From assembly GCF_029975155.1 (NCBI RefSeq), contig NZ_JARKPQ010000090.1:1-64000 (forward strand): a stretch of 64,000 bases of DNA. Reading direction: 5' to 3'. The DNA is from Propionicimonas sp. (GTDB lineage: Bacteria > Actinomycetota > Actinomycetes > Propionibacteriales > Propionibacteriaceae). The position numbers were made by a program, and so were the translations under genes. Position 1 is the stretch's first letter. Every line of letters begins with the position of its first letter. Below are positions 1-64,000 of this stretch, piece by piece. Under the pieces are notes generated by a model, which was not told the origin of the DNA, did not search any database, and worked only from the letters and a program-made list of their open reading frames with translations.

Positions 1-155
1 GCCTCACGGGCCTGGGCTGCGCACAGCGCGCCCTTCACGTCCTCCATCAGCCGGATTCGGTCGATCCGCTCAGCGTCCGTCACGTCATCGGGGAGCGTGA
101 GCAGCGCGTCCACCCATCCGGCCAGATCGGCCGTCGCGATCGCCTGCTCCCCCAT
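1..155 (-). CDS. DUF222 / 13E12-type protein, N-terminal fragment
   Basis: Only the first 51 codons are in the window; the gene runs off the left edge. The ATG is at 155 and the frame stays open to base 1. The peptide begins MGEQAIATADLAGWV and continues with an acidic helix and a segment LMEDVKGALCAAQAREA. This resembles the N-terminal helices of DUF222 (13E12 repeat family) proteins, which usually carry an HNH nuclease domain at the C-terminus and are abundant and often multicopy in Actinobacteria. The HNH part cannot be seen here, so the assignment rests on a short helical stretch and is tentative. The upstream DNA (156-304) is more A/T-rich than its surroundings and should hold the promoter. 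Confidence 0.55.
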   Translation of the reverse strand, partial: MGEQAIATADLAGWVDALLTLPDDVTDAERIDRIRLMEDVKGALCAAQARE

Positions 156-304
156 CACCAAAGCGTATCAGATCATATGTACGATTACAAGCTCAATAAT
201 CGACTTGGACAAGGTCATTTTCCTGACTCTTTCTACGTACTCGGCGCCTCGATCAGCCTATCCTCCGGGTCGGACACTCCTCGGTTCAGCTACCCGCCAT
301 CACG

Positions 305-1294
305 TCAGTTGGGCGGGATATGGAGGACGCGTGCGGTCTTGGTGGTGATCACCAGTTGGTAGACCTGGCCGTCGTCAGTGATCACGACGGTGCGGTTGGA
401 CGTCTGGATGTAGCCCTCGTGGAGTGTGTAGGTGTGGGTGAGCGTGCCGCCGGTGGTGAACTGGTAGATGTAGCCCCAATTGGGACCCACACCGTCCGCC
501 ACCTCGTAATAGACGTAGCCGCCGTGGCGGGCCATGAGGGTGGCGGTGGCCTCGGTGTCGCGGGTGCGGATCCTGGCGGTGAAGCCGGGGTCTTTGATCA
601 CGACGGTCTTGCCCTCGTTGTCGGTGTCGGGGTCGGTAGGGGCGACGCCGGCGCCTTCGAGCAGGACCGGAGGGCCCTCGAAGGGCACGGCGAACAGGCC
701 GGTGTCGGTGCGTTGGAGAAGACCGCCGGCCCACTGGACGTAGTCGGGGTCAGGAGCGGTGCCGAGATTGCTCTCGGTGTCGGGGGGCAGGGCGACCCGC
801 CTGACCTGGGTCAGCCGGTCGGCGCCCTCCTTCAGGACGTACTCGGCGGCCTCCTCGCCGAGAGTCCAGTACCGGTCGCCTTCGACGCGCAGGTCGATAC
901 AGCAGTCGTTGGGTGATTGGAGCGTGCGGACTTTACGACCATTGCGGTAAATGACCAGGCGAGGCCTGTCGGGGAGTTCGTTGTCGATCACGACCTTGTC
1001 TCCGGAGACGGAGAAAGTCACCGGGCCGTGCAGTTCGCCGCCGCCGGGGTTGTACTCGATCAAGGACGCGTCGTTCACCACTACTTGCCCTGTGGCCGGT
1101 TTGGTCGGGGGCAGATCTCGCACGATCACGGTGGGCACCGTGGCGGTCGGGGCCGTGCTGGTGGGTGAAGCACGAGAAGATGCCACGGTCGCCGATGGGG
1201 TGCTCGGTGCCTGGGTGCCGACGGTGCACCCGGTGACGCACAGGACGCCGACCAGCACCACCACGGGCACGCGGATTGATCGGGGATGGTTCAT
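305..1294 (-). CDS. Putative secreted lipoprotein of unknown function
   Basis: The 329-residue product starts at the ATG at 1294. The frame is open further upstream, but that part is the translation of a tRNA gene. The N-terminus MNHPRSIRVPVV is followed by a hydrophobic run ending in the lipobox VTGC (Cys about residue 23), so it should be exported and lipid-anchored. A Thr/Ser/Ala/Pro-rich linker follows to about residue 55. The remainder is rich in predicted beta strands with recurring Gly-Asp turns (VSGDKVVID, VEGDRYWTL, ITDDGQVYQL), suggesting a beta-propeller or beta-sandwich domain. I do not recognise a specific family. It stands alone, with tRNA-Leu upstream on the same strand. Confidence 0.75.
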   Translation of the reverse strand: MNHPRSIRVPVVVLVGVLCVTGCTVGTQAPSTPSATVASSRASPTSTAPTATVPTVIVRDLPPTKPATGQVVVNDASLIEYNPGGGELHGPVTFSVSGDKVVIDNELPDRPRLVIYRNGRKVRTLQSPNDCCIDLRVEGDRYWTLGEEAAEYVLKEGADRLTQVRRVALPPDTESNLGTAPDPDYVQWAGGLLQRTDTGLFAVPFEGPPVLLEGAGVAPTDPDTDNEGKTVVIKDPGFTARIRTRDTEATATLMARHGGYVYYEVADGVGPNWGYIYQFTTGGTLTHTYTLHEGYIQTSNRTVVITDDGQVYQLVITTKTARVLHIPPN

Positions 1295-1406
1295 CAGTCG
1301 TTGAGTCCTCGCGGATCGAAGTTGGCGCAACGTCCCGGTTCCGCGCGGTGAAGTCAGACGCGGTCGATTCGTGACGACAACTTTATCGTTTCTTCTCCCC
1401 AGCGGT

Positions 1407-1423
1407 GCCGAAATATCTTCGGC
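1407..1423 (-). terminator. Possible 3' hairpin downstream of tRNA-Leu
   Basis: A perfect 6-bp stem GCCGAA / TTCGGC with a 5-nt A/T loop lies about 45 nt downstream of the tRNA on the minus strand. No U-tract follows, so it could be a processing or weak termination structure rather than a classical intrinsic terminator. Confidence 0.3.
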
Positions 1424-1467
1424 AAGAGAACGAGATCGCCCTGACCGTCGCAAACGCGATAAACGAG

Positions 1468-1549
1468 TACCGGAGAAGGGACTTGAACCCTCACGCCCGA
1501 AGGCACAGGAACCTAAATCCTGCGTGTCTGCCAGTTCCACCACTCCGGC
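1468..1549 (-). tRNA. tRNA-Leu(UAG)
   Basis: On the minus strand the acceptor arm GCCGGAG pairs with CTCCGGT (one G-U pair at the end), with discriminator A at 1468. The anticodon arm is CAGGA-TTTAGGT-TCCTG, placing TAG at positions 34-36, so it reads CUA and probably other CUN leucine codons. A long variable arm typical of leucine tRNAs lies between the anticodon and T arms, and the T arm contains GGTTCAAGTCC. The 3' CCA is not encoded (CTC follows the discriminator). Total length is 82 nt, slightly short for tRNA-Leu because of the compact variable arm. Confidence 0.95.
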
Positions 1550-1631
1550 TGGCGCGCCGAGTCTACTGTGCCGAGGCGGCGGCACGGCCGGGCAGGACCT
1601 GCCAGTCCGCCCGAGCCCTGGACCGGGCGGC

Positions 1632-1637
1632 TAGCCT
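1632..1637 (+). promoter_or_regulatory. -10 box TAGCCT of a leaderless promoter
   Basis: The last T of TAGCCT lies 7 nt before the ATG at 1644, and there is no Shine-Dalgarno sequence. This matches the leaderless -10 pattern seen at other genes in this window. No clear -35 element is visible. Confidence 0.5.
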
Positions 1638-1643
1638 GAACAG

Positions 1644-2804
1644 ATGTCAGCGCAGACAGACTCCGTCCTCACCATGGCCGTGCTGGGCCGCTCACGCAAG
1701 GAGAACGAGCGGCGCCTGGCGCTGCACCCCAAGCACCTCCAGCGGATCCCGGACGAACTCCGGCCGCGGGTGTACCTCGAAACCGGCTATGCCGCGCAAT
1801 TCGGCGTCCCGGACGCGCAGTTGGCGCCCTGGGTGGGCGGGTTCGGATCCCACGATGAACTCATCGAGCGTTGCGACATCGTGCTCCAGCCCAAACCCGT
1901 GCTCTCCGATCTCGCCGAATTGCGCCCGCACCAGGTGTTCTGGGGTTGGCCGCACTGCGTGCAGGACGCGGAGCTGACCCAGGTCGCCATCGACCGCCGG
2001 CTCACCGTGATCGCGTTCGAGGCGATGAACCACTGGACCGCGGACGGCACCTTCTCGCTGCACGTGTTCCACAAGAACAACGAGCTGGCCGGCTACTGCT
2101 CGGTACTGCACGCCCTCGGGCTGTGCGGTCTCACCGGTCACTACGGACGCCGCAAGAACGCCGTGGTGATCGGCTTCGGCGCCACCGCCCGCGGCGCCGT
2201 CACCGCGCTCAACGGCATGGGCTTCCACGACGTCGACGTCCTCACCCATCGCGAGGTGGCTGCCGTGGCCGCACCCATCCCGTCCGTCCGGATGGTGCAC
2301 TTCGAGCACGGCGCCGGGCAGTCCGACCCCGGCCAGGCGGTCGTCGACGACATCCCCGAACCGCTGCCGTCGTTCCTGGCCGCGCATGACATCATCGTCA
2401 ACTGCGTGCTGCAGGATCCCAATGCGCCGATGATGTTCCTCACCGAAGCCGACCTCGGCAAGCTCGCCCGTGACACCCTCGTCGTCGACGTCTCCTGCGA
2501 CACCGGGATGGGCTTCAGCTGGGCACGTCCCACCACCTTCGACGACCCCCTGCTCGTCGTGGAAGGAGTGCGCCACTACGCCGTCGACCACTCGCCGTCC
2601 TACCTGTGGGCCGCGTCCACCTGGGAGAACAGCGCTGCTCTGCTGCCGTTCCTGCCGGTCGTCCTCGGCGGACCCGAGTCGTGGGACGCCCACCCGACCA
2701 TCGGACGCGCCATCGAGGTGCGGGACGGCGTCGTCCAGAACCCCACGATCCTCTCCTTCCAGGGGCGCCTTGCCGGCTATCCGCACGACGTGTTGGCCAG
2801 TTGA
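1644..2804 (+). CDS. Alanine dehydrogenase/transhydrogenase-family oxidoreductase, N5-(carboxyethyl)ornithine synthase-like
   Basis: This 386-residue protein has the two-domain layout of the AlaDh/PntA family. An N-terminal catalytic domain holds a basic start motif (LGRSRKENERRLALHP), and a central Rossmann fold has the dinucleotide loop GFGATARGAV near residue 176. A His/Asp-containing C-terminal segment (DVSCDTGMGFSW) follows. Overall it looks closer to the N5-(carboxyethyl)ornithine synthase/opine-type branch than to true alanine dehydrogenase, which usually has GGG-type nucleotide loops and about 370 residues. The likely reaction is NAD(P)-dependent reductive condensation of a keto acid with an amino acid, or its reverse. 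It is monocistronic and its last 28 bases overlap the 3' end of convergent dinB. Substrate is not inferable from sequence alone. Confidence 0.7.
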   Translation: MSAQTDSVLTMAVLGRSRKENERRLALHPKHLQRIPDELRPRVYLETGYAAQFGVPDAQLAPWVGGFGSHDELIERCDIVLQPKPVLSDLAELRPHQVFWGWPHCVQDAELTQVAIDRRLTVIAFEAMNHWTADGTFSLHVFHKNNELAGYCSVLHALGLCGLTGHYGRRKNAVVIGFGATARGAVTALNGMGFHDVDVLTHREVAAVAAPIPSVRMVHFEHGAGQSDPGQAVVDDIPEPLPSFLAAHDIIVNCVLQDPNAPMMFLTEADLGKLARDTLVVDVSCDTGMGFSWARPTTFDDPLLVVEGVRHYAVDHSPSYLWAASTWENSAALLPFLPVVLGGPESWDAHPTIGRAIEVRDGVVQNPTILSFQGRLAGYPHDVLAS

Positions 2805-4171
2805 GGAGGCCCCTTCGTGACGCGGGGCCCCTTCGTGACGGTCGCAGAGCGACCTCCACAGGGACCGGAGGGCTGCACAGGCGGCGTCAGGTCGGGGTCG
2901 TCGACTGCGAAGGTGCGGACGGGGCCCGGGCCGGTGGCGGCGGTCTCGAAGCGGACGGTGACCCGGCCGAGGCCCGAACCCCAGACCCAGCCAGGGCCGT
3001 AGTGGGTGTGCACGACGTCACTGCCGGGCAGCCAGCCGGCCGGGCGCCTGGTCAGCGGCGCTTCCGCCTCCTCGACCACGCGTCCCGTCCGGCTCGCCTC
3101 CAGGTCGAACAACGGCTCCTGCGCGACCTGCACCAGGCCCGAGACCCCGACCCCGAGCAGCCGGACGCCGTGAGAGGTGTCGAGCCCGTCCAGCAGGTCG
3201 CGGGCGACCCGCGAGACCACCTCGACCCGGTCGGTGGCGCCGTCGAGCGTGCGCGATCGGCTGACCGAGGAGAAGTCCGGCCAGCGCACCTTCACGGTCA
3301 CGGTCCGGGCGAACAGCTCGGCCTTCGCCAGCCGCCCCGCCACCTGCGCGGCGTGCCGGTCGGCGATCCCGCCGAGCACGGTGGCGTCGGAGATGTCGTG
3401 CTCGAAGGTGTCCTCCACCGAGATCGACTTCGTCTCGCGCTCGGCCTCGACCGGGCGGTCGTCCTCCGCCCACGCCAGCGCGCGCAGGTGTTCGCCCGCC
3501 GACTTGCCCAGCTCGCGCACCAGTTCGGCTGCCGAGAGCCGCTGCAGGTCGGCCACCGTCTGCACGCCGAGGCGGGCCAGCCGGTCCATCGTGGCCGGCC
3601 CCACCCCGGGGATCGCCCGCGCGGGCAGTGGCGCGATGGTCGCGACCTCCGTGCCCGGCGTGACCAGGCGGACGCCGTCCGGCTTGGCCAGTTCGCTGGC
3701 CACCTTCGCGATGAACTTCGAGCTGCCGAGACCCACCGACGCCGTCAGTCCGTCGGTCGCCGTCGTGAGCCTGGCCCGCAGGTCCGCGGCCAGCTCCCGC
3801 AGAGCGGAGTCGCCGAGTTGCCGCTCGGGACCGGCGGCGAGATCGACGAAGGCCTCGTCCAGGCTCAGTGGTTCGACCAGTGGCGACAGCTCGCGCAGCA
3901 GCCCCATCACGATGCCGCTGGCCTGGCGGTAGGCGCCGAACCGGCCGGCGAGGAAGGCCGCGTGGGGACAGCGCCGCCTCGCCTCGCTCATCGCCATCGC
4001 CGAGCCCACGCCATAGCGGCGCGCCTCGTACGACGCGGTGGACACCACCCCGCGCAGGCCGATGCCGCCGACGATCACCGGTTTGCCCCGCAGGGACGGC
4101 TTGTCGCGCTGCTCGACCGCGGCGAAGAACGCGTCCAGGTCGAGGTGCATGATCGATGCCTGCGAGCGCAC
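2777..4171 (-). CDS. dinB: DNA polymerase IV (Y-family translesion polymerase)
   Basis: The 464-residue product begins at a GTG at 4171, two bases after the upstream gene's stop and 5 nt after a GGAG, giving MRSQASIMHLDLDAFFAAVEQ. That is the Y-family palm motif with catalytic Asp residues. The second catalytic motif SLDEAFVD is present, followed by helix-hairpin-helix segments (ARAIPGVGPATMDRLARLG) and the little-finger domain ending near VGVSGLVQ. It performs error-prone bypass of DNA lesions. The last 30 or so residues (from about PCGGRSATVTKGP) are unlike DinB and are encoded by a dispersed palindromic repeat, so the C-terminus seems to have been rewritten by that element. It ends the rph-rdgB-thyA-folA gene run. 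Confidence 0.93.
   Translation of the reverse strand: MRSQASIMHLDLDAFFAAVEQRDKPSLRGKPVIVGGIGLRGVVSTASYEARRYGVGSAMAMSEARRRCPHAAFLAGRFGAYRQASGIVMGLLRELSPLVEPLSLDEAFVDLAAGPERQLGDSALRELAADLRARLTTATDGLTASVGLGSSKFIAKVASELAKPDGVRLVTPGTEVATIAPLPARAIPGVGPATMDRLARLGVQTVADLQRLSAAELVRELGKSAGEHLRALAWAEDDRPVEAERETKSISVEDTFEHDISDATVLGGIADRHAAQVAGRLAKAELFARTVTVKVRWPDFSSVSRSRTLDGATDRVEVVSRVARDLLDGLDTSHGVRLLGVGVSGLVQVAQEPLFDLEASRTGRVVEEAEAPLTRRPAGWLPGSDVVHTHYGPGWVWGSGLGRVTVRFETAATGPGPVRTFAVDDPDLTPPVQPSGPCGGRSATVTKGPRVTKGPPQLANTSCG
2811..2868. repeat. Family-1 palindromic repeat (CCTTCGTGACG type), one partial and one full copy
   Basis: A partial unit at 2811-2822 and a nearly full unit at 2829-2868 carry CCCTTCGTGACG, the small hairpin GTCGC-AGA-GCGAC and CTCC-CAGGGA. 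The same module recurs at 4539, 9489, 18832, 36701, 40013, 49469 and 50454. Here it supplies codons of the dinB C-terminal tail. Confidence 0.85.
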
Positions 4172-4173
4172 CG

Positions 4174-4818
4174 CTACTCCAGGGAGTCGAGGTATGCGCG
4201 GCCGCGCGGGGACAACCGGTAGCCGACCCGCAGACTCTCGGTCAGCCCGATGGCTTTGAGACGGCGAATGTCCGCCTTCATCGGCGCCACCTCCCGGCCG
4301 AGCAGGGCGGCCAGTTCGGTGGAGATCACGCCGGGATGGTCGCGGATCCACTCCAGGATCGGACGGGTCCACGGTCCGGTGCGCCTGCCCGCGTCCAGCT
4401 TCGCGACCGCCGCGGTGATCTCGGCGAGGTCCGCGGCGGCGGGGACGTCCTCGCGCAGGGCGATCCGCGGATCCTCCCCCACCCAGGACAGCCGGACGCG
4501 GTAGACGTGGTCGCCGCCCTTGCTGGCGCGGGGGCCAGCCCTTCGTGACGGTCGCAGAGCGACCTCCTCAGGGAGCGGTGGAGCGGTAGGCCACAGCTGG
4601 CGGCGCAGCGCGGCGAGGCTCGCGAAGCCGGCGGTCCGCGCGTCGTCCTCGGTGAGATCTGCGGGGTCGAGCACCTCGTCCACGGCGTCGAACCGGACGA
4701 TGCCCGCGCTCGTCAGCTGAGTGCCGCCCGCCCTGACGCGCGGCTGCTCCCAGCGGCGGAACGCGAGGGTGATCGTGCCGTCGCGCACGCCCTGGGCGAT
4801 CCGGTTCGGCAGCAGCAT
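4174..4818 (-). CDS. ASCH-like domain protein with C-terminal winged helix
   Basis: The 214-residue protein starts at the ATG at 4818, overlapping the folA stop by one base (TGATG). Residues 1-80 (VRDGTITLAFRRW, RVRAGGTQLTSAGIVRFDAV) fit the ASCH/PUA-like beta-barrel fold that binds RNA or nucleic acid. Residues 145-214 (LEWIRDHPGVISTELAALLG, then a short wing and LSPRGRAYLDSLE) look like a winged helix-turn-helix. Between them lies LPEEVALRPSRRA, which is the translation of a dispersed palindromic repeat and probably an unstructured linker. The protein sits in a folate/thymidylate/DNA-polymerase operon, but no direct function can be given. The fold call is from pattern recognition only. Confidence 0.65.
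   Translation of the reverse strand: MLLPNRIAQGVRDGTITLAFRRWEQPRVRAGGTQLTSAGIVRFDAVDEVLDPADLTEDDARTAGFASLAALRRQLWPTAPPLPEEVALRPSRRAGPRASKGGDHVYRVRLSWVGEDPRIALREDVPAAADLAEITAAVAKLDAGRRTGPWTRPILEWIRDHPGVISTELAALLGREVAPMKADIRRLKAIGLTESLRVGYRLSPRGRAYLDSLE
4539..4578. repeat. Family-1 palindromic repeat, full 40-bp copy inside a gene
   Basis: This complete copy of the CCCTTCGTGACG / GTCGC-AGA-GCGAC / CTCCTCAGGGAGCGG element lies within the ASCH-protein gene. It is read in frame on the minus strand as PLPEEVALRPSRRA. Confidence 0.9.
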
Positions 4819-5312
4819 CAGCGCCGCCGGTAGTGGACGAAGTCGAAGCCGTCCCGGGCGTCCCGCTCGACCTCCACCCACTCGGCGGGATCGACCTGCG
4901 GGAAGCGCACGTCGCCCTCGGCCTGCTGGTGCACTTCGGTGAGATCCAGGTCGGTGAGGTATGGCCACGCCTGCTCGTACACGGAGCCGCCGCCTGCGAT
5001 GTAGACCTCGTCGTCGATGTTCTGGGCCAACTGCAGGGCCTCGTTGAAGGATGCGACGGCGTGGCCGGTGCGCTTGGGCCCTTCGTCAGGCTCAGGGAGC
5101 GTGATCGACTCCGGGCGGCTGGTGACGACGATCGTGGTGCGGCCGGGCAACCAGCGTCCGATCGCCTCGTGGGTGCGTCGGCCCATGATCAGAGGGTGCC
5201 CGAGCGTCACGCGCTTGAAGCGCGCCCAGTCCTCGGCGATCTCGAACGGCTGGCGATCGCCGTCCCCGATCACTCCGTTGGCCGCGACGATGGCGATGGC
5301 GACGACCGGCAT
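4818..5312 (-). CDS. folA: Dihydrofolate reductase
   Basis: The 164-residue protein shows the standard DHFR pattern: AIVAANGVIGDGDRQPF at the N-terminus, the NADPH-binding LIMGRRTHEAIGR, IVVTSRP, and the C-terminal glycine motif VYIAGGGSVYEQAW. It reduces dihydrofolate produced by thymidylate synthase, which is encoded immediately upstream with 9 nt between them, so the two steps of the thymidylate cycle are co-transcribed. Length is normal. The surface loop after IVVTSRP contains ITLPEPDEGPK, where the DNA (5079-5100) matches a degraded dispersed repeat (CTTCGTCAGGCTCAGGGAGC), so this loop may be repeat-derived. Confidence 0.95.
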   Translation of the reverse strand: MPVVAIAIVAANGVIGDGDRQPFEIAEDWARFKRVTLGHPLIMGRRTHEAIGRWLPGRTTIVVTSRPESITLPEPDEGPKRTGHAVASFNEALQLAQNIDDEVYIAGGGSVYEQAWPYLTDLDLTEVHQQAEGDVRFPQVDPAEWVEVERDARDGFDFVHYRRR

Positions 5313-5321
5313 GAGCCCTCC

Positions 5322-6116
5322 TCAGACCGCGATCGGGGCCTTGATGCCCGGGTGCGGGTCGTAGCCGACCACCTCGATGTCGGACAGCTCGAAGGCGTCG
5401 ATCTCGGTGACCGCCGGGTTGAGCACGAGCCTGGGCAGCGCACGGGGCTCGCGGGTGAGCTGCAGCCGCGCCTGCTCGAGATGGTTCGAGTACAGGTGCG
5501 CGTCGCCGAGGGTGTGCACGAAGTCGCCCACGTCCAGCCCGGTCACCTGGGCGATCAGGTGGGTCAGCAGCGCGTAGGACGCGATGTTGAACGGCACGCC
5601 GAGAAAGATGTCGGCCGAGCGCTGGTAGAGCTGGCAGCTCAGCCGTCCCTCGGCGACGTAGAACTGGAAGAACGCGTGGCACGGCGGCAGCGCCATCTCG
5701 CGCAGCTGGCCGACGTTCCAGGCACTGACGATGTGCCGGCGGCTGTCCGGATTGCTGCGGATCGCCTCGATCACGCCCTGGATCTGGTCGACGTGACCGC
5801 CGCCCGGCGTGGGCCAGGACCGCCACTGGTAACCGTAGATCGGGCCGAGGTCGCCGTTCGCGTCGGCCCACTCGTCCCAGATCGTGATGCCGAACTCATG
5901 CAACCAGCCGACGTTCGTCGAGCCGCGCAGGAACCACAGCAGTTCGCCGAAGATGCTGCGGGTGTGCAGCTTCTTCGTGGTGAGCAGCGGGAAGCCTTCG
6001 GACAGGTCGAAGCGCATCTGGTGGCCGAACACGCTGCGGGTGCCGGTGCCCGTGCGGTCGGACTTCTCCACGCCATGGGTCAGGACGTGGTCGAGCAGAT
6101 CGAGGTACTGCTTCAT
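5322..6116 (-). CDS. thyA: Thymidylate synthase
   Basis: This 264-residue protein has exactly the length of the E. coli enzyme. The nucleophilic cysteine is Cys146 in [14 protein letters not shown], and the phosphate-binding [10 protein letters not shown] and the C-terminal folate-binding region ([14 protein letters not shown]) are intact. It converts dUMP and methylene-tetrahydrofolate to dTMP and dihydrofolate. Its ATG overlaps the rdgB stop (ATGA), and folA follows 9 nt downstream, making a translationally coupled nucleotide-metabolism operon. Confidence 0.97.
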
Positions 6117-6754
6117 GGGGCCTCCTTCGTCTCGACAGGCTCGACGAGCGGTTGGGTGAGCACCGACCGGAGCAGGGGCACCATCGCGCGGACGGCCTGG
6201 CCACGGTGGCTGATGGCGTCCTTCTGTTCCGGGGTGAGTTCGGCGTTCGTGACCGAGTTGCCGTCGGCGACGAAGATCGGGTCGTAGCCGAAGCCGTTGG
6301 TGCCGCGCGGTTCGAGCACGAGGCGTCCCTCCATCACGCCGCGGACGAGGTGCTCCGTCCCGTCCGGCGTCACCAGGGCCATCGCGCAGACGAACCGGGC
6401 GGTGCGGTCGGCGGCCTCGGTGTCGGCGAGCTGGGCGATGAGCAGGTCGAGATTGCGCTGGTCGGTCGCGTCCGGTCCCGACCAGCGGGCGGAGCGGACG
6501 CCGGGCATGCCGTTCAGCAGGTCGACCTCGAGACCGGAGTCGTCCGCGACGGCCAGCTGACCGGTTGCTGCGACCGCGGCGCGGGCCTTGAGCAGCGCGT
6601 TGCCTTCGAAGGTGCGCTCGGTCTCGGCGGGTTCGGGATACGCGGGGAAGGCGTCCAGCCCCCGAACGTCGGCCTCGACACCGGCCGCGGCGAGGACACG
6701 GTGCAGTTCCGTCGCCTTCTTGGCGTTGTGGGTGGCGACGACGACGATGCTCAT
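6113..6754 (-). CDS. rdgB: Non-canonical purine NTP pyrophosphatase (dITP/XTP)
   Basis: The 213-residue product starts at the ATG at 6754, overlapping the rph stop as ATGA. The start [17 protein letters not shown] is the Ham1/RdgB substrate-binding motif, and [34 protein letters not shown] and FGYDPIFV follow in order. It hydrolyses deaminated purine triphosphates such as dITP and XTP so that they are not built into DNA or RNA. The extreme C-terminus [11 protein letters not shown] is encoded by a family-3 repeat at 6129-6157 and is probably a late extension of the core protein. Confidence 0.95.
6129..6157. repeat. Family-3 repeat (CTCGACAGGCTCGACGAGCGG type) in rdgB 3' end
   Basis: CTCGACAGGCTCGACGAGCGG forms a small dyad. 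Similar copies are at 18936-18960 and 36793-36822. In this copy the minus strand is translated as PLVEPVETK at the end of RdgB. This repeat type is widespread in Actinobacteria by my recollection. Confidence 0.75.
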
Positions 6755-7479
6755 CGAGCGAGTGCCTCCTGCTGGAGTCGGGTGAGCTCCGCGCAGCCGG
6801 CCAGACCGAGGTCGAGCAGTTCGTCGAGAACGGGACGGGCGAACGGTTGGCCCTCCGCCGTCCCCTGCACCTCGACGAACTCCCCGGTGCCGGTGGCGAC
6901 GACGTTCAGGTCGACCTCGGCGCCGGCGTCCTCGCTGTAGCAGAGGTCGAGCATCGGGGTGCCGCCGACGATGCCGACGGAGACGGCCGAGACGCTGCCG
7001 GTGAGCGGTTCGCCGGCGAGGGCGCCGCGGGCACGCAGCCACTCGACGGCGTCCGCGAGGGCGACGTAGGCGCCGGTGATGGATGCCGTCCGCGTGCCGC
7101 CGTCGGCCTGCAGGACGTCGCAGTCGAGCACGATGGTGTTCTCGCCGAGGGCCCGGTAGTCGATCACCGCGCGTAGGCTGCGTCCGATCAGGCGGCTGAT
7201 CTCGTGGGTGCGGCCGCCGATCCGGCCCTTGACCGACTCGCGGTCGCTGCGGGTGTGCGTGGCGCGCGGCAACATCGCGTACTCACTGGTGACCCAGCCG
7301 AGACCGCTGCCCCTGCGCCAGCGCGGCACGCCCTCGGTGACGGACGCCGCGACCAGCACCCGCGTCGAACCGAACTCGACCAGGACCGAGCCCTCGGCGT
7401 GGTCGAGCCAACTACGGGTGATCCGCACGGGGCGGAGTTCGGACGGGGACCGGCCATCAGCTCTGTTCACGCCGATCAC
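6751..7479 (-). CDS. rph: Ribonuclease PH
   Basis: The 242-residue protein carries the RNase PH signature from [16 protein letters not shown] through [11 protein letters not shown], the arginine-rich phosphate and tRNA contact region [22 protein letters not shown], and [19 protein letters not shown]. It is a phosphorolytic 3'-5' exoribonuclease that trims tRNA 3' ends. The start is unclear: GTG at 7479 gives [10 protein letters not shown], while GTG at 7470 gives MNRADGR and sits 8 nt after AGGG, which I consider at least as likely. It is the first gene of the rph-rdgB-thyA-folA-ASCH-dinB run. Confidence 0.95.
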
Positions 7480-7597
7480 CCTAGCGGTGGCCGCCGACAG
7501 GCCCGGTGCGCGACCCGTGCCGTACTTCCCGCACGCCGCCGCGCGGCCGCTGGCGGACCGGGAGTCGATGAGCGCAGGATGGAAATGAGACGCCGAG

Positions 7598-7628
7598 TTG
7601 CGTTCGTGGATACCCCCCCGGGTATAGT
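7598..7628 (+). promoter_or_regulatory. Promoter with CsoR/CstR-like operator
   Basis: TACCCCCCCGGGTATA (7611-7626) has the G/C-centred dyad TACCC...GGGTA typical of CsoR/RcnR-family repressors, including the persulfide sensor CstR. It lies between a possible -35 (TTGCGT, 7598-7603) and -10 (TATAGT, 7623-7628), so a bound repressor would block RNA polymerase. The regulated genes encode a Cys-rich small protein and a rhodanese, which fits a sulfane-sulfur or copper response. Confidence 0.55.
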
Positions 7629-7659
7629 AGGGCTATACCTACCGAAGGAGCTCGAAGAG

Positions 7660-7836
7660 ATGTGTCGTCCCGTTTCCTGCAAGGTCTGCGGCAAGACCAC
7701 CTGGGCCGGCTGCGGCCAGCACGTCGCCCAGGTCAAGGCCATGGTGCCGGCCGGACAGTGGTGCGGCGGCAAGCACAGCGAGGCAGAGTTGGCCGCGGCG
7801 AAGCCGAAGGGCCTGTTCAGCATCTTCGGGCGATGA
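7660..7836 (+). CDS. Small conserved cysteine-rich protein
   Basis: The 58-residue protein starts at the ATG at 7660, preceded by GAAGGAG at a 9-nt spacing. It contains MCRPVSCKVCGKTTWAGCGQH, with Cys residues at 2, 7, 10 and 18, then CGGKH (Cys 38) near a C-terminal GLFSIFGR. The CxxC plus further Cys/His arrangement suggests a small zinc- or copper-binding domain, or a redox-active persulfide carrier. Similar short proteins are common in Actinobacteria and have no assigned function that I know of. The stop overlaps the rhodanese start (ATGA), so the two are translationally coupled. Confidence 0.75.
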   Translation: MCRPVSCKVCGKTTWAGCGQHVAQVKAMVPAGQWCGGKHSEAELAAAKPKGLFSIFGR

Positions 7837-8267
7837 GGACCGCCCCTCTGGCCGCGGCGCTGGTCGCTGCGGCCACCCTGCTGGCCGGGTGCTCGGGCGG
7901 GACGGTGAGCGTTTCCGCCGGCCCCACCGCCGCCTCGGCGCCCGCCGCAGGGGCCTCGCTGGAGTCGGCCGATTTCGCCGCGGCCGCCAAGCTGCCCGGG
8001 ACCGTCCTGCTCGACGTGCGGACCCCCGCTGAGTTCGCCGAGGGCCACCTGCCCGGCGCCGTGAACGTGGACGTGGAGTCCGCCGACTTCGCCGCGAAGG
8101 TGGCGTCCCTCGATCCCGGCGCCAGCTACGCGGTGTACTGCCGCAGCGCCAACCGCTCCAAGGTGGCCATGGCCGTCATGCAGCAGGCCGGCTTCACCAA
8201 ACTGTTCGACCTCGCCGGAGGCATCAACGCCTGGAAGTCCGCCGGCGGAGAGGTCGTCCGGGGCTAG
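7833..8267 (+). CDS. Rhodanese-domain lipoprotein
   Basis: The 144-residue product has a signal peptide with lipobox LLAGC (Cys20), so it should sit on the outer face of the membrane. One rhodanese domain follows: LLDVRTPAEFAEGHLPGAVNVD, then the active-site loop YCRSANRS with the catalytic Cys103, and FDLAGGINAW at the end. Rhodaneses carry sulfane sulfur as a cysteine persulfide and transfer it to thiophilic acceptors. Coupling to the small Cys protein and the CsoR/CstR-like operator upstream supports a role in persulfide or thiosulfate handling at the cell surface. The exact acceptor is unknown. Confidence 0.88.
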   Translation: MRTAPLAAALVAAATLLAGCSGGTVSVSAGPTAASAPAAGASLESADFAAAAKLPGTVLLDVRTPAEFAEGHLPGAVNVDVESADFAAKVASLDPGASYAVYCRSANRSKVAMAVMQQAGFTKLFDLAGGINAWKSAGGEVVRG

Positions 8268-8285
8268 CCCAGCCTCCCGTCCACT

Positions 8286-8433
8286 GTCATCCCGGGCTCC
8301 GACCTGTCATCCCGGGCTCCGACCCGGGATCCCGCCAGCGCCCTCACACCGGTGCGGGGATCCCGGCGTCCGCCGGGATGACGTTGGGGCGGAGGCTCCG
8401 ACCTGTCATCCCGGGCTCCGACCCGGGATCTCG
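8286..8433. repeat. Family-2 palindromic repeats (TCATCCCGGGCTCCGACC type)
   Basis: Three TGTCATCCCGGGCTCCGACC units and an inverted partner (GATCCCGGCGTCCGCCGGGATGAC) fill the gap between the rhodanese gene and convergent murI. They can fold into strong hairpins and may terminate both transcripts. Other copies are at 29388, 43311, 47097 and 57660. Confidence 0.85.
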
Positions 8434-8443
8434 TCTGCGCCTC

Positions 8444-9259
8444 TCAGCCGGTGACGGTGTAGACCTGCTCGACCTGGTCGACGAAGCCGCCCATCAGGCG
8501 GCGGCCGATGCCGGCGAACAGCTCGGGACTGCCGGTGGTGAGGAAGCGCAGGCGAGGCGTGCGCGGCCGTTGGTGCAGCAGGCCCTGGTCGGTGAGGGTC
8601 GCGAAGACCTCCTTCGCGCACTCCTCGGCAGAGGAGACCAGGGTCACATCGTCGCCGATCACGTACGAGATCACGCCGGCCAGCAGCGGGTAGTGCGTAC
8701 AACCGAGGATCAGGGTGTCGATGCCGGCCTCACGCAGGGGCAGCAGGTAGCCGCGGGCGGCGTCGAGCAACTCCGGTCCGCCGGTGACCCCGGCCTCGAC
8801 GAACTCCACGAACAGCGGACACGGCGCCGTCAGCAGCTCCACGCCCGGGACAGCGACCAGCGCGTCGTCATAGCTGGCCGACGTCGCGGTGGCCTCCGTG
8901 CAGATCAGCCCGATGCGTCCGCTCTTGCTCGCCCGGACGGCCCGCCTCGCGGCGGGCAGGATGACGTCGATCACCGGGACGTCATAGCGCTCCCGCGCGT
9001 CCCGCAGCACGGCCGACGACGCCGAGTTGCACGCGATCACCAGCGCCTTCACCCCCGAGTCGGCCAGGTAGTCCAGGCACTCGATGGCGTACTCGCGCAC
9101 CTCGGGGATCGACTTGGTGCCGTAAGGGGCGCGGGCGGTGTCGCCCAGGTAGACCATGTCCTCGTTCGGCAGCTGGTCGAGCAGCGCCCTCGCGACGGTG
9201 AGTCCGCCGAATCCGGAGTCGAAGACGCCGATCGGGGCATCGGAGGCGGTCACGTGCAC
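8444..9259 (-). CDS. murI: Glutamate racemase
   Basis: The 271-residue protein has IGVFDSGFGGLTVARAL at the N-terminus and the two catalytic cysteines in ACNSAS (Cys77) and GCTHYP (Cys187). The conserved YLGDTARAPYG is also present. It interconverts L- and D-glutamate and supplies D-Glu for peptidoglycan. The start is a GTG at 9259; a second GTG two codons later is possible. The gene is convergent with the rhodanese lipoprotein across a block of palindromic repeats. Confidence 0.96.
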   Translation of the reverse strand: MHVTASDAPIGVFDSGFGGLTVARALLDQLPNEDMVYLGDTARAPYGTKSIPEVREYAIECLDYLADSGVKALVIACNSASSAVLRDARERYDVPVIDVILPAARRAVRASKSGRIGLICTEATATSASYDDALVAVPGVELLTAPCPLFVEFVEAGVTGGPELLDAARGYLLPLREAGIDTLILGCTHYPLLAGVISYVIGDDVTLVSSAEECAKEVFATLTDQGLLHQRPRTPRLRFLTTGSPELFAGIGRRLMGGFVDQVEQVYTVTG

Positions 9260-9310
9260 CGACTCTAGGACCGCGGCAGACTGGTTACCAATCGCACGCG
9301 AGAGGACGGC

Positions 9311-9475
9311 ATGAACCCCGAGCCCATCGACCTCACCCGCATGGCCCTGCGTGCCCTGCGGATGCTCGAGCAGGGCCGGCGCGCCGTCGACGACCAGTGG
9401 CGTCGCTGGACCGCTCCGGGCAAGCCCGCGGACGCTCCTCCGGCCGATCGACGGGAACCGCCGGACATCTGGTAG
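9311..9475 (+). CDS. Small hypothetical protein
   Basis: A 54-codon frame begins MNPEPIDLTRMALRALRMLEQ and ends PPADRREPPDIW. The ATG has AGAGGA about 8 nt upstream. The N-terminal half would form a charged amphipathic helix and the C-terminal half is Pro/Ala-rich and probably disordered. It lies divergently from murI and directly before a family-1 repeat. Codon use (G/C in third positions) is consistent with coding, but I recognise no family. Confidence 0.45.
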   Translation: MNPEPIDLTRMALRALRMLEQGRRAVDDQWRRWTAPGKPADAPPADRREPPDIW

Positions 9476-9488
9476 GCGGGTGCGGGGG

Positions 9489-9528
9489 CCCTTCGTGACG
9501 GTCGCAGGGCGACCTCCTCAGGGACCGG
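9489..9528. repeat. Family-1 palindromic repeat, 40-bp copy
   Basis: A near-perfect copy (one change in the GTCGC-AGG-GCGAC loop region and GGGACCGG at the end) sits between the small gene ending at 9475 and the feoC-like stop at 9530. The hairpin could act in termination or mRNA 3'-end protection. Confidence 0.85.
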
Positions 9529-9529
9529 T

Positions 9530-9817
9530 TCAGCGGCGGGTCAGGGTGAGGGTGACCAGGGCGGGACGGCGGCCGGCGGCGGGGGCGGACGCGCCACAGC
9601 CGGGGGTCTTGTCGTCGGCGGCCATCGCGCAGCCGCCGCAGCCGGAGGGCGGGCAGCCGATGGCCAGCTCGCGGGCCTCCAGGCGTCCCGAGCGGACCAG
9701 GTGGTCGACGGCGGCACGCACGACGGTCTCGTCCAGCCCGGAGTGCCGGGCCATCTCCGCCAGGGTCGACGTGCCGGACTCGATCTCGGCGAGCACCAGG
9801 CTCAGCGGTCCGCTCAC
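9530..9817 (-). CDS. feoC: FeoC-like winged-helix protein
   Basis: This 95-residue protein starts at the GTG at 9817, overlapping the feoB stop (GTGA). Residues 5-50 form a winged helix (LSLVLAEIESGTSTLAEMAR, HSGLDETVVRAAVDHLVRSG). They are followed by a Cys-rich loop ELAIGCPPSGCGGCAM with four closely spaced cysteines, the arrangement proposed to bind an iron-sulfur cluster in FeoC proteins. FeoC is a small accessory of ferrous iron transport, thought to regulate FeoB stability or activity. It closes the feoA-feoB-feoC operon. Confidence 0.8.
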   Translation of the reverse strand: MSGPLSLVLAEIESGTSTLAEMARHSGLDETVVRAAVDHLVRSGRLEARELAIGCPPSGCGGCAMAADDKTPGCGASAPAAGRRPALVTLTLTRR

Positions 9818-11841
9818 CAGAACAGCCTTCCGATCTGGAACACCGCCACCGCCAGCACCCACGCGGTGGCCAGCTGCAGGCCGATGCCGAACACCGTCCA
9901 CTTCACGCCGATCTCCCGCGCCTGCGCGGCCAGGGTGGCCACGCACGGGGTGTAGGCCATCAGGAACACCATGAAGGCCAGCGCCGCAGGGATCGGGTGG
10001 CCGCCGGACGACTCGGTGAACGTCTTCAGCACGGCGTCGCCCAGGTCACCGGGCGCGGTGGTGTCCTCCGGCTCGTCCACGGCGTAGGTCTGCGCCCAGG
10101 ACGAGATCACCGCCTCCTTGGCCACGAACCCGACCACGAGCGTGGACGTGCTCTCCCAGTTGCCGAAGCCGGCCGGCGTGAACACCGGCGCGATCGCCTG
10201 TGCGGTGACGCCGTAGACCGAGTCCTCGACCGCGACGTCGCCGAACGCGGCGCCGGCGTGGGCGGGGATCGACTGCAGCAGCCAGACCGCGGCGACGGTC
10301 GCGACGATGATCCCGGACGCGGTCTGCAGGAAGCCCTTCAGTCGCACCCACGTGACCGAGGCGGTGAGCCGCAGCGTGGGCATCTGGTAGGCGGGCAGGT
10401 CGATCACCAGCGGCTCGATCGGCTCACCCCGCCACAGGGTTCCGCGCAACGCCAGGCCGACCAGCACGATGATCACGATCGAGGCGAGGTACATGCCGAA
10501 CACCGCCGTGCCGGCGTACGGGCCGAAGAAGATGGCGCCCATCATCACGAACACGGTCAGCCGCGCCGTGCAGGACGAGAACGGCACCAGCAGCGCGGTC
10601 AGGATGCGGTGCCGCGCGCTCGGCAGGATCCGGGTGGCGCTCACCGCCGGCACGTTGCAGCCGTAGCCGACGATCAGCGGCAGGAACGCCCGTCCCGGCA
10701 GGCCGATCGAGCGCATCAGCCGGTCGGTCACCACCGCGGCGCGGGCGAGGTAGCCCGAGTCCTCGAGCAGCGCCAGCAGGATGAACATCAGGGTCATCAG
10801 CGGCACGAAGGTGAGCAGCATGCCGACGCCGGCGATCAGGCCGTCCACGAGCAGGCCCTCGAGCCACGTCCCGCCGAGCCCGATCGCGCCGAGCAGCCAC
10901 GTGGCCCCGTCCGTCACCGGTCCGGTGAAGAGGCCGTCCAGGAAGTCCTGCAGCGGCGCGGCCACGACGGTCGTGATCTGGAACACCGCCCACATCACGC
11001 CGAGGAAGATCAGCGGGCCGAGAACGGGCGCGGTGACCAGGCGGTCCACCTTGTCGGACGTGGTCCGCGGCTGGTCGGCCGGCGACGTGGTGCCCACCTC
11101 GACCGCCGCGGCGACCCAGGTGAAGCGGTCGTCGTCGAGTTCGAGGCTGTCGGTGGTGTCCGGGACGGGCCGCGGCGCGCGCGGCGCCTGCGGCAGCACG
11201 GCCCGGACGGTCTTCGCCAACCGGTCGAGCCCGGTCCTGCGCCGCGGATCGATACCGACCACCGGGCAGCCGAGTTCGTGGGCCAGCATCGCCGGTGACA
11301 CCTCGATGCCACGCTTCTTCGCCACGTCGAGCATGGTCAGCGCCACGATCATGCGGACGCCGCGCTCGCGCAGCTGCGCGACCAGATACAGGCTGTTGAC
11401 CAGGCGGGACGCGTCGCAGGCGACGATCGTCAGGTCGGGACGCTCCTCCTCCGGGCCGCCGATGAGCAGTTCGCGGGCCAGCGCCTCGTCCGGCGAGTGC
11501 GGGTCGAGCGAGTAGGCGCCCGGCAGGTCGATCAGCGTCATGTCGAGTCGCTGCTCGTCCGGGTCGCAACTGCACTCGTCGCAGTCGCAGGTGGCGGCTT
11601 CCTTCGTGGTCTTCCAGACCCCGCGCGACACCTCGACCGTGGTGCCCGGCCAGTTGCCCATCGTCACCCTCGCGCCGGTCAGGGCGTTGAACAGGGTCGA
11701 CTTGCCGGTGTTCGGTGCGCCGGCAAGGGCAACCACCGGGGCCTCGGCTCCGGCGCCGAACCCGCCGCCGGTCTGGCAGCACGCCTTCGCCGAGGGAGTC
11801 GGCAGGCTCACCTGGAGCAGGGGACGCTCGGTCGTGGTCAT
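9814..11841 (-). CDS. feoB: Ferrous iron transport protein B
   Basis: The 675-residue product starts at the ATG at 11841, one base overlapping the feoA stop. The cytosolic G-protein domain has G1 GAPNTGKS (41-48), the G2 region NWPGTT, G3 DLPG (105-108) and a G4-like TMLD. A helical spacer follows, then the membrane domain with two Gate regions (for example LIVGYGCNVPAVSATRIL and LVPFSSCTARLTVFVMM). It takes up Fe(II) across the cytoplasmic membrane. An unusual feature is a cluster of four cysteines, CDCDECSC (residues 85-92), inserted between G2 and G3, plus Cys21-Cys22 near the N-terminus. Confidence 0.95.
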   Translation of the reverse strand: MTTTERPLLQVSLPTPSAKACCQTGGGFGAGAEAPVVALAGAPNTGKSTLFNALTGARVTMGNWPGTTVEVSRGVWKTTKEAATCDCDECSCDPDEQRLDMTLIDLPGAYSLDPHSPDEALARELLIGGPEEERPDLTIVACDASRLVNSLYLVAQLRERGVRMIVALTMLDVAKKRGIEVSPAMLAHELGCPVVGIDPRRRTGLDRLAKTVRAVLPQAPRAPRPVPDTTDSLELDDDRFTWVAAAVEVGTTSPADQPRTTSDKVDRLVTAPVLGPLIFLGVMWAVFQITTVVAAPLQDFLDGLFTGPVTDGATWLLGAIGLGGTWLEGLLVDGLIAGVGMLLTFVPLMTLMFILLALLEDSGYLARAAVVTDRLMRSIGLPGRAFLPLIVGYGCNVPAVSATRILPSARHRILTALLVPFSSCTARLTVFVMMGAIFFGPYAGTAVFGMYLASIVIIVLVGLALRGTLWRGEPIEPLVIDLPAYQMPTLRLTASVTWVRLKGFLQTASGIIVATVAAVWLLQSIPAHAGAAFGDVAVEDSVYGVTAQAIAPVFTPAGFGNWESTSTLVVGFVAKEAVISSWAQTYAVDEPEDTTAPGDLGDAVLKTFTESSGGHPIPAALAFMVFLMAYTPCVATLAAQAREIGVKWTVFGIGLQLATAWVLAVAVFQIGRLFW

Positions 11842-12077
11842 CACTGCGCCACTTCCGCCCGCAGCTGCGTGAGCAGCTGGGAGCCGAGGGCGATCCGGGA
11901 CCCACCGACCAGTGCGACGCGGCCGCCGCCGGCGGTCTTCTGCAGGAGCGTGAACCGGGTACCCACCCGCAGGCCGAGCGAGGAGAGCCGCTGGCGGGAG
12001 CCCTCCGGCACCCCGGAGTCGAGCAACGTCAGGTTGGTGCCGAGGGGTGCGCTCGCGAGGTCGGTGCCTACGTACAT
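11841..12077 (-). CDS. feoA: Ferrous iron transport protein A
   Basis: This 78-residue protein is a single SH3-like FeoA domain (VPEGSRQRLSSLGLRVGTRFTLL, then GGSRIALGSQLLTQLRAEV). FeoA is a cytoplasmic partner of FeoB needed for efficient ferrous iron uptake. Its ATG at 12077 lies only 5 nt from an iron box and 7 nt from the end of a TATCCT -10 sequence, so its mRNA is probably leaderless. It heads the feoABC operon. Confidence 0.93.
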   Translation of the reverse strand: MYVGTDLASAPLGTNLTLLDSGVPEGSRQRLSSLGLRVGTRFTLLQKTAGGGRVALVGGSRIALGSQLLTQLRAEVAQ

Positions 12078-12081
12078 ATAC

Positions 12082-12100
12082 GTAGGATAGCCTCACCAAA
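12082..12100 (-). promoter_or_regulatory. IdeR/DtxR iron box overlapping the feoA promoter
   Basis: On the minus strand TTTGGTGAGGCTATCCTAC matches 15 of 19 positions of the IdeR/DtxR consensus (TTAGGTTAGGCTAACCTAA, known from mycobacteria and corynebacteria). The box contains the probable -10 hexamer TATCCT, so Fe(II)-loaded repressor would occlude RNA polymerase and shut off feoABC when iron is sufficient. Confidence 0.8.
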
Positions 12101-12152
12101 TAACGAACGCACCTCGTCCTGAAAAGCGGACAGGCCTCGTCGCAGTCCTGGC

Positions 12153-12707
12153 TCAGCGCAGCCCGAGCAGGTTCTCGCTCAGGTAGGCGATCCATTCATA
12201 CACCCGGTAGATGTAGCTGCGGGGGTCGTCCTCACCCAGGGCGTCGAGTTCCTCGGCGTCGGCCGGGGTCTCGATGCCGAGCCGGACGGCGAGGCTCAGC
12301 CGCAGCGCGGTGAGCGTCTTCAGCCAGGTGTCGAGCTCGATCACCCGCACCTGCACCGGGTGCTTGCCGGCGTCGCTGTCCCGCAGCGCGGACAGCACCA
12401 CCTCAGCCTGACCGAGCCGGTCGCCGCGCTGCTTCGCCTGGGTGAGCCGCCGGAACTCCTCGGACGCCTGCGCGTCCCCGGCGTAGGCGTCCGGGAACAG
12501 CCGGCCGATCACCGGGTCGCTCCGGTCCAGCAGATCGGAGCCGGAGAGCTCGGCCTGCCATCGGGCGAACGAGTCGTCCTCGGCGGGCGGCTCCCCCTCG
12601 CCCTCGAGCAGCCCGGCGAGCTGTTCGACCAGTGACTCCAGCAGGGTGGCCTCGTAGTCGGTGAGCCGCATCAGGATGCTCGGCCCCGACCGCCGGAAGT
12701 CCCGCAT
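12153..12707 (-). CDS. DUF2017 family protein
   Basis: The 184-residue protein starts at the ATG at 12707, overlapping the clpS stop by one base. It has a largely helical, acidic composition with the DUF2017 hallmarks: LTDYEATLLESLVEQLAGLL near the N-terminus, DPVIGRLFPDAY in the middle, and YIYRVYEWIAYLSENLLGLR at the end. DUF2017 genes sit directly after clpS in many Actinobacteria. Their function is not established, though the conserved linkage suggests a link to ClpS/ClpC proteolysis. Coupling to clpS here agrees with that. Confidence 0.88.
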   Translation of the reverse strand: MRDFRRSGPSILMRLTDYEATLLESLVEQLAGLLEGEGEPPAEDDSFARWQAELSGSDLLDRSDPVIGRLFPDAYAGDAQASEEFRRLTQAKQRGDRLGQAEVVLSALRDSDAGKHPVQVRVIELDTWLKTLTALRLSLAVRLGIETPADAEELDALGEDDPRSYIYRVYEWIAYLSENLLGLR

Positions 12708-13009
12708 CAGGACCGCTCCAGGGTGGCCCACAGCCCGTAGCCGTGCATGGCGTCCACGTCGGTCTCCATCTGTTCCCTGCTGCCGTGCGACACCACGGCC
12801 TTGCCGTTGTTGTGCACCTGCAGCATGAGGTCGGTCGACTTCTCCTCCGGGTAGCCGAAATACGTGGAGAACACGTGGGTCACGTAGCTCATCAGGTTGA
12901 CCGGGTCGTCCCAGACGATGGTCACCCACCCGGTGAGGGCGGACTCGGCCGGCCGCTCCGACACCGCGGTGGCCGTGCCGGGCCCGGCCGGTGTGCTTTG
13001 AGTTGCCAC
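12707..13009 (-). CDS. clpS: ATP-dependent Clp protease adaptor ClpS
   Basis: The 100-residue product starts at the GTG at 13009; no ATG is available upstream of the conserved region. After a disordered 25-residue N-terminus it has the ClpS core: [39 protein letters not shown] and the substrate-pocket residues around these. ClpS delivers N-degron substrates to the Clp unfoldase (ClpC in Actinobacteria). It is divergent from pncB with only 63 bp between, and is followed by DUF2017. Confidence 0.93.
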
Positions 13010-13059
13010 CGGGACATTCTGGCACGCGCCACCGACGCTCCCGCGTCCGCGTGGGCCGT

Positions 13060-13065
13060 TAGGCT
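13060..13065 (+). promoter_or_regulatory. -10 box TAGGCT of a leaderless pncB promoter
   Basis: TAGGCT ends 8 nt before the pncB ATG at 13073 and no ribosome-binding site is seen. This fits the leaderless TANNNT pattern shared by several genes here. Confidence 0.5.
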
Positions 13066-13072
13066 GACCCGC

Positions 13073-14509
13073 ATGACCCTCCTGCCGACGGCGTCGGGCA
13101 CGCTCGCGAGCACCGCGCTGCTGACCGACCACTACGAGCTCACCATGGTCCGGGCGGCGTTCCGCTCCGCGACGGCGTTCCGCCGCAGCGTCTTCGAGCT
13201 GTTCGCCCGCCGCCTGCCCGAGGGGCGCAGGTACGGGGTGGTGGCCGGCGTGGGTCGGGCACTGGACGCCATCCAGGCATTCCGGTTCGACGAGGAGACC
13301 CTGAACTACCTGCTCGAGCAGAACGTCATCGACACCGACCTGGCCGAGTGGCTGAGCCACTACAAGTTCAAGGGCAACGTCTGGGGCTATCCGGAGGGAG
13401 AGGCGTACTTCCCCGGCTCGCCGCTGCTGATCGTTGAGGGCACCTTCGCCGAGGCCTGCCTGCTGGAGACCCTGCTGCTCAGCATCTACAACTACGACTG
13501 CGCGGTCGCGTCCGCCGCGTCCCGGATGACCGCGATGGCGGGCGACCGTCCCTGCATCGAGATGGGCAGCCGGCGCACCAACGAGTACGCGGCGGTCGCC
13601 GCGGCGCGCGCCGCCTACATCGCCGGCTTCGCCGCGACGTCCAACCTGGAAGCCGGCCGTCGCTACGGCATTCCCACGACGGGCACGGCCGCCCACTCCT
13701 TCACGCTGCTCCACGACAGCGAGGAGGCCGCGTTCAAGGCGCAGTTGAAGACGCTGGGCAAGGGCACCACGCTGCTGGTCGACACCTACGACATCGAGGA
13801 GGCCGTGCGCACCGGCGTCCGGCTGAGCAAGGGCAGGCTGGGCGCGATCCGGCTCGACTCGGGCGATCTGGCCGAGCAGGCGGCGGACGTCCGCAAGCTG
13901 CTCGACTCGCTGGGGGCGACGAAGACCCGGATCATCGTCACCTCAGACCTCGACGAGTTCCAGATCGCCGCGCTGCGGAGCGCCCCGGTCGACGGCTACG
14001 GCGTGGGCACGTCGCTGGTCACCGGCTCCGGCGCCCCGACCTGCGGCTTCGTCTACAAGCTGGTGGCCCGGGCCACCACCGAGGGCAAGGACGCAGAGCT
14101 GCTGCCGGTGGCGAAGAAGAGCATCGACAAGGTCTCGGTCGGCGGGCGCAAGTACGCCCTGCGGCGCCTCGGCGAGAACGGACGCGCGCAGGCCGAGGTG
14201 GTGGGCATCGGCGCGCCGCCGGAGAACGACGGCAACGACCGTCCGCTGCTCGTGCAGTTGATGGCCAAGGGCCGTCCGGTCGGCCGGGAGCCGCTCGAGG
14301 CCGCGCGGGAGCGGCACCGGCAGGTGCGGGACGAACTCCCGCTGGCGGCCCACAAGATGAGCAAGGGTGAGCCGGCGCTGCCGACGATCATGCTGAACGA
14401 CGCCGGCGACCCGGCCGACAACCCGTACGCGAAGGTGAAGGCCGTGACCGAGCCGGCCCGGGACGAGGTCGCGGCGCCGAAGAAGCGGGTGAAGGCGGCG
14501 GCGAAATGA
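13073..14509 (+). CDS. pncB: Nicotinate phosphoribosyltransferase
   Basis: The 478-residue protein shows the type II NAPRTase pattern: [14 protein letters not shown] at the N-terminus, [43 protein letters not shown], the conserved histidine in [12 protein letters not shown], and [11 protein letters not shown] with AIRLDSGDL. It joins nicotinate to PRPP to form nicotinate mononucleotide in NAD salvage. A Lys/Ala-rich tail ends the protein. The stop overlaps the pncA start (ATGA), so production of nicotinate and its use are coupled. Confidence 0.95.
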
Positions 14510-15651
14510 GCCGGGCACTGGTGGTCGTCGACGTGCAGAACGACTTCTGCGAGGGCGGCTCGCTGGCGGTCGCGGGCGGGGCCGCGGTGGCCGGGCAGGT
14601 CGCGGAGCTGCTCGCCGGCGCGCACGGCTACGACCACGTGCTCGCCACCCGGGACCACCACATCGACCCCGGCGCCCACTTCTCCCCCACCCCTGACTAC
14701 GTCGACTCCTGGCCCGTGCACTGCGTGGCCGGCACGCCGGGCGCCGAGTTGCACCCCGCGCTGCGTGCGACGGCGTTCGAGGCCGTGTTCGACAAGGGCG
14801 AATACGCCGCCGCCTACTCCGGCTTCGAGGGCTCGGCGAGCGGGGTGTCGCTGGCCGACTGGCTGGTCGACCGGCAGATCACGTCCGTGGACGTGTGCGG
14901 GATCGCGACCGACTACTGCGTCCGCGCCACCGCGCTGGACGCCGTCCGCGACGGCTTCGCCACCCGCGTCCTGCTGGACCTGACCGCCGCCGTCGCCCCC
15001 GACCGCCTGGACACCACCCTGGCCGACTTCGCCGCCGCCGGCGTCGAGACGGTCACCTCCGCCCCCGCCCCTACCGACTTGTCGGCGCTGGAGTGGGCGG
15101 ACGGGGTGTGGACGAACCCACCGGCTGCGGCCGTGGTCGAGGACGGCGCCCTCGTGGCGACCGCCGTCGAGGGCTCGGACGCGTGGCGGCACACCGCCTA
15201 CGGCTTCGTCCACGACACCGAGCACGCCCTGCTCGCGCCGCTCGCCGTCGGCCAGGCGGTCGAGGTCACCCTGCAGACCACGTTCACCGGCCAGTTCGAC
15301 CAGGCCGGGGTGTTCGTCCGGGCGGACGACGAGCACTGGGTGAAGGCCGGCCTCGAGTTCGCGGACGGCGTGCTCAACCTGGGTGCGGTCGTCACCCTCG
15401 ACCGCTCGGACTGGTCGGTCGCACCGGTCGACTGGAACGGGCGCCGGGTCACCGTCCGGGTCAGCCGGTCGGAGGACGCGCTGACCGTTCGGGCCCGGGT
15501 GGACGACGAGCCGTTCCGGCTGGTGCGGGTGGCCCCGTTCGCCGGCGGCGACGTGGCGGCGGGGCCGTTCCTGTGCGCGCCGACCAGAGCCGGGTTCACC
15601 GCCCGGTTCCTGGGCTGGCACCTCACCGACGCGGACGCCTCGCTGCACTGA
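14506..15651 (+). CDS. pncA: Nicotinamidase fused to a DUF1349 domain
   Basis: This 381-residue protein is about twice the normal nicotinamidase length. Residues 1-190 are a complete PncA with catalytic triad Asp9 (VVDVQNDF), Lys97 (DKGEY) and Cys138 (ATDYCVRAT), and metal ligands around Asp50, His52 and His72. It deamidates nicotinamide to nicotinate for PncB, which is encoded upstream with an ATGA overlap. Residues 196-378 match DUF1349, a concanavalin A-like beta-sandwich: WTNPPAAA, WRHTAYGFVHD, FDQAGVFVRADDEHWVKAGLEF, RSDWSVAP. DUF1349 proteins are usually stand-alone and of uncertain, perhaps sugar-binding, function. No frameshift or stop separates the parts, so this is a genuine fusion. 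Confidence 0.9.
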   Translation: MSRALVVVDVQNDFCEGGSLAVAGGAAVAGQVAELLAGAHGYDHVLATRDHHIDPGAHFSPTPDYVDSWPVHCVAGTPGAELHPALRATAFEAVFDKGEYAAAYSGFEGSASGVSLADWLVDRQITSVDVCGIATDYCVRATALDAVRDGFATRVLLDLTAAVAPDRLDTTLADFAAAGVETVTSAPAPTDLSALEWADGVWTNPPAAAVVEDGALVATAVEGSDAWRHTAYGFVHDTEHALLAPLAVGQAVEVTLQTTFTGQFDQAGVFVRADDEHWVKAGLEFADGVLNLGAVVTLDRSDWSVAPVDWNGRRVTVRVSRSEDALTVRARVDDEPFRLVRVAPFAGGDVAAGPFLCAPTRAGFTARFLGWHLTDADASLH

Positions 15652-15657
15652 GCCGGG

Positions 15658-17427
15658 ATGCGCACCGCGCGCAGGACACGCCTGGCCGCCGTCGCGACGG
15701 TGGCGGTGGTCGGCAACGTTCTCGCGGCCTGCGTCAGCCCGCCGGACGCCGGCCCGCCGGCGTCGGCGACATCGACGATCAGCCCGGCCCCGTCCGCGAC
15801 GGCAGCCACCCCGGGCCGGGTGGCGGCGGACGACCCGTCCGGTCCCCGGTACGTCGCGACCGTCCCGGCCGGAGCCACACCGGTCGTCCGCACCGGGGAT
15901 GACTGGACGATGCCGACGTGGGCGCGCCCGGCCCCCTTCTCCGGGTTCTTCTCCGAGGACGCCTCCGTGAAGGACCACGTGCCGGTGCGCTCGATCGACG
16001 TGACGTGGCGGCAACTCGCCCCGAGCGCGGACGGCCCGCTCGACCTGGCCGCCACCGGACGGGCGGAGGGCATGGCGTTCGCTGCCCTGGGCGACCAGCT
16101 CGCCGAGCCCGGTCCGTACTGGCTGCGCCTGTTCGCCAGCGGCGTCGACTGGGCGCCGACCTGGGTGCTGACGAAGTGCGGGGTGAGCGGCATCGGGCCG
16201 GACTACGAAGGCGAGCTGCACCTGCCGCTGTGGGACGACTGCGTGTGGTCGGCGCTGCGGGACACGTGGCGCCGGCTGCTCGTCGACGGCGGCGTGCTGG
16301 CCGATCCCGACTTCCGGTTCGCCTACGTGCCCGGCGGCTTCACGTGGGTCGAGTTCGACTACGACATCATCACCGAGGCGGCGGAGCGGGGCCAGCTGAC
16401 GAAGGCGCGGTACCTGGCCTGGTACGCGCGGATGCTGGACGACCTCGCCGAGATCGCCGGCGCGCAGGTCGGCCGGCTGGTGTTCACCGGTGAGGACTAT
16501 CCGTGGGGGCCGTTCGCTGGCGCGGAGGACCTGCTCGCCGCGACGGCCGTGCAGCGCGGTTTCGGGGTGCGTACCGGGATCACGGAGGAGTTCAACTTCC
16601 ATCTGGGCGAGGCCCCGGCCTACGGGTCGCGGATCGAGCCGTCCGGGCACCTCACGCTGACCAGGGACGACGCCGGTGCCGCGCGGGTGTTCGCCAGCGA
16701 GAACGAGTGCTACACCGACTGCGGCTACCGTGCGAAGGACCTGTCCTACGCCATCGTGCACAGCAACCTGAAGGCGCTGCAGCTGCAACTGAACTGGCTG
16801 TACGTGGTGCCGTCCGACTCGTACCTGCGCAGGTACGCCGCGCACTGGGACTGGGTGCGGCTGTCGCTCGGCCAGCGACCGGAGGCCGCGCCGGACGCCT
16901 GGGTGGCGCTGCGGGATGCCCAGGACACGTACTGGACGGACGACTGGATCGCCGGTCGCGAATGGACGCGGCGCCCCTGGGTGCGCAACCTCGAGCGCTG
17001 GCTGGTGCAGGTGGGCGCGCCGGGCGCGATCGCGCACCGTTCGATGGCCGACAAGCACACCGCCGATCCGACGCGCGAGAACGGCACCGCCTACGAAGGC
17101 CTGCGGACCGACCGGGCCTCCGGCAACCGGTCGCTGGCGTTCCGGCTCGACGAGCGGTTCCTGCCCGCGGACCACCCGGCACGCGTGCTGGTCAAGGCCA
17201 CCTACCTCGACCGGGGCAGGGGCAGCTTCCGGCTGCGCCACCCGGACGGCAGCACGCCCGCGGTGACGCTGCAGAACACCAACACGTGGCGGACCGCGAC
17301 GTTCCTGGTCGGCCTGCGTCCGGACCACTCGCTGCCGTCGTCGACCGACCTGTGGCTGGACGCCGCCGGCGGCGACCTCCACGTCCGCTTCGTCCGCGTC
17401 GTGCGGCTGGACGCCGCCGTCGGCTGA
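15658..17427 (+). CDS. Large lipoprotein, possible TIM-barrel glycoside-hydrolase-like protein
   Basis: The 589-residue product begins 6 nt after the pncA stop. A signal peptide ends in lipobox LAAC (Cys about 25), followed by a Ser/Thr/Pro linker to about residue 60. The main domain (70-440) has aromatic and acidic motifs in an alternating strand-helix order (VRSIDVTWRQLAP, YWLRLFASGVDWAPTW, LVFTGEDYPWGPF, ENECYTDCGYRAKDLSY) reminiscent of GH42/GH5-type barrels. A C-terminal beta-sandwich-like region (FRLDERFLPADHPARVLVKATYLD) may bind carbohydrate. No catalytic residue can be assigned with confidence. Its place in the pncB-pncA-DUF1349 operon is unexplained. Confidence 0.6.
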   Translation: MRTARRTRLAAVATVAVVGNVLAACVSPPDAGPPASATSTISPAPSATAATPGRVAADDPSGPRYVATVPAGATPVVRTGDDWTMPTWARPAPFSGFFSEDASVKDHVPVRSIDVTWRQLAPSADGPLDLAATGRAEGMAFAALGDQLAEPGPYWLRLFASGVDWAPTWVLTKCGVSGIGPDYEGELHLPLWDDCVWSALRDTWRRLLVDGGVLADPDFRFAYVPGGFTWVEFDYDIITEAAERGQLTKARYLAWYARMLDDLAEIAGAQVGRLVFTGEDYPWGPFAGAEDLLAATAVQRGFGVRTGITEEFNFHLGEAPAYGSRIEPSGHLTLTRDDAGAARVFASENECYTDCGYRAKDLSYAIVHSNLKALQLQLNWLYVVPSDSYLRRYAAHWDWVRLSLGQRPEAAPDAWVALRDAQDTYWTDDWIAGREWTRRPWVRNLERWLVQVGAPGAIAHRSMADKHTADPTRENGTAYEGLRTDRASGNRSLAFRLDERFLPADHPARVLVKATYLDRGRGSFRLRHPDGSTPAVTLQNTNTWRTATFLVGLRPDHSLPSSTDLWLDAAGGDLHVRFVRVVRLDAAVG

Positions 17428-17441
17428 GACCTGCGTTCAAC

Positions 17442-18212
17442 TCAGGACGTGACCTGCTCGACCCGCTGGGCGGCGGCCGCCTGCTCCTTCTCGGCTTCGG
17501 CCAGTCGTCGCTCGGCGGCGTCGAGCTCGTCCTCGCGTCTGGCCAGCTGGGCGGCGACAGCCTCGACCAGTTCGCGGGCGGAGCGGACCTCGTCCGCTGC
17601 CGCCCGGCGGCGTGTGGCGGCTTCGGCGAGTGCCGCCTCGGCGGCGGCCCGTTCCTCCTCGCGGGCCCGGTCTGCGGGATCCGGCTCCGGTGCAGGGGGC
17701 TCCGGTGCGGCGGCCGGGGCGTCGGGGACGACGAAGGTGAGGTCGCCGAAGCCGGCGTAGGTGTGCGGCCCGTCGAGTCGTCCCTGCTCGACGAGCTCGG
17801 CGACGGCGGGATCGGCGAGGACGCCGGCAAGCGTGCCGCGCACCTCGTCCAGCCCCGAGGCGGTCGCGGTGACGCCGATCGTGGCCAGGTGCGCGGCAGT
17901 GTCCCGCACCACGCGTGCCACCAGCGGGTTGCGCTTCGCGGCCAGCGCGCGGACTGCCGCGAAGTCGCCGCCCGACTGGGCCTCGCGCAGGTCGTGACCC
18001 AGGTTCAGCAGTTCCCGCAGCGAGGTCGGGCTCGAGCGGGCCGCGGCGTTCAGGTACCAGGCGCCGGTGCTTGGCCTGCGGAGGGCCCGGATCTGGGCCG
18101 CCAGGTCCTTGTCGCCGCCCGTTTTCGCCTCGCGGGCCAACTCGTCCCTGCGGGCGACGAAGCCGGCCGGCGGTTGGGCGTACAGCTCGTCGGTCAGTTC
18201 CTCGAAGCTCAC
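17442..18212 (-). CDS. Conserved actinobacterial coiled-coil protein
   Basis: The 256-residue product starts at the GTG at 18212 (MSFEELTDELYAQPP), 7 nt after a CATGAT sequence. The N-terminal half is helical with a conserved-looking segment RALRRPSTGAWYLNAAAR. Residues 165-255 form a long Ala/Glu/Arg-rich coiled coil rich in heptads. Proteins with this N-terminus are common in Actinobacteria as hypotheticals. I know of no proven function. It is cytoplasmic by composition and divergent from the next gene with a 60-bp shared promoter region. Confidence 0.7.
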   Translation of the reverse strand: MSFEELTDELYAQPPAGFVARRDELAREAKTGGDKDLAAQIRALRRPSTGAWYLNAAARSSPTSLRELLNLGHDLREAQSGGDFAAVRALAAKRNPLVARVVRDTAAHLATIGVTATASGLDEVRGTLAGVLADPAVAELVEQGRLDGPHTYAGFGDLTFVVPDAPAAAPEPPAPEPDPADRAREEERAAAEAALAEAATRRRAAADEVRSARELVEAVAAQLARREDELDAAERRLAEAEKEQAAAAQRVEQVTS

Positions 18213-18272
18213 GGCACCATCATGCCCACCCCCGGCGCCCCGCGACCGGGCGCGACCGCGCATAATGCGGGC

Positions 18273-18686
18273 ATGATCTCGCTGTGGCTGGCCCAGGACC
18301 TGGATCGCGCCGGTGTCCGGTGGCGGCCACGAGCAGGCGACCGGTTCACGCTGCGGAGCGCGGAGGTCGTCGGCGAGGTCTTCACGGTCGCGGACATGGT
18401 GGTCGAGGCCCGGGAGTACCCGACCGGCACCCTGCTGGCCTTCAACGGCACCACGGAGTGGGCGCTGGACTCCGTCCAGCTCGACCAGGCGCTGTGGTTG
18501 CCCCGGGAGGACCAGCTGCGCGAACTGCTCGGCCCCGCCTTCCGCAGCCTGGCCCGGTCGACGACCGGCGAGTACCAGGTGCTCGCCGAGGTGCCCGGTC
18601 AGCCCGAGCGCCTGTTCAGCGCCGAGGCCGCAGCGGACGCCTACGCCTCCGCCCTGCTCGCCCTGGTGACGGCCGCGCGGCGCTAA
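18273..18686 (+). CDS. Conserved hypothetical protein (often labelled CpaE-like)
   Basis: This 137-residue protein begins MISLWLAQDLDRAGVRW and carries a compact domain with FNGTTEWALDSVQLDQALWLPREDQLRELLG. This family is common in Propionibacteriales and relatives and is sometimes labelled a pilus assembly CpaE protein, but it lacks the ATPase motifs of CpaE, so that name is doubtful. It may be a small SMI1/KNR4-like or effector-associated domain. A CATAAT sequence 7 nt upstream of the ATG suggests a leaderless mRNA. Confidence 0.65.
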   Translation: MISLWLAQDLDRAGVRWRPRAGDRFTLRSAEVVGEVFTVADMVVEAREYPTGTLLAFNGTTEWALDSVQLDQALWLPREDQLRELLGPAFRSLARSTTGEYQVLAEVPGQPERLFSAEAAADAYASALLALVTAARR

Positions 18687-18713
18687 GTGGCCAGCCGTCC
18701 GGCGAGGAATGAG

Positions 18714-18993
18714 CCGGACGGCGTTACGAAGGGCCTCAGCCTGGGAGGATCCGCACGCTCGACCGTGAGCCGCCCGGGGTGCCCGGCATATGGAGCGTCG
18801 ACAGGGCAGATCCTCCCTGCTGGCGCGGCCGCCCTTCGTGACGCCACCACGGTTCGTACCTCGCCGCGGACGCTCCTCAGGGACCGGGTGGACGCGGCCA
18901 CGCTCGCGAACGCCCTCAGCCCTGATGCGCCGAAACCGTTCGTCGAGCTTGTCGAGACGCGCTGGATGGGCGGATCCGGGCTCAGGGAGCGGT
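18714..18993. repeat. Cluster of dispersed repeats between 18687 and the malQ remnant
   Basis: This non-coding stretch holds a family-1 half unit (near 18723), a family-4 hairpin (18743-18817), a diverged family-1 copy (18832-18887), a family-3 copy (18936-18960, TCGTCGAGCTTGTCGAGACG) and a final CTCAGGGAGCGG abutting the malQ-derived duplicate. No gene is evident. The density suggests a landing zone where insertions are tolerated. Confidence 0.75.
18743..18817. repeat. Family-4 hairpin (GGGAGGATC-CGC ... GCAGATCCTCCC)
   Basis: The ends GGGAGGATCCGCACGCTCGA and GCGTCGACAGGGCAGATCC form an imperfect stem over about 23 bp per arm around a G/C-rich loop. A second copy with the same arms and a different loop lies at 50499-50575. 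Confidence 0.7.
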
Positions 18994-19162
18994 GGCCGGC
19001 TACACCACCAGCTCGGTCTCGGAGCGGGGGAGGCCCAGGGGTGCGGTGAAGCCGTTCATGATGCTGGCGAGGCGGAAGGCCCGCTCGTCGCGGTAGAGCT
19101 GCTCCATGCTGAGCGGCGTGCCGTCCGGGCTGGACAAGGGGATTCGCCAGTTCGGGTACTCC
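18994..19162. repeat. Left copy of a 169-bp direct repeat of the malQ 3' end
   Basis: This segment matches 23012-23180 at a constant offset of 4018 bp, with six mismatches that I can count. It includes the last 54 codons of malQ plus 6 bases beyond the stop. Together the two copies bracket an ABC transporter and two-component system. Confidence 0.93.
19000..19162 (-). pseudogene. Truncated 3' end of malQ (4-alpha-glucanotransferase)
   Basis: Read on the minus strand this gives EYPNWRIPLSSPDGTPLSM and onward through FRLASIMNGFTAPLGLPRSE to ETELVV and a TAG stop, the same C-terminus as the intact malQ at 23018. There is no start or upstream catalytic domain, so it cannot be functional. Two of the differences are coding (for example PDG preceded by Ser instead of Gly), consistent with divergence after or before duplication. 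Confidence 0.92.
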
Positions 19163-19193
19163 CTTCGGTCGTCGAGCGCAGGGCCTGAGGCGG

Positions 19194-19898
19194 TCAACCG
19201 TCGCTCCAGGCCAGTCGGGCGTATCCGATGCCGGCCACGCCAAGGATCCAGGCGGACAGGGCCACAGCCGAGCTGTCCAGGGGTCGGCGGCTCCCGCTGG
19301 AGTTGAGTAACAGACCGGCCGAGGCAAGGCTGGGCAACCATGTCGCCGCAAGCGGCGCGAGCGCCTCGACCACGGGAGGGGCGACGACCAGCACGATGAT
19401 CGCAGCGGTGAGTGAGCCGACCAGGCTCCGGGCCGCCATGCCGACAGCCATTGCGATCACCCCCATGGCCGTCAAGTGGACGCAGGCACGCAGGATCATC
19501 GCGTGGGCCTGGGGGTCGCCGATCGCCCGGATCGCCATGCCGGCCGCGCCCATCGCAGCGAATGAGAACACGCCGCAAGTGAGGACGAAGACGGTGAGCT
19601 TCGCCGCTGCCAGCCCCGATCGCTTCGGTGTGGCCGTCAGGGACGTGTGTATCTGGTTGCCGCGATACTCACTGGTGGAGGCCAGTACACCGAGAACGGC
19701 GATGCCGAGCACCGCGTAGTCGGGAACGGCCTGAATGCAGGCGACGACCGACGTCACGCCGATCGCGGCGTTGTTGACCAGGATCGTCACTGCCACCACC
19801 GCTGCGGCCAACACTGTCGCGACGAACGTCAACCAGACCTCGGGAAGGGTCCAGAGCTTCAGGACCTCGGCCCTGAACAGCCGGATCACGGCCGGCAT
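19194..19898 (-). CDS. ABC-2 type transporter permease
   Basis: The 234-residue product starts at the ATG at 19898, one base after the previous stop. It has about six hydrophobic segments and the ABC-2 motif LASTSEYRGNQIHTSLTATPKR after the second, typical of permeases paired with drug- or bacteriocin-type ATPases. It should form the channel with the permease encoded immediately upstream. The gene is the left-most of the cassette between the malQ repeats and has visibly more A/T at third positions than the flanking genes. Confidence 0.88.
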   Translation of the reverse strand: MPAVIRLFRAEVLKLWTLPEVWLTFVATVLAAAVVAVTILVNNAAIGVTSVVACIQAVPDYAVLGIAVLGVLASTSEYRGNQIHTSLTATPKRSGLAAAKLTVFVLTCGVFSFAAMGAAGMAIRAIGDPQAHAMILRACVHLTAMGVIAMAVGMAARSLVGSLTAAIIVLVVAPPVVEALAPLAATWLPSLASAGLLLNSSGSRRPLDSSAVALSAWILGVAGIGYARLAWSDG

Positions 19899-19899
19899 C

Positions 19900-20682
19900 T
19901 CACGCGTCCCTACGGACGTATGCAGCGATCGCCAGCGTGCTGGCGGCAACCCCCCACGCCAGGCACACGAGGGCACCGGTCCTCGCGTCCAGCGGCTCGC
20001 GCGCGGGCGACTCAGTGAGGAAGGTGGCATACGCGGCAATGTCAGGCAGGTACTTCGCCAGATCTGTGGTCTGGGCGATGAGGAGGCTGAAAGACACCAC
20101 GGACGCGTTGGTGAGCAACAGGACGAGCGGCAGCACGCCGTTGCGCGAGACCGCAGCCAGGCTGAAGGACAGCAGGACCATCACAACCCAGTACAGCGCG
20201 GCACCGGCCATCCGGAAGAACAGGGACGTGCCGAAGTCAGTCGCGTAGCCACCGAGCACCGTGCGCGAAACCCACAGCGTGAGCGGGATCGACACCGCAC
20301 TCAAGGCCACCACCCAGACGACAAGCACCCCGAGTTTGGCGGCCATCACCCGGATCCGCGCGGGCTCAGCCGCCATCGTCGTGGAGACCTGGCGGGCGCC
20401 CCCGATCGCCTGCTCGTTCCGGGCGTACTCGCTGGAGATCGCAATCACGCCAAGCACAACCACGCCGACCACCCCGAAGGTGAGCTGTCCGAAGCCCTCG
20501 TTCTCGGTGCCGAGCGAGGTGAGGCCACTCGTGTTACCTGTGCTCAAGGCGCGATGCAGCGTGTTCCCGTTGGCGAAGGCGAGCAGCGGCGGTATCAGGA
20601 CTGCCATTCCGGACGCGAGCCAGGTGGCCGGCAGGGACGCCAGCTTCATCGCCTCCGACTTCAGAGTGGGCAGGCCGGGCAC
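19900..20682 (-). CDS. ABC-2 type transporter permease
   Basis: This 260-residue membrane protein has about six transmembrane segments and the loop ISSEYARNEQAIGGARQVST after the second, the same topological position as in its neighbour. Its start at 20682 lies within the last 22 bases of the ATPase gene, and 1 nt separates its stop from the second permease. The pair probably makes a heterodimeric exporter or self-protection pump. Substrate is unknown; proximity to a LuxR-type two-component system suggests sensing of an antimicrobial or signal. Confidence 0.88.
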   Translation of the reverse strand: MPGLPTLKSEAMKLASLPATWLASGMAVLIPPLLAFANGNTLHRALSTGNTSGLTSLGTENEGFGQLTFGVVGVVVLGVIAISSEYARNEQAIGGARQVSTTMAAEPARIRVMAAKLGVLVVWVVALSAVSIPLTLWVSRTVLGGYATDFGTSLFFRMAGAALYWVVMVLLSFSLAAVSRNGVLPLVLLLTNASVVSFSLLIAQTTDLAKYLPDIAAYATFLTESPAREPLDARTGALVCLAWGVAASTLAIAAYVRRDA

Positions 20683-21386
20683 TGGTCTCTCCTGGTCAAC
20701 GCGAAGAACGCATCTTCGAGACTCCCGTGGCCGCGAGTGACCTCTGTGAGCGAGCCGGCTGCGGTGACCGTGCCTTCGCTGATCACCACGACGTCGTCGG
20801 CCACCTCGGCGAGTTCGCTCATCAGGTGACTGGAGAGCAACACGATCCCGCCCATGCTGGCGCGTTCCCGGACCAACTCCCTGATCCAGCGCACGCCTTC
20901 CGGATCCAGCCCGTTCACTGGTTCGTCCAGAACCAGGGTCGAGGGGTCACCGAGCAGCGCCGCTGCTATCCCCAATCGTTGCCCCATCCCGAGGGAGAAA
21001 GTCCGTACGCGACGATTCGCCGCCTGTGACAGGCCGGCGATCTCCAGGACGTCATCGATCCGGGACCTCGCAATCCCATTGCTCGCCGCCACCCAGGCGA
21101 GGTGCGCCCGTGCGGTTCTTGACGGATGCGCGCCCGCCCCATCGAGCATCGATCCCACCCGGGTGAGTGGGCGCCGAAGGTCGCGGTAGCGGTGTCCCTC
21201 GATGGTCGCGCTGCCACCATGGGCGCGGTCGAGACCAAGGAGAATTCTCAGAGTTGACGACTTGCCCGCACCATTTGGCCCCACGAACCCGGTGACCCGC
21301 CCGGGACGAGCCTCGAAGGACACCCCGTGCAGGACTTCTTTCCGTCCATGCCGCTTGACCACCCCATCAACCACAATCACAGCCAT
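20661..21386 (-). CDS. ABC transporter ATP-binding protein
   Basis: The 241-residue protein contains Walker A GPNGAGKSST, a signature-like FSLGMGQRLGIAAAL (with LGMGQ where LSGGQ is usual, as in BcrA-type ATPases), and Walker B LVLDEPVNGLDPEG, with the switch His in SSHLMSELAEV. It energises the two permeases encoded downstream. Start could be the ATG at 21386 (chosen) or a GTG at 21407; neither has a strong Shine-Dalgarno. The BcrA-like signature points to peptide antibiotic or lantibiotic export or immunity. Confidence 0.9.
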   Translation of the reverse strand: MAVIVVDGVVKRHGRKEVLHGVSFEARPGRVTGFVGPNGAGKSSTLRILLGLDRAHGGSATIEGHRYRDLRRPLTRVGSMLDGAGAHPSRTARAHLAWVAASNGIARSRIDDVLEIAGLSQAANRRVRTFSLGMGQRLGIAAALLGDPSTLVLDEPVNGLDPEGVRWIRELVRERASMGGIVLLSSHLMSELAEVADDVVVISEGTVTAAGSLTEVTRGHGSLEDAFFALTRRDQCPACPL

Positions 21387-21477
21387 GATCTTGGTGAACC
21401 CAGCCACGACGGGCGTCAGCCCGGTGGTCCATTCGGCGTCGTCGGCTGGGCCCTGAGTACTACGTCTCCAGGGAGAG

Positions 21478-22341
21478 ATGCCACCGACAGGACTGGGTCG
21501 GCCCGGCTATCGTGAAGGCGTGAAGCGCAGCACCCCCCTGCGGATAGTGGCCATAGTCCTTGCGTCGTTGTGCCTGATCGCAATCGTCGCCGTCGGAACC
21601 CGGATCAGCGAGGGATTGCTGTCGACGATCGTTCTGGGCCTTTCCCTGGGAACGGGACTGTGGGCGATCGCGCTCTCGCGACGCGACCGCTCAAGGTACG
21701 AGCAGTTCGTGCGCGAACAGGTTGCACGGGAATCGGCCCGCGCGGAGCGGCTCGCGTTGGCGACGGAGTTGCACGACGTGGTCTCGCACGGGCTGGGGAT
21801 GATCACCCTGCGTGCCAGCACCGAGCCCTACCTGACGCGCGACACCGAACTTCGAAGCGCACTGAACGACATCGAGTCGTCGGCCCGTTCGGCGATCCTG
21901 AAGCTCCGGGCGATCCTCTCCCTGCTCCGTGACGACGGCCCGGCTGACGCCCAGCCGCCACCGCTCGAGCTTCCCGAACTGGTGGCGCAGGGACGGGCCG
22001 CCGGTCTGGAAATTGTCGACGCCACCGGGGATGTCCAGGTCTCCAGCCCCGTGGCACGTCGAGTTCTGGCGCAGGTCGTCCAGGAGAGTTTGGCCAACAC
22101 GGCCCGGCATGCCGGGCCCACGAAAGTGCAGGTGACGATCGAGCGCCAGGATGACCTGGTTCGCGCCGTGGTACAGGATGAAGGAGTCGCCGCCGGCTGG
22201 ACCTCTCTGCCCGGTTGCGGGGCCGGCCTCAAAACGATGCGCGAACGCTGCGAACACATGGGCGGGCAACTCCAGATCAGGGCCGAACCCACCGGTTTCA
22301 CGGTCATCGCCGAACTTCCCGATCCGCGGGACCCGGCATGA
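21478..22341 (+). CDS. Sensor histidine kinase (HisKA_3 type)
   Basis: The 287-residue product has two transmembrane helices (about residues 22-42 and 47-66) with almost no external loop, followed by a DHp region with the phosphorylated His in ELHDVVSHGL and a HATPase domain (VVQESLANTARHA, a degenerate D-box VVQDEG, GAGLKTMRERCEHMGG). It belongs to the NarX/DesK-like class that pairs with LuxR-type regulators. The start is ATG 21478 or GTG 21520. It is divergent from the ABC genes by about 90 bp and ATGA-coupled to its response regulator. Confidence 0.88.
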   Translation: MPPTGLGRPGYREGVKRSTPLRIVAIVLASLCLIAIVAVGTRISEGLLSTIVLGLSLGTGLWAIALSRRDRSRYEQFVREQVARESARAERLALATELHDVVSHGLGMITLRASTEPYLTRDTELRSALNDIESSARSAILKLRAILSLLRDDGPADAQPPPLELPELVAQGRAAGLEIVDATGDVQVSSPVARRVLAQVVQESLANTARHAGPTKVQVTIERQDDLVRAVVQDEGVAAGWTSLPGCGAGLKTMRERCEHMGGQLQIRAEPTGFTVIAELPDPRDPA

Positions 22342-23009
22342 ACCAGGCCAGCCCCCAGGGAATTCGAGTGCTCGTCGTCGACGACCAGGCGTTGCTCCGG
22401 CGATCACTCGCGACGATTATCGCCGCTCAACCCGATCTTGCTGTTGTCGGTGAGAGCGGTGACGGCGCAGATGCCATTTCGCAGGCTGTCGACCTGCGCC
22501 CCGACGTGGTGCTGATGGACATCAATATGCCGGGAGAGATCGACGGAGTGGAAGCGACCAGGGCCATCTGCGCAAATCCCGCGCTGAACGCCACGAGAGT
22601 CTGCATTCTCACCATGTTCGAGGACGACGACTACGTGTTCCAGGCGCTCCGGGCGGGCGCGTCAGGCTATCTGTTGAAGGACACCCCACCCGAAGGCGTC
22701 ATCGATTCGATCCGAGCCCTTCACTGCGGCAGGTCATCGCTCTCCCCGGGAGTCCTGAGGACCGTTGCGTCCCACTGCCCGGCCACGAGCGGCCCGACAG
22801 CGCAGGTGGCCGGCCTGACCCCGCGCCAGACGCAGATCCTCAAGCTGATCGCCGAGGGCCTGTCGAACGACCAGATCGAACGCGAGCTGTTCATCAGCCG
22901 GTCGACCCTGAAGTCACACATCGCGGCACTGATCCAGAGGCTCGGCGCTCGGGACCGGGCACAGCTGGTGATCGCCGCATATGAGAGCGACCTTGTGCGG
23001 CGGCGCTGA
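22338..23009 (+). CDS. NarL/FixJ-family response regulator
   Basis: The 223-residue protein has a receiver domain (VLVVDDQALLRRSL, phospho-acceptor Asp in VLMDINMPG, conserved Thr and Lys in ILTMFEDDDY and YLLKDTPPE) and a LuxR-type HTH (LTPRQTQILKLIAEGLSNDQ, then TLKSHIAALIQRLGARDRAQ). It presumably controls the divergent ABC transporter. The stop at 23007-23009 lies 2 bp before the right copy of the malQ repeat, so the cassette ends exactly here. Confidence 0.92.
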   Translation: MNQASPQGIRVLVVDDQALLRRSLATIIAAQPDLAVVGESGDGADAISQAVDLRPDVVLMDINMPGEIDGVEATRAICANPALNATRVCILTMFEDDDYVFQALRAGASGYLLKDTPPEGVIDSIRALHCGRSSLSPGVLRTVASHCPATSGPTAQVAGLTPRQTQILKLIAEGLSNDQIERELFISRSTLKSHIAALIQRLGARDRAQLVIAAYESDLVRRR

Positions 23010-23011
23010 CC

Positions 23012-23180
23012 GGCCGGCTACACCACCAGCTCGGTTTCGGAGCGGGGGACGCCGAGGGGGGCGGTGAAGCCGTTCATGATGCTGGCGAGGCGGAAGGCCC
23101 GCTCGTCGCGGTAGAGCTGCTCCATGCTGAGCGGCGTGCCGTCCGGCCCGGACAAGGGGATTCGCCAGTTCGGGTACTCC
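23012..23180. repeat. Right copy of the 169-bp malQ 3'-end direct repeat
   Basis: This copy belongs to intact malQ and continues into the rest of the gene. It matches 18994-19162 except at six positions. The repeat boundaries coincide with the ends of the inserted gene block. Confidence 0.93.
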
Positions 23181-25183
23181 TTGTCGGTGCCGGGCTGGTT
23201 TTGCGTGCGCCGATCGCCGACGGCGTCGGTCAGGGCCGCGCACAGCACCCGGGACGGCGTGGCGACCAGGTAGCGGTGCAGCGCCTGGACGATCCCCTCG
23301 GTCGTCGCCGGCTCAGCGGTCAGAAAGCCCCGCTCCCGCAGCGCGTCCAGGAACGCCTCCCGCTCCCGTTCGGCCGTGGCGAGCTCCGCGTCCAGCGACT
23401 CGGTCAGCAGGCCGAGCTCGTGCTGCAGCTTGACGTGCTCACCGGCGAGGTACCCCGCCGTCGGCGGCAGGTCGTGGGTGGTCACGGACGCCAGGCAGTA
23501 CTCGCGCCACGCCTCCGGTGCCAGCGGACGTCCGTCCCCGTCCCGCTCGAACCAGGCGATCGACGTGCCCAGGATGCCGCGCCGGCGCAGGTAGTCGCGC
23601 ACCCACGGCTCGACCACCCCGAGGTCCTCACCCACCACCAGCGCGCCCGCCCGGTGCGCCTCCAGCGCGAGGATGCCGACCATCGCCTCGTGGTTGTAGC
23701 GCACGTACGCGCCCTGGTTGGCGCTCATCCCCTCCGGGATCCACCACAGCCGGAACAGGCCCATGATGTGGTCGACCCGGATGCCGCCGGAGTGCCGCAG
23801 GATGCCGGCCACCATGCTGCGGAACGGCGCGTACGACAGCTCGTCGAGCCGGTCGGGACGCCACGGCGCCTGTGCCCAGTCCTGGCCGGTCTGGTTGAAG
23901 TGGTCCGGCGGCGCGCCGACGCTGATCCCGTCCGCGAACAGGTTGCCGTACGTCCACGCCTCCGCGCTGGAGCCGCCCACCCCGACGGCCAGGTCGTTCA
24001 TGATGCCGATCCGCATGCCGGCGTCCTTCGCGGCCGACTGGGCGGCCCGCAGCTGGTTGTCCGCCACCCACTGCAGCCAGGCATGGAACAGGATCGTGTC
24101 GACGTGGCGCTCGGCGAACGCGGCCACCTCCGGCGAGGACGGACGGCGCAGCTCCGCCGGCCACGTCCGCCAGTCGCCGCCGTAGCGGGTGACCAGCGCC
24201 GACCAGGTGGCGAACTGGGTGAGGCTGCGGCCCTCGCGGCGCAGGAAGTCGTTGAACGCCATCCGCCGCGCAGGACGCAAGCCGTGGTCGTAGACCACCC
24301 GGAGCGCCTCGAGCTTCGCCGTCCAGATCTGGTCGCGGCAGATCAGCGCCTCACCGGCGAGCTCCTTCTTCAGCCGCGACTTCAGCTGGGCGATCCGGTT
24401 GCGGGCCCGCTCGTCGAGTTCGGCGTACTCCGGCACCAGCTCGGGACGGATGTACAGCGGGTTCACGTAGCGCCGGGACGTGGGCAGGTACGGCGAGGCC
24501 TCCAGCGGCGGCACAGGCTGCGCGGCATGCAGCGGGTTGACCAGCACGAAGCCGGCGAACTGCTGGGTGGCCGACCACGTCGCCAGGTCGGCCAGGTCGA
24601 GCAGGTCGCCGACGCCCCACGAGTCCTCGGACGTGACGCTGTACAGCTGGGCCGCGTATCCCCACGCCCGCTTCTCCCCCATCGCCGCAGGGAAGCCGAG
24701 GAACGCCGGGCTGACGATCAGGGTCGACTCCACCTGACCGGCCTCGGTCGTGGCCTGGAGCCGGTGGTAGCCCAGCGGCAGGTCCGCCGGCAGCGCGAAC
24801 GACGCCTGCCCGGTGAGCGCGCCGTCCACCCAGCGCGGGGGCTCGTCGTCCGTGACCTGGGGGACGTCGACGAACCCGCCCTCCTCCAGCCGGACGGCCA
24901 CCCGCACCCACCCGCCCTCCGGCACGTGCACCTGGACGGTCCGCGAGGTGCCCTGCTCCATCACGACGCAGGGCGGCAGCAGCCGCGTCCAGGGCCGCAG
25001 CCGGTGCGCCTCCAGCGAGACGCGGGCGTGCTCGGGATCAGAGGCGTCCACGTCCATCGCGGCGAGGATCGCGATCACGGTGTCGTCGGTGACCTCGGTG
25101 AGCCGGCCCTTCCAGTCCCAGAACTCCGTGGCGATCCCGAAGGCTGCGGCGAGTTCGGCGAGAAACGAGTTGGACAGGGCCAT
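23018..25183 (-). CDS. malQ: 4-alpha-glucanotransferase (amylomaltase)
   Basis: This 721-residue protein is of the actinobacterial MalQ size, with an N-terminal beta-rich extension (1-165) before the GH77 barrel. Catalytic regions are visible: RIGIMNDLAVGVGGSSAEAW, the nucleophile area GIRVDHIMGLFRLWWIPEGM, and the acid/base VVGEDLGVVEPWV, with TTHDLPPTAGYLAGEH later. It disproportionates maltooligosaccharides in glycogen and maltose metabolism. Its last 54 codons are duplicated at 19000. The ATG at 25183 is followed downstream by the acquired ABC/two-component block. Confidence 0.96.
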   Translation of the reverse strand: MALSNSFLAELAAAFGIATEFWDWKGRLTEVTDDTVIAILAAMDVDASDPEHARVSLEAHRLRPWTRLLPPCVVMEQGTSRTVQVHVPEGGWVRVAVRLEEGGFVDVPQVTDDEPPRWVDGALTGQASFALPADLPLGYHRLQATTEAGQVESTLIVSPAFLGFPAAMGEKRAWGYAAQLYSVTSEDSWGVGDLLDLADLATWSATQQFAGFVLVNPLHAAQPVPPLEASPYLPTSRRYVNPLYIRPELVPEYAELDERARNRIAQLKSRLKKELAGEALICRDQIWTAKLEALRVVYDHGLRPARRMAFNDFLRREGRSLTQFATWSALVTRYGGDWRTWPAELRRPSSPEVAAFAERHVDTILFHAWLQWVADNQLRAAQSAAKDAGMRIGIMNDLAVGVGGSSAEAWTYGNLFADGISVGAPPDHFNQTGQDWAQAPWRPDRLDELSYAPFRSMVAGILRHSGGIRVDHIMGLFRLWWIPEGMSANQGAYVRYNHEAMVGILALEAHRAGALVVGEDLGVVEPWVRDYLRRRGILGTSIAWFERDGDGRPLAPEAWREYCLASVTTHDLPPTAGYLAGEHVKLQHELGLLTESLDAELATAEREREAFLDALRERGFLTAEPATTEGIVQALHRYLVATPSRVLCAALTDAVGDRRTQNQPGTDKEYPNWRIPLSGPDGTPLSMEQLYRDERAFRLASIMNGFTAPLGVPRSETELVV

Positions 25184-25240
25184 GTCTGACGACGCCTTCG
25201 TGGTCGTGGAAACGGGTCGGTCAACGATACGCCCGAGCCG

Positions 25241-25732
25241 TCAGCCCTGCTCGAACGGCGCGAGCAACCGCCGCAACAGCCGCGCCAACTCCTCGCGCTC
25301 GCCCGGTTCGATGGCGGCCAGCACCCGGCGCTCGAAGTCCAGCAGGTCGGCCAGTGCGTCCTGCACCCGCGACCGTCCGGCGTCGGTGAGCCGCACCAGG
25401 ACGCCGCGGCGGTCGTCCGCGTTGGGCTGGCGTTCGACCAGCCCGCGAGCCTCGAGCCGGTTCACCCGGTTGGTCATGGTGCCGGACGTGGAGAGCGTCT
25501 GACGGATCAGCTCCCCCGGCGACAGCTCATAGGGACGGCCCTGACGGCGCAGGGCCGCCAGGACATCGAACTCCCAGACCTCCAGCTCGTGCGCGGCGAA
25601 GGCGTCCCGTCGGGCCCGGTCGAGGTGTTTGGCCAGCCGGCTGAGCCGGGACAGGCTGCCGAGCGGACTGACGTCGGTACCGGGCAGCTCCCGCGCCCAG
25701 GCGGCAAGGATCAGGTCGACCTCGTCCGCCAC
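25241..25732 (-). CDS. MarR family transcriptional regulator
   Basis: The 163-residue product starts at the GTG at 25732, 7 nt after GAGGGGG. A winged helix spans about residues 45-120 (WEFDVLAALRRQG, TLSTSGTMTNRVNRLEARGL, NADDRRGVLVRLTDAGRSRV), flanked by dimerisation helices. The DDRRG beta-wing is characteristic. It lies downstream of an MFS exporter gene on the same strand, with an inverted repeat in the 80 bp between them, so it probably controls its own transcription and perhaps responds to a drug-like ligand. Confidence 0.9.
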   Translation of the reverse strand: MADEVDLILAAWARELPGTDVSPLGSLSRLSRLAKHLDRARRDAFAAHELEVWEFDVLAALRRQGRPYELSPGELIRQTLSTSGTMTNRVNRLEARGLVERQPNADDRRGVLVRLTDAGRSRVQDALADLLDFERRVLAAIEPGEREELARLLRRLLAPFEQG

Positions 25733-25751
25733 ATCCGCACCCCCTCGATTA

Positions 25752-25765
25752 TCTCGATGTCGAGA
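25752..25765. promoter_or_regulatory. Inverted repeat TCTCGA-TG-TCGAGA, probable MarR operator
   Basis: A perfect 6-bp dyad with a 2-bp centre lies 20 bp upstream of the MarR gene start. It resembles the TATCTCGA/TCGAGATA operators of MarR-family regulators, so autoregulation is likely. Confidence 0.6.
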
Positions 25766-25812
25766 CTTTATCGCCCTACCCGGCCGCTCGCACAGCCCCC
25801 GATCAGGACGGC

Positions 25813-27201
25813 TCAGAGCCGCACGGAATGGTTCTCCAGCGCCCCGATCCGGGTGGAGGACGCCACCGCAAGCGCGGCCAGCCCGACCATCGCGGTGAGC
25901 GGACCGGCGAAGCCCAGCGCGGTGATGCCCTGCGCGAGGGCGAGCGCGAACAGGGTGCCGGCGAGCCCGGCGCCAATGCTGTTCCCGAGTGCCTCCCCGA
26001 CCTGCAGGGACGAGGTGTTGCGGCCGATCTCCACCGGCTCCGACAGCTGCATCACCGCCAGCGACGTGCTCGCCAACGACAGCCCCATACCGAGCCCGCC
26101 GAACACCCAGCCGACCACGGCGACGGCCAGCAGGCGCTGTGGTGCCCAGCCGGCGGCGGCCACGCCGACCAGCCCGATCGTCGTGGAGACGGCACCGGCG
26201 ATGATGATCTGGTCGCGCCGCAGCCGCAGCCACGGCCGGGACTGCAACCACGCGCCCAGCATCCAGCCGGCGGAACCGGTGGTGAGCACCGCGCCCGACC
26301 AGCCGAGGGAGAGTCCCTCCGCCTGCACCAGCATCAGCGGCAGGAACGTCTGTGCGCCGGCGAAGGCCCCCGCGGACAGCGACCGGACCACGACGACGGC
26401 GTCCAGCCCGCGTCCGGCCGGCCGAAAGCGCGGCGGCAGCAGCGGCGGGAGGCCCCACCACAACAGCCCTACGCCGAGCGCGGCCCACAACAGGGACAGC
26501 AGCGTGATGTGCTGACCGGCGAGCTGCAGCAGCGCGGCGCCCGCGGCGACCAGCACGGCCCAGCCCAGCTGCCGCGGCGCCGCCGGGACGTCGGAGTGCG
26601 GCGGCAGGTGGGCCGCGCGCAGGGGCTTGAGGATCAGGGCGCCGGCGACCGCCATCAACGGCAGCACCGACCAGAACACCCAGTGCCAGGAGAAGGTGGT
26701 GGACAGCCAGGCGGCGATCGGCGGGCCGACGAAGGACGGCACCATCCACGCCGCCGAGAACCCGGTGAGCATCACCGCGCGCTCCCGCTCGTCGAAGACG
26801 CGGGCGACCAGCACCATCACCGCGAGGTTCATGGTGCCTCCGCCGAGTCCCTGGACGAACCGGCCGGCGAGCAGGACGGGCATCGTGGGCGCGGCTCCGC
26901 AGACGACCAGGCCGATCGCGAAGACGACGAACCCGACCATCAGCGGCGGTTTGGGGCCGAACCGGTCGCTGAACTGGCCTGCGGCGACGATGGCGAAGGT
27001 CTGCGCGATCATGAACGCGGTGAACGCCCAGGCGTAGAGGTTCAGGTCGCCGAGGTCCTCCGCGGCGGCCGGCATCGCGGTGAGCACGGCCATCGCCTCG
27101 AACGCGATCGCGACCACGCTCAGCAGGAGGCCGATGGTCAGGCCGCGGCGTGACGGAGGAGCCTCCACGGCGCCGTCCTCGGGCTGCGCCGCGTCGCGCA
27201 T
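25813..27201 (-). CDS. MFS transporter (drug:H+ antiporter type)
   Basis: The 462-residue protein has about 12-14 hydrophobic helices, with the MFS loop motif GQFSDRFGPKPPLMVGFVVF after TM2 and a motif-C-like region MVPSFVGPPIAAWL in TM5. Motif C is typical of antiporter-type drug exporters of the DHA families. A strong Shine-Dalgarno (GGAGGTGAGG) precedes the ATG. The MarR regulator encoded next suggests substrate-inducible efflux. The substrate is unknown. Confidence 0.87.
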   Translation of the reverse strand: MRDAAQPEDGAVEAPPSRRGLTIGLLLSVVAIAFEAMAVLTAMPAAAEDLGDLNLYAWAFTAFMIAQTFAIVAAGQFSDRFGPKPPLMVGFVVFAIGLVVCGAAPTMPVLLAGRFVQGLGGGTMNLAVMVLVARVFDERERAVMLTGFSAAWMVPSFVGPPIAAWLSTTFSWHWVFWSVLPLMAVAGALILKPLRAAHLPPHSDVPAAPRQLGWAVLVAAGAALLQLAGQHITLLSLLWAALGVGLLWWGLPPLLPPRFRPAGRGLDAVVVVRSLSAGAFAGAQTFLPLMLVQAEGLSLGWSGAVLTTGSAGWMLGAWLQSRPWLRLRRDQIIIAGAVSTTIGLVGVAAAGWAPQRLLAVAVVGWVFGGLGMGLSLASTSLAVMQLSEPVEIGRNTSSLQVGEALGNSIGAGLAGTLFALALAQGITALGFAGPLTAMVGLAALAVASSTRIGALENHSVRL

Positions 27202-27261
27202 GTGTCCTCACCTCCGGCCGTTACGATCGCCTCGTAGTCTTTCACGACCCCCGGAGGGCAC

Positions 27262-27690
27262 ATGTCAGCGAACGACCCGTCCAGCCCTCGTCCGACGCCC
27301 GATCTCGTCCCCACCCAGCCCGATCCGGTCGTCCAGCCCGGCTACGCGGCGTTCCCTGCGCCCGGTGCGCCGATCGGCCAGCCGGCGCCGCCGGTTGGCG
27401 TCCCCGGTGAGACGGTCACAGCCCCCGCCGTCGTTGTCCCCGGCGCCGAGCGGGTGGGTCGCGGACTGCTGTTCTCCCTCGGCGGGATCGTGGTCGGGGT
27501 GGTGCTCACCGTGATCGTGTGGCGGATGAACTTCGTCGCCTCGATCGCCAAGTTCCAGGTCGTCCTGGAGAACCTGCTGGCGCCCGAGGTGTGGGCGGGC
27601 TACGGCAGCGGGGTCGCCATGTACGTGCTCTTCGCCGCACTGGGTACGTTTGGGTTGATCCGTCAGCTCGGCCGCGCGAGGGGAGCCTGA
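27262..27690 (+). CDS. Proline-rich single- or two-pass membrane protein
   Basis: The 142-residue product has a Pro/Ala-rich disordered N-terminal half (1-65), then two hydrophobic segments (about 69-89 and 110-132) separated by a short amphipathic stretch. CCGGAGGGC supplies a Shine-Dalgarno before the ATG. It is directly followed by the DUF3039 gene with no gap (TGA then ATG). No family is recognised. Function is unknown. Confidence 0.65.
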   Translation: MSANDPSSPRPTPDLVPTQPDPVVQPGYAAFPAPGAPIGQPAPPVGVPGETVTAPAVVVPGAERVGRGLLFSLGGIVVGVVLTVIVWRMNFVASIAKFQVVLENLLAPEVWAGYGSGVAMYVLFAALGTFGLIRQLGRARGA

Positions 27691-27957
27691 ATGACCACCG
27701 AGAACCCGCAGACGACCACGATCGTCAAGGAGCGTACCGACGTCCGGCCCGACCTCCGTCCGGAGGAGGGCGACCACGAGCGCTTCTCGCACTACGTGCC
27801 CAAGGCGAAGCTCACCGAGGCCATGGTGATGGGCACGCCGGTGATCGCCCTGTGCGGGAAGGTGTGGGTGCCGTCCCGCAACCCCGACCGGTTCCCGGTC
27901 TGCCCGGAGTGCAAGGAGATCTGGCAGTCCCTGCGTCCCGGCGAGGGCGGGGAGTGA
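27691..27957 (+). CDS. DUF3039 domain protein
   Basis: This 88-residue protein has the DUF3039 pattern: DHERFSHYVPKAKLTEAMVMGTPVIALCGKVWVP followed by NPDRFPVCPECKEIW. The three cysteines (ALCGK and CPEC) could bind zinc. It is a short protein broadly conserved in Actinobacteria with no assigned role that I know of. It starts immediately after the stop of the membrane protein gene, so the two are co-transcribed. Confidence 0.9.
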   Translation: MTTENPQTTTIVKERTDVRPDLRPEEGDHERFSHYVPKAKLTEAMVMGTPVIALCGKVWVPSRNPDRFPVCPECKEIWQSLRPGEGGE

Positions 27958-27996
27958 GCCCGTCTCTCCGGTAACCACGCACGGCCGCGAGCACCC

Positions 27997-28002
27997 TAGG
28001 AT
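27997..28002 (+). promoter_or_regulatory. -10 box TAGGAT of a leaderless promoter
   Basis: TAGGAT ends 7 nt before the GTG at 28009 and no Shine-Dalgarno is present, matching the leaderless arrangement seen elsewhere in the window. Confidence 0.5.
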
Positions 28003-28008
28003 GGCCCC

Positions 28009-28506
28009 GTGGCATCGAAGACACTGATCGTCCTGAGGCACGCGAAGTCGTCGTGGCAGACCGCGGAGGCCGACCTGCGCCGCCCCCTCTCCGAGCGGGG
28101 TGAGCGGGACGCCCTGGCCGCCGGAGCGATCCTCGCCGAGTACAGCCTGGACGTCGTGCTGGCCTCCACCGCGACCAGGGTGCAGGAGACCTGGACGAAG
28201 GCGGTGGAGGGCGGCGCGCGCTGCCGGGACGTCCGCGTCTCCGAGCTGATCTACCACGCCTGGCCGGGAGAGGTGCTGGCCGAGCTGCACGAGCTGGACG
28301 AGAGTGTGCACACCGCCCTCCTGATCGGGCACCAGCCGACACTCGGCGACTTGATCACCTCCCTGGCGAAGCCGTCACCGCTCACCGAGCGGGTGGAGGC
28401 GAAGTTCCCCACGTCCGGGCTGGCCGTGCTGACCTACCGGGGTGCCTGGAAGACCCTCGCCGAGGGGAAGGCAACCCTGAAGCGGTTCGAGATCCCCAGG
28501 GGCTGA
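28009..28506 (+). CDS. SixA-like histidine phosphatase
   Basis: The 165-residue protein starts at a GTG and immediately shows the phosphohistidine motif LIVLRHAKSSW, then RPLSERGERDA, and the second catalytic histidine in LLIGHQPTLGDLI. This is the small branch of the histidine phosphatase superfamily. SixA acts on phosphohistidine in E. coli, but the actinobacterial relatives are largely uncharacterised. The next gene (M15 peptidase) follows after 4 nt. Confidence 0.88.
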   Translation: MASKTLIVLRHAKSSWQTAEADLRRPLSERGERDALAAGAILAEYSLDVVLASTATRVQETWTKAVEGGARCRDVRVSELIYHAWPGEVLAELHELDESVHTALLIGHQPTLGDLITSLAKPSPLTERVEAKFPTSGLAVLTYRGAWKTLAEGKATLKRFEIPRG

Positions 28507-28510
28507 ACCC

Positions 28511-29365
28511 GTGCCGCCCGCACCGTCCGGGCCGCGCCGCGCGCTGCCGCCGGCGCGACAGGGCCGTGGCCGCATGGTGCTGGGAGCGCTCGGCATCGTG
28601 CTGAGCTTCATCGCCGGCCTCGTGGCCGGACCGGTGCTGGGGATCGGCCCCGGGCGGCAGGACCTGGCGTCACCGGCGAGCGCTGCGCTCGCACCCACTG
28701 CGCTACCGGCGAGCACACCGGGCCGCACGGCGGTGACGACACCGTCCGCGAAGGTGTCCGCGCCTGAGTCCGACTGCAAGGGCGTGCGGGACCGGCGGCG
28801 GACGACCGCGGCGCGCGGCAAGCCGTTCGTGGTGTGCGGGATCGCGCTGATCAACAAGGAGCACCGGGTGTCCGCCGCGTACCGGCCGAAGCTGGTGACA
28901 GTGGCCGTGAAGGCGTCCGGCGTGCCGGACGTCCGGCTGCAGCCGGTGGCGGCGACCGCGCTCACCCGCCTGTTCCGGGCGGCGGCGAAGGCCGGCTACA
29001 CGCTGGTCGTGCGCTCGTCCTACCGCTCGTACGCCACCCAGGCGACCTGGTACGCGACCATGGACAAGAACCTCACCGCCCCCGCGGGCGCGAGCGAGCA
29101 CCAGTCCGGGCTGGCGGTCGACCTGGCCGGAATCCAGGCCGGACGGCTCGTCCGCGGCACCGCGCTGGGCAGCTCCCGGACCGGCGCCTGGCTGCTGAAA
29201 CATGCCGCTGACTACGGGTTCATCCTGCGCTATCCGACCAACCAGTCGAAGATCACCGGCATCGCCTACGAGCCCTGGCACTTCCGCTACGTCGGCGTGA
29301 AGGTCGCCAAGGGCGTCAACGCCACGAAGACGAAGACCCTGGAGCGCTACCTCGAGGAGGGCTGA
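28511..29365 (+). CDS. D-alanyl-D-alanine carboxypeptidase, VanY/M15B family
   Basis: The 284-residue product begins at a GTG at 28511; an internal ATG at 28574 (MVLGALGIVLSF) is an alternative. One N-terminal membrane anchor (residues 22-45) is followed by a low-complexity linker. The M15 metallopeptidase core has SSYRSYATQATWYA, the zinc motif ASEHQSGLAVDL (His and Asp) and the third ligand in YEPWHFRYVG. It trims the terminal D-Ala of peptidoglycan stems outside the membrane. It is placed 4 nt after the histidine phosphatase gene. Confidence 0.9.
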   Translation: MPPAPSGPRRALPPARQGRGRMVLGALGIVLSFIAGLVAGPVLGIGPGRQDLASPASAALAPTALPASTPGRTAVTTPSAKVSAPESDCKGVRDRRRTTAARGKPFVVCGIALINKEHRVSAAYRPKLVTVAVKASGVPDVRLQPVAATALTRLFRAAAKAGYTLVVRSSYRSYATQATWYATMDKNLTAPAGASEHQSGLAVDLAGIQAGRLVRGTALGSSRTGAWLLKHAADYGFILRYPTNQSKITGIAYEPWHFRYVGVKVAKGVNATKTKTLERYLEEG

Positions 29366-29387
29366 GGCTCGCCACCCGCGCCTCTAC

Positions 29388-29466
29388 GTCATTCCGGGCT
29401 TGACCCGGAATCCCCAGGCCCGAACAGCACGCCGGCGACGGAGATCCCGGCGTTCGCCGGGATGAC
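29388..29466. repeat. Family-2 palindromic repeat pair
   Basis: GTCATTCCGGGCTTGACCC and the inverted partner GATCCCGGCGTTCGCCGGGA, about 20 bp apart, form a cruciform-capable element after the M15 gene. It is one of five family-2 sites in the window. Confidence 0.85.
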
Positions 29467-29474
29467 GATGTGGG

Positions 29475-29509
29475 CTGAACGGAAAGGGGACGGGTCCCTT
29501 TCCGTTCAG
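29475..29509. terminator. Perfect 14-bp hairpin, bidirectional terminator candidate
   Basis: CTGAACGGAAAGGG pairs with CCCTTTCCGTTCAG around a 7-nt loop. The ahcY stop codon (29506-29508) lies inside the right arm. The element serves the M15 gene from the left and ahcY from the right. The same stem recurs at 31527-31561. Confidence 0.65.
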
Positions 29510-30921
29510 TACCGGTACAGGTCGGCCTTGAAGGGGCCCTCGACGGGCACGCCGAGGTAGTCCGCCTGCTCCGGGGTCAGCTCGCTGAGCCGGACGCCGA
29601 GGGCGGCGAGGTGCAGCCGGGCGACGTACTCATCCAGCTGCTTGGGCAGCGTGTAGACCCCCACCGGGTAGCTCTCGGGCTTGGTGAACAGCTCGATCTG
29701 GGCGAGCACCTGATTGGCGAACGACGTGCTCATCACGAAACTGGGGTGGCCGGTGGCGTTGCCGAGGTTCAGCAGCCGACCCTCGCTGAGGACGATCACC
29801 GAGTGGCCGTCGGGGAAGGTCCAGCGGTCCACCTGCGGCTTGATGCCGGTCTTCGACACGCCGTCCAGCGACTCGAGTCCGGCCATGTCGATCTCGTTGT
29901 CGAAGTGACCGATGTTGCCGACGATCGCCAGGTGCTTCATCCGCGCCATGTGGTCGGCGGTGATCACCTTCACGCAGCCGGTGGCGGTGATGAAGATGTC
30001 GGCGGACGCCACGACGTCGTCGATCGTGGCGACCTGGAAGCCGTCCATCGCGGCCTGCAACGCGCAGATCGGATCGACCTCGGTCACCACGACCCGCGCC
30101 CCCTGCCCCGCCAGCGCCTGCGCGCAGCCCTTGCCCACGTCGCCGTACCCGCAGACCACGGCGGTCTTGCCGCCGATCAGCACGTCGGTGGCCCGGTTGA
30201 TGCCGTCGATCAGCGAGTGCCGGATGCCGTAGCGGTTGTCGAACTTGCTCTTCGTGACCGAGTCGTTGACGTTGATGGCCGGGAACAGCAGCGAGTTGTT
30301 GCGGGCCATCTCGTAGAGCCGGTGGACGCCGGTGGTGGTCTCCTCGGTGACGCCGAAGATGCTGTTGGCGATGCTCACCCAGTCCAGCTGCGAGGCGCGC
30401 AGGGTGGCCAGCAGCACCCGGTACTCGTGGGAGTCGGCCGCGGACGCCTCCGGCACGCCGTCGGCCTTGGCGAACTCCACGCCCTTGTGCACCAGCAGCG
30501 TGGCGTCGCCACCGTCGTCGAGGATCATGTTGGGCCGGGCGTCGCCCCAGTCGAGGATGCTCTGCGTGCACGCCCAGTAGTCCTCCAGGGACTCGCCCTT
30601 CCAGGCGAAGACCGGCACGCCCGCCGGCGCCTCCGGGCTGCCGTCCGGACCCACCACGATGGCCGCGGCGGCCTCGTCCTGGGTGGAGAAGATGTTGCAG
30701 GACGCCCAGCGCACCTCGGCGCCGAGGGCGACGAGGGTCTCGATCAGCACGGCGGTCTGGACGGTCATGTGCAGCGAGCCGGCGATCCGCGCCCCGCGCA
30801 GCGGCCTCGTCTCGCCGTAGCGTTCGCGCAGGGCCATCAGCCCGGGCATCTCGTGCTCGGCGAGCGAGATCTGCTCGCGTCCGAAGGGGGCCAGGTTCAG
30901 GTCAGCTACGCGGTAATCCAC
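29506..30921 (-). CDS. ahcY: S-adenosylhomocysteine hydrolase
   Basis: The 471-residue protein starts at the GTG at 30921 ([28 protein letters not shown]). Hallmarks are present: [49 protein letters not shown], the NAD loop [15 protein letters not shown], and the C-terminal [27 protein letters not shown]. It splits S-adenosylhomocysteine to adenosine and homocysteine and so keeps methylation reactions running. A TAGGGT sequence ends 9 nt before the GTG. No riboswitch fits the 63-bp upstream gap shared with the divergent kinase gene. Confidence 0.97.
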
Positions 30922-30984
30922 GAGGGGCAACCCTACTGGCCGCGGTGGGTAGCGTGGGCATCGGGACCCACGGGAAGGAGTCGG

Positions 30985-31530
30985 ATGCCGACGCTGGTGT
31001 TCCTGACCGGCGCCCCGGGCAGCGGCAAGTCGACGCTCGCCCGAATGCTGGTGGACGAACGTCCGCTCGCCCTCCTGCTGGACCTCGACACCCTGCGTGG
31101 TCAGCTGGGCGGCTGGCGGGACGACCCCACGGCCGCCGGGACCCGGGCGCGGCAACTGGGGCTGACGCTCGCCCGGACGCAGCTGGAGGCCGGCGGTGAC
31201 GTCGTCGTGCCGCAGTTCGTGCGGCGTCCCCAGCCGGTCGCGCAGTGCCGCGACCTCGCCACCGCGACCGGCAGCAGGTTCGTCCTCGTCGCCCTGGTCA
31301 GCAGCCCCGAGGAGGCCGCCGACCGCTTCCGGGCCAGGCTCGGCTCGCCGGACGCCAACCACCGGGACGCGGCCTTCCTGCAGGCAGCCGCCGATGCCGA
31401 GCCAGTGGACGTGCTCTACGCCGGCATGCTGACGATGCTGGCCGGCTTCCCCGAGACGCGCTACGTCGAGTCGATCCCCGGCGACATCCGGGGAACCCTG
31501 ACCGCCCTGCGCGCCACCCTGCCCACCTGA
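30985..31530 (+). CDS. P-loop kinase-like protein (AAA_33 type)
   Basis: The 181-residue product starts at the ATG at 30985 after a good GAAGGAG. It opens with Walker [16 protein letters not shown], followed by [12 protein letters not shown] (Walker B-like Asp) and a lid region with [15 protein letters not shown]. This fold covers small-molecule kinases and zeta-toxin-like proteins. Nothing here points to a toxin (no antitoxin partner), so a metabolite or nucleoside kinase is more likely. Substrate cannot be named. Its stop codon is inside the hairpin at 31527-31561. Confidence 0.75.
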
Positions 31531-31561
31531 ACGGAAAGGGACCCGTCCCCTTTCTGTTCAG
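31527..31561. terminator. 14-bp hairpin holding both convergent stop codons
   Basis: CTGAACGGAAAGGG and CCCTTTCTGTTCAG pair with one mismatch around ACCCGTC. The kinase stop TGA (31528-31530) and the thioesterase stop (31558-31560, minus strand) both lie in the stem, so one element closes both genes. Confidence 0.7.
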
Positions 31562-32418
31562 TTCTCGGGGTCGGCGGGCCAGCGGTCGGCCGCGGCGAGC
31601 ATGTTCTCCGGCAGCGGGACGGGGCGTCCGGTCGCGTCGCCGCAGACCAGCACCGTCCGGGTGCGGGTCAGCACCGCCTGGTCGGCGGGATCCTCGATCT
31701 GGGCGACGATCGTGACCGAGGTGCGCCCCACCCGGCCGATCGCCGACCGCACCCGGTACGGCGCGACCCGGTGCGCGATCTGGCCGAGGTAGTCGACGTC
31801 CTGGCGGGCCACCATCCACAGCAGCCCCTGTTCGGCCGCGGCCTGCATCCGGGTGGCGCCGCCGTCGTCGGGGTTCATCCTGATCCGCGCCTCGGCGACG
31901 AAGTCGAACACGCGGACGTTGTTCACGTGGCCGTAGGGGTCGAGGTCCGACCACCGCACCACGACGTCGTAGGCGTGCGCCCGCTCGCCCACCCGCCACC
32001 GGCCCAGCGAGGGCGGCACCGGCACCTCGCCCGACTGGGCGGCGAACCAGGTCCGCTCCGCCGTGGTCATCCGCCGCGGCCGGCCCGCGGCGTAGTCGAA
32101 CAGGCACAGCACCGAGCGGGCGCGGGCGAGCTCGCGTCCGTCCTGGACGACCGAGTAGCCGAGCGTGAACCGCGCGGCGCCGACCGGGCCGACGCTCAGG
32201 TGCACCTCGACCGGATCGATGCCGAACACCACGGGGCCGAGGTATTCCACCTGGTGGGAGACCACCATCGTCGACGTGCCGAGCAGGCGCGCGTTGGGGC
32301 CGGACAGCAGCCACTCGACCCGGGCTTCCTGCAGGTAGTCGGCGACGACGGCGTTGTTGACGTGCCCCTGGGCGTCCAGGTCGACCCAGCGCAGCGGGAC
32401 GCGGCTGACGAAGCTCAC
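31558..32418 (-). CDS. Tandem hotdog-fold acyl-CoA thioesterase
   Basis: The 286-residue protein starts at a GTG that overlaps the fadD stop (GTGA). It contains two 4HBT/hotdog domains, each with the catalytic-type motif: RWVDLDAQGHVNNAVVADYL (about residues 8-27) and RWSDLDPYGHVNNVRVFDF (about 158-176). Such thioesterases hydrolyse acyl-CoA. The tandem arrangement forms an internal double hotdog. Coupling to an acyl-CoA ligase suggests control of the acyl-CoA pool or a futile cycle in lipid turnover. Confidence 0.88.
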   Translation of the reverse strand: MSFVSRVPLRWVDLDAQGHVNNAVVADYLQEARVEWLLSGPNARLLGTSTMVVSHQVEYLGPVVFGIDPVEVHLSVGPVGAARFTLGYSVVQDGRELARARSVLCLFDYAAGRPRRMTTAERTWFAAQSGEVPVPPSLGRWRVGERAHAYDVVVRWSDLDPYGHVNNVRVFDFVAEARIRMNPDDGGATRMQAAAEQGLLWMVARQDVDYLGQIAHRVAPYRVRSAIGRVGRTSVTIVAQIEDPADQAVLTRTRTVLVCGDATGRPVPLPENMLAAADRWPADPEN

Positions 32419-34259
32419 TCGGCGTCGGCCGGATCGGCCTCGTACAGCGACTCCACGATGTCGGCGTAGCGGTCGGTGACGACCTTGCGGCGGATCTTCA
32501 TGTTCGGGGTGACCCCGCCGTCGTCCACGCTGAGCTCGGCCGGCAGGATCGCGAACTGCTTCACGGTCTCCCAGCGCTCCAGCTTGGCGTTCGCCGAGTT
32601 CATGAACCGCTCGATCGTGCGCCGCAGCTCCGGCGACTGGGTGATCTCCGCGTACTCCCGATCGGCCATGTTGTGCCGCGCAGCCCACTTGGCGAGGTTG
32701 TCCCGGTCCATGGTCAGCAGGGCGGAGATGTACTTGCGCCCGTCGCCGACCGCCACCACCTGCGACACGTACGGGACGGTCGCCGCGATCACGCCCTCGA
32801 CCTTCGCCGGCGCGACGTACTTGCCGCCGGAGGTCTTCATCAAGTCCTTCTTGCGATCGGTGATGGTGAGGAAGCCGTCCGCGTCCAGCTTGCCGATGTC
32901 GCCGGAGTGGAACCACCCGTCGACCAGCACCTCGGCGGTGCGCTCGGGGTCGTTGTGGTACCCGCGCATGACCGCCGGACCCTTGATCAGGATCTCCCCG
33001 TCCGCCGCGATCTTCAGCTCGGTGCCGGGAAGGGCCGGCCCGACCGTCCCGAACCGGACGGGCAGGGGCAGGTTCACGCACGTCACCGCACCGGTCTCGG
33101 TGAGCCCGTAGCCCTCGGCGATGACCAGGCCGGCGGAGTAGAACCAGGCCTGCACCTGCGCGCTCAGCTTGGCCGAGCCCGAGACGAAGAAGTCGATGTT
33201 GCCGCCCACCCGGTCCTTCAGCTTGCTGAACACCAGGTGGTCGGCGACCGTGTACGCCAGCCGCATGGCCGGCGGCAGCGGCTTGTCGGCGATCCGGTAC
33301 TCCCGGGACGCACGGCCCACCGCGAACGCCCACCGCGCGATCTTGCCCTTCAACCCGCCCTGCGGCGAGGCCAACATCACGGCGGCGCGCACCTTCTCGA
33401 AGATCCGCGGGGCCCCGCACATGAAGTTGGGGTGAACCTCGCCCAGACCGCTGACGATGTGGTCGATCCGCCCGTCCACCGCGGTGCTGAACCCGATGCC
33501 GAGCTGAATGGTGAGCAGGTCCTTGCCGAACACGTGGGACAGGGGCAGCCAGAGGTACTGCAGCGCGCTCGGGTCGATGATCTCCAGTTCGCGCAGGACG
33601 ACGGCCTGGTACACCCAGCAGCGGTGGGTGAGCTCCACGCCCTTGGGCAGTCCGGTGGTGCCGGAGGTGTAGATCAGGGTCGCCAGGTCGTCGAGCTGCG
33701 CGGACGCGATCGCGCGGTCCACCACACCGGGGTCGGACGCCAGCAGCGCGCGACCCCGTTCGGCCAGCTGCGCCAACGAGAGCACGCGCTCGCCGTCGCC
33801 CTCGCCGTCGAACAGGATGATGTTGCGCACCTGCCGCTCGGCCTCGCCGGAGGAGTCGAGCTTGGCCAACTGTTCGTCGTTCTCCACCACCAGATAGACC
33901 GAGCCGGAATCGGTGACGATGTGGGCGAAGTCCTTGCCCTGCGTGTTCGGGTAGATCGTCGTGGTGGCCCCGGCCGCGCAGTTGATGGCGTAGTCGATCA
34001 GGATCCACTCGATCCGGGTGCCCGACGAGATCGCCACCCGCTCCTCGGGCTGCAGGCCCAGGGCGAGCAGGCCGGCGGCGAGTTCGTCCACCCGCCGGCG
34101 GGTCTCCGTCCAGTCGATCGACACCCAGTCGTCCTGGGCGTCGGGATAGCGGAAGGCCTCCTTGGCCGGGGTCTGCTCGACTCGCCAGCGGAACAGCGCG
34201 CCCGCGGAGGGCGGCGCTGCGGCGATCAGGGCGTCGACGTCGATGTTCGCTGCTCCCAT
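32415..34259 (-). CDS. fadD: Long-chain fatty acid-CoA ligase
   Basis: The 614-residue product starts at ATG 34259 (a GTG three codons earlier is possible). The AMP-binding signature LIYTSGTTGLPKGVELTH, YLWLPLSHVFGKDLL, YGLTETGAVTCVNLP and the linker motif WFHSGDIGKLDADGFLTITD are all present, ending with a C-terminal Lys-containing segment. The length and motifs resemble mycobacterial FadD15-type enzymes that activate long-chain fatty acids. The thioesterase gene overlaps its stop. A divergent MarR gene begins about 190 bp upstream. Confidence 0.93.
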   Translation of the reverse strand: MGAANIDVDALIAAAPPSAGALFRWRVEQTPAKEAFRYPDAQDDWVSIDWTETRRRVDELAAGLLALGLQPEERVAISSGTRIEWILIDYAINCAAGATTTIYPNTQGKDFAHIVTDSGSVYLVVENDEQLAKLDSSGEAERQVRNIILFDGEGDGERVLSLAQLAERGRALLASDPGVVDRAIASAQLDDLATLIYTSGTTGLPKGVELTHRCWVYQAVVLRELEIIDPSALQYLWLPLSHVFGKDLLTIQLGIGFSTAVDGRIDHIVSGLGEVHPNFMCGAPRIFEKVRAAVMLASPQGGLKGKIARWAFAVGRASREYRIADKPLPPAMRLAYTVADHLVFSKLKDRVGGNIDFFVSGSAKLSAQVQAWFYSAGLVIAEGYGLTETGAVTCVNLPLPVRFGTVGPALPGTELKIAADGEILIKGPAVMRGYHNDPERTAEVLVDGWFHSGDIGKLDADGFLTITDRKKDLMKTSGGKYVAPAKVEGVIAATVPYVSQVVAVGDGRKYISALLTMDRDNLAKWAARHNMADREYAEITQSPELRRTIERFMNSANAKLERWETVKQFAILPAELSVDDGGVTPNMKIRRKVVTDRYADIVESLYEADPADAE

Positions 34260-34410
34260 GTCCCTCACATCCACCGTTGGCCGTTCTCGCAGTCTAGGGG
34301 TCCAGCGGCCCGCCATGCCCTAGCATCGACCGTACCGGTGGCGTTTCTACTCACCCGTGCGCCGGTTCGTCGCCGGTCTGGCTGCACAGGATCGACACGC
34401 GCCGGCAGAG

Positions 34411-34440
34411 TTGTTGAATCGTCAACTTTTTTGTTACGAT
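34411..34440 (+). promoter_or_regulatory. Leaderless marR promoter with GTTGA-N4-TCAAC operator
   Basis: TTGTTG (34411-34416) and TACGAT (34435-34440) are separated by 18 bp, and the -10 ends 7 nt before the GTG at 34447. The dyad GTTGA-ATCG-TCAAC (34413-34426) lies on the -35 and spacer. The same dyad form occurs before the nitroreductase gene at 52673. Confidence 0.65.
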
Positions 34441-34446
34441 CGGCGG

Positions 34447-34905
34447 GTGACCGCCGCACACGAACCCCGCTGGCTGACTGCGGAGCAGCAGCGCATCTGG
34501 CGCGCCTACCTGAACGGTGTGGCGCACGTCTTCGACCGGTTGGAGGCCGAGCTGCGCCCCTTCGGGCTCGACTTGGGTGAGTACGAGATCCTCGTGCACC
34601 TCTCGGAGTCGGAGCGGCACGCCCTGCGCATGTCCGACCTCGCCGAGCGGGTGCGGCAGTCGCGGTCGCGGCTCACCCACACCATCTCACGGATGGAGGC
34701 GAAGGGCCTGGTCAAGCGGACGGACTGCCCGTCCGACCGGCGCGGCGTGATCGCCGTGCTCACGCCGGAGGGGTACCAGCTGCTGGTGGACGCCGCGCCC
34801 CACCACGTCGAATCGGTACGCGCCGCCCTGGTCGACCGGGTCGACGCGTCCGACTTCGAGGCGCTCGGCCGGGTGATGCAGGCGGTCGCCGGCCCGTCCG
34901 ACTGA
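34447..34905 (+). CDS. MarR family transcriptional regulator
   Basis: This 152-residue protein starts at a GTG with a leaderless promoter. Its winged helix spans about 40-110 (EYEILVHLSESE, MSDLAERVRQSRSRLTHTISRMEAKGL, and the wing CPSDRRGVIAVLT). It carries dimerisation helices at both ends. The dyad on its own promoter suggests autorepression. The matching dyad at the malonic-semialdehyde-reductase-like gene, 18 kb away, makes that gene a possible second target. The fadD-thioesterase operon is divergent and might also be affected. Confidence 0.9.
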   Translation: MTAAHEPRWLTAEQQRIWRAYLNGVAHVFDRLEAELRPFGLDLGEYEILVHLSESERHALRMSDLAERVRQSRSRLTHTISRMEAKGLVKRTDCPSDRRGVIAVLTPEGYQLLVDAAPHHVESVRAALVDRVDASDFEALGRVMQAVAGPSD

Positions 34906-34970
34906 CACCGGGTCCGCCGGGGCTGGCATACACTGGTCGCCGCTCCACTCCACATCGAGGATTGATCGCC

Positions 34971-36653
<1,683 letters not shown>

Positions 36654-36700
36654 GCGGGAGTTCCCGGCCCGGCCACAGGGTTCCCGCGCGGGAGGTTTGG

Positions 36701-36822
36701 CCCTTCGTGACGGCCGGCTCGTTCCTCGCCGGCCTCCTCAGGGAGCGGTTTCTGAAACCGGCCTCACCGCGTAACCGCTGGTCGAGACCTCAGCTCGTCT
36801 CGACAAGCTCGACGAACGGCTG
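36701..36822. repeat. Diverged family-1 repeat (36701-36748) plus family-3 repeat (36793-36822)
   Basis: The family-1 copy has the usual ends (CCCTTCGTGACGG and CCTCCTCAGGGAGCGG) but the inner hairpin is replaced by CCGGCTCGTTCCTCGCCGG. The family-3 copy CTCGTCTCGACAAGCTCGAC provides the last codons of ssb on the minus strand. Confidence 0.8.
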
Positions 36823-37284
36823 GCTGCGCTCCTCAGGCGACCTCGGTGGTGGCGGACTCATCGCTTCGGCCTGCTCCTCCGTTGCGACCATGAGCTCGGC
36901 GAGGTTCACCTCCTGCTCCTCCGGGGCGGCGCGGTTCGTCTTGCGGAACACCGACGTGCCCCTGGTGAGGTCGTGTCCGACCGACTGCGCCTCGAGCTTC
37001 AGGCGCTCCTGACGCACACCCTGCGGGTCGGTCCAGCTCTCGGTGCGCAGGCGTCCCACGGCGATCACCGGGTCGCCCTTGCTGATGCTGGACTTCACGT
37101 TCAGTGCCAGCGCCTTGCTGCACACCACCCCCATCCAGGTGGTCTCGTCATCGCTCCACTGGCCCGCTCGCCAGAGCCTCGGCGTGCACGCCAGCCGGAA
37201 GCTCGCGTAGGTCGCTCCCTCCCGGTACTCCTTGAGCGTGACCTCGCTGCCGACATTTCCGGTGACCCAGACTGCTGCATCCAT
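36790..37284 (-). CDS. ssb: Single-stranded DNA-binding protein
   Basis: The 164-residue product starts at the ATG at 37284 after GGAGG. The OB-fold is clear: VWVTGNVGSEVTLKEY, YASFRLACTPRLW, WMGVVCSKALALNVKSSISKGDPVIAVGRLRTESW. The C-terminus does not end in the acidic tip (DDDxPF-like) used by canonical SSB to recruit partners. Instead it ends SQPFVELVETS, encoded by a family-3 repeat. It may therefore be an auxiliary SSB (SsbB-like) rather than the replicative one. Two DnaA-box-like sequences lie upstream. Confidence 0.9.
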   Translation of the reverse strand: MDAAVWVTGNVGSEVTLKEYREGATYASFRLACTPRLWRAGQWSDDETTWMGVVCSKALALNVKSSISKGDPVIAVGRLRTESWTDPQGVRQERLKLEAQSVGHDLTRGTSVFRKTNRAAPEEQEVNLAELMVATEEQAEAMSPPPPRSPEERSQPFVELVETS

Positions 37285-37358
37285 TCCTGTTCCTCCTGCC
37301 GTCCTCACCAGGAACTATCGGCAACCGACCCGCGAACGCGTCACCGACTTCTTCGCCC

Positions 37359-37385
37359 TGTGGACAACCGCGGGGCTGTGGACAA
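37359..37385. promoter_or_regulatory. Two DnaA-box-like 9-mers (TGTGGACAA) 18 bp apart
   Basis: TGTGGACAA at 37359-37367 and 37377-37385 is the reverse complement of TTGTCCACA, the preferred DnaA box of high-GC Actinobacteria. Both copies are followed by CCG and lie in the same orientation, 75-100 bp upstream of ssb. Confidence 0.6.
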
Positions 37386-37406
37386 CCGTCCGGACGGGGC
37401 GACGCG

Positions 37407-38315
37407 CTACGGCGCCGGGTGCTCGCTGAAGAACGTCCAGATCGTGGCCGTCGCCGACAACGCGTCCGAGGGCGGGTCGGCGCCTGGGAACCCCTTGGCG
37501 ACCGCACCGGGCCACTGGTGCCCCGCGCCCGCGACGACCAGCAACTCCACCGACCGTCCGGCGGCGCAGGACGCGACCGAGGCGGTGACCGCACCGCGCG
37601 TCGACGTCCGGGCCTCTCCGCACGAGTCACGGGTGCGCCAACCGGCCACGACGTCCTCGACCGCCGGGCCGGCGATCTGCGCGACGCCTTCGCCACGGGA
37701 GCCGTCCATCCGGACACGGGTGTCCGCGTCACCGTGGATGTGCAGCAGGGAGGCCGGCGCCCCACGCGAGCAGTCCACGAGCTGGTTGCCGGCCACCGGA
37801 GCCACGGCGGCGAAGATGTCGGTCTCGCAGGCGAGGCGGTAGGCCATGATCGCGCCGTTCGACATGCCGGTGGCGTAGACCCGCTTCGCATCGACCGGCG
37901 CGAGGTCGCCGATGCGGGCCACCACCGCCGCGAGGAAGGCGACGTCGTCGACATCGTCGCGGGCCGGTGCTCCGCAGCAGCCGCCACCCGCGTTCCACGC
38001 GCGATCGATCCCGTCCGGGTAGGCCACCAGGAACCCGGCGGCATCCGCCTGTTCGTCCCAGCCGTAGGCCGCCTCGGCCTGGGCGCCGGTACCGAAGCCG
38101 CCGTGCAGCACGACCACCAGCGGATACCCGGTCGCGGCCGGTCCGGACGGCGGACGATGAACGGCGAAGATCCGCTCGCGGCCTGCTGACTGGATGCTCT
38201 CGTGCGAGGTCCCGGCGGGAAGTCCGCGGGCTGGAGACGGGCCGGGCACCGGGACGTCCGCCGGTCCGCAGCCACTCCACACCAGAGCGGCGAGCAGCAG
38301 GGCGATCCCATTCAT
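37407..38315 (-). CDS. Secreted PHB-depolymerase/feruloyl-esterase-like lipoprotein
   Basis: The 302-residue protein begins MNGIALLLAALVWSGCG, a short signal peptide with lipobox WSGC (Cys16). The alpha/beta-hydrolase fold follows: VVVLHGGFGTGAQAEAAYGW, LVAYPDGIDRAWNAGGGCCG, the nucleophile Ser in YATGMSNGAIMAYRLAC, and the catalytic His in GAGHQWPG. This is the Esterase_PHB/LpqC family, which cleaves polyester or feruloyl-type esters outside the cell. The start could be debated, but the lipobox favours 38315. It lies 16 nt downstream of the GTPase gene. Confidence 0.87.
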   Translation of the reverse strand: MNGIALLLAALVWSGCGPADVPVPGPSPARGLPAGTSHESIQSAGRERIFAVHRPPSGPAATGYPLVVVLHGGFGTGAQAEAAYGWDEQADAAGFLVAYPDGIDRAWNAGGGCCGAPARDDVDDVAFLAAVVARIGDLAPVDAKRVYATGMSNGAIMAYRLACETDIFAAVAPVAGNQLVDCSRGAPASLLHIHGDADTRVRMDGSRGEGVAQIAGPAVEDVVAGWRTRDSCGEARTSTRGAVTASVASCAAGRSVELLVVAGAGHQWPGAVAKGFPGADPPSDALSATATIWTFFSEHPAP

Positions 38316-38331
38316 CGCGTAGTTCAACGTG

Positions 38332-39936
38332 CTACGTAGAGGCCGCCGCTGCCGCACGTTCCCTCGCCCTCCGGTACCGGTCCAGCTCGGCCTGCACGGG
38401 CTCGAACACCTCTTCGGCCACCACGGCGGACACGGCCTCGTCCAGGCTGCGCCGGGCGGTCCGGGCGTGCGCGTTCGCACCGATCTCCACCAACACCCGG
38501 CCCAGGACGGCGAGCAGCACCCCACCGAGCACGCCGCCGACCAGCAGCCAGGTGCCGGCCGGAACGCCGTACCACAGCACGGGCGGCAGCTGCGGCAGAC
38601 CCATGGCCAGCAGCAGCGGATTGGCGAACAACCAGGCCGCGCCCGCTACCACCGCGATGATCAACAGCCATTGCAGCACCCCGAACAGGCCCCACCACCA
38701 CGTGCCGCGGCGTACGGCCAGATCCGTCCCGGCGATCGCCGTGTCCAGCCGGTCCAGCAGCAGCGCTTCGCGGCCACCGGCCGCTGTCCGCACCGCCTGC
38801 GCCCAGCCCCTGGGCAGCCCGGCCACGGCTTCGTCCGTGAACTCGCGGAGTCCCTGGTCGGCCCGTGCCCGCTGGACGGACGTCGCGCGGGGCAGCGAGG
38901 TCCGGTTCACCTCGGTCGGACGATGTTCCCCGGCCGTGAGGTCGAGGCGCAGCTTCTTCAGCGGGTCGGGACGCAGCCGCGCCAGCCAGCTGACGAACGG
39001 CCAGCCCGTGGCGGCCGAACCCCGCCGGCGCCATGCCGTGCGGACACCATCCACCACGACGCCGACACCGGCCGCGTCCCCGAGGGCGCCCACCACCCGG
39101 CAGCGGAGGGCGGCGTCCAGCACCGGGACGGGGGCCGGTCCCAGGTCGGCGACCAGTCCGGCCGCGGTGACGGACACGTCCGCCGACAGACGGCGAGCCA
39201 TCGCCTGCTTGGCGGCCACCGTCCGGGCCAGCGCCTCGCGCAACTCCCGTACGCCGGTGCCGCGCAGCGCCGAGGTGGCCATGATCGGTGTCGTGCGCAG
39301 GCCCTCGGCGTCGAGCAGCCGGCGCAGATCACCGAGGCAGCGGTCGAGCTCCTCCGGGGCGAGCCGATCCGCCTGGTTGAGCACGACCATCATCACGTCC
39401 GCGTAGGGGGCGAGGTGCTTCAGGTAGCCGTCGTGCAGCGCGGCGTCCGCGTACTTCTGGGGGTCGACCACCCAGATCAGGGCGTCGACGAGTCCGACCA
39501 GCCGGTCGACGGCCAGCCGGTGATCCACCTCGGTGGAGTCGTGGTCCGGCAGGTCGAGCAGCACGAGGTCGGAGAACGCGTTCGGGCCGGACGGGACCAG
39601 GTGCCGGCGGGTGATGTCCAGCCAGTCCAGCAACTCGTGCGGCAGCCCGCTGCCCCAGCTCACCGCCATCGGCTTCGCCGTGGTGGGACGTCGCACGGCG
39701 ACCCGGGCGAGCTCCGTCCCGGTGACCGCGTTGAACAGGCTGGACTTGCCCGAGCCCGTCGCGCCGGCCAGAGCGATCACCGTGTAGCTGCCGCTGAAGG
39801 CGACCCGTTCGCCCGCGCGCTCCACGACGGCCCTGGCCCGATCGAGTGCGTCAGCGTCCGCGCGGCCGTCGGCGGCCTCGACGGCCTCGCCGAGCGCGCG
39901 CACGCGGGCGGCGAGCGTGTCCTCTCCGGCGGTCAC
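38332..39936 (-). CDS. Membrane-associated GTPase (YfjP/dynamin-like)
   Basis: The 534-residue product has a GTPase domain with G1 LAGATGSGKSSLFNA, G3 LLDLPDHDST and G4 VVLNQADRL, then a helical middle and two hydrophobic segments near the C-terminus (about 425-448 and 462-487), ending with a charged coiled-coil-like tail. This pattern matches the actinobacterial YfjP-like GTPase pair that resembles bacterial dynamins. The start overlaps the stop of the second GTPase gene (ATGA), so the two are made together and may form a heteromeric membrane-remodelling complex. Confidence 0.82.
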   Translation of the reverse strand: MTAGEDTLAARVRALGEAVEAADGRADADALDRARAVVERAGERVAFSGSYTVIALAGATGSGKSSLFNAVTGTELARVAVRRPTTAKPMAVSWGSGLPHELLDWLDITRRHLVPSGPNAFSDLVLLDLPDHDSTEVDHRLAVDRLVGLVDALIWVVDPQKYADAALHDGYLKHLAPYADVMMVVLNQADRLAPEELDRCLGDLRRLLDAEGLRTTPIMATSALRGTGVRELREALARTVAAKQAMARRLSADVSVTAAGLVADLGPAPVPVLDAALRCRVVGALGDAAGVGVVVDGVRTAWRRRGSAATGWPFVSWLARLRPDPLKKLRLDLTAGEHRPTEVNRTSLPRATSVQRARADQGLREFTDEAVAGLPRGWAQAVRTAAGGREALLLDRLDTAIAGTDLAVRRGTWWWGLFGVLQWLLIIAVVAGAAWLFANPLLLAMGLPQLPPVLWYGVPAGTWLLVGGVLGGVLLAVLGRVLVEIGANAHARTARRSLDEAVSAVVAEEVFEPVQAELDRYRRARERAAAAAST

Positions 39937-41822
39937 TGCTCGTCCTCCGGGTCGAGGAGCTCGCCCTCGACGACCTCGTCGGGGGGAATGGTCGGTGCGG
40001 GGAGCTCGGCGGCCCCTCGTGACGGTCGCAGAGCGACCTCCTCAGGGAGCGGTTGGGGGGATAGCGCCGCGACCTCCTCAGGGAGCGAGAGATGGGGAGG
40101 GAACAGCGAGGACGAGAGCCGCGAGTCCTCGGCACGGGCGCGGTCGACGTCCTCCGCGGCCGCCAGCAGGTCGCCGGCCTGCTCGGGGCGGGCGTCCACG
40201 GCGTCCAGCACGGCGAGGTAGCGGCTCAGCTCCGTGGCGAGAAGCGCCTGCACGCGGTCGTCGAGGTCGGACTTGGCGCGCTTGGCGAGGCGGCGGACGG
40301 CGTCCTCGCCGAAGACGGCCTCCAGCACCCGCTGGGCGAGCACGGCGGTGCCGCCCGCGACACCGATCTCGGCGCCGATCAGGCCGCCGGTCTGGCTGAA
40401 CACCAGGATCATCAGCGCGACGCCGACGCCGTTGACACCCAGCGCCCAGAACCGCGCGGCGGACTTCTTGCCGGCGCCCTCGCGGGACACGAGGTCCAGC
40501 ACGTCGCCCTGCCAGTCGCGGATGGCCCTCGCCGCGGCGGCCGGGTAGTCGCGCGAGGCCCGGCCGAGGTCGTCGGTGTCCGTGGTGGCCAGCACCTGGC
40601 GTCCGGCCGGATGGGCCTGCCAGGCCGATTCGACCCGGCGCGCGGCGGCCTCGCCCTCCTCGCGGATCAGCACCTCCAGGCCAGACTCGACGGCCATCTT
40701 GACGTCAAGCGCCTGCCGCGGCTCGCCGCGCACGGTGGCGACCAGCCGGTCGCGCAGCCAGCCGATCTTCTGCTCCACCGCGCGGAAGAACTCCCCGGTG
40801 CCCACGAAGTCGTGCCAGCGGGCGAGCACCTCACCGCGCAGCAGCGTCCCGTCCGCGGTCTGCACGCCGATGCTGCGCACCGCCTCCGCGAAGGACTTCT
40901 CGGCGTCGCCCCGCAGCGTCTCCAGGCCCACCACCTGCTCCTCGATGGCTGCGGCGACCACCGGTGCGTCCGCGACCAGCGCACCGATCGCGCCGGCGAG
41001 TGTCTGCAGGACGACCTCGTTGCGACTGACCGCGTCGGCGGCCAGGCCGCTCAGCCAGTCGCGGATCGGCGCCACGGCGGCGTCCGGCAGCAGCCCGGCG
41101 GCGTCGACCTCGGTCTCGGGGACGGCGAACAGCGGCGAGCGGCCCAACCCGCGCTGGCCCATCATCTGGCCGAGGTGGGCGGGCACCTCGTCCATCGCGG
41201 CCGGCGGCACCCGGTCCAGGACCACGGCGACCACGGCGCGACGGTCGGCGGCGGAACGGAGGTAGTCCCACGGCACGGCGTCGGCGTAGCGGGCCGCGGT
41301 GGTCACGAACAGCCACAGGTCGGCGGCGGCGAGCAGCTGCGCGGCCAGCGCCCGGTTCTCGGCCACGACGGAGTCGACATCGGGCGCGTCCAGGATGGCC
41401 AGCCCCTTCGGCAACGTCGGCTCGGCGACGACCTGGAGCGTCCTCGCATCGGACGCGCCGCCGCGGCTGCGCGCGAGCCCCGGCAGGATCGCATCGGACG
41501 CGAACCATCCCGAGTCCTCGGGGTGGTGCACCAGCACCGGCGAGCGGGTAGTCGGCCGGATCACCCCCGGCGCGGACACCTCCCGCCCTAGCAGTGAGTT
41601 CACCAGCGTGGACTTCCCGGCACCCGTCGAGCCGCCGATCACGGCCAGCAGCGGCGCGTCCAGGCGGCCGAGGCGGGGCAGCACGTAGTCGTCGAGCTGC
41701 GCCACGGCCGCTCGCGATCGCTGCAGGACGGCGGCCGAGCCGGGCAGGTCGAGCGGCAGCCGGACGTCGGCCAGCAGGTCGCGAAACCGGGTGAGGGATG
41801 CGGTCAGGAGCTCAGCGCTCAT
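39933..41822 (-). CDS. Dynamin-like GTPase, partner of the downstream GTPase
   Basis: The 629-residue protein has G1 VIGGSTGAGKSTLVNSLLG, a G3-like LDAPDVDSVVAE and an NKxD region reduced to VVLDRVPP, then long helical stalks and one or two hydrophobic segments (about 465-495). Near the C-terminus, LSLPEEVAALSPQPLPEEVALRPSRGA is a translation of one and a half dispersed repeats, in a probably disordered acidic tail ending LLDPEDEQ. Its stop overlaps the next GTPase start (ATGA). The tandem gene pair resembles LeoBC/DynAB-like dynamin pairs. Confidence 0.8.
   Translation of the reverse strand: MSAELLTASLTRFRDLLADVRLPLDLPGSAAVLQRSRAAVAQLDDYVLPRLGRLDAPLLAVIGGSTGAGKSTLVNSLLGREVSAPGVIRPTTRSPVLVHHPEDSGWFASDAILPGLARSRGGASDARTLQVVAEPTLPKGLAILDAPDVDSVVAENRALAAQLLAAADLWLFVTTAARYADAVPWDYLRSAADRRAVVAVVLDRVPPAAMDEVPAHLGQMMGQRGLGRSPLFAVPETEVDAAGLLPDAAVAPIRDWLSGLAADAVSRNEVVLQTLAGAIGALVADAPVVAAAIEEQVVGLETLRGDAEKSFAEAVRSIGVQTADGTLLRGEVLARWHDFVGTGEFFRAVEQKIGWLRDRLVATVRGEPRQALDVKMAVESGLEVLIREEGEAAARRVESAWQAHPAGRQVLATTDTDDLGRASRDYPAAAARAIRDWQGDVLDLVSREGAGKKSAARFWALGVNGVGVALMILVFSQTGGLIGAEIGVAGGTAVLAQRVLEAVFGEDAVRRLAKRAKSDLDDRVQALLATELSRYLAVLDAVDARPEQAGDLLAAAEDVDRARAEDSRLSSSLFPPHLSLPEEVAALSPQPLPEEVALRPSRGAAELPAPTIPPDEVVEGELLDPEDEQ
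40013..40088. repeat. Family-1 repeat, one full and one partial copy inside the GTPase gene
   Basis: A full unit (40013-40052, CCCCTCGTGACGGTCGCAGA onward) is followed by a second CGACCTCCTCAGGGAGCG end (40070-40087). Both are read in frame on the minus strand and each gives the LPEEVA motif. Confidence 0.9.
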
Positions 41823-41831
41823 GGCCCCCTC

Positions 41832-43247
41832 CTACCCCTTCGGTGGACCCCAGGACGGGTCGACGGCCGAATACCGAGGCGATCCTATCGGCGGCTGGCC
41901 GGGTGGCGCTGGCCAGCTGCCCGCGATTCCCGAAGGTCCCGGCCAGGAGGGCGGCTCGAATGCTGTCGGCTTCGGGCGCCGCAGCCGTGGCAGACTCAGC
42001 CGGAGCCCGCGCGGGTCGTCGATCGCGACCCCGCGAAGGGCCCTCGTCTGTTCCACGAGGTAGCGAGCCCGACGGGTGGCGGTCTCGTCGTAGATGCCGC
42101 GCACCTGGCCGTCCCGCAGGTACGCCAGCTCGGTGAGCAGCCGTTCCAGCCGCACGGTCGCGGCGAAGACGGTCCAGCCGCGGGTCGCGGCCACCATCAC
42201 CGCCCACCAGCGCAGTCGCTGCCGGGAGAAGACCTCCGGGTCCGAGGCCGGCAGCCAGCCCAGCTGCGCGTAGTCGCCGAGCCGGGTGGCCAGGACGCGG
42301 CGCTGCATGAGGACCTGCCGGACGACGTAGACGACGGCGGAGATCACCAGCGGCACCGCGACCAGCCAGTAGATGAACAGCTGCCCCTGCTCGCTGTTCA
42401 GCGTCGCCTGGGAGTTGAACACCATGTGCAGCAGGGCGGCGCCGCCATAGCCGGCGAGCGGCGCCAGCACGCGGACCACCTTGCTGCGGGTGCGCAGCGC
42501 CACGGCCACCCCGATGCCGGTCAGCATCGTGAACAGCGGGTGCCCGAACGACGTCCAGAAGCCGCGCAGCCAGACCAGCTGGTTCACGGCGGCGTCCGCG
42601 TCCCCGACCCCGATGTTCTCGGACGAGTACACGATCGCGCGCGAGTAGTAGATGATGTTCTCGGTGAAGGCGAACCCCACCGCGGACAGCCCGGCGAGCA
42701 CGATCAGCGACACCTTCGACGTCAGCCGGTAGCGGGCGAGGATCGCGATCAGGAACAGCACGGACGCCTTCGCCGCCTCCTCCACGAACGGCGCGACGAA
42801 GATCGCCGCCCGCGCGCTCGTCGCCGGGTCGCCGTTGCCGGCCACAGCCAGCTGCTGGGCGGCCCAGGTGTTCACGTGGACGGAAAGGAAGGTGGCCACC
42901 GCGGCCCCCCATCCCAGGACGAGGTACCAGACCACCAGGCGCTGGGGACGATACCGGTCGGCCCAGACGAACACCACCGTCCAGAACACCAGGGTGGGCA
43001 GCGCCAGCCAGAAGCCGGTGCGGATCGCGGCGGGGTTGATGCCCGGAATGACGCCCCCGGTCACCGGGGTGTCCGCGGTGAGCATCAGGTACTGCGACAC
43101 CAGCGCGACCACGAAGACCGCGCTGAGCGCGACGACGGCCCACGTCCACCAGGACCGCAGCAGCCGTTTCGGCAGCGGCTCCGACCGGTCCTCCGGCAGC
43201 GGGAGGTCGTTGCGCCGCCGCGCGAGCTCGGCCACCGGATCGGTCAT
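41832..43247 (-). CDS. PrsW-like intramembrane metalloprotease
   Basis: The 471-residue protein has about eight or nine transmembrane helices after a charged N-terminus. The PrsW/CAAX-protease-like motifs are present: FVAPFVEEAAKASVLF (EExxK), a glutamate in FAFTENIIYYS, and histidines in FGHPLFTMLTG and LLHMVFNSQ. PrsW proteases cleave membrane-bound anti-sigma factors in Bacillus, but targets in Actinobacteria are unknown. The C-terminal 100 residues are cytoplasmic and Pro-rich. A TACTCT box ends 8 nt before the ATG, suggesting a leaderless start. Confidence 0.87.
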   Translation of the reverse strand: MTDPVAELARRRNDLPLPEDRSEPLPKRLLRSWWTWAVVALSAVFVVALVSQYLMLTADTPVTGGVIPGINPAAIRTGFWLALPTLVFWTVVFVWADRYRPQRLVVWYLVLGWGAAVATFLSVHVNTWAAQQLAVAGNGDPATSARAAIFVAPFVEEAAKASVLFLIAILARYRLTSKVSLIVLAGLSAVGFAFTENIIYYSRAIVYSSENIGVGDADAAVNQLVWLRGFWTSFGHPLFTMLTGIGVAVALRTRSKVVRVLAPLAGYGGAALLHMVFNSQATLNSEQGQLFIYWLVAVPLVISAVVYVVRQVLMQRRVLATRLGDYAQLGWLPASDPEVFSRQRLRWWAVMVAATRGWTVFAATVRLERLLTELAYLRDGQVRGIYDETATRRARYLVEQTRALRGVAIDDPRGLRLSLPRLRRPKPTAFEPPSWPGPSGIAGSWPAPPGQPPIGSPRYSAVDPSWGPPKG

Positions 43248-43254
43248 GACCGCA

Positions 43255-43260
43255 AGAGTA
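43255..43260 (-). promoter_or_regulatory. -10 box TACTCT of a leaderless promoter
   Basis: On the minus strand TACTCT ends 8 nt before the PrsW-like ATG at 43247, in line with the TANNNT spacing at other genes. Confidence 0.45.
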
Positions 43261-43310
43261 CAAGCGCCGTCCCGGCGCCCCTCCCCCCGTCACACCGAAG
43301 GTTCCCCACC

Positions 43311-43391
43311 CGTCATCCCGGCGAACGCCGGGACCCCCGCACCACACCGACGACCTCACCACAGAGATCCCGGGTCAAGCCCGGGATGACG
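43311..43391. repeat. Family-2 palindromic repeat pair
   Basis: CGTCATCCCGGCGAACGCCG and the inverted GATCCCGGGTCAAGCCCGGG flank a 30-bp unrelated spacer upstream of the TetR promoter. It is a cruciform-capable copy of the same family as 29388 and 57660. Confidence 0.85.
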
Positions 43392-43399
43392 TATTCCGA

Positions 43400-43449
43400 C
43401 CAAACTGTACGGTTTGGTTTGACTCGAATCAGACTGAACCGTACAGTCT
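43400..43449 (+). promoter_or_regulatory. TetR-gene promoter with two overlapping operators
   Basis: -35 TTGACT (43419-43424) and -10 TACAGT (43442-43447) are 17 bp apart, and the -10 ends 8 nt before the GTG at 43455. CCAAAC-TGTACG-GTTTGG (43400-43417) lies just upstream of the -35, and AGACTG-N7-CAGTCT (43431-43449) covers the -10. The 11-mer ACTGTACGGTT of the first site recurs inverted (AACCGTACAGT) in the second. Autorepression of the whole exporter operon is likely. Confidence 0.75.
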
Positions 43450-43454
43450 GATTC

Positions 43455-44069
43455 GTGCCTACAGCAGCGGCCAGACGCAAGGCGGAGAAGCGCGAGCAGA
43501 TCACCTCGGCCGCGCGCAAGCTGTTCCTCGCCCAGGGGTTCGCCGGCACCTCCATGGACGCCGTCACCGCCGAGGCCGGCGTGAGCAAGCAGACGCTGTA
43601 CGCCTACTTCCCCGGCAAGATCGACCTGCTCGCCGCCGTGCTCTACGAAGGCATGAGCCAGCTCGTGCTGCATCCGCCCGAGCACGACTTCCGCACGCTC
43701 GACGACCTGCGAGAGACCCTGGTCGAGTTCTCCGCACGCCTCACCGGCAGCCTGCTCCAGCCCGACACGATCGCCCTGGTGCGGCTGGTGCTGGGCGAGG
43801 TGTTCCGGGTGGCGGAGCTGCGCCAGGCGTTCCGCGAGGCGCTGCCCGGCCAGGTCCTGGCCCAGACCCAGGAACTGCTCAGACAGGCGGACGCCCGGGG
43901 CCTGCTGTCCATTCCCGACCCGGAACTCGCGTCGCGGATGTTCGTCGGACCCGTGATGACCTACGTCGCCCTGGACGGGTTCCTCAGCGCCGATCCCGCT
44001 CCCCCGCCGGAACGGGTGGAGCTGGCCCAGCTCGTCGATGCGTTCCTCACCAGCGTGGACGGGCTCTGA
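43455..44069 (+). CDS. TetR family transcriptional regulator
   Basis: The 204-residue protein begins at a GTG with a leaderless promoter. The DNA-binding domain is classical: KREQITSAARKLFLAQGFAG, TSMDAVTAEAGVSKQTLYAYFPGKIDLL. The C-terminal ligand and dimerisation domain (about 80-200) resembles the AefR/TetR_C_7-like group. The stop overlaps the start of the first adaptor gene (TGATG). It heads a seven-gene operon and presumably represses it until a toxic substrate of the exporter binds. Confidence 0.92.
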   Translation: MPTAAARRKAEKREQITSAARKLFLAQGFAGTSMDAVTAEAGVSKQTLYAYFPGKIDLLAAVLYEGMSQLVLHPPEHDFRTLDDLRETLVEFSARLTGSLLQPDTIALVRLVLGEVFRVAELRQAFREALPGQVLAQTQELLRQADARGLLSIPDPELASRMFVGPVMTYVALDGFLSADPAPPPERVELAQLVDAFLTSVDGL

Positions 44070-45340
44070 TGCTCCGCGTCCGCCACGTCGCCGTCGCCGC
44101 GGCCCTCGCCGTCCTCGCCGGCTGCGCCACCCCGTCCGGACTGGTGGTGGCCGGAACCGTGGACGACACCCTCAGCACGGTGGTGGTGCCGGCTCTCGCC
44201 GTGCCGGCGGTCGACCTCGACGCAGGCTTCACCGACAGCACCGGGGACTACGACCCGGTCACCGGGCGGACCGGCGACCGGACAAGCTCCGCGGGTACGA
44301 CCTACGGCGTCGGCACGACCGTGCGGATCGCGAGCGTTGCGGTGGCCGAGGGCGACACCGTCCACACCGGCCAGACCCTCGCGACGGTCGACACCGCCGC
44401 CCTGAAGGCACAGCTCGCGGTGACCAAGGCCGACGCCGCGGAGGCCGCCGCGAACGTCGATGTCCTCGCCAGCGGCATCGAGGAGACCTACGACAAGCAG
44501 GCCGACGTCAAGGACGCCAAGCGCAAGGTCCGGGACGCGATCGACAAGCTCCACGACGCGAAGGGCAAGCTGCTCACGGCGAGGAAGACCATCCGGCAGG
44601 CGCTGCCGAAGCTGAAGGCCGCGCTCGCCCAGGTCAGGACGATGATCGCGAACTACCCGCCCGTGCCCCCGCCCGGCTACCCCACCCTCGACGAGTTGCG
44701 GGCGCAGGAGCGGAAGCTGGCCGCGCAGGTGGCCCAGCTGACCGCGGGACTGAAGAAGATCAACGCGACCCTGCCCAAACTGAACACCGGCCTGTCGAAG
44801 GCCAAGAAGGGCCTGAAGAAGCTCGAGGACGCCGAGGCGACCATCACGGACGCGCGAGGCACGCTGCGCGACCTCAAGGAGCTGGCCGAACTGAGGGCCG
44901 AGGCCATGAAGGTGCCGATCGACGCGGTCCGGGCGCAGGTGTCCCTGGCCACGCTCACGTCCCCGGTCGACGGGGTGGTCGTCCGGGTGGCCGCCGTGGG
45001 CGACCAACTCGCTCCGGGAGCCACCGCCGCGGAGGTCCGCGAGTCGGGTCCCCGCACGGTCACGGCGTGGCTGTCGCCGGCCCAGCTCGACCGGGTGTGC
45101 GAGGGCGACCCGGCACGCGTCGCCGGCGACTGGACGGGCGCAGTGGTGCCGGCGACCCTGACCCGGATCGGCACCAGGGCGGACTACCCGCCGACGAGCG
45201 TGCCCACCGACGAGGTCCACCTCACCCGCGCGGTCGAGGTGGAGTTCACCGCCACCGGAGAGCTCCCCGCGGGAGCACCGGTGGAGATCACCATCCAGGG
45301 CTGCCGCGAGGCAGCGGACGCTAACCAGCCGAACAGGTGA
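44069..45340 (+). CDS. HlyD-like adaptor lipoprotein
   Basis: The 423-residue product has a signal peptide with lipobox LAGC (Cys about 19). A biotinyl-lipoyl-like half motif (VRIASVAVAEGDTVHTGQTLATVD) is followed by a long coiled coil (about 115-290, with a Pro-rich kink YPPVPPPGYP near 200), and the second lipoyl half (LATLTSPVDGVVVRVAAVGDQL). A beta-barrel ends the protein. This is the membrane fusion/adaptor pattern, here lipid-anchored outside the membrane of a Gram-positive cell. It is coupled to the TetR gene and likely stabilises the ABC exporter. Confidence 0.85.
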   Translation: MLRVRHVAVAAALAVLAGCATPSGLVVAGTVDDTLSTVVVPALAVPAVDLDAGFTDSTGDYDPVTGRTGDRTSSAGTTYGVGTTVRIASVAVAEGDTVHTGQTLATVDTAALKAQLAVTKADAAEAAANVDVLASGIEETYDKQADVKDAKRKVRDAIDKLHDAKGKLLTARKTIRQALPKLKAALAQVRTMIANYPPVPPPGYPTLDELRAQERKLAAQVAQLTAGLKKINATLPKLNTGLSKAKKGLKKLEDAEATITDARGTLRDLKELAELRAEAMKVPIDAVRAQVSLATLTSPVDGVVVRVAAVGDQLAPGATAAEVRESGPRTVTAWLSPAQLDRVCEGDPARVAGDWTGAVVPATLTRIGTRADYPPTSVPTDEVHLTRAVEVEFTATGELPAGAPVEITIQGCREAADANQPNR

Positions 45341-45345
45341 GAACG

Positions 45346-46152
45346 ATGGCAGAACACAAGCGGAAGCACCCTCCGGTCCCGGTGATCGTGGCCGTCCTGC
45401 TGCTGCTGATCGGCGGCGGCATCTGGTGGTGGTGGAGTTCGACCCAACCGAGCTCCGCCGCGTCGGCGACGGCGCTGACCGGGACGGTCGAGTCCAACCA
45501 GTACCAGATCTCCCCCGCGATCGCCGGCCGGATCACCGACGTCGCGGTCGCCGAGGGCGACCAGGTCACCAAGGGCCAGGAGCTCGTCCGGCTCGACCAG
45601 TCGGCGATCCGGCTGCAGCTGGAGCAGGCCACGCAGGGCGTCGAGGCGGCCAAGGCCGCCGTCCGCAACGCGAAGGACGACGACGACGCGACGAAGGCGG
45701 ACGTGGCCGCGGCCAAGGCGCGGCAGAAGCAGGCCGAGGCGGCGGTGAAGCTGGCCCGGGTGCAGCTCGGCTACACCGTGGTCACCGCGCCGCGCGACGG
45801 TACGGTCGTGTCGGTCACCAGCAACGCCGGCCAGAACGCGGCCCCGGGCAAGACCCTGCTGACCATCACCGACCCGGCCGACCTGTTCGTCCGCGTGTTC
45901 GTGGCGGAGCCGGAGATCGGGAACGTGACGGTCGGGCAGTCGGTCAGGCTCACCACCGATTCGGGGGCGGCATACGACGGCACGGTCAGCTACATCGCCA
46001 GCGAGTCGGAGTTCACGCCCAACAACGTGCAGACCAAGGACCAGCGGGTGAAGCTGGTCTACGAGGTGCGGGTCACGGTCGGCAACCCCTCGGGCTCCGG
46101 GCAGGCGGGCACCCTGAAGGCCGGCATGCCGGTGGACGCCACCCTGGGCTGA
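45346..46152 (+). CDS. HlyD family secretion adaptor
   Basis: The 268-residue protein starts at ATG 45346 (an in-frame GTG at 45337 overlaps the previous stop). One N-terminal transmembrane helix (11-26, ending in WWWWSS) is followed by the lipoyl motif ISPAIAGRITDVAVAEGDQV, a short coiled coil (85-145), a second lipoyl half (TAPRDGTVVSVTSNAGQN) and a beta-barrel. It resembles YhiI/YbhG-type adaptors that work with YhhJ-type permeases. Two adaptors in one operon is unusual; the first is a lipoprotein and this one is membrane-anchored. Confidence 0.88.
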   Translation: MAEHKRKHPPVPVIVAVLLLLIGGGIWWWWSSTQPSSAASATALTGTVESNQYQISPAIAGRITDVAVAEGDQVTKGQELVRLDQSAIRLQLEQATQGVEAAKAAVRNAKDDDDATKADVAAAKARQKQAEAAVKLARVQLGYTVVTAPRDGTVVSVTSNAGQNAAPGKTLLTITDPADLFVRVFVAEPEIGNVTVGQSVRLTTDSGAAYDGTVSYIASESEFTPNNVQTKDQRVKLVYEVRVTVGNPSGSGQAGTLKAGMPVDATLG

Positions 46153-46155
46153 GCC

Positions 46156-47184
46156 ATGACGTCCTCACCCACCGGGGCTCCCCCGGCCATCCGCGCCAGC
46201 GGTCTGCGCCGCACGTTCGGCGACACCGTGGCCGTGGAGTCGCTCGACCTCGACATCGGCACCGGCAGCGTGTTCGGGCTGCTCGGTCCGGACGGGGCCG
46301 GCAAGTCCACGCTGATCCGGATGCTCGCCACGGTGCTCACCCCGGACGCCGGGGACGCGACCGTGTTCGGACGCTCGGTGGTGCGCGAGCGCGATGCGGT
46401 GACGCCCCGGATCGGCTACATGTCCCAGCGGTTCTCGATGTATCCCGATCTGTCGGTCGCGGAGAACCTGGACTTCTTCGCCACCATCCGCGGCGTGGGC
46501 CGCGCCGACCGGCGGACGCGCGCGAAGGCTCTGCTGGAGGGCATGGGGCTGGACGAGTTCACCACGCGCCAGGCGCAGTTCCTCTCCGGCGGCATGAAGC
46601 AGAAGCTGATGCTCGCCACCACGCTCATGCACGAGCCCGACCTGCTGCTGCTCGACGAGCCGACCACCGGCGTCGACCCGGTGTCCCGACGCGAGTTCTG
46701 GCGGATCCTGGCCGGGCTGCACCGGGACGGCAGGACGGTGCTGGTCGCCACCCCCTACATGGACGAGGCGGAGCAGTGCACCGACATCGCCTTCCTCGAC
46801 CGCGGCCGGATCCGGCAGGCCGGGACGCCCGACGAGATCAAGTCTCTGGTTCCCGGCCGGCTGCTGGAGATCTCCACCGCCCAGCCGAGGGCGGCCCTGC
46901 CGGTCCTTGCCGGGACGCCGGGCGTGCAGTCGGTGCACCTGCTCGGCGATGTCGTCCGGGTCCTCTGGGACGCCCCGGGTGAGCCGGAACCGGCACTCGT
47001 CGCCGCGCTGTCCGCGGCCGGCATGCCCGACGCCGCCGCTCGGGAGACCGCTCCCGACATGGAGACGGTCTTCGCCTACCTGGCCGAACCCCAACCGTCA
47101 TCCGGGCTTGACCCTCGTCATCCCGGGCTTGATCCTCGTCATCCCGGGCCTGATCCGGGATCCCCCGACGGAGTGGCCTCATGA
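46156..47184 (+). CDS. ABC transporter ATP-binding protein (first of two)
   Basis: The 342-residue product has Walker A GPDGAGKSTLIRML (Asp replaces Asn of the usual GPNGAGKS), signature FLSGGMKQKLMLA, Walker B LLLLDEPTTGVDPVSR and a Q-loop YMSQRFSMY. GPDGAGKS is typical of the first ATPase half in YhiH/RbbA-like exporters. The C-terminal 30 residues (SSGLDPRHPGLDPRHPGPDP) are encoded by three tandem family-2 repeat halves (47097-47166) and are not part of the ABC fold. The next gene overlaps the stop (ATGA). Confidence 0.93.
   Translation: MTSSPTGAPPAIRASGLRRTFGDTVAVESLDLDIGTGSVFGLLGPDGAGKSTLIRMLATVLTPDAGDATVFGRSVVRERDAVTPRIGYMSQRFSMYPDLSVAENLDFFATIRGVGRADRRTRAKALLEGMGLDEFTTRQAQFLSGGMKQKLMLATTLMHEPDLLLLDEPTTGVDPVSRREFWRILAGLHRDGRTVLVATPYMDEAEQCTDIAFLDRGRIRQAGTPDEIKSLVPGRLLEISTAQPRAALPVLAGTPGVQSVHLLGDVVRVLWDAPGEPEPALVAALSAAGMPDAAARETAPDMETVFAYLAEPQPSSGLDPRHPGLDPRHPGPDPGSPDGVAS
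47097..47166. repeat. Tandem family-2 half repeats inside the 3' end of an ABC ATPase gene
   Basis: Three CGTCATCCCGGGCTTGA-type units follow each other without the inverted partner and end at TGATCCGGGATCC. They are translated in frame as a Pro/His/Asp-rich tail. Confidence 0.85.
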
Positions 47185-48326
47185 GGGCCTCACTCATCCG
47201 CATCGGCGCGATCATCCGCAAGGAGTTCCGGCACCTCGGCCGCGACCCGCGGATGCTGCTCGCCGTGGTGATCACGCCGGTGATCCAGCTGCTGCTGTTC
47301 GCGTACGCGATCAGCTTCGACGTGGAGAACGTGCCGACGATCGTGATCGACCTCGACCAGACGCAGGCCAGCCGCACGTACGTGGAGAAGTACGAGGCGT
47401 CCCCGTTCTTCGAGGTGGTCGCGACCGGCACCACGCTGGCGGAGATCGACCAGGCCTTCGACGCCAACAGCGCGCGGGTCGCCGTCGTGGTGCCGTCGGG
47501 GTTCGCGCGCTCCCTCGCCCGGGGTGAGCAGGCGCAGATCGCGGTGCTGGTCGACGGCAGCGAGCCGAACGCCGCGAAGGTGTCCCAGGCGTACTCCGTG
47601 GCACTGAACCAGATCTACTCCCAGCAGCTCACCATGGAGTGGGCGCAGTCCCAGGGCCTGGACCTCAGCAGCATTGGCAGCCTCGAGCCGCGGGTGCGGA
47701 CCTGGTACAACCCCGAGCGCCGCTCGTCCGACTTCCTGATCCCCGGGCTGATGATCGTGATCATCGCCATCGTGACCGTCCAGCAGACGGCGGTCACGCT
47801 CGTCCGGGAGCGCGACCTGGGCACGCAGGAACAGCTCGAGGTGAGTCCCATGCGCCGGATCGAGCTGATGGTCGGCAAGCTCCTGCCCTGGACGCTGATC
47901 GCCTTCCTCGACGTCGCGCTGATCACCGGACTGGGCCGGACGATCTTCGACGTGCCGCTGCGCGGGGACTTCTGGACGCTCGCGGTCGGCGCGGCCCTGT
48001 TCGTGTTCGCGTCCCTCGGCATGGGGCTGCTGATCTCGGCCGTGGCGCCGTCCCTGGACACCGCGAACATCCTGGCGATGCTGGTCGCGTTCCTGCCGTC
48101 CTTCCTGTTGTCCGGCTTCGCGTTCGCCCTCGACCAGATCCCGACCTGGCTGGAGTGGATCAGCTACGCCTTCCCCGCCCGGTTCATGGTGACGATCTCC
48201 CGCGGGGTGTTCCTGAAGGGAGCCGGCTTCACCGAGCTGTGGCCGGAGCTGGTCTCGCTCGCGGTCTACGCGCTGGTGATGCTGGTGGTCTCCTCGGTGC
48301 TGTACGGACGGAGGGCCGCACGATGA
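47181..48326 (+). CDS. ABC-2 permease (YhhJ/YbhS-like, first)
   Basis: This 381-residue membrane protein has one N-terminal helix (FRHLGRDPRMLLAVVITPVIQ then LLLFAYAI), a large extracytoplasmic domain (about 45-175) and five C-terminal helices, with VRERDLGTQEQLEVSPMRRIELMVGKLLPW as the conserved cytoplasmic coupling loop. This is the ABC2_membrane_3 architecture. It probably forms the exporter channel together with the second permease. Its stop overlaps the next start (ATGA). Confidence 0.92.
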   Translation: MRASLIRIGAIIRKEFRHLGRDPRMLLAVVITPVIQLLLFAYAISFDVENVPTIVIDLDQTQASRTYVEKYEASPFFEVVATGTTLAEIDQAFDANSARVAVVVPSGFARSLARGEQAQIAVLVDGSEPNAAKVSQAYSVALNQIYSQQLTMEWAQSQGLDLSSIGSLEPRVRTWYNPERRSSDFLIPGLMIVIIAIVTVQQTAVTLVRERDLGTQEQLEVSPMRRIELMVGKLLPWTLIAFLDVALITGLGRTIFDVPLRGDFWTLAVGAALFVFASLGMGLLISAVAPSLDTANILAMLVAFLPSFLLSGFAFALDQIPTWLEWISYAFPARFMVTISRGVFLKGAGFTELWPELVSLAVYALVMLVVSSVLYGRRAAR

Positions 48327-49444
48327 GCCTGCGTCGCGTCCGGCTGCTGGTGTGGAAGGAGTTCACCCAGCTGCGCCGGGACCCCCTGCTGATCCGGCTG
48401 CTGCTGCTGATGCCGGTGCTGCAGCTGATCATGTTCGGCTACGTGGTGGCCGTGGACGTCCGCCACCTGACCACCGCCGTCGTCGACCTCGACCGGACGG
48501 CGACCTCGCGCAAGCTCGAGGCGGCCTTCACCGGTTCGGAGTACTTCACGATCACCCAGCGCCCGGCGACCGAGGACGACCTGCGTCCCCTGCTGGACCG
48601 GGGGACGGTCAAGGTGGCGCTGGTGATCCCCGAGGGCACGGAGGACCGTCTGACCAGGGGCGAGACCGCGCCGATCGGCATCATCGTGGACGGCTCGGAC
48701 TCGCAGATCTCGGCGATCGGCAGCGGCTACGCGTCCCAGATCGTCGCCCAGTTCAACACGCAGCGACGGGACGAGCTGGGCGTGTCGGTGGCGGCGCCGG
48801 GGATCGATGCGAGGATCCGGGTGATGTTCAACCCGACACTCGACCCGATCAACACCATGATCCCGGGACTGATCGCGGCGATCATGATGATCTCGCTGAT
48901 GGCGATCATGAGCCAGGCCGTGGTGAAGGAGCGGGAGTCGGGCACCCTGGAGCAGATGTTCGTCACGCCGATCAAGGCCACGGAGTACCTGATCGGCAAG
49001 CTCACGCCCTACGCGGCGCTGGCGACGGCGCAGATGCTGCTGGTGGCCGCGGGCGGCCTGTTCTGGTTCCGGGTGCCGTTCAACGGCAACTTCTGGGTGG
49101 TGCTGGTGGGGCTGTTCCTGTTCATGTTCACCTGCATCGGCCTCGGGCTGCTGGTGTCCCTGGTCTCGCGCACCCGCCACCAGGCGCAGCAGGCGGTGAT
49201 GTTCATCATGATCCCGACGATGGTGCTGTCGGGGTTCATCTTCCCGGTCCAGTCGATGCCCGAGATCATCCAGCCGCTGACGAACCTGATCCCGCTGACC
49301 TTCGCGTTGCAGGTGCTGCGCGGCGCGTTCGTGAAGGGCAGTGACTTCGCGGCGCTCGCCGTCCCCCTGCTGGCGCTGGCCGGCTTCGCCGTGGTGATCT
49401 TCGGCGCCTCCATCGCCGCCACCCGCCGCCGGATCACGGAGTGA
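48323..49444 (+). CDS. ABC-2 permease (YhhJ/YbhR-like, second)
   Basis: The 373-residue product has the same layout as its neighbour: an N-terminal helix (FTQLRRDPLLIRLLLLMPVLQ), an external domain (about 45-170), and five C-terminal helices with the coupling loop VKERESGTLEQMFVTPIKATEYLIGKL. It is clearly a paralogue of the first permease, so the exporter is most likely heterodimeric. It is separated from the second ATPase gene by 9 nt that include a GAGGAGG ribosome site. Confidence 0.92.
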   Translation: MSLRRVRLLVWKEFTQLRRDPLLIRLLLLMPVLQLIMFGYVVAVDVRHLTTAVVDLDRTATSRKLEAAFTGSEYFTITQRPATEDDLRPLLDRGTVKVALVIPEGTEDRLTRGETAPIGIIVDGSDSQISAIGSGYASQIVAQFNTQRRDELGVSVAAPGIDARIRVMFNPTLDPINTMIPGLIAAIMMISLMAIMSQAVVKERESGTLEQMFVTPIKATEYLIGKLTPYAALATAQMLLVAAGGLFWFRVPFNGNFWVVLVGLFLFMFTCIGLGLLVSLVSRTRHQAQQAVMFIMIPTMVLSGFIFPVQSMPEIIQPLTNLIPLTFALQVLRGAFVKGSDFAALAVPLLALAGFAVVIFGASIAATRRRITE

Positions 49445-49453
49445 GGAGGGACG

Positions 49454-50446
49454 ATGAGCTACCAAGAACCGCTCCCTGAGGAGGTCGCTCTGCGACCGTC
49501 ACGAAGGGCCATCAGCACCGACCCCGCGATCTCCGTCCGCGGCCTCACCAAGACGTTCGGCTCGTTCACGGCGGTAGACGGCATCGACCTCGACGTCCCG
49601 CGCGGCCAGATCTTCGGCTTCCTCGGCCCGAACGGCTCGGGCAAGACCACCACGATCCGGATGCTCACGGGCACCCTCCGCCCGCGGGCGGGCGAGGCGC
49701 GGGTCCTGGGCGAGGACGTGGTGCGCCATCCGGACCGGGTGCAGCGCCGGATCGGCTACATGAGCCAGAAGTTCGCCCTGTTCGAGGACATGACGGTCGA
49801 CGAGAATCTGACGTTCTACGCCGGGGTGTACGACCTCGACCGCGAGAGGTTCGCCGCCCAGCGCGACTACGTGCTGCGCATGGCCGACCTGGTCGGACGC
49901 GAGGACGAGCTGACCCGCAACCTCTCTGTCGGCTGGCGGCAGCGGCTCGCACTGGGCGCGGCGACCATCCACGAGCCGGAACTGCTGTTCCTCGACGAGC
50001 CGACCTCGGGGGTGGACCCGGTCGCCCGCCGCCAGTTCTGGGACCTGCTGTACGACCTGGCCAGCCGCGGCGTCACGCTGTTCGTGACCACCCACTACAT
50101 GGACGAGGCCACGCACTGCAATCGCCTCGCCTTCATCTACCGTGGCCGGATCATCGCCGACGGCAGTCCCGCCGAGATCAGGTCGCAGCACATGGACCAG
50201 CGCATCTTCGACATCTCCGCGGCCGACGCGGGCGCCGTCCTGCAGTGGCTGGACACCGCGCCGGGCGTCGACGAGGCCTACGCCTCCGGCGCGTCCCTGC
50301 ACGCGGTCGTCCCCGCCGACTCCCCGCTCACCGAGTCCGCTCTGCGCGACCAGCTCACCGCCGCCGGCCACCCGGACACCGTCGTCACCGGGGTCGACCC
50401 CACGATCGAGGACGTCTTCGTCAACCTCGTCTCCCGCCAGCGCTGA
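49454..50446 (+). CDS. ABC transporter ATP-binding protein (second)
   Basis: The 330-residue protein starts MSYQEPLPEEVALRPSRRA before the ABC core begins at about residue 23 (ISVRGLTKTFGSFTAVDGID). Those first 20 residues come from a family-1 repeat (49469-49508) inserted next to the start. The core has Walker A GPNGSGKTTTIRML, Q-loop YMSQKFALFEDM, signature NLSVGWRQRLALGAA (LSVGW instead of LSGGQ) and Walker B LLFLDEPTSGVDP. The LSVGW variant is characteristic of this YbhF/RbbA-type half. It ends the exporter operon. Confidence 0.93.
   Translation: MSYQEPLPEEVALRPSRRAISTDPAISVRGLTKTFGSFTAVDGIDLDVPRGQIFGFLGPNGSGKTTTIRMLTGTLRPRAGEARVLGEDVVRHPDRVQRRIGYMSQKFALFEDMTVDENLTFYAGVYDLDRERFAAQRDYVLRMADLVGREDELTRNLSVGWRQRLALGAATIHEPELLFLDEPTSGVDPVARRQFWDLLYDLASRGVTLFVTTHYMDEATHCNRLAFIYRGRIIADGSPAEIRSQHMDQRIFDISAADAGAVLQWLDTAPGVDEAYASGASLHAVVPADSPLTESALRDQLTAAGHPDTVVTGVDPTIEDVFVNLVSRQR
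49469..49508. repeat. Family-1 repeat, inverted full copy at the start of a gene
   Basis: This full 40-bp copy runs opposite to the one at 4539 and is translated on the plus strand as PLPEEVALRPSRRA at residues 6-19 of the second ATPase. Confidence 0.9.
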
Positions 50447-50453
50447 CGTCACC

Positions 50454-50575
50454 CCGCTCCCTGAGGAGCGAGCGCCAGCGAGCGTCACGAAGGGCGGCGG
50501 GAGTATCTGCACACTCGACGGCAACCCATGGGGCCGGCAGGGCCCGATGGGGGCATCGACAATGCAGATCCTCCC
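50454..50575. repeat. Family-1 repeat (50454-50494) and family-4 hairpin (50499-50575)
   Basis: The family-1 copy has an altered core (CGAGCGCCAGCGAGCG). The family-4 element has arms GGGAGTATCTGCACACTCGA and a matching 3' arm ending TGCAGATCCTCCC, around a GG-rich loop. They end the exporter operon and could act as a terminator. Confidence 0.8.
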
Positions 50576-50622
50576 GGACCGTTGGGAAGCAACCCCGTTT
50601 TCGGGCCAGGTGCAGCGACGCC

Positions 50623-51315
50623 TCAGGATCGTGGCAGCAGCCAACTCGCTCCCACGCCCAGCGCACCCAGCGTCAGGGCCAGCCAGAGCAGAGTCCAGAG
50701 CACGCGCGGGACGTGGGTGAGGGCGGCCAGCTGGGCGGCGTCCGATCCACGGGGACGGGAGGCGAGCAGCTCGATCACCGGGCGGGGTGCGGCCAGGAGC
50801 AGCAGCCAGGCGAGCCCGTAGGCGATCCAGGCCGCCACCGTGGGCGTGGCGAACCACGACACCACGCCGACCAGGCAGCCGAGCAGGAACACGACGAGCG
50901 CACCGTAGAGGTTGCGCAGCTTCAGCAGCATCAGCGCGAGGAGCACGACCAGCAGCACCAGCAGCGCCGCGGCGTGGCCGGCGCCGGCCAGCCAGGCCGC
51001 TCCGAGACCGACGACGGCAGGCGCCGGATAGCCGGCGAACAGCGTCGCGACCATGCCGGGACCGCTCGGCCGGCCCGAGCTGACGGTGAGCCCCGACGTG
51101 TCCGAGTGGACCCGGATGCCGCGCAGCCGCCGTCCCGCCAGGGTGGCGACGACGGCGTGCCCGGCCTCGTGGCAGACGGTCGTCACGGTCCGCACCAGCG
51201 GCCAGGCGACCAGCACCGCGGCAAGCGCGATCAGCCCGAGCAGGACGACGACCTCGGGTTCCGGCGCCGGCGTTCGCGCCCAGGCCCGCTGCCACACCTG
51301 CTCGAGGAACTCCAC
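50623..51315 (-). CDS. M50-like site-2-protease-type membrane protein
   Basis: The 230-residue product starts at a GTG at 51315. A first helix (25-40) is followed by VTTVCHEAGHAVVATLAG, with the HExxH zinc motif (HEAGH), and five or so further hydrophobic helices. The rest resembles the M50B-like membrane metalloprotease family of Actinobacteria (often annotated as M50 family). The third metal ligand usually lies in a later Asp-containing loop; a clear NPDG motif is not seen, so proteolytic activity is plausible but unproven. It is divergent from the DUF218 gene. Confidence 0.8.
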   Translation of the reverse strand: MEFLEQVWQRAWARTPAPEPEVVVLLGLIALAAVLVAWPLVRTVTTVCHEAGHAVVATLAGRRLRGIRVHSDTSGLTVSSGRPSGPGMVATLFAGYPAPAVVGLGAAWLAGAGHAAALLVLLVVLLALMLLKLRNLYGALVVFLLGCLVGVVSWFATPTVAAWIAYGLAWLLLLAAPRPVIELLASRPRGSDAAQLAALTHVPRVLWTLLWLALTLGALGVGASWLLPRS

Positions 51316-51352
51316 AGCGCCAGTGTGCCCGGTGCCGTTTCCGGGCCGTGGC

Positions 51353-51358
51353 TACCGT
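51353..51358 (+). promoter_or_regulatory. -10 box TACCGT of a leaderless promoter
   Basis: TACCGT ends 7 nt before the GTG at 51365, which lacks a Shine-Dalgarno sequence. Confidence 0.5.
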
Positions 51359-51364
51359 TGGGGC

Positions 51365-52030
51365 GTGCCGCGTCCCCGTCGAACCGTGCTGCGAGCGCTG
51401 GCCGCCGTGCTGCTGGTGGTGCTCCTGGTCGGCGCCGGTCCGACCGGGTACGTCGTGGCGATGTCCGCCGGCCGGATCACCACGGTGGAGCAGGCGGAAC
51501 CCCAACCGGTCGCGATCGTGTTCGGCGCGTCCGTATACGCGGACGGCACCCCGTCTCCCTACCTGAAGGCCCGTCTCGACCTGGCCTACGACCTGTACGC
51601 CGCCGGCAGGGTGCGTGCGGTGCTGGTGACCGGGGACAACGGCACCCGCAGCTACGACGAGACCACGGCGATGCGCCAGTACCTGATCGGACGGGGCATC
51701 CCGGAGGTGAAGGTGGTCGGCGACTACGCGGGCTTCGACACCTACGACTCCTGCGTCCGCGCCCGGCGGATCTTCGGGATCGAGCGCGCCGTCCTGACCA
51801 GCCAGAGCTACCACCTGCCCCGGGCGATCGCGGTCTGCCGTTCGGTCGGCGTCGACGCCTGGGGTGTCGGGGACGGCTTCGCACCGCCCAAGGACTCCGC
51901 GCAGTGGGTCTACTACTCGGCCAGGGAATGGCCGGCCAACCTGAAGGTGGTCTGGGACCTGATCACCCAGCGCGAGCCGACCCTCGGCCGGCACGAGGCC
52001 GGCATCGAGCAGGCGCTCCAGGCGCCCTGA
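51365..52030 (+). CDS. SanA/YdcF-like DUF218 membrane protein
   Basis: The 221-residue protein starts at a GTG, with a signal-anchor helix (10-32). The DUF218 core follows: AIVFGASVYADGTPSPYLKARLD, VLVTGDNGTRSYDETTAMRQYL and TSQSYHLPRAIAVCRSVGVDA. SanA in E. coli affects envelope permeability to vancomycin. Other DUF218 proteins are thought to bind or modify envelope lipids or nucleotides. The role here is presumably in the cell envelope. Confidence 0.85.
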   Translation: MPRPRRTVLRALAAVLLVVLLVGAGPTGYVVAMSAGRITTVEQAEPQPVAIVFGASVYADGTPSPYLKARLDLAYDLYAAGRVRAVLVTGDNGTRSYDETTAMRQYLIGRGIPEVKVVGDYAGFDTYDSCVRARRIFGIERAVLTSQSYHLPRAIAVCRSVGVDAWGVGDGFAPPKDSAQWVYYSAREWPANLKVVWDLITQREPTLGRHEAGIEQALQAP

Positions 52031-52051
52031 CCACCCGCGGAAGCCGTGGGC

Positions 52052-52666
52052 TCAGGCCAGGGTCACCGCTTGGTCGAAGCCGAGCCGCGGGTTGCGCGGG
52101 AACGTCCCGTCCGGGGCGGCGTGGCCGATGTTGACCACCATGATCGTGCGCAGCGGCGTGCCGGCGAAGAACTCGCGGTCGATACCCGCGGTGTCGATGC
52201 CGCCCATCGGGCCGGCGTCCAGCCCTGCCGCGCGGACGGCGAGGATGAACCCGCCCGCCTGCAGCCACGCGTTGTTGAGCGCCATGGACCTGCGGTGCTC
52301 GTCGTTCGCCGCGAAGCGTTCCCTGGCGCCCTGCGACTGCGGGTTGACCACGGGTAGGTTCTCGTGGAAGTCGGTGTCCGCGGCGAGGATGGCCACCACC
52401 GGAGCGGACGCAGCCTTCGGCTGGTTCGTCTCGGCCAGCAGCGGCAGCAGCCGAGCCTTCGCCTCCTCCGTCCGCACGAACGTGATCCGCAGCGGCTGGC
52501 TGTTGAGGGCGGTCGGGGTGAACTTGGCCAGCTCGTAGACCTTGGCGAGTTCCTCGTCGGAGACGGGCTCGGGGCCGAACCGGTAGGCGGTGTGCATGTC
52601 AGTGAAGATGCTCGCTGCGGTCGGCGTCTGGTCGAGATTGGGCAGGGTCATGTGCAGGTCTTCCAT
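52052..52666 (-). CDS. Nitroreductase-family protein, malonic semialdehyde reductase-like
   Basis: The 204-residue protein has the RutE/HadB pattern: TDMHTAYRFGPEPVSDEELAKVY, ELAKFTPTALNSQPLRITFV, NNAWLQAGGFILAVRAAGLDAGPMGG and the C-terminal NIGHA. These FMN enzymes reduce malonic semialdehyde or related aldehydes and nitro compounds. The start may be ATG 52666 or ATG 52651 (MTLPNLDQ). A strong MarR-type dyad lies immediately upstream, so it is probably inducible by an electrophile. Confidence 0.88.
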   Translation of the reverse strand: MEDLHMTLPNLDQTPTAASIFTDMHTAYRFGPEPVSDEELAKVYELAKFTPTALNSQPLRITFVRTEEAKARLLPLLAETNQPKAASAPVVAILAADTDFHENLPVVNPQSQGARERFAANDEHRRSMALNNAWLQAGGFILAVRAAGLDAGPMGGIDTAGIDREFFAGTPLRTIMVVNIGHAAPDGTFPRNPRLGFDQAVTLA

Positions 52667-52671
52667 GAAGT

Positions 52672-52687
52672 AGTTGATATCTCAACT
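52672..52687. promoter_or_regulatory. MarR-type operator TAGTTGA-N4-TCAACTA
   Basis: The dyad (52671-52688 including flanks) has perfect 7-bp arms around TATC and ends 5 bp upstream of the nitroreductase ATG at 52666. Its core GTTGA-N4-TCAAC is identical in form to the operator before the MarR gene at 34413-34426. Confidence 0.6.
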
Positions 52688-52867
52688 ATATCACTCGATG
52701 CACGAACCCCGACCGGTGTTTCGGTTTGACGGACCGGCCTCCGACTTGATGGGATAGAGGCATCCCCGATGCCGCGTCCAGCCTGGCTGGCTGAGCCGAA
52801 GCGTGCCCGCTTCGAACCCGAGTCCGACGCCCGCGGAATGGGTCCACCATTCGCCTTTCGACCATCC

Positions 52868-54130
52868 GTGGAGCTTTTCGTGTTCCGGCCTCCGGCTGCC
52901 CGCGCGCCACACGAGCGCGCCCGTCTCCTGCTGCTCGCCGCCTTCGCCGGCAGCGGCCTGCTGGCCTTCTCCTGGCTCGCCCGCATCCCCAGCGTCCGGG
53001 ATGCCCTCGCCCTGAGCGCGGCCGACCTCGGCGCCATCCTGCTGGTCGGGTCGTTCGGCGCCCTCGCCACGGTCTTCGCGTCGTCCGCCCTCGTCTCCCG
53101 GTTCGGCAGCGCCCGCGTGTTCACGGTCGGCGCGATCGTGGTCGTCGTCGGATTCACGCTGATGGGCGTCGGCCCAGCGCTCGCCTCCCGCTGGGTGTTC
53201 GGGCTGGGGATCGTGATCAACGGCGTCGGCGGCGCTCTGCTGAACCTGCCGATGAACGTGGAGTCCACCCGGATCGAGCAGGCCTACGGCCGCACCGTCA
53301 TCCCGCACTTCCACGCCGCGTTCTCCGCGGGCGCCGTCGCCGGGTCGATGCTGGGAGCCGTCGCTGCCGCGAACGACGTCCCCGTCGTTGCCCAGTTCGC
53401 GGTGGTCGGCGCGCTGGTCGGAGCGCTCCGGCTGGCCACGCTGGCTGCTGGCATGGTCATGCCCGGGAGCCCCGTCCGCGCCCCGGAGCGCCGGGAACGC
53501 GGCTCCGGACTGCGCCGCGAACTCGCCGTGTGGACGGAACCCGCCACCCTCCTGGTCGGGCTGGTCGCCTTCGCCGCCGCGCTCAGCGAGGGCGCGGCGA
53601 ACAACTGGGTGTCGCTGGCGTTCGTGGACGGGTTCGGTTCCACCGAAGCCTTCGGGGCGATCGTCCTCGGCGTGTTCATCGGCTCCATGACGATCATGCG
53701 GGTGGTCGGCACCCGGGCGATCGACCGGCTGGGCCGCGTCGTCACCCTGCAACTCTCCGCAGCGCTCGCCATCTTCGGGCTCGCGCTGTTCGGCCTGGCC
53801 TCCCAGCCACAGGTCGCCATCATCGGCGTCGCCCTGTGGGGCGCCGGGACGGCGCTGTGCTTCCCGATCGGCGTCGCGGCCGCCTCCGACGACCCCGGCC
53901 GGGCACCGGCCCGGGTCTCGGTGGTCGCATCGCTCGGCTCGGTGGCGGCCCTGACCGCCGCACCCGTGGTCGGGATCGTCGCATCGGCGCTGGGTGGCGC
54001 CCGGCACGCACTGCTGGTCGTCCTGGTCGTCCTGCTGGCGGCCCTGGTCGCGTCCCGGCGGGTGGGTCCGTCGCTGTCGGCCGTCGCCGACCCGCGCGAC
54101 GTGCTGGACGCGGAGTCGCTGCCCGCCTGA
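52868..54130 (+). CDS. MFS transporter (YbjJ-like)
   Basis: The 420-residue product is taken from the GTG at 52868 (MELFVFRPPAARAP). The frame is open to 52769, but that part lacks coding character. About 12 helices are visible, with the loop VSRFGSARVF after TM2 and an unusually polar TM1 segment FSWLARIPSVRDAL, matching YbjJ-like members of the MFS. Some members are thought to handle sugars or amino-acid-like solutes. The substrate is unknown. The gene is divergent from the nitroreductase gene. Confidence 0.8.
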   Translation: MELFVFRPPAARAPHERARLLLLAAFAGSGLLAFSWLARIPSVRDALALSAADLGAILLVGSFGALATVFASSALVSRFGSARVFTVGAIVVVVGFTLMGVGPALASRWVFGLGIVINGVGGALLNLPMNVESTRIEQAYGRTVIPHFHAAFSAGAVAGSMLGAVAAANDVPVVAQFAVVGALVGALRLATLAAGMVMPGSPVRAPERRERGSGLRRELAVWTEPATLLVGLVAFAAALSEGAANNWVSLAFVDGFGSTEAFGAIVLGVFIGSMTIMRVVGTRAIDRLGRVVTLQLSAALAIFGLALFGLASQPQVAIIGVALWGAGTALCFPIGVAAASDDPGRAPARVSVVASLGSVAALTAAPVVGIVASALGGARHALLVVLVVLLAALVASRRVGPSLSAVADPRDVLDAESLPA

Positions 54131-54145
54131 GCGCGCGGGTCGTCC

Positions 54146-54164
54146 GCCCTTCGTGACGAAGGGC
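54146..54164. repeat. Short near-palindrome GCCCTTCGT-GACGAAGGGC
   Basis: This is the outer arm of the family-1 repeat joined directly to its inverse, without the internal hairpin. It follows the MFS stop and may be a terminator or a minimal derivative of the repeat. Confidence 0.6.
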
Positions 54165-54191
54165 CGTAACCTGACCGTCAGATTCGCTGAC

Positions 54192-54197
54192 TAGGGT
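54192..54197 (+). promoter_or_regulatory. -10 box TAGGGT of a leaderless promoter
   Basis: TAGGGT ends 8 nt before the ATG at 54205. No Shine-Dalgarno sequence is present. Confidence 0.45.
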
Positions 54198-54204
54198 TTC
54201 CGGC

Positions 54205-54921
54205 ATGCCGAGGGCAGTGCGCGCAACGATCATCCAGCCCGACCCCCACGTGCCGGTGGACCGCTTCGGTCCCTGGCTGGCGAGCAACCGGGTCCTGGTG
54301 CGTGCGGTGCCGCTGTGGCAGCGCGACGTGCCTGCGGTGGCGGAACTCGGCGACGGACTCGTCGTCCTCGGCGGCACGATGAGCGCCCACGACGCGGCCG
54401 AGCACGCCTGGATCCCTCCGCTCAAGGAACTGATGGTCGCCGCCGTCGACGCCGGCCTGCCCACGCTCGCGATCTGCCTGGGCCACCAACTGCTGGCCGA
54501 GGCGTTCGGCGGCGAGGTCGAGGTGGAGCATCCCGACGGTGGCGAGCACGGCGCCGTCCCGGTCGCCTGGCAGGACACCGCACGGTCCGATCCGCTGCTG
54601 TCCCGGCTCGCGGAGGGCAACTCGTCGCTGGTCGCCGAATCCCACTCGGACGCCGTCACCCGGCTTCCCGACGGGGCGACCCCGCTGGCCAGCAGCGAGC
54701 GCTACCCCAACCAGGCCTTCCGGATCGGCTCGGCCGTCGGCGTCCAGTTCCATCCGGAGGCATCGCCGGAGCTCATGGGCCGCTGGGCGGAGCTGAAGGG
54801 TGCGGACGGCCGCACGATGCGGCGCGCGATGCACGCCCAGGACACCGAGGTCTCCCGCAACGGACGCCTCCTCGCCCAGGCCTTCTGCGGACAACTGCGG
54901 GCACACTCGCTGGTCGCCTGA
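54205..54921 (+). CDS. Class I glutamine amidotransferase-like protein
   Basis: The 238-residue protein has the GATase1 triad: the nucleophile in AICLGHQLLAEAFGG, and His-Glu in VGVQFHPEASPELM. It is a stand-alone GuaA-like amidotransferase domain of the type found in many Actinobacteria, with no synthetase partner next to it. Members may act as gamma-glutamyl hydrolases or as partners for unlinked synthases. The leading segment MPRAVRATIIQPDPHVPVDRFGPW includes the typical N-terminal strand. Confidence 0.85.
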   Translation: MPRAVRATIIQPDPHVPVDRFGPWLASNRVLVRAVPLWQRDVPAVAELGDGLVVLGGTMSAHDAAEHAWIPPLKELMVAAVDAGLPTLAICLGHQLLAEAFGGEVEVEHPDGGEHGAVPVAWQDTARSDPLLSRLAEGNSSLVAESHSDAVTRLPDGATPLASSERYPNQAFRIGSAVGVQFHPEASPELMGRWAELKGADGRTMRRAMHAQDTEVSRNGRLLAQAFCGQLRAHSLVA

Positions 54922-54993
54922 GCCGGAGACCGTCGAGGCCTCGGGCGCTAGGACCATGGCCTATCGTGGACGGCAGCCAAACAGGAGTTCACG

Positions 54994-55422
54994 ATGATCC
55001 GTCTGCTGCCGTTCGTGATCGAGGCGATCCTGCTCGTCTTCTGCGTCATCGACGCGATCCTCGCGGACGAGAGCCGCATCCGGAACCTGCCCAAGTGGGC
55101 GTGGATCCTGCTGATCATCGTGATCCCGCTGGTCGGCGGCATCGCCTGGCTGGTCGCCGGCCGGCCCCTGGCCGCCCCCCGCAAGCAGGTGCCGTGGCCG
55201 TCCCGCACCGCCGGCTACCCGGAGTGGGAGCGCCCGCCGGCGAACCTGCGTCCGCGCGCTCCCGACGACGACCCCGAGTTCCTCGCCAGCCTCAAGAAGG
55301 ACAACGCCAATCACGAGAAGCTGCTCAAGCAGTGGGAGGACGACCTGCGGCGCCGCGAGGAGGACCTGCGCCGCCAGCACGACGAGGGCGAGAACCCCGA
55401 TCCCCCGCCCGACGAGCGCTGA
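54994..55422 (+). CDS. PLDc_N domain membrane protein
   Basis: This 142-residue protein has two transmembrane helices (about 4-22 and 36-58) with the PLD nuclease N-terminal motif around FCVIDAILADESRIRNLPKWAWILLI. A cytoplasmic tail follows (65-142) and ends in a highly charged coiled coil (KKDNANHEKLLKQWEDDLRR). The full phospholipase D domain is absent, as usual for these small proteins. A Shine-Dalgarno (CAGGAG) precedes the ATG. Function is unknown. Confidence 0.82.
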   Translation: MIRLLPFVIEAILLVFCVIDAILADESRIRNLPKWAWILLIIVIPLVGGIAWLVAGRPLAAPRKQVPWPSRTAGYPEWERPPANLRPRAPDDDPEFLASLKKDNANHEKLLKQWEDDLRRREEDLRRQHDEGENPDPPPDER

Positions 55423-55467
55423 CCCGCCGACAACCCGGAGCCTCCCCGAACGGCTGGTCGCCTGACC

Positions 55468-56088
55468 TCACAGCATCAGCGGCACGTACTTGGTCACCAC
55501 CAGCATCACCACGACGGACAGCCACACCGCCACCAGCAGCGCGTCCAGGTCGGCGGCGACCATCCGCCGCGCCACCCGGCTGGCGCGCTCGGGCAGGTAG
55601 AGGTTGCCGTCCCTGATGTTCACGTGGGTGAGCGACGTGAACACCAGCGTGGTGGACAGCGTCACCAGCAGGCACCACGGGCAGAGGGCGCCGATCACGA
55701 CGTAGGCCTGGAAGAACAGCCAGTACGCGAACACCAGTCCCAGGGTGTAGACCACCTGCGCGGCGAGCATGAACCACCGCGGGAACCGCACCCCGCCGAG
55801 ACTGGCCACGGCGATGGTGATCACCACCGGCTCCGCGATCAACCCGAGGAACGCGTTCGGGAAGCCGAACACGCTGGCCTGCCACGAGGCGCCGACCGTG
55901 CCGCAGCTGAGCACGGCGTTGATGTTGCAGGCCAGCTGGGCGCCCGGGTCCGCCGCCAGCACCACCGCGTCCACGGACAGGACGAACGAGGCGGTGAGGC
56001 TGAGCAGGGCCGAGATCAGCATCGTGGTGTAGATCCAGCCATTGGACTGGCGGAGCCGGCGCAGTCCGGCCAGGGCCGACTCAGGCAC
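55468..56088 (-). CDS. Vitamin K epoxide reductase (VKOR) family protein
   Basis: The 206-residue product starts at a GTG that lies 8 nt inside the end of the DsbA gene. Five hydrophobic segments are seen. The four redox cysteines are Cys54 and Cys62 in the loop AACNINAVLSCGTVG... and the active-site pair Cys136-Pro-Trp-Cys139 (ALCPWCLL). VKOR replaces DsbB in Actinobacteria and re-oxidises DsbA with quinone. Co-transcription with a DsbA-like gene directly supports this role in disulfide formation outside the membrane. Confidence 0.92.
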   Translation of the reverse strand: MPESALAGLRRLRQSNGWIYTTMLISALLSLTASFVLSVDAVVLAADPGAQLACNINAVLSCGTVGASWQASVFGFPNAFLGLIAEPVVITIAVASLGGVRFPRWFMLAAQVVYTLGLVFAYWLFFQAYVVIGALCPWCLLVTLSTTLVFTSLTHVNIRDGNLYLPERASRVARRMVAADLDALLVAVWLSVVVMLVVTKYVPLML

Positions 56089-56860
56089 TGGCTGCGTCCT
56101 CGATGGCCCGGGCCAGCGGGCCCGCGGTGTAGACGTCGCCGCCGAACACCTCGCCGTTGATCTTCACCGTCGGCGTGCCCTTGATGCCCGAGTCCCACGC
56201 CTGGTCCGTGATCTTCTGCACCCACGGCACCCAGCTCTGCCGGCCGAAGTCGGCGGTCACCGACGCGGGGACGCCCACCTGCTGGGCGAACGCGACGAGC
56301 TGGGCGTCACTGAGCCCGGACGAGCCCTCCGCCGGCTGGTTCTCGTAGAGCACCCGGTAGAAGTCCAGGGCGTGGCCCGGATCGGCGTTGGCGATCGTGA
56401 CGAAGGCGTTCGCAGCCCTGGTGGAGTACCTGGTGCCTGAGGACTGCGGGTCGAGGAAGGACATCGGATGGATCTCCAGCTTCGCCTTGCCGGAGCTCAC
56501 GGCGTTGGCGAGGTCGGCGCCGTTGGCCCGCTCGAACTGACCGCAGTAGGGGCACATGAAGTCGGCGTAGATCGAGACGGTCACGGTCGCCGCCCGGTCG
56601 CCGAGCACGACGGCGCCGGCGTCCGTGGCCCCGGCCGGGACAACCAGCGCGCCGGTGGCGCCGCCGGTCTGGCCCGGGCGGGCGACGGACCAGACGGTCA
56701 CGCCGAGCATGAGGGCGATCACGGCGAGGCCGGCGATCCAGGCGGCGCGGATCACGTGCCGGGTGCGGCGGGACGCCGCGTCCGCGGCCTCGCGCTGGCG
56801 CCGCAGCGTCTCGCGCCGGTCGGGTGAGGAGGAGTTGGTGGATGGACGGGATGAGGACAT
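56081..56860 (-). CDS. DsbA-like membrane-anchored thiol:disulfide oxidoreductase
   Basis: The 259-residue protein has a cytoplasmic N-terminus, one transmembrane helix (37-60) and an extracytoplasmic thioredoxin fold of the DsbA/Thioredoxin_4 type. The active site is FMCPYC (Cys103, Cys106), and the cis-Pro loop is in IKGTPTVKINGEVF. It introduces disulfides into exported proteins and is recharged by the VKOR protein encoded downstream, which overlaps its 3' end. The start at 56860 follows GAGAAA. Confidence 0.92.
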   Translation of the reverse strand: MSSSRPSTNSSSPDRRETLRRQREAADAASRRTRHVIRAAWIAGLAVIALMLGVTVWSVARPGQTGGATGALVVPAGATDAGAVVLGDRAATVTVSIYADFMCPYCGQFERANGADLANAVSSGKAKLEIHPMSFLDPQSSGTRYSTRAANAFVTIANADPGHALDFYRVLYENQPAEGSSGLSDAQLVAFAQQVGVPASVTADFGRQSWVPWVQKITDQAWDSGIKGTPTVKINGEVFGGDVYTAGPLARAIEDAASA

Positions 56861-56983
56861 GGTTGTTTCTCTCCGGGCGTTCAGCCCTGCTGAGCGTGTG
56901 CGATGCGGGACGGCGGACGGCCGTCGGTGCGCGGTAGGGCGCGTGGCCGCGTCCACACCGGGACGCGGGCGGTGATCAGAGCA

Positions 56984-57463
56984 TCAGCAGGAGCGGGACG
57001 GCGGACCCCGGCGCGGGTTCTCGCGCGACCGGGCGGCGCTCTGGTAGCGCACCCGGACGGGCACCGGGACGGGCCGGGCCTGCGGCACGACCAGCGCCGA
57101 GAGTTCGACGAGCGCCGCGGCGAGCGCGCGGTGGGCGGACGTGGCCAGGCGCAGCGCGCCACGGACCAGCAGTGCACCGGCGGTGATCAGCAGCGGCAGC
57201 AGGAGCAGTTGCACCAGCAGCGTCGCGGCGATCATCAGCGTCCAGCTGACGGCCGGCGTCGGGGCGCTCACACAGTGCACGTCGCCGGAGAACCCGGTGG
57301 TCGCCACCCATTCGTACAGCGGGTGCCCGGCGTCGAAGCAGGCCACCACGCTCACCTTGGGCAGCCGCAACAGCAGCGGCAGCAACCCCACGATCGTGAG
57401 CGCGCCCGCAGCCACCCGCGCCCCGATCCCGGGCCGCGGCAGCCAGCGTCGCGCAGTGTGCAC
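56984..57463 (-). CDS. Putative membrane protein upstream of the DsbA-VKOR pair
   Basis: This 159-residue frame starts at a GTG at 57463. It has two hydrophobic segments (about 14-32 and 73-100) with a Cys-containing external loop between them (VACFDAGHPLYEWVATTGFS, then DVHCVS), and a basic C-terminal tail. The two loop cysteines would be outside the membrane and could be substrates of the DsbA/VKOR pair encoded downstream. It is on the same strand, 123 bp before the DsbA gene. No family is recognised. Confidence 0.6.
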   Translation of the reverse strand: MHTARRWLPRPGIGARVAAGALTIVGLLPLLLRLPKVSVVACFDAGHPLYEWVATTGFSGDVHCVSAPTPAVSWTLMIAATLLVQLLLLPLLITAGALLVRGALRLATSAHRALAAALVELSALVVPQARPVPVPVRVRYQSAARSRENPRRGPPSRSC

Positions 57464-57532
57464 GGACCGAATCCTACCAACCGCCAGTCATGCCCACCTG
57501 TCCACTCCCGGGTGACCGGCCGCAGCCCCAGG

Positions 57533-57659
57533 TCATCCCCGGCCCCCCACACCCTCCCGGCCCCCCACACCATCCCGGCCCCCCACACCATCCCGGCCCC
57601 CCACGCCATCCCGGCCCCCCACGCCATCCCGGCCCCCCACGCCATCCCGGCCCCCCACG
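57533..57659. repeat. Tandem array of seven 18-bp units (CATCCCGGCCCCCCACGC)
   Basis: Units start at 57533 (19 bp), 57552, 57570, 57588, 57606, 57624 and 57642 and then run into a complete family-2 repeat at 57660. Each unit begins like the 5' arm of that repeat (CATCCCGG), so the array appears to have grown from it. The frame is translatable in several phases but not convincingly coding. Confidence 0.9.
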
Positions 57660-57737
57660 CCATCCCGGGCTTGACCCGGGATCCCGTACGCCGGGTTGCC
57701 AGGTCGGTGCGGGGATCCCGGCGTCCGCCGGGATGAC
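57660..57737. repeat. Family-2 palindromic repeat pair
   Basis: CATCCCGGGCTTGACCCGGG and the inverted GATCCCGGCGTCCGCCGGGA form two strong hairpins around a 20-bp spacer. Fragments continue to about 57785 (CCGGCATCCGCCGGATGAC). Confidence 0.88.
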
Positions 57738-57823
57738 GTAGGGGGCCGGGATGACAGGCTCCCGGCATCCGCCGGATGACAGGCGTCCGCCAGCCGGCTG
57801 CGGGACCCCGTTGGGGGGCGTGT

Positions 57824-57829
57824 TACCCT
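57824..57829 (+). promoter_or_regulatory. -10 box TACCCT for a leaderless leader ORF
   Basis: TACCCT ends 7 nt before the ATG at 57836. This is the arrangement of leaderless cysteine-leader ORFs in mycobacteria. Confidence 0.6.
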
Positions 57830-57835
57830 CGTGGC

Positions 57836-57919
57836 ATGCACACCTGCCGCTGGCTCGAAGCTCCGCTGAGCTCCCCGCGCGCCCTCTCGTGCATGTGTTG
57901 TTGTCGCAGCCTGGCCTGA
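57836..57919 (+). CDS. Cysteine-rich leader peptide (putative attenuator)
   Basis: A 27-codon ORF begins MHTCRWLEAPLSS and continues PRALSCMCCCRSLA before a TGA at 57917. It contains five cysteines: Cys4, Cys19, Cys21, Cys22 and Cys23. The run Cys21-23 uses three consecutive TGT codons, although TGC dominates in this genome. Polycysteine leaderless ORFs act as cysteine-responsive attenuators in mycobacteria, where ribosome stalling at Cys codons controls the downstream operon. The genes downstream encode DUF4395, a thioredoxin and serine acetyltransferase, the first enzyme of cysteine synthesis, which fits precisely. No other product role is likely. Confidence 0.82.
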   Translation: MHTCRWLEAPLSSPRALSCMCCCRSLA

Positions 57920-57928
57920 CCGCAGCCT

Positions 57929-57944
57929 GACGCCTCCCGGCGTC
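57929..57944 (+). promoter_or_regulatory. Hairpin following the cysteine leader ORF
   Basis: GACGCC-TCCC-GGCGTC is a perfect 6-bp stem with a tetraloop, 9 nt after the leader stop codon and 65 nt before the DUF4395 start. It may be one of the alternative structures for attenuation. GCCCGCCGGCGG further on (near 57970) offers a competing pairing. Confidence 0.45.
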
Positions 57945-58009
57945 CCCGAACCCTTCACCGCCCGCCGGCGGACGCTGCCTGCCACCCCGACCGACCAGAG
58001 GATCCGACA

Positions 58010-58495
58010 ATGCCCACTTCTTCCTCGCCCGCCACGTCCGGCGGCGTCGTCCTGATCGACCCGCGCGGCCCGCGCTTCGCCGCCGCCATCACGTCCGCGG
58101 TCCTGGCCGGCGCCCTGCTCGCCGGTCCCCAGTACGGACTGCTCCTGCTCGTCGTCCAGGCGTGCGCCTTCGGCGCCGGCTCACTGCTCGGCCTGCGGTA
58201 CCAGCCGTACGGCTGGGTGTTCCGCCGGCTGGTCCGCCCGCGGCTGCCCGAGCCCCCGGAGCTCGAGGACGAGCGGCCGCCGCGGTTCGCGCAGACCGTC
58301 GGCCTCGGCTTCGCCGTCCTCGCGCTGATCGGGGCGCTGGCCCAACTGCCGGCGCTGTTCTACGCGGCGACCGGACTGGCGCTCGTGGCCGCACTGCTGA
58401 ACGCCGTGTTCGACTTCTGCCTCGGCTGCGAGCTGTACCTGCTCGGCCGGCGGCTGTCCGGCCGCCACGCGGCGAGCGGGGCGGTGTCGCGATGA
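58010..58495 (+). CDS. DUF4395 membrane protein
   Basis: The 161-residue protein has the DUF4395 pattern: VLIDPRGPRFAAAITSAVLAGALL, LRYQPYGWVFRRLVRPRL, and the C-terminal FDFCLGCELYLLGRR with two cysteines (CLGC). About four transmembrane helices are visible. DUF4395 proteins are often encoded with thioredoxin or rhodanese genes and are suspected to take part in sulfur or thiol redox work at the membrane, but biochemical proof is lacking to my knowledge. It is the first gene behind the cysteine leader and overlaps the next (ATGA). Confidence 0.9.
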   Translation: MPTSSSPATSGGVVLIDPRGPRFAAAITSAVLAGALLAGPQYGLLLLVVQACAFGAGSLLGLRYQPYGWVFRRLVRPRLPEPPELEDERPPRFAQTVGLGFAVLALIGALAQLPALFYAATGLALVAALLNAVFDFCLGCELYLLGRRLSGRHAASGAVSR

Positions 58496-58923
58496 CCGGC
58501 GTGTACGTGCTGGCGCTGGCCCTGCTGCTGGCGCTCGGCTTCGGCCTGTACCGCAGGACCGTGGACGGGCGCGTCCAAGCCCTGGACGGACACCCGTCCG
58601 GCCTCGACGCCGGTCGCCTCGGCGAGGAGCTCGGCGCGGCGGCAACGTTCCTGCAGTTCTCCGCACCGGTCTGCGCGCCCTGCCGGGCGACCCGGCGCGT
58701 GCTCGGCGACCTCACCGCGGACTCCCCCGGCGTCGCCCACATCGAGATCGACGCGCAGCAGCGTCCCGACCTCGTGGACGAGCTGGGAATCATGCGCACC
58801 CCCACCGTGTTGTTGCTCGACGGCGGAGGCAGGGTGCGCGGCCGAATCGTCGGCGCACCCACCCGGCCGGACGCGCTGCGCGCCCTCGACACCCTTCTCA
58901 ACGACGGAAAGCGATCCCGATGA
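58492..58923 (+). CDS. Membrane-anchored thioredoxin-like protein
   Basis: The 143-residue product has an N-terminal hydrophobic anchor (4-20) and then a thioredoxin fold: LQFSAPVCAPCRATRRVL with the active site Cys61-Ala-Pro-Cys64, followed by IDAQQRPDLVDELGIMRTPTVLLL (cis-Pro in TPT) and GAPTRPDALRALD. The CAPC site differs from the usual CGPC. It lies between DUF4395 and cysE with ATGA overlaps on both sides, so all three proteins are made in concert. It is likely to reduce a sulfur compound or disulfide linked to cysteine supply. Confidence 0.9.
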   Translation: MTGVYVLALALLLALGFGLYRRTVDGRVQALDGHPSGLDAGRLGEELGAAATFLQFSAPVCAPCRATRRVLGDLTADSPGVAHIEIDAQQRPDLVDELGIMRTPTVLLLDGGGRVRGRIVGAPTRPDALRALDTLLNDGKRSR

Positions 58924-59708
58924 CCACCCACCGCGACGACGTGTGGACCCGCGTCCGCACCGAGGTCGGCGCAGACGCCCAGGCCGAACCCGCCCTGGCG
59001 AGCTTCCTGCACACCACGGTCCTCTCGCACGCCCGGCTCGAGGACGCGCTCAGTTTCATCCTCGCCAGCAAGCTCGGCAGTGAGACCATCACCTCGCTCA
59101 GCCTGCGCGAGCTGATCGGCCGGGCCTTCGACGACGACCGCTCGATCGGCGTCGCTGTCCGCGAGGACCTGCGGGCCGTGCTCAGCCGCGACCCGGCCAC
59201 CCGGGGCTACTCCCAGCCGCTGCTGTACTTCAAGGGCTTCCACGCCCTGCAGGCCTACCGGGTCGCCCACTACTACTGGACGCACGACCGGCCCGCGCTG
59301 GCGTTGTACCTGCAGAGCCGGATCTCCGAGGTGTTCGCCGTCGACATCCACCCCGGTGCGCGGATCGGCAAGGGCATCATGTTCGACCACGCCACCTCGG
59401 TGGTGATCGGCGAGACCGCGGTCGTCGAGGACGACTTCTCGATGCTGCACGAGGTGACCCTCGGCGGCACCGGCAAGATCGGCGGCGACCGGCACCCGAA
59501 GATCGGCCGCGGCGTGATGATCGGTGCCGGCGCGAAGGTGCTGGGCAACATCCGGGTGGGCGAGGGCGCCAAGGTCGGCGCCGGCTCGGTGGTGCTGGAG
59601 GACGTCCCGGCCTACACCACGGTCGCCGGCATCCCGGCGCGTCCGGTGGCCTACCCCGAGCACGCCCTCCCCGCGCTGGACGCCCTGAACCCGCTCACCG
59701 AGGGCTGA
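58920..59708 (+). CDS. cysE: Serine O-acetyltransferase
   Basis: The 262-residue protein is of the E. coli CysE type. An N-terminal helical domain (1-140, SFLHTTVLSHARLEDALSFI) precedes the left-handed beta-helix hexapeptide domain with FAVDIHPGARIGKGIMFDHAT, VVIGETAVVEDDFSMLHEVTLGG and IGAGAKVLGNIRVGEGAKVGAGS. The catalytic His-Asp pair lies in these loops (IHPGA and FDHAT). It makes O-acetylserine from serine and acetyl-CoA, the carbon backbone for cysteine. It is the last gene of the operon behind the cysteine leader. A long hairpin follows 11 nt later. Confidence 0.95.
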   Translation: MTTHRDDVWTRVRTEVGADAQAEPALASFLHTTVLSHARLEDALSFILASKLGSETITSLSLRELIGRAFDDDRSIGVAVREDLRAVLSRDPATRGYSQPLLYFKGFHALQAYRVAHYYWTHDRPALALYLQSRISEVFAVDIHPGARIGKGIMFDHATSVVIGETAVVEDDFSMLHEVTLGGTGKIGGDRHPKIGRGVMIGAGAKVLGNIRVGEGAKVGAGSVVLEDVPAYTTVAGIPARPVAYPEHALPALDALNPLTEG

Positions 59709-59719
59709 CCCACAACCCC

Positions 59720-59777
59720 GGGGACAGGTCCCAGTCCCGTTCACGTCACAGGCTGAACGGGAATGGGACCTGTCCCC
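59720..59777. terminator. Long hairpin after cysE (24-bp arms)
   Basis: Arms 59720-59743 and 59754-59777 pair at 23 of 24 positions around a 10-nt loop. The stem contains GGGGACAGGTCCC and CCGTTCA, sharing the GAACGG motif with the hairpins at 29475 and 31527. It probably ends the cysE transcript. Confidence 0.6.
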
Positions 59778-59787
59778 ACTCCCGTGG

Positions 59788-59888
59788 CAACCCTCAACCC
59801 AACCCTTAAGGGTGACTTGAGGTGCCTCTTCGGAAAAACCCCTAGTCAGCGCAACTTTGTCCACCGAGAGGGCGACCGCAACCCTCAA
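59788..59888 (+). promoter_or_regulatory. Leader region of the NlpC/P60 gene with CAACCCTYAA repeats
   Basis: CAACCCTCAA occurs at 59788 and 59879 and CAACCCTTAA at 59800. ACCCTTAAGGGT (59802-59813) is a perfect 12-bp palindrome, followed by GACTTGAGG. They may be operator sites of a cell-envelope regulator or part of a structured leader. No known riboswitch class fits. Confidence 0.35.
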
Positions 59889-59933
59889 GGAGACCCTTGC
59901 CCGCCGGCGGCCGGGCTAGGTACGAAGACCCTT

Positions 59934-62129
59934 GTGAAAGCTGTGACGAGAGTGCTGTCTGTGGCCATTGCGGTAGCCGTGACGCTCGGCTGCGCGCTCG
60001 TTCAGTCCCCTTCGGCAGAAGCCGTCTCGGCCAGCGCGAAGACCAAATTCATCGCCAGCATGGTCACCGCCGCCCAGAAGACGCAGCGGAAGTTCGGGGT
60101 CCCGGCGTCGGTCTCGATGGCCCTGGCGATCGCGGCGTCCGACTGGGGCACCTCGTCGGTGGTGGCCAAGACCAAGAACTACTTCGACACCCCCTGCAGC
60201 GGTTCGATGACCGCCGCGCAGTTCGCCAAGCTGGCCGAGGCGCAGGTGGGCAAGCCGTACGTGCTCGGCGCGGAGGCTGCGATCACGAACCCCAACCCGC
60301 CGAAGTTCGACTGCTCCGAGCTCGTGCAGTGGCTGTACGGCCGCTCCGGAAACCCGATCACCGACCTGGCCGCCTCGCAGTACAACGTGACCAAGAAGGT
60401 CGCGTCCGGTGACTCCCCCAAGGTCGGCGACCTGGTCTTCCTGCGCAACAACCCCGCCCGTTCGAACGGCATCGGCCACGTCGCCGTGCTGACCAAGAAG
60501 CGGGCCGACGGCGAGTGGGAGATCGTCGAGGCCCGCGGACGGGCCTACGGCGTGGTCAAGACCACCCTGAGCTACTGGAAGCAGCGCTCCCACTACGCCG
60601 GGCTGCGCAGGTATGCGTCCTTCGTGCTGGTGAACGGGGACAGCGTCACCGCGTCCGCCGCCGGCGACTACCGGACGAAGTGCGTGAAGGTCGGCTCGAC
60701 CACGTACTCGGCGTTCTCGTCGATGACCAACTCCTTCTACGCGAACGCCGCCGCGATCACCGAGGACTCCGCCTACGCGGACGCCCGCGCGGTGCTGTCC
60801 AGCGTCCCCAAGCTGGTGAACGCGATCGCGAAGGTCGTCAAGCCGAAGGACTCCGCCGGCTACGCCAAGACCCTGACCTCGCTCATCGACACCTACCACC
60901 TCACCGACTACGACATCGTCCCGATCGGGATCGTGCTCGTCTCGGGCAACAGCGGGACGAAGGTCACGGCGCTGCAGCACCTGCTGAAGGCGGCGGGCCA
61001 GAGCGTCACCGTCACCGGGAAGTACGACGCCAAGACCGTCTCCGCGGTGAAGAAGTTCCAGAAGGCCAAGAAGCTGGAGTCCGACGGCGAGGCCGGTCAG
61101 TACACGCTGTCCGCGCTGTTCTCGACGCTGACCTCCGGCGCGTCCGGGGCGTCCGCCCAGGCGCTGAACGTCCTGCTCGACGGGTTGGGCTATGCCACCA
61201 CGGCCGGCAGCAGCTTCGGGACGGCCACCCTCGCGGCGGTGAAGGCGTTCCAGACCACCGCGGGCCGCAGCGCGACCGGCACGGTCGACCCGAACACCTG
61301 GGCCGCCCTGTTCATGTCCCTGGACTCACAGGCGCCGAAGATCAGCGGCACCACCCGGGTCGGGCAGACCCTCACCGCCACCGTGGACAAGTGGGGCCCG
61401 GGCACGGTCTCCCTGGCCTACCAGTGGTATCGCAACAACACGGCGATCGGCGGCGCGGAGGACACCAGCTACACCCTGCGGGCCGAGGACGCGGGCAAGA
61501 CCATCACCGTCGTGGTGACCGGCACCAGGGCGGGCTACACCGTGACCAGCCGCAGTTCCGCGGCGACCAAGCAGATCGAGAGCAACACGCTCGGCACCGC
61601 GCCGGTGCCCACGGTCAAGGGCACGGCGCAAGTGGGCAAGAAGCTCACGGTGACCGCCGGCACCTGGAAGCCGGCTCCGGTCGCCCTCGCCTACCAGTGG
61701 CTGCGCGACGGCGAGGCGATCGCCGGCGCCACCAAGACCACCTACACCGTGCAGGCGGCCGACGTGGACGCCAAGCTTTCCGTCACGGTCACGGGCACCA
61801 AGGCGGGTTACGAGCCGGTGGCCAAGACGTCCGAAGAGACCGACAAGGTGGCGAAGGGCCAGCTCACCGGCAAGAAGCCGGCCATCCGCGGCACCCGCGA
61901 CGTGGGCGTGACGCTCAAGGTCGAGGTCAGCACCTGGTCGCCGTCCGGGGTGAAGCTCACCTACCAGTGGTACCGGGGCAGCAGCGCCATCAAGGGCGCG
62001 ACGAAGACGAAGTACAAGCTGACGAAGTCCGACAAGGGCAAGCAGCTCACCGTCGTCGTGACGGGCACCAAGGACGGCTACGAGACACTGGAACTGCGCT
62101 CCGCGAAGACCAGGAAGGTCACGACCTGA
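59934..62129 (+). CDS. Secreted NlpC/P60 peptidoglycan hydrolase with PG-binding and Ig-like repeats
   Basis: The 731-residue product starts at a GTG at 59934 with a signal peptide (1-30). Residues 38-85 look like the first helices of a glucosaminidase domain, but the usual ESGWG motif reads ASDWG and the rest is missing. An NlpC/P60 domain follows with Cys127 (KFDCSELVQW) and His182 (GIGHVAVL). Two peptidoglycan-binding repeats lie at about 345-395 and 405-460. Three Ig-like repeats of about 85 residues (each with TYQWYR- or AYQWLR-like strands) complete the protein. It cleaves peptide stems of peptidoglycan at the cell surface. Confidence 0.88.
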   Translation: MKAVTRVLSVAIAVAVTLGCALVQSPSAEAVSASAKTKFIASMVTAAQKTQRKFGVPASVSMALAIAASDWGTSSVVAKTKNYFDTPCSGSMTAAQFAKLAEAQVGKPYVLGAEAAITNPNPPKFDCSELVQWLYGRSGNPITDLAASQYNVTKKVASGDSPKVGDLVFLRNNPARSNGIGHVAVLTKKRADGEWEIVEARGRAYGVVKTTLSYWKQRSHYAGLRRYASFVLVNGDSVTASAAGDYRTKCVKVGSTTYSAFSSMTNSFYANAAAITEDSAYADARAVLSSVPKLVNAIAKVVKPKDSAGYAKTLTSLIDTYHLTDYDIVPIGIVLVSGNSGTKVTALQHLLKAAGQSVTVTGKYDAKTVSAVKKFQKAKKLESDGEAGQYTLSALFSTLTSGASGASAQALNVLLDGLGYATTAGSSFGTATLAAVKAFQTTAGRSATGTVDPNTWAALFMSLDSQAPKISGTTRVGQTLTATVDKWGPGTVSLAYQWYRNNTAIGGAEDTSYTLRAEDAGKTITVVVTGTRAGYTVTSRSSAATKQIESNTLGTAPVPTVKGTAQVGKKLTVTAGTWKPAPVALAYQWLRDGEAIAGATKTTYTVQAADVDAKLSVTVTGTKAGYEPVAKTSEETDKVAKGQLTGKKPAIRGTRDVGVTLKVEVSTWSPSGVKLTYQWYRGSSAIKGATKTKYKLTKSDKGKQLTVVVTGTKDGYETLELRSAKTRKVTT

Positions 62130-62151
62130 CCGGTCGGGGTCGGGCCCGGGC

Positions 62152-62799
62152 TCACCACGTGCTGCCGCTGCACTTCGCGGTGATCTTGTACGGAAGGACC
62201 TCCGTCCGCGTGGTGCCCTTCCGGGTCTCGCGGGCGAGGAACTTGCCGGACACCGTGAACGTGTTGCCGGACCTGGTCAGCTTCGCGGAGGTGCCCTTCG
62301 CGGGCTTGGCCGCGTTGTAGCCGAGCTTCCAGGTGAAGCCCTCCGAGTCCTTGCCGAAGGCACCGTCGACGGACGCCACCTTCTTGCGGGCGGCGTCGAG
62401 CACGACGGTCAGGTCGACGGTGCCGTACCACTCGTTGGCGTGGTCGGCCAGCACGATCGTCGGGGCGCCCTCGACGGTCTGGCAGGTGCCCTTGAGGGCG
62501 TCGCTGACCGTGAGGAAGATCGCCATCGTGCCCGTGGCGTCGACCGGTTTCAGAGTCGGGGCGGCGGACGTCGGCGTGGCCGAGGGCGTCTTCGTCGGCG
62601 AGGCGGACGGCTTCTGCGGCGCGGACGGAGTGATGGTCTCGACCGGCTTCGGCGTGAACTGCGGGCTGCCACCCCACGTGCACGCGGACGTGCTCACCGC
62701 CAGCGCCGTCCCCAGGACGACCGCCACCGCTCTCCCCCAGCGCGCCGCGCGCGCCGCAGCCACCTTGTTCGCCTGATCTGCCACGTCACCATCGTCCAT
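62152..62799 (-). CDS. Putative lipoprotein with Pro/Thr/Ser linker
   Basis: The 215-residue protein starts at ATG 62799 (MDDGDVADQANK); a GTG 15 nt later is possible. A hydrophobic segment (VAVVLGTALAVSTSAC) ends in a lipobox-like Cys, so it is probably lipid-anchored. A Pro/Thr/Ser/Ala linker of about 45 residues precedes a compact beta-rich domain (GTMAIFLTVSDALKGTCQTVEG, KLTRSGNTFTVSGKFLARET, ending ITAKCSGSTW). Two cysteines in that domain could pair. No family is recognised. It converges with the NlpC/P60 gene, 22 bp from its end. Confidence 0.7.
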   Translation of the reverse strand: MDDGDVADQANKVAAARAARWGRAVAVVLGTALAVSTSACTWGGSPQFTPKPVETITPSAPQKPSASPTKTPSATPTSAAPTLKPVDATGTMAIFLTVSDALKGTCQTVEGAPTIVLADHANEWYGTVDLTVVLDAARKKVASVDGAFGKDSEGFTWKLGYNAAKPAKGTSAKLTRSGNTFTVSGKFLARETRKGTTRTEVLPYKITAKCSGSTW

Positions 62800-62863
62800 C
62801 GCCCGGTCACCCCGGACGCGTGCGACGCGCCACGCGACCCCGAAGTCGCCGGCCATTCACATC

Positions 62864-62929
62864 GAACGCCTCCGTTCCGGTCAAACGCCCCACCGCACGC
62901 TGGAGCGTTTGACCGAAACGGAGGCGTTC
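62864..62929. repeat. 25-bp inverted repeat with a 16-bp loop
   Basis: Arms 62864-62888 and 62905-62929 pair at 24 of 25 positions (GAACGCCTCCGTT ... AACGGAGGCGTTC). It sits between the helicase stop at 62951 and the start of the lipoprotein gene, where it can end the helicase transcript. It is unrelated in sequence to the other repeat families. Confidence 0.75.
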
Positions 62930-62950
62930 GGCGGGGAGAGGTGGGACGGC

Positions 62951-64000
62951 TCAGCCGTCGAGGCGGCGGAAGTCCAGGGTGTGCAGCACCAGCTCGCCGG
63001 CGTCGTCGCACTCGTCGAGGTCGACCCGGGCGGTGATCGACCAGTCGTGGTTGCCCTCGGGGTCGGCGATCAGCTGGCGGACGTCCCACACCCGGCCGTG
63101 TTCGGTGACCATCAGGAAGGCGGGACCGCGGGCGTCGGCGTCCGTGCCGATCCGGTCGTGCTCGTCCCAGTACTCCCCCAGCGCGTCGTCCCAGCGGGTC
63201 CGGGTCATCGGGCCGCCGGCCTCGAGCGCGGCGAGGCCGTCCACGTCGTCGGCCGCCGCCAGCTCCACCCGGCGGAACATGGCGTTGCGCACCAGCACCC
63301 GGAACGCGCGGACGTTGCCGGTGACGGTCTGGTTGCGGGCGCGCTGGGCTCGGGCCTCGTCAGGCTCAGCCGGCGACTGCCCCGAGGACGACAGGCCGGC
63401 CAGCGACTCCCACTCGTCCAGCAGGGACGAGTCGGTGAGCCGGGTCACCTCGCCGAGCCACTCGACCAGGTCCTCGAGCTCTTCGGTGCGCAGGCTGTCC
63501 GGCACGGTCTGGCGCAGCGCGCGGTATGCGTCCGACAGGTAGCGCAGCAGCAGGCCCTCGCTGCGCTGCAGCTTGTAGAAGCCGATGTACTCGCCGAAGG
63601 TCATGGCCCGTTCGTACAGGTCGCGGACCACGGACTTCGGGCTGACCGGCGTCTCCGCGAGCCACGGGTGGGCGGCCAGCTCGCCGGCGTACACCTCGTC
63701 CAGCAACTCGGCCAGCGGTCGCGGCCAGGTCACCTCGTCCAGCAACTCCTCGCGCTCGTCGTAGTCGTAGCCGTCGGCCTTGAGCTCGGCCACCGCCTCG
63801 CCGCGTGCCCTGAACTGCTGGGCGAGCAGGATGACCAGTGGGTTCTCCAGCGTCGCCTCGATCACGCTGACCACGTCGAGCGCGTAGCCCGGCGCCTCCG
63901 GGTCCAGCCGGGCCATCGCCGCCAGGGCGAACGCACTCAGCGGCTGGTTCAGCGCGAAGTTGTGCTGCAGGTCGACGGCGAGCGCGTAGCGGCGTCCGCC
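62951..64000 (-). CDS. DEAD/DEAH-box RNA helicase, C-terminal part with DUF3516
   Basis: Only the last 349 codons are inside the window; the reading frame is open to base 64000 and the helicase motor lies outside. The visible part, HNFALNQPLSAFALAAMARLD, YALDVVSVIEATLENPLVIL, DYDEREELLDEVTWPRPLAELL, GFYKLQRSEGLLLRYLSDAYRAL and FRVLVRNAMFRRVELAA, is characteristic of DUF3516, found after DEAD/DEAH helicase domains in Actinobacteria. An internal loop, SSSGQSPAEPDEARAQRA, contains a degenerate dispersed repeat (63353-63372). It is probably a Ski2-like RNA helicase. Confidence 0.88.
   Translation of the reverse strand, partial: GGRRYALAVDLQHNFALNQPLSAFALAAMARLDPEAPGYALDVVSVIEATLENPLVILLAQQFRARGEAVAELKADGYDYDEREELLDEVTWPRPLAELLDEVYAGELAAHPWLAETPVSPKSVVRDLYERAMTFGEYIGFYKLQRSEGLLLRYLSDAYRALRQTVPDSLRTEELEDLVEWLGEVTRLTDSSLLDEWESLAGLSSSGQSPAEPDEARAQRARNQTVTGNVRAFRVLVRNAMFRRVELAAADDVDGLAALEAGGPMTRTRWDDALGEYWDEHDRIGTDADARGPAFLMVTEHGRVWDVRQLIADPEGNHDWSITARVDLDECDDAGELVLHTLDFRRLDG

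Follow-up and report, generated by a model that had tools for sequence, protein, structure and literature searches.

A probable cysteine-sensing leader ORF upstream of a DUF4395-thioredoxin-cysE operon in Propionicimonas

A 27-codon ORF with a run of three cysteine codons lies directly upstream of a DUF4395-thioredoxin-cysE operon in Propionicimonas sp., and its sequence, its relatives and the genes behind it give us good confidence that it acts as a cysteine-sensing leader for that operon. Positions are those of the window, the whole 64,000-nucleotide stretch of DNA that was analyzed. A first-pass annotation of the window had proposed a leaderless cysteine leader ORF ahead of a cysteine-related operon, a proposal that our analysis supports. 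The elements are arranged as follows.

57821..57829, plus strand: TGn-TANNNT promoter element (TGT TACCCT), from sequence; TGn is common in relatives
57836..57919, plus strand: leader ORF MHTCRWLEAPLSSPRALSCMCCCRSLA, 27 codons and TGA, from sequence and controls; conserved in seven species
57896..57904, plus strand: Cys-run codons TGT TGT TGT (residues 21-23), presumed sensing site; invariant in 7/7 species
57920..58009, plus strand: C-rich spacer from leader stop to DUF4395 start, where the output step presumably takes place, from sequence
58010..58495, plus strand: DUF4395 membrane protein (PF14340, E 1.7e-41)
58492..58923, plus strand: thioredoxin-like protein (PF00085, E 3.4e-07)
58920..59708, plus strand: cysE, serine O-acetyltransferase (PF06426, E 6.7e-37; TIGR01172, 239 bits, cut-off 210.65)

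In the mechanism that we propose, a leaderless transcript would be translated from its 5' AUG, a start predicted from promoter spacing. When charged Cys-tRNA is scarce, the ribosome would pause on the UGU-UGU-UGU run, which is four codons short of the UGA, and the paused ribosome would alter the fate of the C-rich spacer such that expression of the operon rises. When cysteine is sufficient, the ribosome would instead run on and leave at the UGA, and the operon would be damped. The last step may be either masking of the DUF4395 ribosome site or Rho-dependent termination within the spacer.

The TACCCT at 57824-57829, within TGTTACCCT, belongs to a TGn-TANNNT element, and six bases separate it from the leader ATG at 57836, bearing out the initial description of a 27-codon ORF (57836-57919) 7 nt past TACCCT. 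Because a sigma-70 consensus scan of 57400-60000 gave no promoter pair, the putative leader promoter rests on the TGn-TANNNT spacing, which would place the transcript start at or next to the leader AUG. The TANNNT-to-start spacing fits in the window leader and in 25 of the 36 loci of a Propionibacteriaceae set. Moreover, a TGn stands ahead of the TANNNT in 23 of 25 Propionibacteriaceae leaders of the CC type, as opposed to 5 of 64 leaders of the RRxVD type. The peptide had been described as ending in Cys-Met-Cys-Cys-Cys; in fact RSLA comes after this tail, which is thus near the end of the peptide but not at it.

Several smaller features accompany the leader. Its 5' end, AUGCAC, is able to pair with GUGCAU over the Cys19-Met20 codons (57836-57895), and this modeled pairing would hide the leaderless start codon; all six pairs are kept in six of seven own-clade species and one is broken in the seventh (L181), with no covariation. 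The spacer contains a Shine-Dalgarno-like AGAGGA at 57997-58002. An Rfam scan found nothing over the gathering score at 57824-58009, the sole match in the window being a tRNA at 1468-1549.

We defined a CC leader by a fixed rule, namely a TANNNT beginning 12-13 nt before an ATG or GTG that opens an ORF of 15-45 aa with CC in its second half, all within 350 nt upstream of DUF4395. Loci came from a family sample (DUF4395 matched in 56 of 147 genomes; 30 best loci used, own included), a class sample (287 of 394 genomes; 30 best loci used), a named genome collection (80 loci used of at least 574 confirmed relatives), 30 hand-chosen genomes and the genus (18 of 30 genomes matching). The 155 distinct loci are what is left of 187 after removal of 27 duplicates and of 5 loci with <300 nt upstream. 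A CC leader is present in 37 of them and an RRxVD-type leader in 64; 91 have either type and 64 have neither. The Propionibacteriaceae set is a hand list of 38 loci, 36 of which passed the filter; it includes L041, recorded only as Actinomycetales, and lost L006, which has the leader, to the filter. Within this set, 25 of the 36 loci have a CC leader and none has the RRxVD motif.

Neither leader type is readily produced by chance. In dinucleotide shuffles, the CC rule was satisfied 7 times in 15500 overall and in 0 of 3600 sequences for the Propionibacteriaceae set, and the RRxVD rule in 0 of 15500. The reverse strand yielded 0 leaders of either type, and other tiles of the same loci yielded 1 CC and 2 RRxVD leaders in 1814, with 1 CC leader in 300 tiles of the Propionibacteriaceae set. 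We conclude from the 25 of 36 set loci, set against 0 of 3600 shuffles, that the window leader is not a chance ORF. Among the best loci of the family, 20 of 29 relatives have a short Cys-run ORF with its start codon 12-13 nt downstream of the first base of a TANNNT, and the nine without a leader have other upstream contexts. Tessaracoccus oleiagri is among the species with a leader. The full leader is found in 14 of the 18 DUF4395 loci of the genus, own included; one further locus is truncated at the end of its contig, where the Cys tail can still be made out, and the other three have no leader. We count the absences in the family (9/29), in the genus (3/18) and among the distinct loci (64/155) against cysteine sensing.

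The Cys codons are conserved against a drifting background. Identity across seven own-clade species, with the window counted among them, is 98% for the Cys tail, 71% for the remainder of the leader and 54% for the spacer, the last value being possibly too low because the spacer aligns poorly. The first-pass annotation had suggested, as a check, that Cys codons should be kept while other codons vary, and the leader passes it (98% versus 71%). The TGT-TGT-TGT run itself is invariant in all seven species. The use of TGT here despite a preference for TGC, remarked on at the outset, is evident from eight other ORFs of the window, which together contain 1 TGT and 17 TGC. The same bias extends to relatives: in 25 Propionibacteriaceae leaders, codons of the Cys run number 65 TGT to 11 TGC, isolated Cys codons of these leaders 3 TGT to 19 TGC, and Cys codons of the DUF4395 frame in Propionibacteriaceae loci 1 TGT to 51 TGC. 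For the 64 RRxVD leaders, the corresponding TGT:TGC counts are 31:11 in the run, 63:72 for isolated codons and 14:115 in the DUF4395 frame. The leaders are related, such that p-values overstate their independence, although run and isolated codons of the same leaders clearly differ.

The three genes of the operon are joined by overlapping stop and start codons, and the last of them is a serine acetyltransferase, as had been claimed, with a TIGR01172 score over the cut-off. cysE is the third gene in seven distinct own-clade loci, where CysE is 85-92% identical to that of the window; the only other CysE match, in L167, lies upstream of DUF4395. A cysK-type PLP enzyme takes the third position in L010, L012 and L018, and a rhodanese followed by DUF1416 comes after DUF4395-thioredoxin in L155 and L126. 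For L142 and L098, the ORFs picked behind the pair matched no Pfam family and are uninformative. The third genes of the loci looked at indicate that DUF4395-thioredoxin is a shared core and that the sulfur gene following it varies by lineage.

Leaders of this kind are already known, and the window leader is a diverged Propionibacteriaceae type, a distinct local form. Other papers cite Canestrari et al. 2020 (doi 10.1111/mmi.14498) for polycysteine leaderless short ORFs in M. smegmatis that reportedly confer cysteine-dependent control through contiguous Cys codons. Such attenuator ORFs are recognized by a Cys run that is conserved near the ORF end in relatives and by a position before a cysteine or sulfur operon, and both are found here. 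The window leader resembles the M. smegmatis polycysteine ORFs and the Ms5788A family (NF042933) in being a short Cys-run ORF, here predicted to be leaderless, directly before DUF4395-thioredoxin. The family occupies the same place upstream of DUF4395 in other genomes, although place is not a criterion of the model: leaders such as VSARLEPMLTKRRAVDLCRVAGCCCCCCSC, which scores 56.3 bits against NF042933 (cut-off 45 bits), stand directly 5' of DUF4395 in family f5 (mycobacterial by inference). The window leader differs in lacking both a match to the model, at E up to 10, and the RRxVD motif, and in having cysE as the third gene rather than rhodanese-DUF1416. It thus sits in the Ms5788A position and probably works like that family, although the family's own test places it outside. 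A second model of actinomycete leader peptides, NF042934 (cis_reg_atten, cut-off 27 bits), likewise gave no match to the window leader at E up to 10.

The two models do recognize RRxVD-type leaders. Ten of ten RRxVD-type peptides match NF042933 at E <= 0.00064, three of them over the cut-off, and 4 of 10 RRxVD-type DUF4395 leaders exceed the 27-bit cut-off of NF042934, which none of the 10 CC-type or short leaders tested alongside match. In three batches of leaders, 4/10, 6/10 and 10/10 were without an NCBIfam match; these are CC-type Propionibacteriaceae leaders, sister leaders and L041 (family uncertain). Some RRxVD leaders upstream of DUF4395, those of L137, L140, L142 and L143 (e.g. MFGTELWKRRAIDFGRAASMLCLP), have only one Cys and hardly fit simple poly-Cys sensing.

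Cysteine leaders have also been predicted closer to home. The accessible text of Seliverstov et al. 2005 (PMC1262725) predicts that Cys leader peptides precede cys operons in Mycobacterium spp. and Propionibacterium acnes as well as cbs in Bifidobacterium longum, with Rho suggested as the output. As far as that text goes, and compared by text rather than by figure coordinates, these leaders share with ours a short ORF, Cys codons near the stop, the absence of a terminator and the same bacterial family, but no DUF4395 operon is named. In mycobacteria, a Cys-rich uORF precedes cysA2 (Rv0815), for which the part of Shell et al. 2015 (PMC4633059) used here proposes cysteine attenuation and gives ribosome occupancy in M. 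smegmatis; according to that part, it likewise has a C-terminal Cys cluster and a conserved position, but it precedes cysA2, whereas the window leader precedes an operon with DUF4395 first and cysE last. In the literature searched, no listed title or abstract dealt with a DUF4395-linked cysteine leader, and the name Ms5788A did not occur. The novelty implied by the first-pass annotation was nonetheless too strong, as NF042933-type leaders precede DUF4395 elsewhere and, on the available text of the 2005 prediction for P. acnes, cysteine leaders in this bacterial family are not unprecedented. To these precedents our analysis adds a leader type that has diverged in Propionibacteriaceae, an operon ending in cysE, the TGT-biased Cys run and a group of sister leaders.

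These sister leaders emerged from two TGT-rich patterns, which occur 55 and 17 times in the own genome (64 and 5 in reversed controls, so that the first pattern is not itself enriched). Examination of all 72 places identified seven leaderless ORFs with Cys pairs, the window leader included. Sisters precede metY (TIGR01326), cysK (TIGR01139, L220) and the gene for an SsuA-type sulfonate-binding protein (TIGR01728), each over its cut-off, as well as a nirA-family reductase (NF007125, below cut-off, with the protein truncated where the locus ends) and a metN-like ATPase gene (TIGR02314, below cut-off). The remaining one, MSPDLVRAGAVAMVCACCCRMSF at L254:961-1032, has no recognized gene behind it. 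Because two TGT-rich patterns were used, the number is a lower bound and is biased to TGT; in addition, the genome is a draft with 8.31% contamination, and small contigs such as C51, the 4.8-kb source of the cysK leader, may be foreign. In the genus, own included, a leader stands ahead of nirA-like genes at 6 of 8 loci and ahead of metY at 14 of 24, several others having too little upstream DNA. Only 3 of 30 cysK loci in the genus have one, and cysK often lies behind metY or DUF4395-thioredoxin. Such a set of cysteine leaders in one genome resembles what the term "cysteine ribulon" denotes in mycobacteria; literature pairing the ribulon word stem with cysteine was unrelated by its titles.

The cysteine-related genes downstream, together with sister leaders before genes of sulfur metabolism or related transport, support cysteine sensing. 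Further support comes from the leaders matching the Ms5788A model on orthologous DUF4395 genes, given that their mycobacterial namesakes are reported in secondary papers as cysteine-dependent. One contender that would dispense with cysteine supply takes the peptide itself as the signal, through nascent-chain arrest or as a translation-coupling ORF. The RRxVD type lends this some substance, since residues other than Cys are conserved in it and a leader such as that of L137 has only one Cys, but RRxVD is missing from all 36 Propionibacteriaceae set loci, the Cys tail is kept above the rest of the leader, and the codon choice is conserved rather than the residue alone; we therefore consider a peptide signal improbable for the window leader. 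That the ORF is a functionless product of chance, for which its small size and lack of a family match might speak, is barely credible in view of the shuffle controls, the conservation in relatives, the codon contrast and the sister leaders.

How cysteine sensing would be converted into expression was addressed by structure predictions. The stem-loops that had been said to follow the leader are present as short hairpins, but the whole 195-nt RNA folds no better than its shuffles (z -0.43; 69 of 200 at least as stable), and they therefore carry no weight. A consensus fold of the seven species contains 29 pairs, of which 3 vary on both sides, over a poorly aligned spacer, and its covariation term (+0.25) is not in its favor. 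No terminator-like site turned up behind the leader when 57400-60000 was scanned, and a classical attenuator with an intrinsic terminator was rejected, as no GC-rich hairpin with a T run follows the leader. The sole terminator-like site in that range lies inside the leader at 57877-57892, with a 5-pair stem and a T-rich tail formed by the Cys codons (to 57904); one site compared with 0.5 in shuffles is within chance. Of the "cysteine attenuator" originally proposed, the reading as a cysteine leader ORF is thus well supported, but attenuation in the strict sense is not, there being no terminator-like site behind the leader and no detectable ribosome-site switch in a test that was itself blind, as described below.

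The output might be termination by Rho within the spacer, which is rich in C and poor in G; a paused ribosome would relieve it by keeping Rho off or by holding the RNA in another fold. C minus G averages 0.133 and is positive in 97% of the 86 leader loci with long enough spacers (of 91), whereas upstream of the promoter these loci average 0.011. These values fit a Rho site without proving it, the lack of a terminator-like site behind the leader agrees with it, and the accessible text of PMC1262725 makes the same proposal. However, C-rich leaders are also frequent where the leader ORF is absent (0.086, 75% positive, in 64 loci free of a leaderless ORF), and an upstream pause alone would expose the spacer to Rho, such that an extra structure, of which none was found, would be needed. 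Rho termination is accordingly a tentative assignment, with a likelihood somewhat short of even.

The other candidate output is masking, in which the ribosome-binding site of DUF4395 would be hidden by the spacer or the Cys run and freed only when a ribosome pauses at the Cys run; this is reportedly how the M. smegmatis ORFs operate. We compared the predicted accessibility of the DUF4395 ribosome site with the leader free and with the leader blocked up to the Cys run. Averaged over 24 Propionibacteriaceae leaders, accessibility rises from 0.53 to 0.59, with no clear excess over shuffles (0.47 to 0.52), and blocking at the stop codon is equivalent to blocking at the Cys run (0.587 and 0.587). 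The window leader is without signal (0.59 to 0.68; 11 of 30 shuffles shift at least as much). Seven mycobacterial-type leaders, left from nine after two were dropped by the filters, go from 0.44 to 0.51, compared with 0.42 to 0.50 in shuffles, and one is reversed; because even these give no excess, we regard the test as blind rather than negative. Eighteen other leaders shift at most weakly (0.435 to 0.538, shuffles 0.469 to 0.512). Individual leaders do exceed nearly all of their shuffles, namely L013, L015 and L012 (0, 1 and 2 of 30 shuffles reaching them) and L155 (1 of 24). Complementarity between Cys run and spacer has p values of 0.003 to 0.013 in L022, L027 and L018 and combines to a Stouffer z of -3.5 over 24 leaders that are related and not independent, but in the window the spacer shows no such complementarity (z +1.14). 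In the metY sister leader (L194, minus strand), ACAACAGCA lies in the spacer just before the metY Shine-Dalgarno site, and a predicted fold pairs the Cys run with this region, making it the best single candidate for a masking structure. Masking at the DUF4395 site therefore appears possible, if less than probable.

Taken together with the mycobacterial studies, these leaders extend cysteine-sensing leader ORFs to a set of Propionibacteriaceae operons, and they tie the DUF4395-thioredoxin pair, which is of unknown function, to cysteine supply. The NCBIfam leader models miss all Propionibacteriaceae CC-type leaders tested here. The leader set can be used for working out rules of codon choice, distance and spacer, and the near-fixed TGT run is a hint, easy to test, at how pausing is tuned. 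A broader reading, speculative and rather doubtful as a whole, is that Propionibacteriaceae have a cysteine ribulon of their own leader type, represented in this genome by six or more leaderless Cys leaders; in it, a near-fixed UGU run would do the sensing and selection would act on the wobble-read codon or its RNA. Seen with the RRxVD leaders, some of them single-Cys like MFGTELWKRRAIDFGRAASMLCLP of L137, the operon would then keep a leader across the class while its sensing shifts between poly-Cys starvation and a conserved, perhaps arrest-type, peptide.

The DNA flanking the leader and operon contains further elements. An 18-nt direct repeat array, CCCGGCCCCCCACRCCAT, occupies 57538-57668 just 5' of the leader promoter, and an inverted copy of the repeat follows the array at 57728-57753. 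On the minus strand at 56081-56956, a gene for a DsbA-like thioredoxin protein (PF13462, PF01323) places a further thiol-redox function near the operon. Right after cysE, at 59720-59777, is a near-perfect inverted repeat with 24-nt arms that are 96% complementary. Its core, GGGGACAGGTCCCANTCCC, has 146 copies in the genome at <=2 mismatches (0 for the reversed control) and belongs to a dispersed palindromic repeat family, members of which possibly serve as terminators.
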